Shown here in pieces: positions 1 through 60,000 of a stretch of DNA of 60,000 nucleotides. Source of the stretch: Bolinopsis microptera (lineage: Eukaryota > Ctenophora > Tentaculata > Lobata > Bolinopsidae); NCBI RefSeq assembly GCF_026151205.1, contig NC_087081.1, forward strand, positions 5,887,246 to 5,947,245. Reading direction: 5' to 3'. The notes under the pieces were generated by a model. That model did no database searches. It was not told where the DNA came from and saw only the letters and a list, made by a program, of their open reading frames with translations. The position numbers and the translations under genes are program-made. Numbering within the stretch: the stretch's first letter is position 1; the number at the start of each line of letters is the position of its first letter.

Positions 1-2517
1 TAGAAAACGGGTTGAAAAAGTCACGTGACAGTCGAGTGTAGAGTGATTAATCATCATCCATACATTTCTGAAAGGGCTTTTAATTAAGTTAGTTTCAATA
101 AAAACTCGACTGGAGATTTGGCTTACTTAAGTTTCCCGAATTTTAAAAGTTTTTCCAGGCCCATATTCTATATATATTAATTACTTCATCTTGTTACATT
201 TTCACACGGTATTAGAGTATTGGGATACCAGTAGGTTTAAGTTGATGTAAGAAAACTATGCTATCTCATTATTAGAATTGTGTTTGGGGTCGTGAACGAC
301 TCCATATGTCTAGCAGAGAAATGTAATTTGATTAAAATACTTTCTGGCGCTATTGTTTGACTTTCTTCGAAAGATATTTATGGACTATTTCTCCCTCCTA
401 CTGAATTTTTCACATTGTTCTTTCTTTTTTTTTAAGAGAGGCTGGGCCAAGATAGCCCACGAGAGGATAGCATTGAGATGCTCTGCCTACCTCTGGGGTG
501 TGGCAACCAAGGTTGTTAAATACGTCAAATTTTCGTGAAAGAATACGACGTATTCGGTTCTAATAAAGAATACGTCGTAATACGCCGTAATACGGTAATT
601 TCTATGAATTGTTAAATACGTCCACGAATACGCCATAATACGCCGTAATACGCTGATTTGTCAAAATTAAGCATTACAGCTGCGCGCCACCCTCATCATT
701 GATCATGCATTAAAGGAGTGCACGACATTTATTTCCCCATTTAATTTAGGAGTTTCAACTTTGTTTCTATATCGATAATCGATTCAAAGATAACTAAAAT
801 TTACTCTAACACGAAAGTAACTTAAATTAATTAAACGGTCTAATTACACAAAACTGCACTCCTATAATGCAATTGTTATGAAGATCATGTGCTCTGGCAG
901 TGAACTGCGGGGTTCTGGATGATTAGAAACTACGTGAAAGCAGGTAATTTCCTTGTACAAAGCAAACAATTTTTTGCACGCACGACACACCTTTTCGTAA
1001 TAGTAATACGTCAATTTTCGAGAATTAATACGTATTCGTATTCCAATACGTATTCCCTCCTAATACGTATTTAACAACCTTGGTGGCAACCCTGGGGAAA
1101 GTTGCCGGTGAAATCAGAGTGAATGGTGGAGGATGGTGTAAGAAGTGATATGAGTCAAAATGATACGCTTAAATGCCAGCTTGGTTTGGAAAAGTAAAAC
1201 GAGACGAGGCGAGACAGCATTTGAGATAATACTTTAAGTCACCCCGGTCTGATCCAGCTCTTCCGGCACAATTAAACGTTTGGTGCGGTTTGCGAAATAG
1301 ACAATCGTGGTGATGTGTTGGTTGTCGAATATGTCATTGACAGAGAGGTAGTAGTCCTGGAAATATTGACCTCTAATTTGGGCAATAGCCGGACACTGTC
1401 CAAGGAAGTGTGAGACAGTTTCCTTTCACATTGTTCTGTTTAATTGAAGATAATTTGAAATTGATAGCGAATTATACAATGGAAAAATATGAGTTTCTTT
1501 TATTTGGATTACATTCCGTGACAAAGTAAACGCCAAATATTACGGCTAAATTTGGAAGACAACTGTCATACAAGAAAATTAAATCTCTACAATTAACCGC
1601 CCACGATATGACTGCAAATCATTTACCAAAAATATCTACATTATTTATAAATAAAATTCAAGTTAACATGATCCAGCCCCAAACCAGTCTTTTAAAACAG
1701 ATTTTATACACAATTCAACTCTTCAAGCGCGCTTAAAGAATTCAGACATATCTAGTTTGACACCAGAACTTAGGTATTTTACAGTCAGAACTCTAGAATT
1801 ATAAATACACAGATTTCATGATACCAAATTTCTTCACATAGCATAGCCATGTCACTGCCGCGCGCAGTGTTGTGACCCCTCTTCGTCGTATTTTACAAAT
1901 ATTTGGACGTTGGCAATTTATTCAATTGATAATTTTAAAGTTTTAACATTTTTAATATTAAATTCTTTTTTAATATAGTTCTAAAACGATTAAACTTGCT
2001 TTCTGTGAAAATTTAATGTACTTTCGTAAAATAATTTTGATGTGGCAGCGATTTGAAAAAAAAATTAGTTAAAAATGATCCAAAAAAATTGGACATTTTT
2101 TGATATTAAAACATGTATAACTTGGGCTGTGTTGACAGTAGAAAAATAATTTAACCCTTGTCCGAAAGGTTTAAAAAAGTTTTACGCGCCGCGCATAATT
2201 GCCGCGCAATTTCGCGTGTCAAATCCGTCTAAGAGTGAACATAATTGATGAAGGAGCACTTTGAGCTTTACACCTCGTGCGTTCACTGTTCGCGTCTTAA
2301 TTGCGCCCAGTTCACTGTTGCCTCGCGTTATTCCATCATCCATATTTCTGCTCTTAGTTGCTTTATAATGTGTCAGCAGTAATCAGCCCTGCTGTATTAT
2401 ATATTGTGCTTGATTGTTGATACCTAATTAATTAACTGTTTACGATGGCAGTTATGGTGGATGATGATTAATCACTCTACAATCGCCTGTCACGTGACTT
2501 CTTCAACCCGTTCTGTA
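1..2517. mobile_element. DNA transposon with ~59-bp terminal inverted repeats, non-coding
   Basis: Bases 1-59 and 2459-2517 are inverted copies of each other with only a few mismatches. Both ends carry the palindrome TCACGTGAC next to a GGGTTGAA(A/G)AAGTC block and a TGATTAATCATCATCC block. No long open frame lies between them, so this looks like a non-autonomous DNA element of about 2.5 kb. The left end coincides with the window start, so the true boundary and any target-site duplication cannot be seen on that side. A younger hAT-like element (508-1082) sits inside it. The superfamily is not assigned. Confidence 0.75.
508..1082. mobile_element. 575-bp hAT-like non-autonomous element with 8-bp TSD
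   Basis: The element starts CAAGGTTGTTAAATACG (508) and ends with the exact inverse, CGTATTTAACAACCTTG (1082). It is flanked on both sides by the same 8 bp, GTGGCAAC (500-507 and 1083-1090). An 8-bp duplication is the hallmark of hAT transposases. The interior has no gene. Both subterminal parts are packed with TAATACG / TACGCCGTAATACG motifs in both orientations, which resembles the subterminal transposase-binding motifs of hAT elements. It is inserted within the larger TIR element. Confidence 0.85.
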
Positions 2518-3423
2518 GATAGGTAGATGGCCCTAAACAACTATTCGAAACCCGGAAACCATAACCCTCTAATCAGATCCCAACCCTAACGGCCTAACCC
2601 TAACCAAATCCTTAACAAAAGCATATACTGAAACACTATAGAGAAATTAGGCTAACTTCCTTATACGGTCATATCACGTGAGCGAGACAGTTTTTCGCCA
2701 ATATCTCGTTAGGGGAGAATTTTAACCTTATGTCATGGGGGTAATAGGTAAGTACTTAGTAACCTCTTTGCTTTTATTCGAGCCTTTTATTAAATCGAAG
2801 TTACAGTTCACGAGGTTGATCCTTTGGGAGATATTAAATCCTGTTTTACTATTATTTATAAATTCTAACGTTTAACTTTAATAATAATAAGTAAGTTTGG
2901 ACGCAGACTAGAAACGAGTTTAATCGACTAAGTTTTTGATTTTGTGTACCTTTTTATCATACAACTTTTTAATTTCAGCAAATTTTAGTTAAAGAGTAAA
3001 TCAAAGTTAGCAATCATTGAACTCAATAGTTAAAAAGGTGACTGTAAAAATAGAACTAAGATTTCGATACTTTTAAATGAACTTCTAGTTCTAATGATAT
3101 AATTTTAAATTATTAGATGTTTAAATTTTCCTGATAGCTGGATCATAGTCATGTAGAAATTAGGTTAAACATTGTCATGCAGAAATTAGGTTGAAATAAT
3201 TTTGTCCATAGAAAACACAGTCACGCCTTACATTATTACAAGCTTTAAAGGGCTCGTGAGTCGTGTTAGTGTTACTATTACTTTTGAGCTTGAAAGCAGA
3301 CAAAACTTTGCTTATTTGTTTGTTTATTATTTTGTTTGTTATTAGAGAAAGAAGACAATATTACCTCTCGATTATTTCAGGAGAAGCTAAAAGCGCTGAA
3401 AGACAAAGAAGCATCTCCCGCAG
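2518..3423. other. Intergenic, no gene seen
   Basis: AT-rich sequence. Around 2560-2615 a few AACCCTAA-like words occur, too few and irregular to call an interstitial telomere array. No convincing exon is visible until 3424. Confidence 0.5.
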
Positions 3424-5546
3424 GAGCTGTTGAATCAGCACGCTGAAGAAGTACAGAGACTGGTGAACAAGCTGATAAACTCAGACAGCAGCAAAAACTT
3501 CAAGTGAGCTTCGTGACGTCATTGACATTACCATTGATGATTACCGTCGTTGTGACGTCATTTTCGATGTTGATCGAATGAATTTATTTGTATTCTAGAG
3601 ATTCTATTTTAGCATTTGACAAGTAACAACTTTGGCTCTGTTTACTGTGCTGTAATGCACTGAACGACCGGGATTCCCGGCGCCGGGGGAGGTGTTTATT
3701 CCCGGCCCCGGCCAATTTTGAGTTTTTGGCCGGGAATTATAGATTAAAAAGTCACATAAGAACTTAAAAACTACTGTCTTATTTGACCCACAATTCATAC
3801 TTACATTTACAACTTATCTTATATTGGTAAGGGATCAATTAGCCGAAGTTAAAATGGAAAGTGCCAGTTTTACTTAGTCTGAAGCACTGAGCGTGAAAAG
3901 TGATATTAAAATGGACTCTAAAAGTGCCTGTGTCTTCATACTATGGTGTTCCGCCTCACTTCTATACTACTATAATCGAGCACAGGACTTGACAAGCCCA
4001 CTAAAACAAGTTGTGTAAAAATACCACCAGTTCACGGCCCAACCACATTGTTTATTTGTACACCCAGTGAATTATTCCTTATATGGCGCGGAACATTCCT
4101 GGCCTAACGTGTGTGCCGTGTTTCTCCGCACTATCAGTTGACTACCATTCATGTAGTTGACTGCCACTGTACTCGCATTTATGAGTTACTTTTTTTTACG
4201 TGTTTGATTTAAATTGCTCGTGATTAGACACACGTTCGGTGAAAGGGGAGGGGATAGTTTTCACTTTTCAGACAAGGGAAGGGGCAAGGAAACGTGTGAT
4301 TACTTGATTATTGATTTTTCACGTTTTAAGTTAATCTCGACACGTGTTCAGTAATTATGTGTTTTATAAATACCCTACTGTTTACACTTTTTAAATCCCT
4401 TTAAAGCCAACAATATAATCCACAAAACAGACTCCTGGCACTAATTTCAGGATCTAAAATAGGCCCGGGCTTTTTTTTAAGTTACTGACATGACGCTGGT
4501 CCTCACTTTTTGGAGTCTACTCCCTCATTTCCAGGTTAGTGCACTATTAGTGGGGAGGAGGTGTATTAACTTTATCAGTCACGTAACCTCATGACACTCC
4601 CCATCACGGGTAACTTGTAATGGTAACGTTGTCATGGTAACAGAAATGTGTTTTCAGGCTGAACAGGAAGCTGTACAACAACCGGTCTGACAAGTTACAA
4701 GTGGTGGACCTACATCATCTAGATGTACAGGTTCGTTCATTTACTGATTGATAGCTATTTTAATGAACTTATTTGTTTAGATTTATGACGTGTTTCTCAA
4801 TTGACAATTTTATACCCTCGAGATAATACAAAATTCTATGAAGGATACATTTTTAATTTTCAATTACATAAATGACAAACTTAAGTTGACTAAATCGCTG
4901 CCTGTATTTGGATTATTTAAAAAAATCAATTTGGTGTGACCACAGTACCATAAGTCGCACTGAGCATAAAACCTGTGAGCGAATCACCATACTTAAAGAG
5001 TGTGTGCCAGCTCATGTCCGTCTTCATAACCTCTTCCCTCCACTGTCCCCATCTTGACTGCATCTCAAGAGAGCCGCATTGAACTTCACTTTCATGCTCG
5101 AGGTTTCTTTTAACTCTCTGAAGGACCTCAGCTTGTTGTTCCCGGGCGTTCATCTTCTTCCACGGTTTCTTCCATTCTCCAAAACCAATCCTTGCCCTGC
5201 TGTACGGCTGGACCATTCCTCTCACCGCTTCACAGACTAAGTCCCTCTCAGCACAATCTAGTTCCTTGTCTGGTCTCCAAACTCTCCCTGACCTGACTTG
5301 CGGTTGAATCGCCCTTATCATGTCATCAAAAAACTGCTGGTAGGACTGTTGGAGTCAACATTTCTCCAGCTTCCAAGTATCAGACAGGCTGCCGATGGGC
5401 AAGGCCACACTAGATGTTTGACTAAATAAGCAGATGTTACTCAGTTTGACCCACATGTGAAGGTCGCTAAACTAAATGTAATATTTCAGGTACAAATTCT
5501 ACTAGTACGATTCGATGCAGTGGAAGAGGTTGAAGTTGACGTTTAA
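3424..5546 (+). other. Candidate exon series of an unassigned gene or gene relic
   Basis: Three segments join in phase with good splice borders: 3424-3503 (after CCCGCAG, before GTGAGC), 4658-4730 (after TTTTCAG, before GTTCGT) and 5490-5546 (after ATTTCAG, ending at TAA). Together they read about 69 residues: first a helical, Glu/Lys-rich stretch (ELLNQHAEEVQRLVNKL), then KLYNNRSDKL and VVDLHHLDVQ. The DLHHL motif faintly recalls the DLHGL start of Smr domains, but the rest does not confirm this. Upstream at 3381 another acceptor opens a frame (EKLKALKDK) that matches only after a one-base shift, so the locus may be decaying. An exon-like open stretch at 5553-5640 and an AATAAA at about 6453 may belong to it. 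No function is assigned. Confidence 0.3.
4926..5339 (-). pseudogene. Relic of a retroelement polyprotein (region after the reverse transcriptase)
   Basis: A 131-codon open stretch on the minus strand ends in a pattern (W..W...V...DMSW..LF....SLTGFML.ATY) that I recognise from the segment following the reverse transcriptase in some invertebrate retroelements. There such segments are followed by a zinc-binding CxxC region. Nothing upstream or downstream is intact, and it lies antisense within a possible intron of the exon series at 3424-5546. Family assignment is from memory of the pattern only. Confidence 0.45.
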
Positions 5547-6029
5547 GCAGTCACCCTGCCGAACAAGAAATCAGTCAGGCAAAGAGGCTAGGTTGACTAG
5601 AAACTCAATCACTATATCCGTGAAACTTGCTGGAAGCTATGTGAGTTATTTTACCTCCTTATTTCAAATGACCTCCAAACCAATTACATTGAACTTTGAA
5701 GAGGTGAAGAAACCATTAATATTTACTGAATTAAATGCGACTATAAAACCGAAATAGTAATACACTGCTGACTACAAAGAAACATCTTACATGGGGTTCA
5801 GGCTCATATAAGTGTTCATATGTTAGTGTTCATAGCCGTTGAAAATATGGCGGAATGACAGGCTGAATGTGGCCCAGTAGAAGAAAAAAACATTATAATT
5901 CTTTCCGACCATAATAGAAATACAATTAAACTAGAATGAAACAAAGAGTATTAAATTTTTAAATTAGTCGAGTCAACCAAATTTCACAGAGAAGCTGGAC
6001 ATTTATACGACAATTTAAACGCAATGTGT

Positions 6030-6092
6030 ATGCGCCGTGATCAATGGTCACGGCGCAGAACCATTGCGCCGTGACCGTTGATCACGGCGCAT
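6030..6092. repeat. GC-rich double hairpin (28-bp inverted arms)
   Basis: 6030-6057 and 6065-6092 are inverse copies with one mismatch, separated by 7 bp. Each arm is itself a hairpin, because GCCGTGA and TCACGGC bracket TCAATGG or CCGTTGA. The block is GC-rich within AT-rich DNA and could be the core of a small foldback element. Confidence 0.8.
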
Positions 6093-7163
6093 AACCCGTA
6101 AGATGCTGCGCACATTTTTGATTTTAAAATGGCGGGAACACATTTCAACTGCCATTGTTATACGATACATTGAAGTGCATAGTGGAGTGTGTGGTCTGAT
6201 AGTAGACAGAGGATTTATTCGAAACATTCCCGGTGCCTTCAACTGTTCTTTGCACTGACTATTTGATTGCTTAAACGAATAGGCGAGCCTTCAAAAACAT
6301 TAGTTTTCATAGTTTTATGATGCAAATATGATTTTTCCATTTACTTAACTGATAATACCCCCAATATCTTTTCAGGTGTGGAGGTCGGACCGAAACTGTA
6401 ATCAGACACTAAACATTAACGAGGACCAATTATTTTACTCCCTTAATGATGAATAAAGATCGCTGATTGCTTTTACTAATATATAGTGTTAAAATGAAAG
6501 AGAAACTGTTGAGACGAAAGAGAAAAACGCACTCATTTATTTATAGTTTTATGTCTTAACAATGTTATTCGAAAGCTAATTTTAAAAGCTGGCTCTGAAT
6601 CCTTGCTAAATGATTTGGGAAGGTGTAAGGGCTAAATATGCCTGTAGACATCATTTTCAGTGGGTTTTATGAAGTTTATGATTAGGGTATATTTTGGGAC
6701 TGAAATAAGCGCAAGACCTTCGACGTTTCTATTCCTACTGTTTTTTTAATTTAGCAAATATACAAAAAAAAATTATACTGTCGTAAAGATAAAATGTTTA
6801 GTCATCGGATAGATACTTCAAAATTAAGTATTAAAATAACCGAGCTAAGATATTCAATGTTAAACTCAAAAATGTTCACGCGTTTATGAAGAAATATCTA
6901 ATTCTGCGCGTAGTTTTTTGGTCACAACTATGGCAAATTTTTACCAATTTTGTTCATAATTTCAAAATGTTATTTAGTAGACAAATTACTTTCGGACTAA
7001 ATCCTTATTGTTTATTCAAATCTAAAAGAAACAACATTTATTTGACTTCAAAATTGTTCAATCTGAATACGAGCTAATTACGACGAAGGGAGGTCACAAC
7101 ACTGCGCGCAGGAGTGCATGTGTATACGCGTACTGCGTGACGCGCTTGTTGCACAAGTAGAAT

Positions 7164-7525
7164 ACAGGAGGGCTAAGGTCAAAGAAACTGCTGCTCACTG
7201 CTGCTCGCTGCTCACTGCTGCTGTCACGCGCGCGCACACAGCAGCACACAGGAGGGGCTAAGTGCAAAGAAACTGCTGCTCACTGCTGCTCACTGCTGCT
7301 CACTGCTGCTCACTGCTACTAACTGCTGCTCACTGCTGCTGTCGCGCGCGCGCCCATAGCAGCAGTGAGCAGCAGTGATTAGCAGTGAGAAGCAGTGAGC
7401 AGCAGTGAGCAGCAGTTTCTATGCACTTAGCCCCGCCTGTGAGCAGTGAGCAGCAGTGAGCAGCAGTGATGAGTGAGCAGCAGTTAGCAACAGTTTCTTT
7501 GCTATTTTCACTTAGCCCCTCCTGT
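7164..7525. repeat. Nested foldback element built of 10-bp CTG/CAG repeats
   Basis: The left side is tandem copies of TGCTGCTCAC and the right side tandem copies of its inverse, GTGAGCAGCA, around alternating CGCGCG loops. The inner stem (about 7248-7440) opens with ACAGGAGGGGCTAAGTGCAA and closes with its inverse. An outer pair (7164-7240 and 7441-7525) repeats the same termini, so one foldback appears to have landed within another. No coding capacity. Related copies are at 7995-8193 and 38912-39021. Confidence 0.85.
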
Positions 7526-7994
7526 GCAGTGCGTTGCGTGCTGATAATTGAAAATTGGAATGCAACGAATGCACCGGGCGTACAACGTACCAGTGCATTT
7601 TATTTAATGTCGTTAGGTGCGCGCGAGCTCAAACCGGCAGTAAAAAAACAAAAACGCACTTTTAGCGAGCCAACCAGCCAGTAAAGTTTTCTTATTAAGA
7701 GTACGCGCGCGGCCATATCGTCGCACTCGCCACTGTTAAAATGTTAATGATATAAAACATAAAATGAAAATTGAAAATGAGGCGATTAAGGATTACGATT
7801 ACAATGCGCGACGTGAAACATGAACAAAACTGACCCCCGGCCCAGTGGCCAGTACACGCAATTTTTAGCATTTTGCTTCAACCGGGCAGTGGGAACTTAA
7901 CATTTTAAAATGTTTTAATCCGTTAATGTTTGCGAAGCAAACATATGAAAATTGAAAATTGAAAGGCACAGTTTATATTTCCACCGAAACACAT

Positions 7995-8193
7995 GAGGGC
8001 TATAGTGCAAAAAAATTGCTGCTCACTGCTGCTCACTTCTGCGGACTGCTGCTCACTGCTGCTCACTGCTGCTCACTGCTGCTCACTGCTGCTGTCACGC
8101 GCGCGCACATAGCAGCAGTGAGCAGCAGTGAGCAGCAGTGAGCAGCAGTGAGCAGCAGTTAGCAGCAGTTTCTTTGCACTATAGTCCGCCTAT
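7995..8193. repeat. Second foldback element of the same CTG/CAG family
   Basis: It opens with GGCTATAGTGCAAAAAAATT, runs through tandem TGCTGCTCAC units to a GTCACGCGCGCGCAC centre, and closes with inverse units and TTTCTTTGCACTATAGTCC. It shares the terminal AGTGCAAAGAAA core with the other two copies, which marks these as a dispersed family and not isolated palindromes. Confidence 0.85.
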
Positions 8194-8885
8194 GGAAAGC
8201 ACACTTCTCAAATTGCGCGCATTGGAGTAGCTTCATTTATACTACATGAATCGAAATCAAATCGTTTGTAATGTATTCAAAATCAATATATGGCATATGC
8301 ACTTTACTTATTTAAATCACTTGGAATACTTTCGAAAAAGAATAACAAGCTCAAAAATGCTACTATCTTATTTTTTTTTTGTAAAAAGCACATCAACGTG
8401 AGTATCGTTTGTCGAGGTGCCTCAAAAGTGACTTTGAACGATTCCTCGTTCAATTTTGGTCGGCTGACGTTAGCTTAATGCAGAATCAAACAAGTTATAA
8501 ACATATTTAATACATACAAAATTAGATTTGCTTTCGGTTGAAGTTTGGTCAAATGAAAAATCTAATCAAATCATGTCATGTGAATTAATTGGCAGACAGT
8601 AATTTATTAATTTGATTTGACCCAACTCATTCATGGTATCAGATTGACAGCTTAGAGTATTTCAATTTTACCTATGAAGGACTTTGTAATTCCTCAATCT
8701 TGTACGTCAGTGAAGTCTAGTTTTAAAACCTGCTTCCTGTCAAGCTGTTTGTACAGTGTCATTCATTGGGGTTTCCCTCTGAAGTTCCTTGACCTTGTAC
8801 TCTCTGTCAAACCATGGAACTTCATTTATGACAGTTTCAAGCTACCTTCAAGCTCTAGTTATCATTAATTTATAATTTGTTATTA
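8194..8885. other. Intergenic, no gene seen
   Basis: AT-rich DNA with short open frames only. None has splice context or recognisable protein similarity. Confidence 0.5.
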
Positions 8886-9749
8886 CAGTGTGGGTCAAAA
8901 GTCAGTACCCATACGTTGGCCTTTATAGCTCAGTCATTTAGTGCCCAATCGAAATAATTCTTTCTGGTATAACTAAGTACCACCACTGGTTCGAGGAATT
9001 TGTCAACTCGCAAAATATTCGTGTTCATTTTTTTCATTCATTTTCGCAATTATTTTCTAATTTTACTGAATTGTGTTTGGCCATTCGATGTACGTTTGTC
9101 CTGAAAAAATGAGAGTTCTAGCTTCTCAGATGACCGAGATACGAAGCATAATGAGTTTATTCATAGCATGTGATCAGGTGATTGGCTTACCTAATCACGT
9201 GATAAGGTGACCCCGTTAACTACCCTGTTAAACATAATGGGAGTCGTTAAGGCTGCCCAATTAAGTTTTAATACTTTCAACACTACTATATAACAAATAA
9301 TTTTAGGTATGGCTACCGATGAGTAATCCGTTGGAGTAAAGTCTGCCGGTGTCCTGGGTGTGATGGATCTGAGTCAGATGGCAGGTTGTGGAGGTGGTAA
9401 TCGTTTCTTCCTATTGCCCTGGTAGTCTTGTACTGCCAGGGCTCCTGCGGTCTGGTACGAGGTTAGTTTTATTGTTAGAGATCTAGTGATGTTTGAAATT
9501 TATTAACTCCTTTTAGCTACTTCTCCTTTAGATAAGTATTGCATTCTTTTTTCTGCTATACAGTTCTTTACAACACCTCTGTTCATTATAATTCAAATTT
9601 TTTTCACTCTGAACTATAAATCTCTGGCCTATTAACTGTTTCAGATCCAGATTGCTAGGGTTTACAACGGTGCCACTGAAACATCCTGCTGTTGATCTCT
9701 TATCCGGATCACCCAGTCTCCTCCCGATCCTCCCACACTTCACAACAAG

Positions 9750-11261
9750 ATGCCAACACTGCCCGCCAACTTCCTCGCCTTACTGCAAAACTTATCTCTT
9801 GAAGTAAAGCAACACATGCATACCCTCCTTACTCAGAGTATCCTGGACAGTCTGAAAGAGAAAAAGCTTGCTTCTAAAATAGAACGTATAGATGAAAAGA
9901 AGAAGGAAAAGAAAACGAAGAAGGAAACTACTGTTCAAAATGTCTCGTATAGCCCACATACGCTCGTAGAGCACGTTCCAGTTCTCCCTGGAATGGATGA
10001 AAATCTATTCCAGAAAATCACAGAAGAATTAGATTCAATGAATCTTGAAGGCAAATCTAATAAAGTCCACACCCTATGGCTAAGCCCTTCATCAGAAGAC
10101 TACTGCTTTGGTAACATAGTCAACAAGCCACATCCCATCAACAACTTCCCTAGCATCTTTAAGTTGATGGGACTTATTAATGACCTCCCCTCCACCACCA
10201 ACAACATGGATGCTTGCCTTGTTACTAGGTACGACACTCAGCAAGCTAAGTTAAGCCTCCATAAAGACGATGAAGACCTAATAATATCACAGTCCAGCTC
10301 CATTTGCACTTACTCAATAGGGGCTCCGCGGTCACTTGAGTTTGTGCTCGATACAACCCAAGTAGAACAACGCACAACTAGGGCCTCTAGGTCAAGGCCA
10401 GCCCAAGAGTTGATTAACGCAGACTTCACCCTTCCTGCCACCAATGGCACACTGAACATCATGAAGCCTGGTGCACAGCAAGTCATGAGGCACAGGATTG
10501 CCCCAGGAGTTGCACCTTCTGACAATGAAATTTGTTGGAGGTATAGTCTCTCCTTCAGAAAGTTAACCACACCTTCCTCTTCCCCTTCATCTCCTATTCT
10601 TCCCTCTCCTACATCCGACAGTCCTAATAAGGTACCCCCAAAAGCTCCCATCACAGACTCTCAAAAACACCAGAAGTCTATCATCCTCATTGCTGGTGAC
10701 TCCTTTGCTGCTCGATTGGACGCTGATCGCCTCAGTAGAGGTAAAGAAACTGTCACCAACATAGCTAAGGGTGGGCTTAAGATCTCAGCTATACAGAAAT
10801 CTATTGAGGCCTTTCATACAAAGAACCCTCTTGTGCAGGTAAAGAAACTGTTCTTAAGCTTCGGTGCCAACGACATCCGGTACTGTACCCAGGGTGTCAA
10901 TCATCTCAAGACCCCTGTGAGTGACCTTATGAAGACAGCAAAAAAACTTTATCCAAATGCACGTGTTTTTGTACAAGCTATTCCACCAGTCCACCCCAAC
11001 GGACAAGATAAAATCCCTGGTAATGTTTGTGCTATGAATAATTTGATCTTTGATCGCTGCTCTAGGCATAAACTGTTTTACCTTGATGTTTTTTGGGCTT
11101 TCTTAGACCGCTATGGAAACAGAAACGAGAGATTATTTCCTAAATGTGACAATAGGGGCTTTTATGATATTCATCCCAGCCCCAAGGCTGGGATGCCAGT
11201 GTTGGCAAAGTTCTATCTCAGAATCATACACTCAAAGTGGTTTAATCCATTGGGATACTGA
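9750..11261 (+). CDS. LINE ORF1: AlkB-like 2OG-Fe(II) oxygenase plus SGNH esterase
   Basis: This 503-aa protein has three parts. Residues 1-65 are helical and Lys/Glu-rich (about 36-62), suitable for nucleic-acid contact or oligomerisation. Residues about 75-275 resemble the AlkB oxygenase fold: H171-x-D173 in LSLHKDDED, followed by ICTYSIG.PR; a distal H248 in MRHRI; and R264-x5-R270 in RYSLSFR. This is the iron triad plus the AlkB 2-oxoglutarate signature RxxxxxR. A Ser/Pro-rich linker (about 275-305) follows. Residues about 310-500 are an SGNH hydrolase: GDS with S318, GAND with N374, and D473-I-H475 near the end, one residue closer than the usual DxxH. Esterase ORF1s are known in CR1 elements; the oxygenase is the unusual part. 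AlkB enzymes remove alkyl groups from bases in DNA or RNA, so repair or demethylation of the element's own RNA or cDNA is a plausible but unproven role. Confidence 0.85.
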   Translation: MPTLPANFLALLQNLSLEVKQHMHTLLTQSILDSLKEKKLASKIERIDEKKKEKKTKKETTVQNVSYSPHTLVEHVPVLPGMDENLFQKITEELDSMNLEGKSNKVHTLWLSPSSEDYCFGNIVNKPHPINNFPSIFKLMGLINDLPSTTNNMDACLVTRYDTQQAKLSLHKDDEDLIISQSSSICTYSIGAPRSLEFVLDTTQVEQRTTRASRSRPAQELINADFTLPATNGTLNIMKPGAQQVMRHRIAPGVAPSDNEICWRYSLSFRKLTTPSSSPSSPILPSPTSDSPNKVPPKAPITDSQKHQKSIILIAGDSFAARLDADRLSRGKETVTNIAKGGLKISAIQKSIEAFHTKNPLVQVKKLFLSFGANDIRYCTQGVNHLKTPVSDLMKTAKKLYPNARVFVQAIPPVHPNGQDKIPGNVCAMNNLIFDRCSRHKLFYLDVFWAFLDRYGNRNERLFPKCDNRGFYDIHPSPKAGMPVLAKFYLRIIHSKWFNPLGY

Positions 11262-11455
11262 TGTGGTAATTCAATTCAATATTTAAATTTTTCATTGTCT
11301 GCATCAGTATCCTATTGGATCTGATCATTTGGATGTTATTTATATGTATTCAAACGAAGTGATAGCATAATGTATGTTACTTCATATTATAGCACAATAC
11401 CTAACAAAACACAACGGCGAGACACAATTCTGTTAATAATATACTTTAAAGTTCC

Positions 11456-14400
11456 ATGGGAATATCGGCTCAACAACACCGTGTTGCAACTGGTATGTTT
11501 TCTAGGTATGTTATCATCAGTAAAAGTAATAGAGGTAACGGGGAAAATTTGTTGTCCTGTCTTCTGTCTCGTCATATGTTATGTGCTCTATTGGGTATAT
11601 TTTATTTTTATGTTATTTTGTATATATTTTCTTTGACTATCGATGCTAATATACTCCCTGGTGCTCCCCTACAACCTAAAATACACTCTGTACCATGTTT
11701 GAGGTCATCCATAAATCTTTACTTTATGGTAATATTTTGTACCATTTTTCTCAGACACTTTAAACTTGTGTATAGGGGGGAGGGGGGCATTGGGACAGCC
11801 TTAGCTGCAATTTCTGTAAAATTGCTATCTACCACAAAAACCGAACTGTCACCTACCATGTCACCGAAACAGACTGTTAAGTTACTTTTCGGTATAACCA
11901 GCAGCTGGCTTGGGGTCATGTCTAGGTGTGGTCTGGTTTTTCTATCTCTCCTTAATATTTCCCTGATAGTAATTTGTAATTGTTCCTTACTGAACCCTGG
12001 ACCAAATTTATCCGTTGTTTACAATAATGTCCATGGTTTCCTAAATACACGCGATTTAGCATCAGGAACACCACCACTAAATATGACCAAGATACATGAA
12101 TTCCATGGTTATATCTACAAACATAAGCCTCACATCATTATTCTAAACGAGACATGGCTGAAAAATTCCATTCTCAGTAATGAGGTGCTCCCTGACAAAT
12201 ACAAAGTATTTAGGCTTGACCGATCCTTAAGATCGCATCCAGTGGATGCAACCCAGCCCAAGAAATTCAGAAAAAACGGTGGTGGTGTTCTGATTGCCCA
12301 TAGAACAGACATTGATATCTCGAGTCTAAAGTTCTCTAAAGTTAGTGTTCAAGCTGAATTATTATCCATCATAATTAAGACTCAGTGTGGAAGAAACTTT
12401 TGTATATCAACATTTTATAGAGTAGGAACGCTTGGCTTAGATAATTTTGAATCTTTCAAGAAACATTTTGTTACTTTAGCATCTGCCAGAAAATTGCAAA
12501 GGCACATTCTGGTAGGTGACTTTAATTTGGCTTCGATTTCCTGGCCAGATGGTCAGTCATCTTGCCAGCTACATTCTAGCTTTGTAAATTTTCTCACTGA
12601 TGACCTCGGACATACACAACTTATTAGCTCCCCTACTCACAAGTCAGGCAACACCTTAGATCTTGTGTTCACTAACATTCAAAACCTTATTAAGAATGTT
12701 AAAGTTTTAGATCAAAACGAAATGTGTATGTCCGACCACTTTTGTATCACATTTGACATTGATATTAAGACCAAGTATATTAAGCAGCCTAAAAGAAAGA
12801 TCTTTAATTATAGTAAAGGTAATTTTAGGGGCCTGAATTCTGAGTTATTTAGCATCGATTGGGATAGTATATTTGAGTGTAATGATCCTTATCTTGCCTG
12901 GAGTCGATTCAGAGGAGTTCTCGGTGCAGCCTGTGACCGATGGATCCCTAAAAAGACCATTAAGTCTCAGTTCCAGCCCCCATGGTATGACTCCGAATGT
13001 GATCGTCTCCTACGAAATAAGGAGAAATGGAGAATAAGGCATAAGGGGAGCAACTCTGAGTCTCATAAACAAAAGTTTCGTGCATTTCGCACAAAATTTA
13101 AAAATTTGATGGACGAAAGAATGAGACTCAGTGTTGAGGATGACTCCGATGATGCTCTTATCTCCAAGAAATTCTGGACCTACGTTAAATCTAAATCAAA
13201 GTCAACCAGGATCCCTGAAACTGTCAAATATCATAATCGCTTTCGAAACAATCCATCTGATCAAGCTGCCCTTTTTAACGAATATTTTTATGAGCAGTTT
13301 TCTCAAGAGAGCGATTATGGCATTGACATAGATTTTCGTGATGATTGTTTTTCAAGTCTTGTGTTTAGTAGAGAAGATGTTCTGTTGATTCTTAAAAAGT
13401 TAAATCCTAACAAGGCCCCTGGCCCTGATGGGATTCATGGGAGAGTCCTCAAAAACTGTGCCCAAAGCCTTGCATACCCACTTAGTGTTTTATTTAACCT
13501 GTCTTTCTCGAGCGGATGCATACCCCCTGATTGGAAGCTGGCACTTGTAGTACCAGTGCACAAAAAGGGCGATAAGTCTTCGGTTGAGAACTACAGGCCT
13601 ATCTCGTTAACATCTCTTGTAATGAAAGTCTTTGAAAGGTGCATAAAGACTGCATTATACGCTGCATGTTCTGATCTGTTGGATGACCGACAACACGGTT
13701 TTGTTAATGAACGTTCATGCACAACCCAAATGATACCTTTCACGGACAATCTTGCACTTGCATTGAATAACAGGTCCAGGACTGATATAATATATTTTGA
13801 TTTTGCGAAAGCTTTTGATAGCGTTTCGCATGACCTCATTTTAAGTAAATTAAAGAATATTTTTAATGTCGATGGACTAATGCTTAAATTTATTAAGTCC
13901 TATCTTGAGGGGCGACAACAACAAGTAGTGATAGGAGGCCAAACGTCTTCTTCTCTACCAGTTCGGTCTGGTGTCCCTCAAGGTTCTATACTTGGCCCTT
14001 TATTGTTTGTAATATTTATAAATGACATGTTCTCCTGTGTCTCTGAAGGCACCAATATCGCCCTTTATGCAGATGACACTAAAATTTGGAGGGAGATCCT
14101 TGGTTACCCTGACCATCACATAATCCAAAATGACATCAACAGATTATATGATTGGTCAGTGAGAAATCGAATGAAGTTCCACCCACAAAAGTGCAAAGCC
14201 CTCTCTGTGTCCCTGCAAAGAAACGTGCTGGATAACTTGCCATTCAATACCTTCTTTTATAAACTTTCTGGAAGTGATATTGACTTTGTGCCCTCTCAGT
14301 CAGATTTAGGAGTCGCAATAAACTCCAGGTTTAATTGGGGTGCACAATGTAAAGCGCTTGTTTCCAAAGCTACCTCTAGACTTGGACTACTTAAGAGAAC

Positions 14401-14962
14401 ATGTCATTTCACTACTGATAAAAGGCAGAAAAGATCGTTCTATTTAGCGTTAATTAGGTCTATATTTGAACATTGTTCTGTCATATGGTCCCCTCAATCT
14501 GCAACTCATCTTCAACAGTTTGTTGCTATCCAAAAGAGGGCTATTAAATGGATCAATGGTGAACCTTACTCCAGTTATAATGACGATAAACTTGCTACAG
14601 AGCAAAAGAAACTAAATATTCTCCCTGTTAAACAGAAGTTTATTTATAACGATCTTATGACCTTCTATAAAATAGTGAATAGCATAATTCCAGTTTCGCT
14701 CCCTACATATATAGTCCTATGCCGTCCAGAGGGCACCCGATACACTAGGCACAATGCTCAAATAATTGATATGTCGGATACTTCAACTTACATGAGTACC
14801 ACTGTGCCCTGCTCGGATGCCTTCCGAAATAGCTTTTTTCATAGATCTATGCTGAAATGGAATAGTCTACCAGTATGTATCCGGCAGTCAGAGCGGATTT
14901 CTACTTTTAAGGCCAAACTGATCAAGTACCTCTGGGCTGCCGATACAGTCTGGCCAGATTAG
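11456..14962 (+). CDS. LINE ORF2: AP-type endonuclease and reverse transcriptase
   Basis: The frame has 1168 codons from ATG at 11456. Residues about 178-425 form an endonuclease/exonuclease/phosphatase domain with the motifs ILNETWL, VGDFN and SDHF, which nicks target DNA. Residues about 620-900 form the reverse transcriptase, with NKAPGPDGIHG, NYRPISL, FDFAKAFDSV, SGVPQGSILGPLLF and the catalytic YADDT at about 870. The C-terminal part to 1168 carries the usual CR1/jockey-type thumb and tail. Catalytic residues are intact. The first ~175 residues are unusual, with three hydrophobic stretches and then an NPGP motif just before the endonuclease. The true start may be a later ATG. The gap after ORF1 is 194 bp, with no frame overlap. 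Confidence 0.92.
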   Translation: MGISAQQHRVATGMFSRYVIISKSNRGNGENLLSCLLSRHMLCALLGIFYFYVILYIFSLTIDANILPGAPLQPKIHSVPCLRSSINLYFMVIFCTIFLRHFKLVYRGEGGIGTALAAISVKLLSTTKTELSPTMSPKQTVKLLFGITSSWLGVMSRCGLVFLSLLNISLIVICNCSLLNPGPNLSVVYNNVHGFLNTRDLASGTPPLNMTKIHEFHGYIYKHKPHIIILNETWLKNSILSNEVLPDKYKVFRLDRSLRSHPVDATQPKKFRKNGGGVLIAHRTDIDISSLKFSKVSVQAELLSIIIKTQCGRNFCISTFYRVGTLGLDNFESFKKHFVTLASARKLQRHILVGDFNLASISWPDGQSSCQLHSSFVNFLTDDLGHTQLISSPTHKSGNTLDLVFTNIQNLIKNVKVLDQNEMCMSDHFCITFDIDIKTKYIKQPKRKIFNYSKGNFRGLNSELFSIDWDSIFECNDPYLAWSRFRGVLGAACDRWIPKKTIKSQFQPPWYDSECDRLLRNKEKWRIRHKGSNSESHKQKFRAFRTKFKNLMDERMRLSVEDDSDDALISKKFWTYVKSKSKSTRIPETVKYHNRFRNNPSDQAALFNEYFYEQFSQESDYGIDIDFRDDCFSSLVFSREDVLLILKKLNPNKAPGPDGIHGRVLKNCAQSLAYPLSVLFNLSFSSGCIPPDWKLALVVPVHKKGDKSSVENYRPISLTSLVMKVFERCIKTALYAACSDLLDDRQHGFVNERSCTTQMIPFTDNLALALNNRSRTDIIYFDFAKAFDSVSHDLILSKLKNIFNVDGLMLKFIKSYLEGRQQQVVIGGQTSSSLPVRSGVPQGSILGPLLFVIFINDMFSCVSEGTNIALYADDTKIWREILGYPDHHIIQNDINRLYDWSVRNRMKFHPQKCKALSVSLQRNVLDNLPFNTFFYKLSGSDIDFVPSQSDLGVAINSRFNWGAQCKALVSKATSRLGLLKRTCHFTTDKRQKRSFYLALIRSIFEHCSVIWSPQSATHLQQFVAIQKRAIKWINGEPYSSYNDDKLATEQKKLNILPVKQKFIYNDLMTFYKIVNSIIPVSLPTYIVLCRPEGTRYTRHNAQIIDMSDTSTYMSTTVPCSDAFRNSFFHRSMLKWNSLPVCIRQSERISTFKAKLIKYLWAADTVWPD

Positions 14963-15406
14963 CTCATCAGTCTTATGAGTCTCAGAAATTTGTTTTTGTT
15001 GGTTACAATTCTGTCCGTCCAATTTCCTATCTGCTTGTCCTTTTCTTTTTTCTTTATCAGTTGTGACGGAATTGTAATGAACAAAATCCTTATAATTATT
15101 TATGATATGTTTGATTTCTTGTTAATGTTTGTCATTCAAATTTGGTAGACGGCCCCAACGTTAATGTGGCTCTTGCTATGTGTTGGTTCAGCCGAATTAA
15201 TTATTATATAGTCAAGTTTATTTTTCTCGTTAGTTGTCATCCGGCCAAACATTAAGCAACTTATATTGCAGTACCATTTACCATTTAGTATATCAAAATA
15301 TGTCATTGTAATTTTGCATGGCTGAAATGTAACGCTTGATTTATATATATATAATGATTAATTGAATTTTCAAATAAAAAAAAGGTGTCGGTGTCACGGT
15401 GTCACA
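14963..15406 (+). other. LINE 3' UTR and 3'-terminal short repeats
   Basis: No open frame. An A-run at 15376-15383 is followed by GGTGTCGGTGTCACGGTGTC, about three imperfect copies of an 8-bp unit, after which mariner-like sequence resumes. Confidence 0.6.
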
Positions 15407-15879
15407 TAATCACCCAATCAATTTTGCTAACAAGATACACAATTCGCTTGATAACTTCGTCATTTCTAATCCTTTTAACATCATTTTTATCAGATCAGAT
15501 GCAAAATGTAATAATCTACCATCTCAGAAAAAATTAGGCGTCCAACATGTTCTGAGAGAACAATATAGGTGTTTTAATATTGAATGGGCGTGGTCTAAAA
15601 TATGCGAATTTTCAAATTTTTGCAACAGAATCCTCAAACAAGTACGTACAGTATGCCATCTGCAAAGTAACAACTCTCAAATATAAAAGACGGCCCGGAG
15701 GTATAAGACCCAACGTATGGGTTCTGACTTTTGGCCCACCCTGCATTTTTAGTCAATAGCTACATCTAAATGTGTTGTTAGAGGGTGAGAGGGGGCTAAA
15801 ATATGCAAAACCTTGCTGACGCAATATTTGATTGTACTTTGATCTATTCGATCTATAAAGTACCAATTTCCTATCTAGA

Positions 15880-16329
15880 ATGGTAAACTTAAGAGCTGCT
15901 GGTATCATTATCTACCGCACTGCGAAAAATGCATCGCCAGAAATACTCCTCCTCCAAACTGCATACAATAAAGAGTGGGCACCACCGAAAGGTCATGTTG
16001 ATCCCGGGGAAAGTGACCTAGACACAGCCTATCGAGAGACAGAAGAGGAGGCTGGGATTAAAAAATGTGACATAACTTTGAATGACGATTTCAAAGAGGA
16101 ACTACATTATGTTATAACAAAATCTATCTATGTTGAAGATGTAAATAAGAAGAAGATATCTGTATATTTCTTGGGGAGGGTGAATTACACTCAGAATGTT
16201 GTTCTTTCTGATGAACATCTAAGCTACAAATGGGTAACATTTCAGGATGCCATTGCTACTGCTAAGTTTGAAAATAATGTTTCACTTTATTCGTCAGCTC
16301 AAAATTACCTTCAGACAAATATGAGTTGA
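15880..16329 (+). CDS. NUDT2: Bis(5'-nucleosyl)-tetraphosphatase (Ap4A hydrolase), Nudix family
   Basis: This 149-aa protein spans the usual length of animal NUDT2 (about 147 aa). The Nudix box GX5EX7REUXEEXGU is complete: GHVDPGESD then DTAYRETEEEAGI, residues about 45-70. The preceding W-A-P-P-K-G motif and the start VNLRAAGIIIYR are typical of the asymmetric Ap4A hydrolases, which split diadenosine tetraphosphate to ATP and AMP in the cytosol and nucleus. The coding region has no intron. An acceptor-like CTATCTAG ends one base before the ATG, so a 5' non-coding exon or trans-splicing is possible. It is the first of three same-strand genes with uninterrupted frames, and it lies about 135 bp downstream of the mariner-like element's end. 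Confidence 0.92.
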   Translation: MVNLRAAGIIIYRTAKNASPEILLLQTAYNKEWAPPKGHVDPGESDLDTAYRETEEEAGIKKCDITLNDDFKEELHYVITKSIYVEDVNKKKISVYFLGRVNYTQNVVLSDEHLSYKWVTFQDAIATAKFENNVSLYSSAQNYLQTNMS

Positions 16330-16644
16330 AATGGTTCTTGAAAGCCCTGGTTTAGAATCTAATTGTGGAATGCTTTTTTAGGTTTTCTTGTGTCCTACAG
16401 TGTTTTTGTGGCACATGCATGTGCATTTTAAGTTGTTGTGCCACTATAATATAAAATTTTAAATTATTTTTATTATTATTTTTGTAAATCTTTTCCATGG
16501 ATCCCTTAATATTTTAGAGTTGAAATTGCCAAGTTTTCATTTAAGATAGTTGCAAATGTTTTGAAACATCCATTTAACGATAAACTTTGGGGATATATAT
16601 TTTATGATTTTTTGTTTGTTTGTTTACAAAATTTTAGATTTTCA

Positions 16645-17031
16645 ACGGCTTAGTGGCTCAGTTGGTTAATCTGCCTGGCATTGCTTGAGGTACCAGGTTC
16701 GATTCCCAACTCTGTCACTAGCCGTGGGGTGAGCGTTGTCGACGCTCAGCTAAAGATCCTGAGTGGTCTATGCAGCCCCCCCGGTCCACTCAGCCAAATA
16801 CTCGAGAAATCGGGTGTGAGGGTTAAATGAGGAGCTGCCCATTGCAGCAAAGTCTCGGGCGAAGAAAGTATGGTACACACTACCTTAACCGTCACTGGCC
16901 TAAAGTATAATTGAATCCTTTGGCTTCCTGTAATTGGCTGGTTACACACTTGTGTAACAATGTGGCTGTTGGAATGTCCGAAGTAAAATAAGTGTTGAGA
17001 TTTAAAATTAAAAATTGAAATAATGGTCAAC
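16645..17031 (+). mobile_element. tRNA-derived SINE with 10-bp target-site duplication
   Basis: The 5' part reads like a tRNA gene with an A box (TGGCTCAGTTGGTTAATCTG) and a B box (GGTTCGATTCC), the internal RNA polymerase III promoter. The body of about 300 bp is unrelated to tRNA, and the 3' end is A-rich. TAGATTTTCA is present directly before it (16635-16644) and after it (17032-17041), a perfect target-site duplication. It separates NUDT2 from the LRR gene, and its right-hand duplication supplies the splice acceptor in front of the LRR gene's ATG. Confidence 0.88.
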
Positions 17032-17043
17032 TAGATTTTCAGG

Positions 17044-17760
17044 ATGCTCAAAGTTGACAAAAGTCATTGTAAACTCGGTGCAAGTGGTGGAAACATCTTA
17101 CATGTAGAAACTGAGGACAGGAGGAATTGTTTGAAATTAAGCCTACGAAGAAACTACATTGCAAATGCTGAGAACATGCTTCAAGACTTTTCATCACTCA
17201 CTTGGCTATGTTTATCTGCAAATGCCTTAACAAGTATTCCAAGAGCACTGGAAGATCTACTCAATTTGAAGCACCTGTTTATCAGTAACAACAAGATTCA
17301 ACTTATTGAAAATTTAGATAATTGCATAAACTTAGAAACCATTGATGTACGTCACAACCGATTGCAAGAACTATCTGGAGTTGCTCATCTTACAAAACTA
17401 ACCAGCCTTTCTGTTAGTGGGAACATCATCAGTAAAATTGGTCCACATAACATTTCTTCTGATAAGCTTGTTTTCCTGGGCCTATATGGTAATAAAATTT
17501 CAGATTTTGAGGAAATAAAATCAGTTGTGAAAAACATGAACAATTTATCCAAACTATTTATTGGTTCTAATCCTTTCTGTGATAATTTGCCACTGAAGCC
17601 ATCATTTAATGTGACTGTCTGTTCAAAGGATCACAGTCAAACCAATGGTACTAAACGGATGAAATGTATTGGTGATTCTTTGAATCTTTCCGAAATGTTA
17701 GCACTTTTAAAATGTTTGTGTCCATCGTTGGTTAACATAGATAACAATATTATAGATTGA
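17044..17760 (+). CDS. Leucine-rich-repeat protein, 238 aa
   Basis: Residues about 29-165 hold five to six LRRs of the 22-23-residue type (for example LTWLCLSANALTSIP, LKHLFISNNKIQLIE, LETIDVRHNRLQELS and LVFLGLYGNKISDFE), followed by a Cys-containing tail. There is no signal peptide or membrane segment, so it is probably an intracellular adaptor-type LRR protein. The specific orthologue is not recognised. The ATG follows ATTTTCAGG directly, so the first coding exon begins at or just after a splice acceptor and an upstream exon or trans-spliced leader is likely. The remaining coding region is uninterrupted. The stop lies only 240 bp before the ATG of the next gene. Confidence 0.85.
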   Translation: MLKVDKSHCKLGASGGNILHVETEDRRNCLKLSLRRNYIANAENMLQDFSSLTWLCLSANALTSIPRALEDLLNLKHLFISNNKIQLIENLDNCINLETIDVRHNRLQELSGVAHLTKLTSLSVSGNIISKIGPHNISSDKLVFLGLYGNKISDFEEIKSVVKNMNNLSKLFIGSNPFCDNLPLKPSFNVTVCSKDHSQTNGTKRMKCIGDSLNLSEMLALLKCLCPSLVNIDNNIID

Positions 17761-18000
17761 TAAATGATAACATTAAATTATAAGTTTTCTTCTATAAGTT
17801 TCAATTTTCAATGACAACTACTCACAATTTAATCTTGTTTTATTTTTTATGATCGTTATATTGTACTTTGTACATAACTAATTTACTTGCACCTAGAACA
17901 GAACAGTGTTTATATATTTCAAGTCAGTGATTTATTGATATATTGTGAAATCATCTATTAAATTAAAAGCCTATTAGGTTGGTCAGTGGATAGCTGTATC

Positions 18001-20748
18001 ATGTCACTTGGTTCTGGTCAAAACCCCCAGAATAGCAGAAAAAGACCCCCAGAAGGAAGCAATGAGCACCACAGGAAGCACCAACGCAACAACCAGGGCC
18101 CAAAAAGTGTCAGTGATGCAATCTCACTTCTTAAATCTTGTGTCAATTCTATTGTAACATCACCAATTAATCTTAATGATGAGTTTTCCGGTGATGAGTC
18201 TTCCGGTGATGAGTTTTCCGGTGAAACGAGACCATTGATCTTTGCTGACAGTGGTTCAGTTGAGTCATTTCCTAATCAGCCTTTAATTAAAATTACTGGA
18301 TTTGGAATTTTACCTCTTCCTGTTACTGGAGTGCTTTTTCAAGAATTGGCTAAACATTTCGACTGTGACCAAAACTCCAATTCAATTTTTATTGATGTCT
18401 CAAAACTGTCTTTTGGAGATGCTTCTTTTGAGAGCAAGGTAGATGTTTTACAGAAAAAACACATCTTTCGAAAAGTTGGATGTTTCTCTTTCCTTCGACA
18501 AAGTTGTCTATCTACTGGACTGACAATTCGAGGACCTCATACTGATACAAGAGTTCACAAACCACTTTACCTCAATAACTATTCATGCATTAATGGTGAT
18601 ATGTACCAATTTGGAACTCTGTGCATCCAGCTTCCATCCGTCTATTCAGGAGGGAAAATGAAAGTAGAACATGAAGTTGAGAAGTGTTCATTATCATTTG
18701 ATCCATCTCTTAACCAACAAACCTGCTTTTATTATGCAGGTATTGGAGCAGCTACAGTTTCAGAAGCTTCTATTACAACAGGATATAAAGTTACCCTAGA
18801 TTATTCTCTCTATGCTGCAGGTGGAATAGATAAACGACTCCATCCAGCTATCAAACAGAAAATATCCATTGGAAGTTACTTGAAGTATCTGTGTGAGAAA
18901 GACAAAGTTGTGTTCTGGCCCTTGAATAGTATTTATAGGGGTAAGGTAGATGACATATTGAAGTTTAATGACTCTGGTGACAAGCATCTCGTAAATTGCA
19001 TCCTTGAAGGAATTTCGTATTCAGACTTAGGTCAGGTGGAGGTATATCTTACCAGCCTGAGGAAGACGGTCATTGAAAAAGGCAAATGCTTAGAAAACAA
19101 TCGTGTGCTGCTTGCTGAGATGATGGGTCAGGCCAAACCAGATATATCTAAAGAAAACTGCTTTTTGGTGGACGGAAACCGCTCTACTGAAATATCATAC
19201 AAGATATGTGACTTTAAACCATTGAATCAGAACACATCTAGTGCAAAATCACTTACTATTGATGGACTGAGCATAGAATATGTTGAACAATTTGCTGCTA
19301 TTAAGGATTGGGGACCAGTGGTGGATGTTGGGTGCTCTGGGCATTCTCCGAAAAACCCAGATAGAGAAATAGCTCTATATGAGTCTTATCAGCATAAGGA
19401 TGTGATTGTGGTCCTGTCAATAACAAGATGTTTTTCATATAAGCTAGAACAAAGCGTCGAGTGTGCAATGGAATATTTAGAGGGTGCTGACGTGTCCCTC
19501 TTAAGTGAAGAGCAACTCCGTGAGATGGAGAAATCAGTGATTGTGAAACTGCGAAACAAACTATCCCGGGAGTCTTGTGGGATAAAATATAGGATGATTA
19601 GTTTGTGTATAAGAAACAAGAGCTGGCTCAGCTGTCTTGACATGATACGAATCTGTTCTCGGAAAAATAATGCTGGTATTCCACTAAAAGAGGATATGAA
19701 GTTTGCCTACAAGATAATTGCAAAGGTTGTTGACACATTTGGATGGGAGAAGGCGGAGAAACCGGTGATGTTGTTGTTTAAGAAGTGTCGGGCTTATCAG
19801 TGCAAAGAGGTTATAAAGTGTGTCAACCTTATTCCTCAAGCAGACAAGGGGAAAGTATTCGACTTTCTTATCGAGAAAATAACAGTGAACAGTGACCATT
19901 TCAACAACTTCTACTGGTTTTTTCACAATATATTCAGTTTTGGCATCTCTTCCACACAAAATGTCCCTGAATCTGTCTGGAAAAACCTTACAGGCTGTAC
20001 TGATTTTCTTTACCAAAAAAGGCTAATCAATTGCCTTCAAAGATATGGACACAAGGTAGATGATAAGATTCTTAGCATTTGCTATGACCAAGTAGACGAT
20101 TATTATGATATCTGGGAACTTTCTTTTGACAACAATGGTTCTATTTCGGAAGAAGAATGTGATGACAGGGGTATGCCATTTGACAGTGATGAACATGACC
20201 CATGTTTTGTGAATAATGTCCTTAAATATTGCATAAAAAAAGGTAAAACAGAAATGCTATCCAGGTTTGCTGATCTTGCCAAGAAGTATTGGGAGTGCGA
20301 AGAGAACTCCTGCCACCTAGTTGCTTTTGTGATAGAGATGTTTACCAACGAATACAACTTGAATCAACTTGATAAGTCCCTTGCAGGTCTTGTTCAGCAG
20401 AGAATGAACTTTCTGAAAGTTTCAACTGAAAAAGGTATGCCCCCCTTTTCATGGTGCCAGCCTGTAGTCAACCAGCCTAAAGATGACTCTTTCTTACATA
20501 TGGTAGATTTCTTACATAGCCCCGAGGAAGTTTACAATTTCCACTTGGACTCACCTGCACAGTTTTTGAAGATATTTGATGAAAAGCATTGTGAAGGACA
20601 TTACTCACTCAAGATAACAGGAACAGAAGTTCAAGTTACAAAGAAGAAGATAGTTTGGGAGAGGGATGTTGAGCTGTATAAGAACAAACTTGCGGAGTAT
20701 GAAAAGATTGTGCAGTTTGTTGAAACCAGTGGTATTGTCTTCCCTTGA
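18001..20748 (+). CDS. Large protein with degenerate 2OG-Fe(II) oxygenase-like domain, 915 aa
   Basis: One uninterrupted frame from ATG at 18001; the open frame extends upstream only through a GTG codon and a likely acceptor (TTGGTCAG). Residues 1-95 are low complexity, with an acidic SGDE repeat. Residues about 95-275 match the oxygenase family that reads FGTL.IQLPS.Y.GG....H and then GY.VTL.Y.LY. H180-T-D182 could be the first two iron ligands. At the place where relatives have CEHEV, this protein reads GAATVSEA, so the distal His is missing, and the usual Arg is K263. Activity is therefore doubtful. Residues 300-915 look helical and are not recognised. A single exon of 2.7 kb beside intron-rich genes suggests retroposition or transfer, or simply intron loss. 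Confidence 0.8.
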   Translation: MSLGSGQNPQNSRKRPPEGSNEHHRKHQRNNQGPKSVSDAISLLKSCVNSIVTSPINLNDEFSGDESSGDEFSGETRPLIFADSGSVESFPNQPLIKITGFGILPLPVTGVLFQELAKHFDCDQNSNSIFIDVSKLSFGDASFESKVDVLQKKHIFRKVGCFSFLRQSCLSTGLTIRGPHTDTRVHKPLYLNNYSCINGDMYQFGTLCIQLPSVYSGGKMKVEHEVEKCSLSFDPSLNQQTCFYYAGIGAATVSEASITTGYKVTLDYSLYAAGGIDKRLHPAIKQKISIGSYLKYLCEKDKVVFWPLNSIYRGKVDDILKFNDSGDKHLVNCILEGISYSDLGQVEVYLTSLRKTVIEKGKCLENNRVLLAEMMGQAKPDISKENCFLVDGNRSTEISYKICDFKPLNQNTSSAKSLTIDGLSIEYVEQFAAIKDWGPVVDVGCSGHSPKNPDREIALYESYQHKDVIVVLSITRCFSYKLEQSVECAMEYLEGADVSLLSEEQLREMEKSVIVKLRNKLSRESCGIKYRMISLCIRNKSWLSCLDMIRICSRKNNAGIPLKEDMKFAYKIIAKVVDTFGWEKAEKPVMLLFKKCRAYQCKEVIKCVNLIPQADKGKVFDFLIEKITVNSDHFNNFYWFFHNIFSFGISSTQNVPESVWKNLTGCTDFLYQKRLINCLQRYGHKVDDKILSICYDQVDDYYDIWELSFDNNGSISEEECDDRGMPFDSDEHDPCFVNNVLKYCIKKGKTEMLSRFADLAKKYWECEENSCHLVAFVIEMFTNEYNLNQLDKSLAGLVQQRMNFLKVSTEKGMPPFSWCQPVVNQPKDDSFLHMVDFLHSPEEVYNFHLDSPAQFLKIFDEKHCEGHYSLKITGTEVQVTKKKIVWERDVELYKNKLAEYEKIVQFVETSGIVFP

Positions 20749-21698
20749 ACAATGAACATATTAAATCATACAATTGATCCATATATGAGCTGATATGTTA
20801 TGATTTATGAATTTAGGGTTTTCAATTAAACAAATTTTTGTTTCGAATTTATTTTTGATTATCAACAGCTCAGGAACTGACCAAATTATATTTTACGATC
20901 CATTTTTAGCCGTTATTAAATTATAATTATTTTATTAGCATGCACTATGCTGTTTCGTATTTTCATTCCAGCCAGTTTTTAATTAATTGACCATTTAACT
21001 TATAACTTATCGATCAAATAAAAGTTGTTTTAATTTACTTTAAATTTCAGTTGGTTTGGCAAGTTTAATTGCCCGTTTTGACTTACTCAGATCATTAATT
21101 AAGTGATTAGAAATTTAAAAGTCACGCTGTTTCTATAACGACTTGTTTTGTTTAATTGTGGATGGTTTATCTCACTCACCTCCACCTAATTCTAATAATA
21201 TTATTAATAAATTTGATAGAAATCTTCGTTTTATACAATTGTTATGATCTTTATATTATCCAAGTTTGTATGTTTAATTGCCAATTATGTTCTTAGCCAG
21301 AGAATTCTGGATTTTACAGTTGTTTTTAAACATTTTTCATCCACCTGACTGCAAATTGATCAGATTGTTTTTAAAGTTATTCATATTGTTTTTTATCTCA
21401 ATAATGACCCAAATTATTTCCATACATTTTAACTTATTGATAACAGTTATCAAATAAAATTGTTTATTCTTATTTTGCATGATTTTATTCTAGTTTAGAA
21501 AACAATGGATTTTACTGCTTATTGTATCGAAATTTCAGATGACGACTATTTTATTAATTTGACCTAAACTATTGAACAACATTCTGCTTTTGGTCCCATG
21601 GTAAAATAATTTAAATTCTAATATGATATTACTTTACTAGCTCTCATCTTCTAAATATTGATTAGCTGCAAGACACACGGAGAGGCAACTAGTGTTCA
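20749..21698. other. Intergenic and 5' region of the delta-COP gene
   Basis: Very AT-rich, no open frames of note. It contains the 3' end of the 915-aa gene and the promoter/5' UTR of the delta-COP gene; no core promoter motif can be called with confidence. Confidence 0.5.
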
Positions 21699-24600
21699 AT
21701 GGTTCTCCTTGCGGCCTCTGTTTGTACCCGCAAAGGAAATGGTATGTTATTTCTGTTTAATTATGCAAAATTGATTTATAATCTTAATCTTAAAAATGAT
21801 TTACCTTTAAATCATTTCTCTGAGAACTTTATTCCAGCGATTTCATAATATAATATCAAGCTAAAAATATTATCGTTAAATAAGCAGAAATATTTTATTC
21901 AAATTGTTCAATTGCAGTGATGCTACCCTGTCAGTTCATCGAGATGACAAAATCTCGACAATCTTGTGTAATATAAACGACAATATCAATCAACAAAATC
22001 ATGTCTAATAACGACATTATCTTCTATCGAAATCCTGTCTAATAACAACATTATCTTTTATCGAAATCATGTCTAATAACAACATTATCTTCTATCGAAA
22101 TCCTGTCTAATAACGACATAAATATCTTCTAACGAAATCCTGTCTAATAACGACATTATCTTCTAACGAAATCCTGTCTAATAACGACATTATCTTCTAA
22201 CGAAATCCTGTCTAATAACAACATTATCTTCTAACGAAATCCTGTCTAATAACAACATTATCTTCTAACGAAATCCTGTCTAATAACAACATTTTCTTCT
22301 AACGAAATCATGTCTAATAACGACATTATCTTCTAACGAAATCCTGTCTAATAACAACATTATCTTCTAACGAAATCATGTCTAATAACGACATTATCTT
22401 CTAACGAAATCATGTCTAATAACAACATTATCTTCTAACGAAATCATGTCTAATCACAGTGCTGTTATCGCGTCAGTTCGTCGAGATGACGAAATCTCGA
22501 ATAGAAGGACTCCTATCAGCGTTCCCCAAACTGATAGTAACGGACAAGCAGCATACCTTCATCGAAACAGAGAGCGTCAGATACGTTTATCAGCCCCTTG
22601 ATAAGCTCTACATAGTTTTAATCACCACAAAGTCAAGTAATATTCTGGAGGATTTGGAGACGTTACGACTTTTTGCCAGAGTGGTGAGATTAATTTGTTT
22701 ATTTTAGTTGTAATTAAGTATGATCGCTGTGTAATGTGTTTCAAGTTCGAAATTTAGACTGATCGTCACTACGCCTGATTCTTTATTTTATATTATGATT
22801 AGCACTTTGTTCTATGTCTATAAAGATGTTGCTATGTAACATAGACTGTCCATTATCATCATCTATCTTTTCAGATACCAGAATATTGTAGGAACATCGA
22901 CGAGAAAGAAGTATCAGAAAACGTATTCCAGCTTATCTTCGCTTTTGACGAGATTGTAGCGTTAGGGTACAGAGAAAATGTTAACTTAGCCCAAATAAAA
23001 ACATTCACTGAAATGGACAGCCACGACGAGAAAGTATACCAAGCAGTCAGACAGGTAGTTATACTATTCTTAAGGAACTTAAAATAAGGTATTTACTATT
23101 AATGTTTTCCAAGTTTTAAATCAAATATTAGTAAATTAACCTGTCTTCTTGTGGGGAGTTGATGTATATTTCTTTGCGATTGGGAGCATTATATAATAAT
23201 TATAATAATTAATGATATTATATACTTCCTGTTTCCGTGTGGGAAGATAGTTACGTCACCTACACACTATTAATAAGCTGGTTTAATCGTGAACATGGAG
23301 ATATAAGTTACCATAATGATTTAAGGTGTTTTAAAAGGTTAAACTGATTACAACACTACAAATTTATTACATTTATTGAGGAAGTTCTTACCTATTATAC
23401 GTGTCCTAAGATCGTTATAAGATTTTAAAATTAGAATGATATTATCTAAAAAGATTCTGTTCAGACGCAAGAACGAGAAGCGAAGGAGGAAATGAAGAAA
23501 AAAGCCAAAGAATTACAAAGACAGAGAATGGAGGCTCAGAGAGCAGGCAAAACCCCTTACAGTACAGGTTTGTTATAAAAAGTACTTCTCTAAACCTGGG
23601 GAAGTTGGTTAAGACAATTTATTTGGGGGTTAGAAATGGACGCTATCCATTGTGTGTCACTGTATGTAAATTAGTTCCATTGCAAACTAGAACGATTGTA
23701 TAACAAAATTGACAAAAGTACAACTCTTCAGGTATCGGTAACTCTAATAACTCTGCTCCCATCACACCATCCCCGCAAACAGAAATGGCTATGCCTACTC
23801 CAACCCCAGTGCAGCCTTCTAGACCCAAGTAAGACATAAAACTGGTAATATTCACCTATTGCCCAACCGAGTCACACACTGAAATACTGTCTTTGGCAAA
23901 ATGTGCTTTGTTTTCTGTAACGCGCACAAACACACAGTCATAAAGAGCAAACTTATTTTCGCGCAAATCTTTTTTGGGAACGCGCGCGTCTGCCACATCA
24001 TATGAGTACTCGTTCCATAGCATGTATGAATAGTCAGTTAACAAACGTAATTTTAACTGTAATCAGTCGTTGATTTCTAATCACAGACAAATAAAAATTG
24101 CTATTCTTTGAATTCCTCAGCCGTGTAAAATTTATAATCTCTACAATGTTTCAGGCCCGCCGGTAAAGGAATGAAGTTGGGAAGGAAAAGTGCAGATATC
24201 GACACGTTCGTTGACAGCATAAGAAAGGACGGTGGCGTGGTCAAGGATTCCAACAAGATATCAGTGGCAGAGCCTGTCAGACCTTCTGCTGTGACGTAAG
24301 TTTCTGATTGGGCTCTCATTTTCTTTTACATGAATTTGAGAACAGATTATTGAAATTAAGTGTAGTTGAACCTGTACGTGACTTAACAGTTTCTATTACT
24401 TCTTTACTTTACGTACACTTGTATTGTTGTATCTTGTATTGTACACTGTACAGTACGAATAATCTTTATTTTAGCTTCATGTTGCTCACTCTAGGTGTCC
24501 CCTGTTTAATGAAAACAGCACTCCTAGGTAACGAGTATGTGCTGCTGAATTTAAAACTAAAAGCTGAAAGCATCTCTTCGTTTATTTTCTCGGAATATGC

Positions 24601-27600
24601 CAACTCAACAACAATAAAAACTTGCCTAGTCTGGATTCTTCCTTTTACCCGACAATTTCTCAGAGCATCAACGTCTCCACTGCACTTACGGCAAGAAGAG
24701 AAAATCCTCGCCTCGATACACCGCGAAGGTGACGTCGAACAATTTGAAGTTAGGGGGCTTCTTTGTCTTCACGTCACCGATCAGGAACTGGCTTGTGTGC
24801 AAGTTAACGTGGACAACAACGAGGAAAGACAGATTCAAATTCAGGTAAGGAGGTCCTCGGGGATGATGTAAGATGTGGTATGGAACTATCCTAACAAGAA
24901 ACAAAATATTATTGCCAGACTAGGCTAGGCTTAAGATTGTTTTTCATCACGGATATTTGTTCGAGTACAATAAAGGAAGCGACTTCTTAGCAAAATTTGG
25001 TCACCAAATTTTTCGCTTATTGATTTATATTGTGCAATGTGCTGCAACTTTTTAAGCCATCCCTTTTCAGACTCATCCAAATATTGACAAGAGAGGATTC
25101 CAAGAGAACGGTGTTGTCGCTATGAAACAAGCGGGACGACCGTTCCCTCTAAACACGGATGTTGGAGTATTAAAATGGAGGTTTCAATCTAACGATTCAG
25201 AGGACCTACCTCTTATAAGTAAGCTTTCTAAATTTGCTTTTAGTATTAAATTAATTATTAATATTTAATTAAATAAATCAAATTTTACACAGTTGAACAG
25301 AATTATGACGTGCTAAATTATATTAACTATTTACGCTGCACGGAGGATTAGCCAATCTAAAATTCAATTCTGTAAGGAGTAAACCAACTAATCTGTAGTA
25401 AACCCAACTACGGTCCAACTATAGTTTGAAGAAGATTTAATAACGGTAGAAAAAATGTATATATCATTTTTTGTAACCTTTCGTAGATCTTTTCATAGGT
25501 TTTTGGACGCTTTGTCACATGAACATATAAATGATGCATTTAGGTTTATCCTTATATGTTTATATACAATACGTATGAAACTTGATTTCGAGATAAGAGT
25601 TCACTAACAAACTAGGATTCTGACCGAACTTTTGAACCCTGACAACCATGAATCATGATACACCTGCTAAAGTTTGAACCTTAATAAGACCTACATCTGA
25701 AATCATTGGTTCATTCTGCCTGGCCTCTTATAATTCATCATGATCACATTCATCAACCAAATCACAAACTTTTAAAAACATCACGTTTCCGTACCGAACT
25801 CAAAACAATCAGAGATGCTTCAGCCCAACTTACCTATCTACAACAACCAAAATATCATCATAATATGGACTGACAGTCTCTCATAGATGCAAACTTTCTT
25901 GTCGGTCACAACGAGGAGCAGACCTGCTAGAGATTGCTATAACTGCCCCGGTACTCTTGGAGCAAACAACTCACCGAAGATCTGGCGGATAGCCGCTCAA
26001 CAGAAATAAGAAGGCCGATGAACTATCCAAACTTGGTGCTACCATGAATCCGCCACGACCGATAAATTAACCCGACGATAGAATGAAGAGTGGTCCCTCA
26101 ACGGGCATCAAGATCACTTGAGGAAATAAATACGTCGCTTCTTAGATACATTATACAACAGCGACCTCAGCACACCAAAGACAGATTTATACAGAAACGC
26201 AGTTACTTTATAACAGGAGACTGTGGCCTTGGTAATCTCCTCTAACACTAGGTACTGCCCCAGTTTCTTCTTTTAAGATGCCTCAACCAGCAACCTAGAG
26301 ACAGGCAAAGTATCCTCTTGCTATCCTCTCTCCAACCTCACTTTTTTCTAAACTTGTAGATCTTTAAAACTATAACAATTTCGTTTACTATCGCAAACAA
26401 AACTTCTATTTCCGTGAGATTTGGTAGAAAAGGCAAGGTACTCCTTGTTGACAATGGGTCCCATTCTGCCTGGAGCATACCTGGAATCTTAGTATGCTCA
26501 TCAGGCAGAATCCAAGAAGCCGGACACAGTACCTTAAAATTCCACGGTGGAATTCCACCGAAACTGGTTACAGTTTAAAATTGTCAGCTTACTATGTGAC
26601 ATGTGTAGCATAAAGTATTGTTCCTACGAAAATATACGAGAAAACATAGAAATGTTTAGTCTAATGTTTAGTGCTAATGTTATCACTTATTGATGTTCAG
26701 AACACAACAGAAGAAATGCAGTTACAGTTACAGTTCCACAGCGCACAGAACATTCTACAAAAATACCTTGTGAAACATTAGTGATCTTAATCCACCATTC
26801 TTGCAAAACAAGTGCTCCAGATTTAATCTAATTTAGATAACCAATTATGTTGTGTGCCTATTATTTCACATTTCAGGGACCCTTCATAGACATCCCTTAT
26901 CACGACTTATTTAATTCGGCAAATATGTACGAGGCCTATTAATAAGATAAGAATAATGAAATAATAATCCAGACATTTTTAAACATTAACCACGTAACTT
27001 GATTTGCGATAAGCAGTACCACATATTTTTTAATATATGTTAAATGTTAATAATATGTTACAATCAGAGTTAGAATATTGATTTCTCACACCATATCAAT
27101 TTTATCTGTACAATGTATATGTCGTTCAATGACGTAATATGACATAATATGACGTCATCGAACCCGCCGAATTCTTTTCCGACAAATCCATAAATTTATC
27201 GGAATAATTTTTCAGTCGCAATGACGTCACTAAAAGAAACAATTACAACCAAATTAAAGGAATGCACAATTTTCCGAATTAAACGCAAGGAAATAAATTG
27301 AATTTTCAAATGATTGAAATAAAAATTACATCCATTACATAAACAATCACATCATCACTATTACTAGATAAAATGTAGGCCTGCATAGTGCATAATTCAT
27401 GCACTTTATCAGTGTGGTAAACTTACGTTTTTATTCAAAAACAACGTGTAATTAAGAAATCCAGAATTAGCTAAGGACTCCTACCTAACATACTAATCGA
27501 CTTAAAGTGAAAATTTGTGCCAAGATATAAATTTTGGCGGAAAATAATGCTGTGAGAGTTTCATCAAGCTTAGATAAAATCTTTTCGTTTGATAATTGTC

Positions 27601-30600
27601 ATAATATATCTACTTTTGTTGAATTAAATCATTATTGAAATATAAAAATTATTTGTTAAACCATCACAAAAGATGGAAATTAAAATTTAATTCTTCAGTC
27701 GTTCGATAAAAACAGTCTTCGTTGGTAAAATGTTTTTCGTTTGTTATGTTTGAAAATATCACAAATAAATTTGTTGGTTGCCCCTTTTTGAGGTCAAAAC
27801 ACAGTCACTTTATTTTAAAATAAATTGAATCATGCTGATTTGCCTTCTACGTTTTCAGCAAAAGGTAACTACTCACAAAGGCAATCAGTTCCGAAGCTGA
27901 TAACAGATAATTTTCACAATCTCCTAATATCGCCTAGAAATAACCAATCAGCAGAAAATAGCCAATTAGTACCTAACTAGTAAGTAATTAACAGCTAATT
28001 GGTAACTAATTGGTAACTAATCACCTAACAACCTCCTACGTGCTCCTCCGCCTTCTCCCTCCTGTTTGAACGTTGATGTCAGCAGATGTACAGCTGTCCT
28101 CGTAGCAGGCTTTGCATCTGCGAAAATATGATGGTAATTTCTACAGCTTTGATCTTAATCAGTGTGGAAACTGCAATAAAATCCGAATATAACGGACGGT
28201 CTGTTTAATGAGCTTGAGAAAGAAACGTAAGACTTGAGTTGAAGTCGTAATGTCAGTTAAAATATGCATGTAACGATAATGTATGCTAATATAATTTTAC
28301 TGACCTGTATTTGGCATCACGTCGCACTGTGATGTTGATGCTCATTTCGTCCCCGTTGAATGCTGTTCGGCGGTTTTGCCTCACCCACTCTCCGGTATTC
28401 TTGTATCTGGAACATTAATCGTTATAAACACTGATCTACCAACAACTCCTCAGTTCAACCCAAGTTTTAGATATCTTAATTAGTTAATTTTGATCTGAAA
28501 AGGCCTTGAAAAGTGAAAACAATACTTACTTATAGTGAAAGTGAAAACAATACTTACTTAAAGTGAAAGTGAAAGTGAAATACTTACTTATAGTGAAAAT
28601 GAAAGTGAAATACTTACTTATACCAGAATACTCTGTCGATGGTCGCCAGGTCGTGTTCTGTGTTGATGAAACATATAAGCGCGACATCTTGGCCCTGTGC
28701 TACCCTTACAACACTACTATCTGCCACTACTTCTATTTCTGGAATTGTTATTTATTATTCGTAAATTTAATACAATACAAACGTGATTATGCTACTCTTA
28801 GGCTGGCTCGAATCACGACCCTGAACTGTCATTTGACCTAATTATATTCGAAATTTGTTCCACCTTGCTTCTTTCAGCCTACCGTTTTGAGGGTCTTTCC
28901 CCTGTCTGGGCTCTATGACGAGGTTGCACGTTCCATCAGACTGTATTTCACACACTATTTCATAGTTCACGTTCCTGAAAAATCGAACGGTAAATTCCAC
29001 AAATTCCATTATCGGGGTGGCATAGAATTAACTTATTGTTGCAATTCGGAATGTGATTCTTCTTTGCTGCATGTGCAAGTATTAGTCGAGCATGCGGTTA
29101 GTTTCTAGGCCACCTTGTATTATACATTCCGCTGGGAATCATTTCATCTAGAACTTTCCTGTTCCTTAATCTATAGATAATGTTCTATTGATGACGCGTT
29201 TTTGAATAAGACGGATCGATACCTTTTAATAGTTGTCAGACTAAGTTACGAGGTTTAAATTATCATGATGACAAGATGAAATGATATGAAAAGATGAATT
29301 GATGACAATATGAAATGATGACAAGATGAAATGATGACAAGATGAAATGATGACGTGTTCCCTTTTTCGTACTTACGCGGAGGCAGGGCGTTGGACGGAG
29401 AGTGTGACGAGACACACTTCAAGGAAAAGAGCAAATAGTACTCGAACCATGGCAGGCATGGGGGGACCAACCTATATTGAGGGTTATAAATATCAGTTGT
29501 GAAATAGTGGAGGTTTCTGGAAAATCGTCCATTCAATATTTAAAACGATGCTTTTCATGTTAAGCCGTATTTGAAACCAAAAAGGTAAAATAGATGAGGC
29601 CCAAAGACACATCATCATAAATTATACTCGAGTATCGTGATTTAAACTAAATTCGCAAATCTGATGACTGAAAGTACAAAAAAAACCCCAGCAGCGGTTT
29701 ACAAATTACTTATTTAATCTAGTGGGCGCGGACACATTTCTTAATCTAGTTCAAATATTTTGATAACAGAAAATTCGATACGCCCTATTTATGTGATAAG
29801 CAGTTAATTCATTGCTTATTCTCTGTTTGTGCCTCAGCACAAATTAAAATTTGCAAATCCTTGTAGAAACTGTAACTGTTGCGTTCGTAAGCACCCGGAA
29901 ACCAGAGGCTACTCAGGTCTCAGAGGCTATTAAATTAGATTAAGCAGAATTAACTCCTGTGCTGAATTTTGCAACCCCGAATCTGCTGATAGCTAGCTCT
30001 CCGAAAAATTCACGTCTTAAAATACACTGGCCGTTTTGTTCCATCTGGGCCTTTCCATGCATGGTTCACGAGCTTTTCATTTATTCATTAACAGCTTCTC
30101 ATGGTCTTCATGGCAGAAATCCAAAATGCTATAAAAAGCCGCCGGCCATGCTGTCAAAATGTCCCATGATATCGCTTATTAGCAGTATATAATAGTATTT
30201 TGAATGTTTATAAACATTCAAAATACTATTATATAGTATATTTTTATATATTATTAAATACTTAAATTCTACCGATCAAATTAAAGCCCTCCTCAAAGTT
30301 CTAAAAGTTACAATAAAATTTGGCTGCCAATACACCACACTATATTCGCGATTATATCTGTAAAAATGAACATCTAGAAGACATTAAAAGCACATTAAAA
30401 AGTTAATTGACAGGAAGAGCAAGATACGTGTCAAATTGGTGGCTTGTCGGCAACATCGCCCAGCCTGTGTTCCTCTCAGTGGGACTGTTCCTTAAATATC
30501 AGCTAGTCTGTGCACTTCCAGCCCTTCCTTTAACGTCACACACCTCCGTGATCTGCTAATTCAAGAATTTGCTCGGTCAAGAATTTGTGAATCGAGAAGA

Positions 30601-33600
30601 GGGCAGGAATGAGGCGAGTTGTTAAAAGGAGGAAGATTATATTAATAAGACTTGAAACCTCGTATGTTGCACGATGCGTGGAATCCAGCTCGCCATGCCA
30701 TGCTCGAATAAAAAAGCAATGAAAGAAACGGCGAATTAAATCCCGTTATGGTCCTGGCTTTATAAAACGACTGAATCTCTCCCCACTCCCCAGCTTACAA
30801 TAGAATTAGATTAATCATTGTCCATTAAGTTAAGATAACGCTAAACTGAATATGAGCGAGAGCTAAGGATGAGAAAATAGCGAGGGAGCTAAAAAATCGG
30901 TAACAGTGTCCGAACTACGGATGTACATTTATGGCGAGAACCTTAACCCCTAGACCATTAGCCTCCTCTCGGCCAACCAATCCTCAACTTTCGTATCACG
31001 TGGCCCGTTATTTTGGTCACGTGATCAGTTCATTCACGCTCAACTTACCTTTATCGCAACAATGTTCTCCAAATCGCATTGCGAGGGCTGGAAAATTGAT
31101 TAATGCTATTACGACGTGCAGGCGATGAAGATAACTGGATTAATGAATTGTTAGGATTGAGTTTTCACAGCTTTAGGGTTAGAGGAGAAGGGATTCTGGA
31201 TCGATTCTTCTGGTCATCAGGGTGAAGGGAAGGTTTCAAGTAGTGAAATTAACGCGCGGTGATGAGATTTGGGGAATTGTTTTAAATCATATGGTGTGCG
31301 TGTTCACTTATTTTAGGAAAATATTTTATCTATTAGAGCCTTCATGAAGTTGGCGAAGCAGGTAATTAGGAAATGCCCCCCTGTCAAGCCTTGAAGTTGG
31401 TAGTCTTAGAGGAATTCTCAAGAATTTTCGAGCTTTTTTGTGCAATTGTCTATTTCTTAGAGTGTGGTGGATTTTGTATTCATATCCCTCACAGAGTTCC
31501 TACCGAAATGAACAGCACAAATACAAGAACCCCTAAAAGTTTATTAATTCTCCTCTCAGTCTTAGAAGCGCACTAAATTTAAATGCCAAATCAGTTTCTT
31601 AAAATACGGTAAAACAGCAAAATATACCTCGTGTGTCAGCTTTGCGTGGGTTTAATTTGCACTAGAAGGGAATCAATAGAAGGCTCGAACTGGGTCTTCC
31701 CTTAAGTAGGACCAACCCTTATCAGTGCAGGTTTGTATCTCCCGAGATCAAGGCTTGTTCATATCATGCCAACGACCATAGAGTTGCCCTGAACATTTGG
31801 CTGCATAAACCATTGCTACGTACGTGCTGAACCTCAAAACTTTCAAAAATGCATAAGTTAATTATCAATTATTGTTCTGTTAATTAATTAATTAAGGGGT
31901 GATAAGATTAATCTGACCAGGACTTCCAATTGGATTAGTCCTGCAAGACTTAAAACCTACTAGCAGTTTAACAACTTCCACTCTGTCATTCGTCGGAAAG
32001 GGGCGGACCAGCGGACATATACTGCAACTGGGACCTTGTCTCCACGATCAGGAGCAACAAGTATTTCCCAGGAAAATTGGTATGGTCAAACTTATTGCTG
32101 CTTATCAACATTGGGGTTCTAATTTAATTTATATAATTCTCTGACTCAGCGACATCGCATGTTCACGTAGATTTCACACTCTTGCCTAACTTCGTAAATT
32201 AGGCCAAAGGGAAATTATGTTTAGCCATAACATAAGTGAATAAAATAATTTCTGTCCTTTTCTCACGAAGTGTTTATCATGAGCTAAATTGGGAGGAGAT
32301 AAAAGTTTAAAGTTAGCAAAAATTAGGAATTGCCTCGGCTGCAGAAGCGTGCCTTCCCATTGTTAAATCTGAGTTATCTTAAATATGGCTTCCACAACTT
32401 ACAAATATGGCCTTAATTTATGAACAATGTGAGATATTTTTAAATAACGCCTATAAATAGGCTAATTCCAAATGTCTACGAATTTTTTATAATTTACCCA
32501 GACTTAAATCTCTCTTCTATCTAAAAAGAACATGTATGAACATTACGGAATATTCATGGGCTTTATAGAATCTTGCTATCTTGCTTGCTTCGTTCAGATG
32601 TCTACAAATGTGTTAAACGAAAAGTTGTCCCAGAGGTAAAACATCCATTCTGGTACATCTTGTCATTTTGATGTTTCTTGGTCAGGAGAATCCGGACAAA
32701 TCAGAAAATGTCTTACAGGGCAGTCCAAGGCTGCACTCAGCAGATTTGTGGACTGACTTTGCACAGACAGGGACACGATATAAGCCCTATATTTAGGATA
32801 TTTACTGGATTTATCCGAGTTACTATGGCATGGAGGAAATACAGGGCGTTCTTATGGGTCTTTTTTATCGTGACTGATCTACAATTAAGGGGAAGATGAT
32901 CACGTGCAATCAATAGCATAAATAAACGATCAATTTGTTAGAGATTATCAGTTGTCTTTAAATGCTAAAATACTGGGGTGGATATACAATTTTGAGTTGT
33001 TTTGAATGAACATTGAAGAGCGGTAAATGATTGGCAGTAAAACATATTCGTTGCTTATCCCCCCTTAAATGAGTTATATTAATGACATATTATCTGGTTA
33101 TCAAATTAACTGACGTGGGACATCCTTAATAACAAAATGTTAAAATAACTCTTTAAAAAATTCAACAACAACAACAAAAAAAACCTGAAAAACTCGAGCT
33201 GATTTCACAATGACCAGGCAGAATTGCTAATTGGAAGCAGAAATAGCGATGAGGAGGCTCAGTATATTCGTATGAGGTATCAGTATGAGCATCAGTCTTT
33301 GCTGACGTGACTAAAGATAGAAAAATCTATCACGAGGATCGCCCAGCAATATTGGCAGTATCCATATTTCTTAAAATAGAAAGGAAGACGGTCTATTTTA
33401 AGAAATATAGATACTGCAGAAATACTGCTAATCTTGAAATGCCGAATGACTGAGCTATTAAGGCAAACGTATGCCCACTGACTTTTGGCTCACCCTGTAT
33501 GTAGTATCAAACTAATACGTTTGCGTCCCTGAAGGTCTTTGGTAATTTAGTAACTATGGAGAAGAACGTTTCGTCTTTCCCCCAAGCTTGTAACCTGTAA

Positions 33601-35335
33601 TTGTATTAAATGTAAGTTCCATCTTATAACCACAGCCCCTGCGGAAAATACTTGAAAATTTTTCATCTTTATTGGCAAACAAGAACATCGCCCGACGATC
33701 ATCCGATTTACGGTCTCCTCCTTCCCAGATTCCTGTCTTCTTCTCGTACACTCCCAGTTAGTCTCTCAGACGACAGGTGTCGAATATTTTTTCCTGTTCG
33801 GGGAAAAAACTCGAACTCAGCTGACTTATTATGTTCTGTGCCCCTGGCCTACCAATTTGATGCTTCAAAAATTAGACAAATACAGCCCTGAAAACTGATA
33901 GTTCTGATCCGCCCGAAGATCGTCGCCCAACCAACCCCGTCCGATGACATACACTATCGTCACAATTCACGTAACCGATTTCTTACTCACGACACAGCAT
34001 AAAGATTCTGTCAAGCTGCCGATCTATGAATTTGCCTATGGCCTTATTTTGACAAGGGTTTGTCTTTCATGGCATAATGTTTGTCTAAAATAAATATCCA
34101 TCTATGCTGACAACAGTATGTCTAAGAAATTCTTGTAAAAAGTTAAATCTTTGACACCTGTAAAAGTCGGAATTCGTTGCGTGATCGAATTCATTACGCA
34201 TTAATCACGCCCACATACCGTCAAAAAATGTTAACGAATTACGAAGGAACATTTTTTAAAATTTACATAACTAAATAAATAAATTTTAATAATAAACAAA
34301 TTATAACGTTCTTTTCCACAGTAAACTGTTGGCCGAGCGAGACGGCTCAAGGATGTGACGTTAACATTGAGTATGAACTTCAGGATCACAATCTCGAACT
34401 TTTCAACGTCTTGGTCTCAATTCCCGTCAGGTTTATCCTCTAATATTACATACTTTGTTATTAAATACTTTATTAAATACTTTGTTGCTTTAATTTTAGT
34501 CGGTCTTTACAGATCCTAGCTGAGGTATATGATTCTACGGAAAAGAACTATTTTGATTTTTCTGGTGATTGATGCGTTCTTCCATGCAATGATATGTCCC
34601 GAATGTTTAGTTACAAATTATACCACCTATTGGAATATTTAAAAGAAACTTATGCAAGACATACAGCCAAAGTGACTAATTCATTTTGACAAGTGATAGT
34701 AATTATGCGGTTTGATTGGTCAATAATACAGAAGCTTATTTGTTAGTTTCTGTCACACTTCAACAGAATCTACAACAATTAACTCATAATTGACTCATAA
34801 TTAACTCCTAATTAACTCTCAAATTCCCCTAGTACCCAAGGTGGAGCCCTGAACGTGGCCCAATGTGACGGTAGTTACACCCACTCACATGGTGTACTGG
34901 AGTGGTCTCTGCCACTCGTGGACAAGACCAACAGTAACGGGACTCTCGAGTTCAGTGCCCCCGGCACCGCGGACTCATTTTACCCTGTCAATGTTAACTT
35001 TAACATGAACAGACCTTTCTGTGATATGAAGGTATGGAGGCTATAATTTAATATTATCGTATGAAGTTTTAATCCATTTTAATTCAGAATTAGATTTTAT
35101 TTGTGATTGCAGTGATGAACTATTTCTTACTTTTCATTGATCTGCGATGTTTATTTTCGTTCCAGGATTGATGTACTGACATAACTTAATAGATCAAATC
35201 AACACAAATACTTAATTAATTAATTAATCACTCAACTAATTTCAGATCCGGGGAGTAATGTTAGCTGGTACTGAGAAAAGCGCGCCGTTCAGCTCTGAGA
35301 TCTCCGTCATCACCGAACAATATACAATCGAGTAG
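21699..35335 (+). CDS. ARCN1: Coatomer subunit delta (delta-COP), 11 exons
   Basis: Exons: 21699-21741, 22460-22683, 22875-23054, 23465-23567, 23732-23828, 24155-24295, 24664-24844, 25071-25218, 34322-34430, 34833-35031, 35246-35335. They total 1515 bp (504 aa), in phase at every GT..AG border, close to the usual ~511 aa. The start [13 protein letters not shown] and the block [15 protein letters not shown] form the longin-like N-terminal domain. A charged helix ([19 protein letters not shown]) and a Pro/Thr-rich hinge follow. The C-terminal mu-homology domain (about 260-504) includes [15 protein letters not shown] and NIEYELQ. Delta-COP is part of the COPI coat for Golgi-to-ER vesicle transport. 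Intron 1 holds a decoy exon and a minisatellite. Intron 8 (25219-34321) holds a whole gene on the other strand. Confidence 0.96.
21918..21958 (+). pseudogene. Duplicated fragment of delta-COP exon 2 (decoy exon)
   Basis: After a good acceptor (TTCAATTGCAG) this segment repeats the first ~40 bases of exon 2 (22460 onward) with a few changes, reading [13 protein letters not shown] in the correct phase from exon 1. It then diverges and meets a stop at about 21972. If used, it would truncate the protein after about 33 residues. It marks the left edge of a duplication whose middle is now a minisatellite. Confidence 0.75.
21995..22455. repeat. 34-bp minisatellite in delta-COP intron 1
   Basis: About 13 copies of a unit close to TCTAATAACAACATTATCTT plus CTAACGAAATCCTG. 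Variants alternate AACGAC/AACAAC, TCTATCG/TCTAACG and CCTG/CATG. The last unit is cut short (TCTAATCACAG) and directly becomes the acceptor of exon 2. Each unit carries CTAAT and, in most, CTAAC, both of which fit the branch-point consensus. Confidence 0.9.
25620..26290 (+). pseudogene. Decayed retroelement fragment with RNase H-like residues
   Basis: Within delta-COP intron 8. Broken frames show WTDSLS at about 25866-25883 and [12 protein letters not shown] at about 26006-26041, the patterns of strand beta4 and the C-terminal helix of RNase H in LINE or LTR polyproteins. Stops and frameshifts are frequent. Element family unknown. Confidence 0.4.
28036..29450 (-). CDS. Secreted single-Ig-domain protein nested in delta-COP intron, 143 aa
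   Basis: Minus-strand exons 29450-29377, 28974-28883, 28699-28618, 28406-28305 and 28117-28036 join in phase (432 bp including stop). Residues 1-25 are a signal peptide ([18 protein letters not shown], cleavage near PASA). Then follows one immunoglobulin domain: a Cys on strand B (VALICF), the core W on strand C (VFWYK), DAKYRCKAC as the D-x-Y-x-C strand F motif, and extra Cys pairs ([20 protein letters not shown]). It ends in a basic tail, GGRRRRST. There is no membrane anchor. The likely role is an extracellular ligand or modulator, not identified further. It lies whole inside an intron of delta-COP, on the opposite strand. One donor (at 28617) sits at the edge of a short tandem repeat. Confidence 0.85.
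28527..28620. repeat. Short tandem repeat carrying GTAAGTA splice-donor copies
   Basis: On the plus strand, units like TACTTACTTATAGTGAAAGT recur three to four times. Read on the minus strand, each supplies a GTAAGTA. The first copy is the actual donor of exon 3 of the nested Ig gene; the rest lie just downstream in its intron. Confidence 0.8.
30186..30235. repeat. Perfect 50-bp AT-rich palindrome
   Basis: 30186-30210 and 30211-30235 are exact inverse copies with no spacer, centred on GTTTA|TAAAC. No known function. Confidence 0.95.
33357..33415. repeat. Hairpin with 24-bp arms
   Basis: 33357-33380 and 33392-33415 are inverse copies with one mismatch around an 11-bp loop. It lies about 30 bp from the solo mariner-like terminus and may be the interior of the same degenerate element. 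Confidence 0.85.
33443..33497. mobile_element. Solo terminus of the mariner-like family
   Basis: Read inverted, it begins CAGGGTGAGCCAAAAGTCAG next to TA and continues through GCATACGTTTGCCTTAATAG and CTCAGTCATT. It matches the left end at 8886-8940 more fully than the right end of that element does. No partner terminus was found nearby. Confidence 0.75.
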
Positions 35336-38293
35336 CTTGGACTCAGATATATAACATAATTTCCATAAATATGTTATAATATGTTAATTATAATATGTTA
35401 AATTTTAACATATTATGACATATCATATAATTATTTACGATTTTATCGATATAGACTTTCCCGGAAGCCCTCCCCGATAATTTTGTCTAAAATGAGGTAG
35501 TATTGAGTAGTACCTATATATGTCAGTACTTACTTAATGATGAAGTCCCATATTTTTTGCAAATTTTACATTTAGATGCATTCTGTCCATATGTTTAGAT
35601 TTCGCGATTATAATATTTAGTGTGTTTAGTAAGAGAATCAATTCCTCGTTACACCCAATGCCTTCTCTCTAGCCACCCTTGGATACAAGTTTGTCATATC
35701 TCTAACTCGGATACACTTGTAATATCTCTAATTCTGGGCTTTTGTAGCGCCTCCAGAGTCTAGTGAAAATATCGAGCTTTATTTCGTAGAATAAATTGCC
35801 GAATGAGTAGGACTGCATGAACTAATAGATAACGAATTTATATTTAATTCTAATTGGAATTAAGATCAGGGCCGAGTTTTCTTGAATTTTAGGGATCAGC
35901 TGCATTACAGCGGAGAAAAAGGGAACCAGAAATGAATATTTGTGTGGACTTAGTACGGAAGAACGACTGTTTAGATGAATATTTGGGCTGGTTCCAATGT
36001 TCTTTAAATCTTGTTTAATCTAAACTATTGAGGTTTAAACCCTGAATTTTAGTGTTCTGAACAGAGTTCCTAAGGTATTCTTCTGACTAATCAGATTGGA
36101 CTGAACTGTTCGTTAGTAGAAATCGAAATGATTGGAATTTCCTCCTTTCTTATGGGTCGTTGGTAATTAGGATCGTTAACTTTTAAATTTCTTCATTCTG
36201 GTGGGGTGTTCATGGGTCGGCCATTTTATTTAAATTATTTTAATGGGGCTTGTGAACAGTAGCTTTTTGAGCGTGATTTATTGAACGAAGATTAAATTTG
36301 AAGCGTGAGGAAATGCATCATATTGAATTTTCGTACGCTAAAACCATATCACGACTATTATAGCTGACTGTTATGATTATAATTTTCCATTAATAACAGA
36401 TCACAGTAACTGTAAGATCAGCACGTGTCGGTTCACATCAGGGCACGACGTTCGACCAGAAATTAAATTTATAGATTGTTAAATTTATCGGAATCATATT
36501 TTGTTCACGAAAGTAAAGCCCGCTCATTTCAGTTCATTCGGCTCCTCCTCACATACAATTCTGGGAATTCTTGTCTTGATGCCGTTTAAAGTTCCCGGGA
36601 AAATTTTCTCGCGGGAAAATGTCCTCTGAGCTTGTAAAGCGATCTGTAAATATGCCAAACGACCATCTATTTTACCTAACTTACTCGTAGTGGTCAATTT
36701 GTTGAAAATTTGTGGTGAGTTAACACTGTGCCGTGACGACATTTCCTGTGATGACTGATGACGTCACGTGTTATTTTCTCTTCGTAGTTGATAATGGAAG
36801 TTATGATGTGGTGATAAAATGTTTTAAAATATTTGGGTGATAATAACATGTTTAGTTTGATGATGTACAATTTATTTTCCTTCTTGTGCAAAAATGTAAA
36901 CAATATGCAATATAACACCTTGAAGTAACGATCAATACATTAATTAACCTAACCCTTATTAATTGAGATAATTTCTTTACTGCATTAAATGATCAATAAT
37001 ACAAATTAATTCAAATCTGGGAATATAATTTAAATAATTTCAGCTCACCCAAATACAAAATAAATTTAACCGCGTACGGCCGTGTGCTACAAATATTCGG
37101 TCAACACCTACAACTTATTTAGCTGAAATGAAAATAATATCTCATCATGGGCTTATGGCTTACTGAAAGTGGAAAGCTACTTTTAAAGAAAATATGTACA
37201 AGTCAGTCCCCAATATACAACAGAAATATTATTATTATATTATATATGGCCTCATGGTAGGGCATCGTCATACTTACCTAGCTGGGGACCCCAGGCTATT
37301 ATGTTCATAAAGATTCGGCGGAATGAAAGGCCGAGCGCCGCCCAGTAACGTCATACAACATACAAGTTAAAAATAGATTTGCTCCTTGCCGACATATATA
37401 ATATTGTTCGTCAACGCAAATTATATTACGACTCGGACCGTAATACTAATATATAGACATACATATGTATTTTGAATTTGAGGCTGTTTCTTAAATCTTT
37501 GTTCTTGTAATAGCCCATCTGAGAAGTGCTATGTACATAAACTTTTATTTTTGTGGAATGGCCCGGAGGGTATGAAAGTTAAAGCTAGATCAGTGTGTTT
37601 TTGGACGCTAATTCAGAATCACCCCCATGACATTCAGTTAAAAAATCCTTCCCTGAGGAGATGTGAGCAAAAACATTATTCTTATCAGACTCGCACACGT
37701 GGCAGGCTTGTAAATCTAAAACGTTAGTTCGGCTGTTTAGGTATGAAGCTTATGGTTAGTGTTGGGGTTAGCCGTTAGAATATCATTAATGGTAAAGATA
37801 AGAGTTTAACTTTAAGTACAAATGTTTGTACCAAAACTGTTAACACTACTAGTACTACCGTAAAAAACGAAATCAACGTTCGTGAACTTACACGAATAGG
37901 GATCCAAATCTAATCTCACCCGTAAAGTATGTGGTAGGATACTAGTGGGCCAGACGGTAAGATATGGTCTTATGAATATAATAATCGATTCAGTATTACA
38001 TCACTACATCTAGCTGTTGCAGCAGTAAGTCTGAGCACCTTTTGGGAAACCTCAATAAAAAATATTTGCCTTTGGTAAATAAGCCCCTAACTTGTAACTA
38101 TAAGTATGAGTATACCAATATCTCAGTTCTTCTTCCCCGTTTGATTCACGATGTCAATCCTTCGCAGCTCGGCGAGGCCCAGTTAGTGGCGCATCTCGCC
38201 GATCTACCGAGGTTGCAAAAACAAAGAAGAATTATTTGATGCGCGGCCCAGTACTCAAGTAGCGCATCGTGCTAAAAACTTCCCCGTTTAAGT
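35336..38293. other. Intergenic between the convergent delta-COP and alpha-tubulin genes
   Basis: The two genes converge here. The stretch is AT-rich, with no exon chain found. A 20-base match to the 5' end of U1 snRNA occurs at about 37270. The 3' UTRs of both neighbours lie at its edges. Confidence 0.5.
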
Positions 38294-41200
38294 TTAATAA
38301 CTATCATCGCCACCCTCTTCACACGCAGTACTCAGTTCTTCGTATTCCTGAAAATGAGTAAAACTATCAAGACTAAACGTCCTTTTTGAATAAAACTTTG
38401 TGAAACTGAATGTGCAGTGATCTCGATCACGTAACGTACTGATGCTTACTGAAAATTTGAGGTATTAAACTTAAAGCTAATTGGACGTATCAGAGCTAGT
38501 ATATCCAATTGAAGGGTAAGACTACGACTGGATCTGGAAGAGTAATTTTAGGGCCTATAACAAAATTATAATTTCTGTCGGTATTTTGTCGAGCTGAACA
38601 TCCTGCATTCTTCGAACATCCTCGATTTGCTTGAATCTCAAAAATGGCGAGCTGGAGGCCAATCTTACAGGTTCTAATCAGTATTACTATTGAGATTATA
38701 TAATCAACTCACATTAATAAGTTCCGTAATGCTTTCTTCGGCAACTGTGAACTCTGACTCTTCCATACCCTCCCCTACATACCTGACAATAAAACACGTT
38801 AGTATGCTTAATTATTGGTCCCTGCTGTAAGGCATGGTCTAGACTCTACTAGACTTTACTAGAAACTAAATTCTTTCGATATCCTTTGAATTTGATAAAT
38901 CTGCCTAGAGCACAGGGGTGCCATAGTGCAAAGAAACTGCTGCTGATTGCTGCTAACTGCGCGCCATTTTCAGCAGCTAGCAGCAGTTTCTTTGCACTAT
39001 GGGCCGGCATGGCACCCCTGTACGTGAGAATATGAAAGCAACTACCTTATCTGACCTTATTTGGACGGACATTAATTGAACGCTGCATGGAGGTCTTTAC
39101 ATTCATTTTAATGTCCGTTCAAATAAAGTCCGTTCATTTAAGGTCCGTCCAATTTAAAGTCTGTTGATTTTTTTTCCACTTCGAACTTTTTGTCCAGAAT
39201 ATGACAACTATGAGAACTTTATTGTGCCGTATGTTAATGACGGAAATGTTCTCCTTGGTCTGCCGAAGGCACAAAAAACTTTACTAGTATATGATGTTTT
39301 CAAGGGTCAAAAAGTCAACGAAATTATGGCACTCAACAACATAGTTCATGAGCTAGTCCCCGCCAACATGACAAACTTGTTCCACTTAGTTCCAACATAG
39401 TAGTAGTAGTAGTACTACTAGTAGTAGTATAAGTTATACTACTACTAGTAGTAGTAGTACTAGTACTACTACTACTACATACTATGTTGGAACTAAGTCC
39501 GATCTACGCCAGATAACCCCCTGGCCTAGCTACTTCATATATCCCTGTCCCGCAGCAGGGTTCGCAGTTCCTCTTTAGAGTTTGTCCCAATTTCCTTCGG
39601 CTTCAGTAACATAGACAAGTTGAAGTAGTTTTGTCTTGGTCGGCCTTGCTGTGCTCTATATAACCGTGCGTACTTGCGTAGGTTTCCATAAGACTAAATC
39701 ACTGACAAGTAGCTCAGGATGTCTGATGCAGTGTCCCGCCATTTTCAATCTCCTGCTTCGTAACTTGTTCGACAGCCTTGGTAGGCTACCATACAAAGTT
39801 ATATTGCTGACCTTGTCCTTCCATGAGATACCCAGCACCATACGCAACATCTTTGTGTATGTCCCGTCGAAACTTTTCACTTGAGCCTTTGTCAGTGTCC
39901 AGGTTTCTGATCCGTAGAGCAGTACTGATTCACTAGCCGCTATGAACAATCTAATCTTGAGGCTCTTTGAGAGATTGGATTTCCAGATATCCTTCAGTCT
40001 ATGTAGGGCACCCCACGCTTTTCCCTTTCTAACCCTTATCTCCCTATCTCTGCTCTCAATCCAGGAGCCTAAGTAAATGAAATCATTCACATTTTCTATG
40101 GCTTCCCCGTATCGACTTTGTAGGTCGACAGGTCGATCCTCCATATTCAATGTCATAACCTTGGTCTTGCCTTCGTTTACGTGAAGCCCCACGCTCGCTG
40201 CCGCCGATTTTACTCGGAGCAGGAACTCGTTAGCCTTGTCCATGTCCTCAGCTAGATATAAGTGCTATATCATCTCATGCAAAGTCCACATCGGTGATGA
40301 TCTTGTTCCAGCCTCTATATATTACGATAAATCGTGTTGCCAAGGACATTGTCCGACGTTGTTATAACTTATATTTCATATTACTCAGCTAGGGGAGGTA
40401 ATGAAACAGTGCTAGGAAAGCTCCACGTGATGTTAAGGTTAACCTAAGTCCTAAAGTTGTTTAAGATGATACCACTTCACGCCGAATGGCTTGTAAAACT
40501 AAAAGTTAACACTGAATTGCAGGACCGGGGTAGTTTGATAAAAAATAAGGTTTCCATAAAGCTAGAAATCACTGATGCTTTAAGCATGGACTATTTCATG
40601 CACGAAAACCCATTTGATGAAGATGATATGTGATATTAGACACTGATCATGTAATTTTATTTTAGGAGTTTAAGGTTTTATTATATTTTAGACGGTGCTC
40701 CAAAGTGAAACAGCTCTATGCCAGCTGTTTTACATTTTCGGTCCAGCCCTCCTATATTAAGAAGAGATTAGGCCCGGAAGCACAAATTTTCCGAGTTATT
40801 ATTATGATCATACTCTAGCTAATAAGTAGAAATATACCACGTACTAGGCGTATAACCTATAAGAAGTAGAACTAGAACATAAACTAGATGATCAATATGG
40901 GCCAAATATATATGATTATGAATATAACAACTATAATTTGGTGTCTTCTATACTGACCAATGGACGAACGCTCGTCTATTGTACATGCTCTTGAACTTGT
41001 CATGTAGTCGTTCCCACGCTTCCTTTACTGCTGTTGAATTGCTTAGCATAGTGCACGATCTAGTCACCTGAACGTTTTAACTTTTTCAAGTTTCAATACA
41101 GCTGTAAATAGTAATAATATACGTACAGTCCTATCAAGATCAACAAACATTCATTAATTTTCAACCCAACTGAATTTTTATCAACATATTCGGCTTCTAT

Positions 41201-44200
41201 ATAGTAGAATTTGAAATCGATAGAAACCCAATTATGAGATACATCAGTGAATTATTCATATCATAAGCTTATAAAAAGCTGTGTCTAAATTTGAAATTTG
41301 TGATTTCATCAATCATCAAGCTCACCTGGGCAAGCTCGTCGTCAGGGAAAACCATGGGGGCAGATCCATTCAATCCAATCTGAAAGTGAACTTACGTTAA
41401 TAACATAAATCCGTGTTGTCAGACTTATAGAAATGGGATTTTTTCCCATGATAAGAAAATGCATATAGATGCAATGAAAATAGTTTTATTATAATAGGGG
41501 CCATGATCCATGATTTCATAGGACATATCCATTATCCACCCACTTTATAAAGCTAAACAGAGTTTCATTGTGATTCCAGATAAATTAAAAAACTTTTCAA
41601 TTTTCATTTCCAATTACCTTGAAGCCAGTGGGTATCCAGTCGACGAAGTGTATATCTTTTCTGCACTTGATGTTTGTAATAGCGGAATTAATGTGGGTTG
41701 TATTGAAGTCTCCTCTAAATAGTAGGCAGCAAGCCATGAACATTCCTCGCCTGGGAACACATTATAAATTATCCATTATATTAGTGAATTGATTAATGAA
41801 GGAGTCAGACACCCTATAGCATGGCCTTATGGCTTATAGGATTCAATCAAATTATGGTATGTTCTCATGAAATTGAAAAATACGACCTACTTTAAACTTT
41901 AGTTGAGCCATCGGAGAAGATAAACTCACTCTCAGAAGTCAACAATCACTGTAAGTTTTCGTTTATCATTTAGTATAATCAATAATGCAGTTCATTTTTG
42001 GTTACTTTTGAAAACTAACTTTTGGTTGCACTTGACCATCTGACTGCTTTCCTCGAACACCTCGCTTGTAACCTCACCCGTTGTGTAACTCTGGTGGTTT
42101 ATGCGTTCACCTGGTGCAGGTGTTACCGGTATAGCTATGAGAACATGTCAACGAAAATATAATGGTTCACGGAATCTATAAAGCTTAAAAAGATCAGTGC
42201 AATGTCTATTGATTCTTCCAGAATCGTAAATTCTTATAAACTTTTCGAATACCTTATCGGACCTTATTTGGACGGACATTAATTGAACGCTGGAGGCCTT
42301 AACGTTCGTCTTAATGTCCGTTCAAATAAAGTCCGTTCATTTAAGGTCCGTCCAAGTTAAAGTCCATTAAATTTTTTTCAAAAATTCGAACTTTTTGTCC
42401 AGAATATGACAACTATGAGAACTTTATTGTGCCGTAAGTTAACGACGGAAAGGTTCTCCTTGGCTGCCGGAGGCACAGAAAACTCGACTAGTATAATATG
42501 ATATTTTCGAGGGGAACTTTGCGGAAAAAGTCAACGAAAGTATGGCACTCAACAACATAGTTCATGAGTTAGTCCCCGCCAACATCACAAACTTGTTCCA
42601 GCCTCTACATAAATTACGGTAAATCGTGTTGCCAAGGACATTGTCTATTACTATTAGACGAGACTGAAGAGTTTCTCCAATATGAAATTGATTAATAGAT
42701 TGCAACGGCCCTTTAAGCGCTTGGTACATCGACTTTAATTCTATTTTAAGTCTATATAAATTATAATTATCTGCACCCGGGAATTAAAAACTGCAAAATC
42801 TTGCAGCTTTGCAATTATATTACCACAATGATATCAGAGTTCAGACTACGCAATATGTAAGTCAACGAACAATCCCATGGAAAAAGCGCTCTTGATGAAT
42901 CGCTAATGAGAGCGGCAACTGGAAAAAGGACGGTCAAGCAAAACCCTTGCAAATCTGATCGAAGATATTCCCTCTAAGAGTTACTCCCAAGCTCCCACAC
43001 GGCACACTGTAAAACACTAAATCATGTCGAGTCCTAAATAATGGTGATCAGTGCAGACCAAACAGCAAAGCCAACAAAAAGAAAAGGGGGGACCCCCAAC
43101 CCATGTAGGCGTAGCTGAGACACCTCACAGCAAGTAGACCAAAGTGGCTCTTGCTTGTGAAAGGTGTATCAACTCCCCGCTTGGTTCATCTAGGCCTGAT
43201 GGAGTTCTCTTCCAATTATTCAATTAGACAGTTATATATAGTATAGCCTTCTGAAGCAGCCCACAAGTGAGCCAGAAAGGAGGTTAACTTATTTTATTCC
43301 AGCTGTTGTGAGCCTAATGATCATTATGAAAGTCTGGAAATAGAGATCAAGTTTCTAGCTGACTCATTGAAACTGAAAAGACGTTGAAACTGGGATAAAA
43401 AACATTACACGAACTGACGAACGCCCAAAAAGATGAACCAATTGATATGAGCAACGTTTAAAATTTAACAGCGTTTTAACGTTGTATTTAATTTTAGATT
43501 GTGAATGAAAAGTTCTTAAACGTTTTATAGGCCAACGTTGGTTAATTTTTTAACGTTGAACTATTTCATGCACGAAAACCCATTTGATGAAGATGATATG
43601 CAATATTTAACACTGATCATGTACACATCTTTTAACATGTTTACTGCTTAACGACTGCTTTTCTTACTTACTGTATAAAAATGGATTTAAAAATCATTTT
43701 GTGAAATAAAAAAATAAGAAAAAATTCGGATTTTTGATGGTTTTGAGTGCCTTCTAGCGTTCATATTAATGTCCGTTCATAATTATGTCCGTCCAAATAA
43801 GGTCCGATAAGGTAAAAATTAGTTTCATTCTCACACTCATTACTATCAATATTTGTTCACTATAACTCACGTGATATGAGGGGACTCATATTAATTAAAG
43901 GGAAATGTATGCGGGGGTAGGGTACCAGGTTAGTCTGGAACTCGTTCAGGTCCACGTTCAGGGACCCTTTAAACCGCAGACTAGCAGTTATGCTGCTCAC
44001 TACCTGTAAGTGTAACACACTTTATCAGGTTATTTGAGCTGAGCGAGTTAATATTACGCTGCATGCTATCTAGTAAATTTAAGATTTCTTAAATCAATCG
44101 ATAGATGTGGATATATTAGATCGAGGAGATACCAATTTGATACCAGATCTAAGATTATAGACTCATCACCCATGAATGGCTTATCTCTAACCTGGCTGAT

Positions 44201-47200
44201 AAGTCTGTTCAGGTTATCATACGTAGGCCACTCAATATCAATCTTCTTCTGGCATATATCAAAGATAGCCTCGTTATCCATCATGAAGCACACGTCAGTT
44301 TGGTGGGGAGTAAGGATACTGTTGTATGGCTCTACTATGGATGTAGACACCTGCGGTGAGATCACAAGTTTAATGTTACGTCCCTAGTTTCAATTACAAA
44401 CTATAATTAGAAGCTATAATGGGAGTCATCTTTGCAATTTATAAGTTCTTACACATTTTACACGACTCATAATTTTAAGCGTCTAGCCAAGGCGTTCTTT
44501 TTGTGTACCACGTGTTTCTAATATGTGATCACGTGACCCTGCTATGCGCGCAGGAGCGTGGGAATTCGCCCGGTCAATTTGGCCTCCTAGCTGCGTCTGC
44601 ACGCTGCGTTATCACGATTAGATGCAAAGTTCACTTCTGTATCTGATCGTTTTCTTGAGTTTACTTTGCTAATCGTCTAATCGGTATTTTTGCACTCGCC
44701 TTCCGGATTATGGAACGACCTGTGCAAATGGACTATGGAGTCTTCACTCTTCACCAGTGCAGTTTAAGTGTTACCTACTAACATGATACTCAGCTAAAAG
44801 TAACAACTAAATCCAATCCACTAACCGTAGGTGAAGGGTAGATAGCGTACTCCAGTTTTATTTTCTTCCCATAGTTTGTGCAGAGCTCCTCGACTAGAAG
44901 TGAAGTAAAACCCGACCCTGTACCGCCGCCGAACGATCTGAACATTAGAAATCCCTGAAATGGGGGAATTTAACGCCCTTGAATCTCAAAATAATTTTAA
45001 CTTCACTAGGGTAATCCAGAATCCCGTATTTTTAAAGATAGTTTTCCGAAATTGGATTGTTAAATCATTTAGATTAACACTTGTGTTATAACCTCAGTGC
45101 CTGTTCCGACCTTGTGTAGTGCGTCTGTTTCGACCCTGAGGGTCGGAACCAAGGTTGTCCTTTAAAGTCATGATCAAGTCTCATTTCCACCGTCCAGTTT
45201 TATCTATTCGGCAAACATAAGAATTACGGAAATAGATAAAGATAAGATGATATAAGCAGCATATTTCCCACTTGATAATCACTGCACATTCATCTACTAT
45301 ATAGTCTGTAAGTCTGGGCCTGATTGGTTTACAGGAAGTCATGTGACGAACTTGCTTCATGCTGATTATCTGCCATTAGAGCTATTACAAAGATAAACCC
45401 TTATCTTATTCGATCGCGTGGCGCTTATCTTTATCGCTGATGATTGGTTGTTTAGAAGTCACGTGACCAAATTGCTTGGTGCTGATTGGCTGCAGAACAG
45501 ATACAGCTATATTCTACAACCATGCTCCATACTAGACTGTACGATAATGATGCTGATAAGAAGGTTCAGTTGTATAGCCTTCTTGACATCAATTATTGGC
45601 TCTTGTCGCGTGATCAATAAGTGGTCCACTCAGAATATCTGTCATATAGTCATATGATCAGCTGAATCAATCAGAACATCTGTCATATGATCGGCTGAAT
45701 CAATCGGCTGAATCAATAACATCTGTCATATGATCGGGCGAACCTTAATCAGAACTCGACAATAAAACGTCAGCGGCTGCCGTTTTATTGTCAGCCCTAA
45801 ATTAGTCTAGATTAAACTTGTCTTGATTTCATTTCTGCTATGGTATTCTTTGACAGGATTGATAAGAGTGTCGATCCTTATATCCTCCGGTCAGTGAAAT
45901 ACAGGAGCTAAATCTGTTTTGTTGCTCAACTGTCAAGAACGATCTATTCTATGTAGACTGAGAGTACGTTGACCAATATTATAATGTTAAATAGTATGCT
46001 CTGAAAATTTCTGACCACCCTTCCGTCCACATGGAAGCTTATACTGCTGTTTTACAATATACAAACTATAGCTTATGGCTAAAAAAATTTGGCATCTTCT
46101 TTTGCAGCTATACAGATATATGTCCTAAATTGTTGGTAACACCCATTATTTTGCGCACAGTATAATATGTCATCTTTCATTAGATCTGAGAATTAATTAA
46201 TTAATTAATTAGTTAATTAATGTACCTGAACTGATTCGCATGCCTCTATCATCTTTCTCATTTGATCTGACACTTTGTTGATATGCTTCCTTCCCTCCGT
46301 GTAATACCCTCGAGCAAAGTTGTCTGCCGAATCCTCCATTCCTGCAGTTGAATGTATTTTTAGACTTTATAACAACACTTAAAATCTATTAAATTTATCG
46401 AGTATTAACTATTATGTAATGGGATGGAAACTTTTTAACCAGGTATATAGCTATAATAGTCCACACTCTTTAGCTACATAATATGAAGAATTTATTTCAC
46501 TTCTTAAGAAAAGCTTTTATAGGAAATATAGTGTTTCCGTAATAACCATATTTCAAAGTAAAGTGTTTTTGTGGTAAATAAAGAGTGATATAATACACCA
46601 ATATGATATTGCCTTATATTTATATAGCGGTGTCAATGTTTGTTAATTCTCGGCAATAATCACATACAAGTATCAGTTTAAATGTTTATTTAGAGGCGTT
46701 CGTCAGTAGAATACTGCCCACCTAAAACGAAAAATTTGTGACTTATAACTAAAAAAGACCGAATCGTTTATACGTCACTTAAGAATTTTGATTAGAGTTC
46801 GAAATATATCCAGAAAAAGGATTTTCTTTGTCATCGGCTCGCACGGCACCCAGTTAAAATAACAGTTCTGCTATATTGGGTGCGTTTAATTTATTTGGTA
46901 CATGTAATTGTGGACATTATAAATGTAGCTCGATGGTATGCGTTAACTGTGTTTTATTTAGGTGCCCATCATATTTTACAGTGCAGCTTGGGGCAATAAT
47001 CAATATTTTCGAACGGTTCTATTTTTTGGTCATTTCCGTTATAAATCTTTCACCTGTTATCATGTTGCTAGGATTGTATAGTTTTGAAAACGGTCCATTT
47101 CTTATTTCGTCCACCACGGTTGGTTCGAAATCCACAAAAAGTGCTCTGGGCACATATTTCCCGTTTGATGCCTCCGAGTACAATGTCGTCAGATCGCTAG

Positions 47201-48122
47201 ACTCTAAAAATAACGATTACTTTCATTAAATTAAATTAATATTGTAACTTTAACCATATAATAGTATGGAAATGTGTGGAAATATGAGGAAATCAGGTAT
47301 AAATGATTAACTTATAATACTTATTTCGGATATTTCTGGAATCTGGATCAGCTGACGAAATATTTGACCTCTTTAGCATTTTGACTTATAAAGTTATAAC
47401 CAGCATCAGTATCGATTTTCCTAGTCCTAATTTATAAATTTACACATTGATTCGTGCAAACTGCAAAGCCTGTCTCATTGATATTGAATAAATTGACAGA
47501 TTATGACGATAAATCAATCAAGTATCTCGATTGAAAGATATTGAGGTTTGTTGGCAAATTTCCATCTGTCTAATTTGTGCGATGATCTATCATTTATCAG
47601 CCACGTAGAAATACACCCACCCTTTTCGTCGCTTCGAACATTTTTCTTTTCAAATCCATAATATTGACAGTGTTCGTTTGATCAGGTGCACTACTGCATG
47701 TATAACAGTTATTTTACAAATTTAGGGCAGATTGGTTGCAATCACGACACGCTTAAGTTAAGCAAATGTGCTGCGATATTCCGACCATTCTAAATTAAGA
47801 TAATGTAGTCCACCGCACCGTTACCAAATTAGGTTCCTGATAATTATTTCTTAGTTTTAAATTTGCTGATTTTTAACAAGACTAATTTCCTTATTGTTAA
47901 ACCAGATTTAAAATCTAGTCGATTGAGAGCCGGATTGATTTAAAATAAATATGTTAAAATATGTTGAATATATATGTTAAAATATGTTAAACCTGAGTCA
48001 TGCCCCTCTTTGAGTGTTCCATCATTCCCCAGACCGTGCTCCAAACAATACAGCTCCCAACAAGATCTCCCAATCTGTACTCCTGCCTGACCTATGTGGA
48101 GGGAAACGCATTCCCGCGGCAT
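38294..48122 (-). CDS. TUBA: Divergent alpha-tubulin, 12 exons, 442 aa
   Basis: Minus-strand exons: 48122-47993, 47203-47054, 46341-46226, 44954-44826, 44350-44192, 44003-43871, 42110-42020, 41750-41618, 41379-41326, 41067-40958, 38782-38713, 38347-38294. They total 1329 bp, in phase throughout. The tubulin signature GGGTGSG is at 141-147. [11 protein letters not shown] carries the alpha-specific catalytic Glu (E249, equal to E254 in mammals). [12 protein letters not shown] leads to an acidic tail ending in Tyr, the detyrosination site. Odd points: the start is MPREC instead of MREC, the lumenal K40 loop has no matching lysine, several loops are shortened (442 versus ~450 aa), and many core positions are substituted. 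It is probably a specialised isotype of microtubules or axonemes. Introns carry several mobile elements. Confidence 0.94.
38912..39021. repeat. Third, short foldback element in tubulin intron 10
   Basis: It opens ACAGGGGTGCCATAGTGCAA and closes with the near-inverse, TTTGCACTATGG...GGCACCCCTGT, around CTGCTG/CAGCAG arms. It shares the AGTGCAAAGAAACTGCTGCT core with the copies at 7164-7525 and 7995-8193 but has only two repeat units per arm. Confidence 0.85.
39385..39499. repeat. Long palindrome of TAG/CTA repeats at the LINE 3' end
   Basis: CTTAGTTCCAACATAGTAG at the left is matched by CTACATACTATGTTGGAACTAAG inverted at the right, with TAGTAG/CTACTA tracts between them around AAGTT. It is most simply a microsatellite tail that folded back during insertion. 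Confidence 0.8.
39385..40310 (-). mobile_element. 5'-truncated LINE with 9-bp target-site duplication and (TAG)n tail
   Basis: CTTGTTCCA occurs at 39376-39384 and again at 40302-40310. Copy B of the host element has this 9-mer once, so the insertion is directly demonstrated. The minus-strand content is the end of a reverse transcriptase: a damaged FADD region (stop and frameshift at about 40275) and then a 195-codon frame 40243-39656 with [37 protein letters not shown] and [12 protein letters not shown]. These motifs are typical of the C-terminal part of RTE/R2-type LINE proteins. The 3' end is a TAG/TAC microsatellite folded as a long palindrome. It is not active. Confidence 0.85.
42251..43813. 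mobile_element. Copy B of the same TIR element, complete, in tubulin intron 6
   Basis: It begins ACCTTATCGGACCTTATTTG and ends with the inverse, CAAATAAGGTCCGATAAGGT. The terminal region contains repeated GTCCGTTCA / GGTCCGTCCAA words in both orientations. About 1.56 kb long, with no intact open frame. Flanking TA on both sides may be a target duplication, but the superfamily is uncertain. Confidence 0.8.
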
Positions 48123-50367
48123 TCCTGCTGATTTTATTCTGTCTTGAGTTATGCTGAAAATAGGATATGGTTTAGCCTTAATTGCTGAATTAATATCGAT
48201 ATAGTAAAAGATATACCTTGCAGCTGCATCACCACAGTTCTTTACAAAATTAAGGGGCAGATTAAGGCACTTAGAGTTAGAGTTAGTAGGGTGTTCTTTA
48301 GCACTTTAGTAGGACATAATTCTAACAGTATCAGCCTGATTTGTCGAACCTTACATAGCACCCAGAAGCCCCATAACTCCATAATATTGAATTATTTTAT
48401 TATCATTACTATTTATGCTATGTTATGCTGTTCGATTGTATTATATTCTATTTTACTATCAACCGTTTTCGAAGGTAGCGGCCAGCGCCCTTATTCATTA
48501 CTATTAGGTTGTTTCGGTGTGATGATGATAAAAATGAAGATGATATTATTAAGTTATTATACTGAATGAAAAATTTAGATTGACTTCACACCAATTTAAT
48601 ACCAATAGGATATATAGGTATTGGATCTACTAAAACTCACCAAGCTTTAACTTTAAGGGGATTAATGGATTAGTTGGCAAGAGCAAGGGAACCAAACAAA
48701 GAGAGTCCACACGTAACACAGAGTATAATGCAATTGTTGGTAAGATTGTTTGTAGTAGCAGCCGGTGGTACTTCCTGTTGGTTTAGTAATCAAACAAACA
48801 GTATGACAAGTGTTTTCGGCAATATCGCCGACAGAGTACAGACTCAGCAGACTCAGCAGACTCAGCAGACTCAGCAGACTCAGCAGACTCAGCAGACTCA
48901 GCAGACTCAGCAGACTCAGCAGACTCAGCAGACTCAGCAGACTCAGCAGACTGGGGACGGACCGTAGACTGCAGTCTGAGTCGTGGTAGAGTCCATTAGT
49001 ATCAAGCTGTCGAGTATGTTATAGCCTAGCAGGTTCTGCAGCCCAATTTGTAACAGAGTCCGTCATATTCCGTAACAGAGTCTGCTATTTATTGAGCAGA
49101 GTCTTCCAGATCCGTAGCAAAGCCTGATGCATGGAGTCTCATGACCTTTTAATAGAGTCCAACGATTCTGTAGCTTGTGCGATGAAGTCAGAAGAAAGTA
49201 ATCATTTAATTGTGTTTGACAATATATACAAAATTTGACAATTTTGGTGTACAAATTTTCAAATCGTTTGGGTGGGTGCAAGTCGAAACTGAGTGGGTGC
49301 AACATCCTTTGGGTGGATGCGCACCCACCCGCACCTACACAGTGGAGCCATGCTTGATGGGTGACAGATATCACAGTTGATCCCCACTTCCGGGAGAGTT
49401 TCTATAGAAACGATCTAAGATGCAATCTGTACGCTGTAATAAGGTATCTTCCAAGCGTTATGGCCGTAGATTGAATCTATATAAGTCAACTTCCCAGCAA
49501 CATTTCATTAATGTCTGTGAGATATCCTTTGCTGGGTTTCGTTTATCATTACTTCATTATAATATCATGATATTATCATCTTACTTGCATTGCGATACGA
49601 GATACGCAGAACTTCCTAGGGGTATTATCTTATTAGTTTGATATGGCGCTTACAGGGAACAATGCTGGTCTATTGATTAAAGAATTGGTACCGACTGTAA
49701 ACGTTCCTGGTCCTTGTTTTAAATCTTTTTAAATCTTTTTAAATCTTTTTAAATTTGAAACTTTCTATTCGAGCCTGTTTACTGAAACATCAGAGTATCA
49801 GCTCCCATCAACACCTTCAGCACAATCCCTCCAGTAAATATCCTACCTCACACCCCACGTGACTGTCTACAAAGTCAAACCACGTGATGTCGTCATAGAA
49901 ACCATACTGGAAGTAGGTATAAAGTTGTCCACGTGTTACTCACTTGCTACCCACGTGTTTTGACCACGTGATTGGATTTGAGGCGGCCAGTCCAACTTGA
50001 TAAAATGCATTTACTAATGGGTGTATTTATTAATATACACTGTATTACATTTGAATACATTGTCGTACATATTCCCTGTCGGGTTACGCAAGCGGTATTT
50101 TTGTCAGTGATTTTGAAATTGAAGTGTGTCCATCGTTTGATCTGTTGATGAGCTCAGTTCGTTTCAGTGCCTGTTTCTTCTCAACGATAATACTTACAGT
50201 GACTCCGACAAATGTATCAAATATCGTATTATCCTCCGCAACTTTGATAAGTTTAAACTCTTAATAACTCCTTCACTCCTCTTATGAAGATTCAATACAA
50301 TATGAATATGCTCTGCATGATGTGTAGAGAACCTGCCTCCTAAAACACACGGCCTCCACTCAACCTT
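48123..50367. other. Upstream region of the alpha-tubulin gene
   Basis: An AAAATCAG acceptor-like sequence stands a few bases upstream of the tubulin ATG, so an upstream non-coding exon is possible. A 9-bp microsatellite (48838-48951) and a run of AAATCTTTTT repeats (49719-49755) are present. No gene found. Confidence 0.5.
48838..48951. repeat. (CAGACTCAG)n microsatellite, about 12 copies
   Basis: Uninterrupted 9-bp units from about 48838 to 48951. The frame reads Gln-Thr-Gln repeats, but no splice or protein context supports coding. Confidence 0.95.
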
Positions 50368-50375
50368 GCAGTGAT

Positions 50376-51227
50376 GGGGGGAATGCAACGTCAATTAATG
50401 TCAGTATTCCATAAAAACCCCAAACTGACATTGACATTAATTGACATTAATTGACATCAATTGACATTAATTGACATTAATTGACATTAATTGACATTAA
50501 TTGACATTAATTGACATTGATATGTCTTGAAATTTGAGATTATCATTATTCGATAAATATTCAAGATATTCACGTCTATGTAAGTTAGACCGGTTCAAAA
50601 AAACAAAATGTCCTTGAATAATTATGAGTATGTTCTTATCTGTTGATCCTTAGGTTCAAAGACCACCAAAAAAAATTTCAGCTTCCAACTCTTCCATCTT
50701 CGGTCCCCACCGGCCACGCCCATATTTTATTGGTTTCTTATACAGGTAAAATATCTAGAATCGGCTTTTTTAGTATGAAGGAGTAATGTTAGCTGTTTAA
50801 GATTCGTTATTCAAATATAAATGTCATGAAGGCATTTCGTTTAATGTGGGTTTTAAGTTCTGATGATGTTGAGAACCACGCCCTTGGATGGCCACGCCCA
50901 TTTAAGAAAATTAAATTTCGGGAAACCGTATTATTTTAGTTTTATTGTTTAATGATCTGAATTTTTTTCACATTTCACATTTCCATATGTGATAGTAGTG
51001 AATAAATTGATGGTATAAACGTTCTAAAGTGCTAAAAATATGGTAGAACTACATAATCTCTGGTCGAAAAATATCGTGTCAATTAATGTCAGTATTCCAA
51101 AATTTTGCAAAACTGACATTGACATTAATTGACATTAATTGACATTAATTGACATTAATTGACATTAATTGACATTAATTGACATTAATTGACATTAATT
51201 GACATTAATTGACGTTGCATTCCCCCC
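50376..51227. mobile_element. 852-bp hAT-like non-autonomous element with satellite arrays
   Basis: Termini GGGGGGAATGCAACGTCAAT and its inverse are flanked by identical 8-bp duplications, GCAGTGAT (50368-50375 and 51228-51235). Inside are two direct copies of a module: CAATTAATGTCAGTATTCCA, a short spacer, and then roughly ten units of ATTGACATTA (50425-50520 and 51111-51212). The sequence between them is unique and non-coding. The 8-bp duplication supports hAT. Confidence 0.88.
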
Positions 51228-51235
51228 GCAGTGAT

Positions 51236-54200
51236 TGCAACCTCCTGCATGATAACAAAACGCTCGACTCATAATTCACAAAATTGAAGCGGCTTTCTCT
51301 AGCCGAGCCGAGTGTCTGTTATCGTCTATGCCCGGTTGGTGGTTTTACTCCTGGGGCGGTTCCAATTCCGAAATTTTAAGTCCCTGACCTGAAATGATTT
51401 CATTAGGGAGCCTCGTTTCCAATTCCACAAAAGTTTACAAAATCTAATAAGTTTTCAAGCTAATGACAAAAATTAGGATCTCAAGTTTCTCCTCCGAGCT
51501 GCTACAAGTTCTACAACCAGAATTTTCATTTCGTGACACTTTTTGGCGGCTTCTGGACCTCATGTTCTCGTGCACTTTCTAGGGGGATCCGTTTCTGCAT
51601 TCTCTGGAGCCAGCTCCTTCCGTCAGATATCGCCACGTGTCAGTTTCGAACGTGCCATGACCCTGCCTACTCCTCCGATCGGTGCATTTAGCGCTCAACA
51701 GTCAACACTTCTACTTATTTTAGTTGAATACTTTTATATTAATATTGATTACAGCCCGTTTTTAAATTTTTAAAGGCCGAGAATATTTCAGTTTTTCTGA
51801 AATTCAATTTAGGCTGGACTGCGGACGTGACGCAGCACTGTTTATGTTACTGGGCGGGCAGGTTTTTGTGCTTTTTGCAGTCAAGTGTACTGATATATCA
51901 TATCCAGCTAATCCGGTAATCGAATCTGTGAAAATCTATTACAATATGTATGCTGATGCCCTTTAGGTCTTGGTTCTTTGGTCGAGCTTTAAATTATGTC
52001 GTACTGTTCATAATTTATTGGCTGGAATTTGTTGTCTGTATAATGATCGGCCAGCCACGATTAATTCGATTACATAATATTTGCCTCTCTGCCCAGTGTT
52101 GTTGCAATATATAATATATGTATATATGTTGACGTAATTTCCACACATACCTGCTTAATCACGCTACTAAATGACGCTGTGTAGGTTCCTGGAAAGGTTA
52201 CATAATAAGGTTCCTGGAAAGATCACCTAATAAGGTTCCTAGAGATGTCAGCTGATAAGGGGTGGGCGTGTGCTCTGTGCTGCTACCAACAGTGGGAGAG
52301 TGTGGGAGATGACGTGGTTAGAGGCCTGAACAGTGCCATAATACGTATCACTCTATATATGAGATCTAGTTAATGGGCTGGGTAACGTGATCATTGTCAG
52401 ATCTGTGTGATTTGTAGTTCCGTTATGAGAGTTTGTAGTTTCGTTGAGATGAGATTTGTTGAGGCACTTGAGAGTTAGTGTCGGTTGTAGTTTCCGGGAC
52501 GAACCTGTTCCTGTAGTTTCCAGGACGAACCTGTCCCTAGCTATATTTCTGGACAATTTGTAGTTCCTAGATTAGTTTCCTACACAGATGTAAAGATGTA
52601 ATCATGTAATCTTATAACGAAGCCTATCAGTCCCGGTCCAATACGAAGTGATCAACCGTCGATCTTTAATCATTATAGTGAGTTATAACTTTATAAGTTG
52701 TAACTTATTATGAGTTGTAACCTTTGAGTTGTAACTTTATGAGTTGTAACCTTTGAGTTGTAACTTTATGAGTTGTAACTTTATGAGTTGTAACTTTATG
52801 AGTTGTAATGGTGAGCGTCGTCAGATTCCCATATTTGTTTGGTTGTTGCTCATCCCAGTGAAGTTACTAGAACCGTCATGATCCGTTATATCACAGTATC
52901 ATCATTGCTAACTCACCGGCCTTCAGTGACATAATGATCTATCCATTTCAAAGTATCCAGGCCTCTGTTAAGTTCACCGAGATTCGAGATCTGTTATAAT
53001 TTGTTGTAATTTGGGATGATGCCCAGTCTATAAAATATGTAAAATGGTTATGAAGCTATAATCTCTCTTAAAGTCCGGTCTCCCGCCTCCGTGGCCACTT
53101 TCATTTTGTGATTTTTTGTTGCGAGTTGCGATGGAGGTAATGGTTGTGAGGTTATTATAGTCACTTAAAAGCTTGACCCTTAGGGATTTGTTGCATCACC
53201 GTCATGCTCGGCTCGTTTTAAACTCCATGATGTGTTATGAGCAGGGATGGGGGTCACATCTGAGGGAACGACGTGCCGGCTGCAACTTAGTTCTATTCCT
53301 GGACCTATTGATTTCTTAACATTAATGTGTTAACCAACACTCCTCCGAATACCACCCGTGTATAATTCTTATGAAACCCATAGAATATATCAACCCTGGC
53401 CTGACATATTACTGTATATGTCACTGATTAAAGAGAGAGTATTTAGTCATATGTAGTAATATGAGCATAATATATGCTCTTACAGCCTACAAGTCATCTT
53501 ATCGTGTCTCATATCTAAATGACTCCCATGACTTTATTTGTATGGTGTTGATATGGCTATATACCATTACTGTGAACACTTGTCAGGCTACTACAGACAC
53601 CTTCCCAGTAGTGGCATCGTATATATAACATACCATCTGTAATGTGTACAATGCTCGTTGGAGCCAGGTCTTATGATGTCTTGGTGCTCTGATCGAGCTT
53701 TAAATTATCTGTTTCTCATTTCTTGGCCGGAATTTATTAAATTATTATTGCCTGCAAGATCGAGTTTGGTAAATCACCCGCATGTAATTCGATAACAGAA
53801 GCTATACTCGTATTTTATACTCTGTGTATTGTGTAGTCTGTAAATTCATTGGATCCTTGTCTCACATTATCCGCTGGGATATTGTGCTGGGATATTCTGC
53901 TAGGTGAATGGAAGAAAAGTGTGTTAAAATGCTCATAGTCTGTTAAAATACACTCTCTTTATTAACTCTCTGCCTTGTCACATTTTCACAGATTCCTCAC
54001 TTTACCCCTCTGGTATGTGACTGATTTCATTGCTACTCGATTTCATGTAATTTTTATCCTGAATTGTCACCTGGAGCCGACAACCAAGTCCATTGTTCCC
54101 GGGATTTTTAGTGATTCTGCGTTCAATTTCACGGGTGCCACCCAATTTTTACTGCTTCTTTGTCGGTTTCACGGGTACTGCACCCATATTCAAGACAAAA

Positions 54201-55522
54201 CATACGCTATCCAAATTTTGTAACCCCTTTTAATCACGCATTATTTAAAACTTTAAAACGTTCTGACACTAATCTGTTCTCAGCTCTCAAGTGATTAAAT
54301 TCCAAATTTCGGACCCACCGAGATTTTGTCAATCTTTAAAAATGAAATTGCCAACGCAAAATTTGATTATTATTAGGACTTCTGCGATTTATTACGTAAC
54401 TTTATCGTATTTTCAGTGTTTTGTTGAGGTCATGTTTCTTGAGTAGGCTGAGCTGAGTTCACTTTCTAATAATAGGAAATTGGTGCTTGAATAGCACTTT
54501 GGAGTGGCACATTTAAACTTTAAAGTGCTTCGAAGTATGTTATAGGACTACCGAACAGTGACAAAGCATTACAATTCTACGTTCCTGCTTTTGGTGCCAA
54601 CCCCAATTCTTATTGTCGCGTTTGCTTTTGCCTATTTAATTATTGGTGCCTCAGTTATTATCGCAAGCCACGTTCTGTGACCAATGACTTGCTTGATTCG
54701 ACTGATTTAAGCTGGCTTCTGTGTCCAAGTGTTAAATCGTTGTCCCATAGTTTCCTATTCTACATAACTATAATAAGCCTCCGAATAAATTTAGTGTTAG
54801 GTCGCACGTGGTGTCTATATAGCAGCCTCATTTAGTACTATGCATTAAATTTAATAACCTTGTCGATTTACAGTTACGCTTTTGCCTGTAAGCAGAAAGC
54901 ATAATTTGATTTCAATGCAATTTCTTCCTGATTTTTTGGACTATTATTAGTATCGTACTGTTCTGTGGAACGCGTCTATATAATATCCTTCAGTACAAAC
55001 ATTACCCATATTATAAGTATATAAGGTAATATATAATGACGGGTATAATAAATGCAACAGTTGATAGATGCAGCTTTAGATGTAACACATTTTCATGAAT
55101 TATATTCTTTTCCGCTCGGCAGTTGTCTAGACAAATAGTAAAATACATTTCGTAATACATTTACACGACAGACGCAAACACAATCAATTAATGTTCGTTA
55201 AGTAGTTTAATCGTTTAGCGATAGTGTTGTTTATGCGCTTTCATTTATTTTTTCTTTGATGATATTTTTCTGTAGTAACTGTAAGCTCCACTCTGACTCA
55301 TTGCTAGATTTTATGTTCTCTTAAAAGCTATAAAAATCTCTTTTATTGGGTTGAAATCAGATCTGATACCACAGCTAATTAAAGAATCAATGATTAAAGA
55401 ACTTGTGACCCAAATTTATCGTTTTCTTACCCCTGTGCGTCGTTTTATTGGCAAGATTCCCCAGTTAAAGCGAGCTCATCAGCCAGATATGAAGTTGAAC
55501 AGAATTTTCTTGATACTCAGCT
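51236..55522. other. Intergenic, no gene recognised
   Basis: Contains a tandem 15-bp repeat GAGTTGTAACTTTAT (about 52680-52808), a short triplicated GGTTCCTGGAAAG motif (52190-52245), and two diverged copies of a segment reading GAGCTTTAAATTAT...GGAATTT (about 51965-52035 and 53675-53740). Open frames are short and lack splice or family support. Confidence 0.5.
52680..52808. repeat. 15-bp tandem repeat (GAGTTGTAACTTTAT)n
   Basis: About eight imperfect copies, with alternating ACTTTAT and ACCTTT endings. Non-coding. Confidence 0.85.
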
Positions 55523-56432
55523 AAACCGAGTAAGGAGGTGCGGCTACTGATGAGAAGCCTCCTTAAAGTTTATTTGGGTTAGAAACGACATCTGGGTCCC
55601 TACCCTCGCACAAGATTATTCTCAATTTTCTTGTTGTGTTCCACAACTATACTTCTGTATACTTCAGTGATTGGGCTGATGACTCCAGTGAAAGGGCTGG
55701 TGACTCTAGTGAAAGTGCTGGTGACGATGAGAAAGACCATAAACCAGGGATTCCTTCGGGAGCATGTAAGATTATATCCAAAGTTTGTTCGCCAATGGGG
55801 TGTGTCTGGGTGTCAAAGATCTTCAAGGTGGGTGCTACTTGTGATGAACTCTAGAAGGATGGGGTGGTAATACTCGGTCTGGCCGTCTGGAAGCCCATAG
55901 AATTCCAGTTCAGAAACCGAGTAAGGAGGTGCGGCTACTGATGAGAAGCCTCCTTAAAGTTTATTTGGGTTAGAAACGACATCTGGGTCCCTACCCTCGC
56001 ACAAGATTATTCTCAATTTTCTTGTTGTGTTCCACAACTATACTTCTGTATACTTCAGTGATTGGGCTGATGACTCCAGTGAAAGGGCTGGTGACTCTAG
56101 TGAAAGTGCTGGTGACGATGAGAAAGACCATAAACCAGGGATTCCTTCGGGAGCATGTAAGATTATATCCAAAGTTTGTTCGCCAATGGGGTGTGTCTGG
56201 GTGTCAAAGATCTTCAAGGTGGGTGCTACTTGTGATGAACTCTAGAAGGATGGGGTGGTAATACTCGGTCTGGCCGTCTGGAAGCCCATAGAATTCCAGT
56301 TCAGAAACCGAGTAAGGAGGTGCGGCTACTGATGAGAAGCCTCCTTAAAGTTTATTTGGGTTAGAAACGACATCTGGGTCCCTACCCTCGCACAAGATTA
56401 TTCTCAATTTTCTTGTTGTGTTCCACAACTAT
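55523..56432 (+). repeat. 391-bp tandem duplication (2.3 copies) of an exon-like segment
   Basis: Copies 55523-55913, 55914-56304 and a partial 56305-56432 appear identical. Each full copy contains an acceptor (TGTATACTTCAG) followed by an open stretch to TAG: an acidic DDSSERAGDSSESAGDDEKD segment and then a four-Cys segment (GACKII..VCSPMGC, GATCDEL). It looks like a terminal exon of a secreted protein, but no upstream exons were found. Identity between copies means a very recent event or an assembly artefact. Confidence 0.85.
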
Positions 56433-57548
56433 TTAATGGAATTATATCCAGTTTACACTTGTTTCAAGCGCACATCACGGGTTTGGAAGCATTGTTAATG
56501 AATTGAGGTTCGAGTTCGTTATATCTCATTCTGGACCTGATTTTCAAATTCCAACGACCTCTCCAGCAGAAATAAAGTTGAAAAGCGGCTTATAGTTGTC
56601 GAGACACGCAGTTATAAAAGGTTTCATAACATTACATTAATTATGCAATGTTATAAAACCTTTATGATTTTGCGACTAATACTGTAAATGATACGGTATA
56701 CAGTATACACCTTACCGAGATTAACAACGTCCTGAAAAATTCCTCGTGGTCCAAATTCGTTTGTGAATGTTAGGAAATATGGAGTAATTGTTTATTAAAT
56801 ATCGAACATTTCGCATTATGTATCAACTATCAGTCTTCCATATTTATTTTGAATCGTTTAATAATTTATAATTCTTATGTTGAACATTCGTACTTAATAA
56901 TTTCCACGGTATTGCGATCTCCCTTGCTCTTAAAAACGGTCCCCAGATTATAACTATAAGTTTGAACTATGATCGAGCATACTCATTTTGCGCTTTGTCG
57001 TCCCAGACACACAAATTAGCTGGCTTAAAACCACTTTTGAAGTGACACCTACTGACTAACTGACCAGTCAGTGACTGCTTGATTTTAGCCGGCGTTGTTT
57101 GGTTCTAAAACGGTGCTTAATAAGGGATGCCATGCACCAGGCACCTTCAAATCGGTGGTCGGTTTTTGCTCCTTTGTTCTTCTATTCTAATTAAATGAGT
57201 AGCAATCAATATCCACCTTGTGTGGGACAGGAAGTTCTAGAAGGGTATCATTGGGCTTTGACTCGCAAGGTATAACCGACATCCATTATCTTGTTTAGAT
57301 CGTTTGTTTTGTTTTTATCGCTTACTTTGTCGTTTAGATTTATTCGTGGAAATAAAGTTGAACCATTTCCGTGAATACTAACAATAATATTTGAATTCCA
57401 TATTTACCAACCATTTATTCCCAATATTGATTTAAATGTAACACTGTAACATTATTGTAACACTGTAACACCGTAACAATATTGATATAATCAATTCCCG
57501 TAGTTAGGAAGACGACTAGTCAAACTTAGAAGAGGGTAGCATTTTAGT
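56433..57548. other. Intergenic, upstream of the Kazal-Ig gene
   Basis: AT-rich. A hairpin (AAAGGTTTCATAACATT with its near inverse) lies at about 56615-56665. No coding signal. Confidence 0.5.
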
Positions 57549-59987
57549 ATGAGCAGATTTCTACTGGTTCTACTACTCCTAGCAACCCTTCTAGCAATCA
57601 CTGAGAGTGCGGTTAGTGTAACATTATAACATTAGTGTAGCATATAGTCTTCTTCATTCTTCAATGTGCTAGAGAGGGCATGAACGCTCTGTAGACGTTT
57701 TATCACTTGCTCCCACTCCCGGACGTTCAAACATTTAGAAGATCAAAAGATCGCACCACATAATTCATATTTTATTTGCAGAAGAGAAAGAGCGGTAAAG
57801 GCAACGGCAAAGGCAAGAAGTCCGTCAAAGTCGACAAAAAGGATTACAAGAAAGGAGGAAGAGGCAATGGAAAAGGAAAGGGAAAAGATGTAAAGGGAAA
57901 AGATGGAAAAGATGTAAAGGAAAAGGATAAGGGAAAGGATAAGGGAAAGGATAAGGCAAAGGCAGCAAAGGCAACAAAGATAAAAATGGACGGTTAGTCT
58001 GTCTTTGTTGTATATTAGCAATACTAATTGAAGCTATTAAACTATGAACCAAATCTCTTATTTTAGCTATAGCTGACCGCTTATGCACTTGGGTAGAAAT
58101 TGAACTCTCCAAGAATTAAACCAAATCTCGCCAAATCACTGATCACTTTCATAACCCCCATAAAAGTAGAAACCTCACTTAACATCCACAGAGTGCACCA
58201 AGCAAGTAGTAGAAACCTCACTTAACATCCACAGAGTGCACCAAGCAAGGGCACCCCTGTATGTTGGGACAAGTTACCATAGTTACACTTCTAGTTACCA
58301 TAGTTACACTTCTAGTTACCATAGTTACACTATTAGTTACCATAGTTACACTACTAGTTACCATAGTTACACTACTAGTCACCTCACTTAACCTCCGCAG
58401 AGTGCACCAAGCAAGTAGTAGAAACCTCACTTAACCTCCACAGAGTGCACCAAGCAAGGCCACCCCTGTATGTTGGGACAAGTTACCATAGTTACACTTC
58501 TAGTTACCATAGTTACACTTCTAGTTACCATAGTTACACTACTAGTTACCATAGTTACACTACTAGTCACCTCACTTAACCTCCACAGAGTGCACCAAGC
58601 AAGTAGTAGAAACCTCATTTAACCTCCACAGAGTGCACCAAGCAAGGCTAGAAACCTCACTTAACCTCCACAGAGTGCACCAAGCAAGGCTAGAAACCTC
58701 ATTTAACCTCCACAGAGTGCACCAAGCAAGGCTAGAAACCTCACTTAACCTCCACAGAGTGCACCAAGCAAGGCCACCCTTGTATGTTGGGACAAGAGTG
58801 TATCATCGAGAGATACAGCAGAGAGGAGCGATGTGTTTGTGTAGAATATTGTCCTGAGTTTCCTGACGCAGAGGTTTGTTATTTTAATCCATCTTGACTG
58901 ATTCTGGCTCGTTGTATCAATAATTTTTGCAATTTTGCGCCGCAATTTTGCTTGTTTTTGAACCCATTTTGGCCATTCATTCTCCAAGTTTTGTTATTCT
59001 GGTTTGTCTTGGCCAATTTCGGGTCTTATTAAGACAAATTATTTGCTTTTTTGCAATGTTTGTTGTTTTGGAAACATTTGGTCTTTAATTCTTGGTATGT
59101 CTAACTTCGAGCTATTTCTCGAAGAAGTACACGACACTATCAAATATCAAGACAGTCCTAATTCCCAACTCCACCATTAATTATAAACCCTCACTCTCTG
59201 AACTATATAAACAACCTCAGGTTTGTGGTAGCGACATGATGACCTATCCCACTGCTTGCCATCTCTACAAGAAGGCTTGTGACACCCACAGGATGGTGTT
59301 TGCTGTAATGGCTGGACCCTGTGATAAGAGTAAGTAGTTTTAATGAACATGTGATATTTGTCACTAATATCACATGTTCACTAATGTTATTTGTGGGCGT
59401 GGTATGTGCTCAGCTTGGCGATCATCACGGTGTGAGTCCTTGCTGTACGACACTTATCCATTCACCAGCAAAATTTAGAGTGATATATTTACCAGCTGTT
59501 AATGTCATCACTTCCAGTGAACAAGAAGCACTTGAAGGTGGAGCCAGAGATGGCTAAAGCCTGTCAGAACGCCCACACAACCTTTAAATGTGTGCACGAT
59601 AATATGATAGAGAGTATTGAGGAGTGGAAGAAGAACGGTGAAACTATCAGACCTAGCAGGAAGATGGTCATTCAGGATAATACTCTCACCGTCCGATGGG
59701 TGAGTTTCCGAACATTTCAACATTTCAACTTCGATATTTTCAAAATTTCAACAGTTTTCATCATTTTAACTTTTATTGTTTTTTTTTCTTTCTTGCTTTT
59801 GGGCTGAATGTGACATTTTATTTTCGTTTCCCTCAGATTCTGGAAGCAGACCAAGGAAACTACACTTGTGTTACTATTGATAACAACGGGACTCAAAAAA
59901 TGGCCACTGCTACTCTCAAACTAACACGTGAGAATTCTTATTAGCTTATTGAAAATATAATACTTTTATAATTTGTATTTAGGTTAA
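57549..59987 (+). CDS. Secreted Lys-rich, Kazal and Ig domain protein, ~245 aa
   Basis: Exons 57549-57611, 57782-57992, 58797-58873, 59221-59329, 59518-59699, 59837-59927 and probably 59983-59987 (stop) are in phase, 738 bp. Residues 1-21 are a signal peptide (MSRFLLVLLLLATLLAITES). Residues 22-91 are almost only Lys, Gly and Asp, suited to binding heparan sulphate. Residues about 92-154 are a Kazal/follistatin-type domain split over two exons (CVCVEYCPEF, then VCGSDMMTYPTACHLYKKAC). Residues about 155-245 are an Ig domain (FKCVHD, W, ADQGNYTCVTI). Kazal followed by Ig recalls IGFBP7/KAZALD1, but the IGF-binding module is absent. If the last intron is not spliced, the protein ends six residues after LKLT. 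It may also continue past the window. Confidence 0.85.
58140..58796. repeat. Composite minisatellite in intron 2 of the Kazal-Ig gene
   Basis: Two nested repeat types: a ~40-45-bp unit (AACCTCACTTAACCTCCACA then GAGTGCACCAAGCAAG) and a 20-21-bp unit (AGTTACCATAGTTACACTTC). They form a higher-order block of about 195-210 bp present twice, followed by further long units. The sequence TGTATGTTGGGACAAG, which is the acceptor region of exon 3 at 58781-58796, also occurs within the array at about 58258 and 58468. Confidence 0.9.
59344..59380. repeat. Perfect hairpin just after a splice donor
   Basis: TGAACATGTGATATT (59344-59358) and its exact inverse (59366-59380) lie 14 bp downstream of the exon 4 donor of the Kazal-Ig gene. 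In the transcript this would fold close to the 5' splice site. Confidence 0.85.
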
Positions 59988-60000
59988 GCTTATAGAGCTC

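Follow-up and report, generated by a model that had tools for sequence, protein, structure and literature searches.

An AlkB-Type Oxygenase Joined to an SGNH Esterase in the ORF1 of a Ctenophore LINE

Described Elements with AlkB or Esterase Domains

ALKBH3 and ALKBH2 are base demethylases that remove m1A and m3C. Some plant RNA viruses carry AlkB in their replicase and are thus RNA-replicating elements with a domain of this type, although there it is part of a virus polyprotein and no retrotransposition is involved. Among retroelements, an element-encoded AlkB domain with a demethylase role has been described in orchid Ty3/Gypsy elements, with m6A erasure reported in vitro (PMC9289625). In ZfL2-1 and in CR1/L2 elements with an esterase-type (type IV) ORF1, an SGNH esterase is encoded in ORF1 upstream of the endonuclease-RT (PMC3905857, PMC4120745), and is paired with a coiled coil in ZfL2-1 and with a zinc finger/leucine zipper in some CR1 elements. 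For the esterase of ZfL2-1, membrane targeting has been proposed by Schneider et al. (PMC3905857). GDSL esterase ORFs have also been captured by LTR and Penelope-like elements of bdelloid rotifers, as PMC5408684 describes, and these belong to other retroelement classes than the LINE considered here.

We analyzed a window of 60,000 nucleotides (the whole stretch of DNA under study) from Bolinopsis microptera, contig NC_087081.1, positions 5,887,246 to 5,947,245. It contains a LINE whose ORF1 resembles each of these systems in part. Its AlkB domain shares the fold and the HxD...H...RxxxxxR residues with ALKBH3, ALKBH2, and Escherichia coli AlkB (PF13532), and HxD is followed by an acidic residue, which ALKBH3 has as well, but unlike ALKBH2 and ALKBH3 it is part of a retrotransposon protein that also contains an esterase. 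Whereas the orchid elements are LTR elements of plants with AlkB in a separate extra ORF, the element in the window is non-LTR and has the domain inside ORF1. The SGNH esterase in this ORF1 is a feature of the esterase-type ORF1 of CR1/L2 LINEs, and a long helix is predicted N-terminal to both domains. The words "AlkB" and "oxygenase" occur nowhere in the main texts of PMC3905857, PMC4120745, and PMC5408684, nor does "esterase" in that of PMC9289625. Among the papers listed by our searches of the open-access literature, none describes AlkB in a non-LTR element in the text available. What appears to be new is the addition of a base-demethylase-type AlkB domain to an otherwise known esterase-type LINE ORF1, for which an earlier description is possible.

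Structure of the Element

All coordinates of the element refer to the + strand. ORF1 (503 aa, 9750..11261) is an unbroken frame with 68 homologues, in which an N-terminal helix is followed by the AlkB-type oxygenase, a disordered linker, and the SGNH esterase. The helix, predicted at residues 17-55 (9798..9914) from the secondary structure of a model with mean pLDDT 86.9, could serve in oligomerization. The AlkB-type 2OG-Fe(II) oxygenase domain covers residues 67-274 (9948..10571) and includes H171-K-D173-D-E175 (10260..10274), which by conservation and alignment to ALKBH3 would supply two iron ligands (H and D) and the acidic residue, H248 (10491..10493) as the predicted third iron ligand, which pairs with the HRV histidine of ALKBH3, and R264-x5-R270 (10539..10559), the conserved arginine motif for 2-oxoglutarate binding. 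The SGNH/GDSL esterase domain covers residues 308-497 (10671..11240), with the predicted nucleophile S318 in a GDS block (10701..10703), N374 in a GAND block (10869..10871), and D473-I-H475 (11166..11174) as the predicted catalytic acid and base. ORF2 lies downstream after 194 bases and is likewise unbroken (1168 aa, 11456..14962). The preliminary description had named the AlkB residues H171-x-D173, H248, and R264-x5-R270 and the SGNH blocks GDS, GAND, and DIH, and had placed ORF1 just upstream of an intact endonuclease-RT ORF; on re-reading the positions are exact and the arrangement is as it was described.

Identity of the Two ORF1 Domains

Taken alone, the window ORF1 matches the SGNH esterase family in Pfam (PF13472, E 1e-9), whereas no Pfam family of AlkB type is matched. 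It gives a weak AlkB match in NCBIfam (E 0.002), and in a sequence search against the PDB neither domain has a significant match, the best E being 0.096. Because this single-sequence AlkB signal is weak, we examined the AlkB claim through relatives and structure. A search that scored the 8000 candidates sharing most words yielded the 68 homologous proteins, which come from public contigs and are 85% to 33% identical to the window ORF1. An alignment of 57 rows was made from the window ORF1 and 56 of these, the 12 omitted being mostly short or truncated. At E <= 0.01, PF13472 is matched by all 57 members and PF13532 (AlkB) by 38, with a best value of 7.3e-15; the window ORF1 is among the 19 members without a PF13532 match. 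Eight of the 57 also match the Pfam family OSK, the SGNH-like domain of Oskar (best E 5e-6).

In the PDB, the profile of this alignment has human ALKBH3 as its top match (8jnr, E 2.6e-15), followed by ALKBH2 (4mg2, E 5.1e-10) for the oxygenase, and it matches a bacterial SGNH hydrolase (6njc, E 4.9e-10) and the esterase of ZfL2-1 ORF1 (4c1b, E 2.6e-8) for the second domain; weak matches are to PAF acetylhydrolases and, with E 0.029, to E. coli AlkB. A profile of 12 AlkB domains only strengthens the matches to ALKBH3 (E 3.4e-16) and to E. coli AlkB (0.0016). Single relatives also reach ALKBH3, P0042 with E 1.7e-10 and P0068 weakly with E 0.0021. By profile, the best PDB matches of the AlkB part are ALKBH3 and ALKBH2, and HKDDE of the window ORF1 aligns with HSDDE of ALKBH3.

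The structure model contains the double-stranded beta-helix of the AlkB fold and is 17-23% identical to ALKBH2 and ALKBH3 over the structural alignments shown. Two viral polyproteins, from grapevine leafroll-associated virus 3 and from little cherry virus 2, are also among the structure matches; for these, the matched ranges are not shown. FTO, ALKBH5, and ALKBH1 are absent both from the PDB profile results and from the best 50 structure matches listed, which is no proof against them.

Conservation and Relatives

Counts from the alignment of all 68 homologues, taken over rows with a residue present, show near-invariance at the named columns. The iron ligands are conserved in 65 of 66 proteins for H171 (one Y), 66/66 for D173, and 68/68 for H248, and E175 is E in 64 and D in two of 66. 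In the arginine motif, R270 is present in 68/68 and R264 in 66/68 (one C, one Q). The esterase residues S318 (66/66), G342 (65/65), N374 (65/65), and H475 (60/60) are invariant, and D473 is retained in 57/61 (three N, one G). In the 57-row alignment the five AlkB residues have a mean weighted conservation of 0.994, a value reached by none of 100,000 random sets of five columns of the domain, and the five SGNH residues have 0.962, reached by six of 100,000. Averaged over whole domains, conservation is about equal in AlkB (0.613) and esterase (0.620) and lower in the N-terminal stretch (0.401) and the linker (0.318). Since the iron and 2-oxoglutarate columns are near-invariant and the AlkB domain is as conserved as the esterase, it looks from the alignments to be under catalytic constraint rather than a decaying passenger.

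A chance motif match is ruled out by the profile and structural matches, the random-column test, and the conservation among the 68 homologues. The preliminary description had proposed an AlkB oxygenase fused to an SGNH esterase in a LINE ORF1. The model gives the AlkB fold, related proteins keep the residues, and the fusion is borne out. Profile matches, fold, and conservation together lend strong support to this architecture, the adjoining endonuclease-RT included.

That ORF1 is instead a host gene beside a LINE is spoken against, indirectly, by the diversity of its homologues and by five pairs of ORF1 and ORF2 matches whose longest source contigs are of the same size (>4800 bases). This pairing used 57 of the 68 ORF1 matches and the best 120 of 467 ORF2 matches, and 600 offset controls gave a mean of 0.39 pairs and a maximum of 3, against the 5 observed. 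Indirect support thus exists for the homologues of the two ORFs belonging together elsewhere; their identities across the window and the five pairs are weakly correlated (r 0.46). Searches of viral contigs and genome contigs gave no confirmed relative.

A search with an AlkB-only profile found eight proteins. Seven of these, lying mainly on short contigs, had not been among the earlier matches. No clear cellular AlkB donor is among the eight, of which P0195 alone (E 4.5e-7) resembles a different kind of AlkB. In P0068, AlkB (PF13532, E 1.9e-11) is joined to a second half that is SGNH-like but scores below the Pfam cut-off (PF13472, E 0.0071), and in the shorter P0192 an AlkB domain leads, by eye, into the beginning of a similar GDS block. 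Because these SGNH-like halves are divergent, the AlkB domain may be paired with esterases of more than one type, which would suggest domain shuffling between ORF1 types.

ORF2 and Its Hydrophobic N-Terminus

Pfam matches and alignment show that ORF2 contains a reverse transcriptase (PF00078, RVT_1, E 5.4e-30) and an APE-type endonuclease (PF14529, E 1e-10; PF03372, E 2.2e-7). Only these families are matched at E <= 1, the integrase and RNase H of an LTR-type pol being absent. Ten active-site residues of endonuclease and RT, which we take to be the catalytic ones, are intact and invariant in 20/20 aligned proteins, and the profile of this alignment, drawn from 19 of the best 120 among 467 ORF2 matches, matches R2 and LINE-1 ORF2p. 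The element thus encodes both enzymes in a single ORF and retains their active sites intact, as an APE-type non-LTR retrotransposon does. The ORF2 cluster nearest to the window is 96% identical and stands for 147 sequences, which suggests that the element is multi-copy.

Upstream of the endonuclease, ORF2 has an N-terminal extension (11456..11992) with a conserved MGIS-type start and three hydrophobic, membrane-segment-like stretches in Kyte-Doolittle windows, and then, just before the endonuclease, an NPGP motif (11993..12004), a 2A-like ending without the usual D-x-E. Among the 98 relatives of 1100 aa or longer in the best 120 of the 467 ORF2 matches, NPGP lies within the first 400 residues in 97; at least one hydrophobic 19-residue segment precedes it in all 97 and at least two do so in 88. 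After NPGP, the 20 aligned proteins have one such segment each, except for one protein with two. The canonical 2A/StopGo consensus is D-x-E-x-NPGP, and a canonical 2A peptide is ruled out since DxExNPGP occurs in 0/98 relatives and the window ORF2 reads CNCSLLNPGP. The N-terminus is possibly a membrane anchor or a noncanonical 2A-like site, and either would be in keeping with a possible lipid-handling role of ORF1.

A Possible Role for the AlkB Domain

A base that is methylated on its base-pairing face halts reverse transcriptases, and for this reason an eraser in the protein that coats the RNA would help target-primed reverse transcription. Given that the catalytic residues are kept and that, among proteins of known structure, ALKBH3 and ALKBH2 come closest in sequence, it is a reasonable inference that ORF1 AlkB acts as the element's own demethylase. 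We envisage that ORF1p would coat the element RNA and that its AlkB domain would use Fe(II) and 2-oxoglutarate to strip m1A and m3C from this RNA, or from single-stranded cDNA, whereby the reverse transcriptase would meet a readable template. The esterase would bring the particle to membranes, a role that has been suggested for zebrafish ZfL2-1 ORF1p, and by this analogy membrane targeting is its likely role. The preliminary description had offered m1A and m6A as substrates; we favor m1A and m3C because the domain resembles ALKBH2/3 and has an HxDxE motif.

The substrate would be a different one if the AlkB domain erased m6A and so hid element RNA from m6A-based surveillance by the host. This role has been proposed for the orchid Ty3/Gypsy elements, a retroelement precedent for which RNA binding and demethylase activity in vitro are reported (PMC9289625). 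However, ALKBH3, ALKBH2, and E. coli AlkB are the only AlkB proteins returned by the profile searches at E up to 1, although the absence of m6A erasers from these results leaves room for them, and the acidic residue after HxD matches ALKBH3; we therefore consider this role unlikely, if deserving of some weight.

Cytosine methyltransferases cause alkylation damage, and ALKBH3 prefers single strands. Where such damage occurs, it could be useful for the domain to repair 3-methylcytosine and 1-methyladenine in insertion-site DNA or cDNA, which would agree with its ALKBH2-like fold and profile and with the grouping of ALKB2 with the DNA-methylation toolkit in the text available from two invertebrate genome papers (PMC8857917, PMC11294593). 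Yet the best profile match is ALKBH3, not ALKBH2, and the ORF1 protein would be expected to meet RNA first, so that we judge DNA repair improbable. Least probable of these readings is that the domain is kept as a nucleic-acid-binding module of the RNP with catalysis incidental or lost: LINE ORF1 proteins need RNA binding, and Pfam gives no RRM or zinc-knuckle match in the window ORF1 and lists none for the 57 aligned members, but the iron and 2-oxoglutarate residues are among the most conserved columns of the domain, which binding alone would not demand.

The preferred reading is of a non-LTR retrotransposon whose ORF1 joins a catalytically competent ALKBH2/ALKBH3-like AlkB domain to an SGNH esterase. 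Taken as a whole, with the architecture, the demethylation of element RNA or cDNA, and the membrane placement by the esterase together, we hold it with slightly better than even confidence. More tentatively, and with the balance somewhat against it, we suggest that a widespread LINE lineage carries a base demethylase in its RNA-packaging protein, that this clears RT-blocking methyl groups from the element's own RNA or cDNA, and that the ORF1 esterase and a membrane-spanning ORF2 N-terminus couple the process to membranes. If the domain is active, selection from base methylation or alkylation would be so strong on some LINEs that a dedicated eraser is preserved across deep divergence (aligned members reach down to 32% identity with the window ORF1), non-LTR elements would join LTR elements and RNA viruses as AlkB carriers, and the lineage would offer a natural system for testing the limits that modified bases set to reverse transcription. 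Were the template-clearing reading true, this would be a retroelement that repairs its own template.

Element Ends and Neighboring Sequences

By eye and in this single copy, a putative 3' end of the LINE lies at 15373..15403 (+ strand), with AATAAA, an A-run, and GGTGTC-like repeats. No target-site duplication could be fixed, the longest shared word having 11 bases of low complexity, and all three Rfam matches in 8500-16000 are below gathering scores. An inverted repeat (8886-8931 and 15698-15743; 46 bp, 84.8%) brackets the LINE, its arms beginning CAGTGTGGG and CAGGGTGGG, and a further copy of this end is present at 33445-33499. From this arrangement, the LINE seems to lie within a DNA transposon that has terminal inverted repeats.

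The nested insertion is closely followed on its downstream side by an uninterrupted NUDIX-domain ORF (15880-16329, 149 aa; PF00293, E 3.7e-20) and then by an ORF for a leucine-rich-repeat protein (17044-17760, 238 aa; PF12799, E 2.7e-15). An uninterrupted 920-aa ORF at 17986-20748 has no Pfam match at E 0.1, and by eye one stretch of it resembles 2OG-oxygenase-like sequence. On the - strand, an ORF at 39656-40243 has a weak DUF6451 match below the cut-off (E 0.00022) and resembles, by eye, the C-terminal part of a reverse transcriptase from a further LINE.
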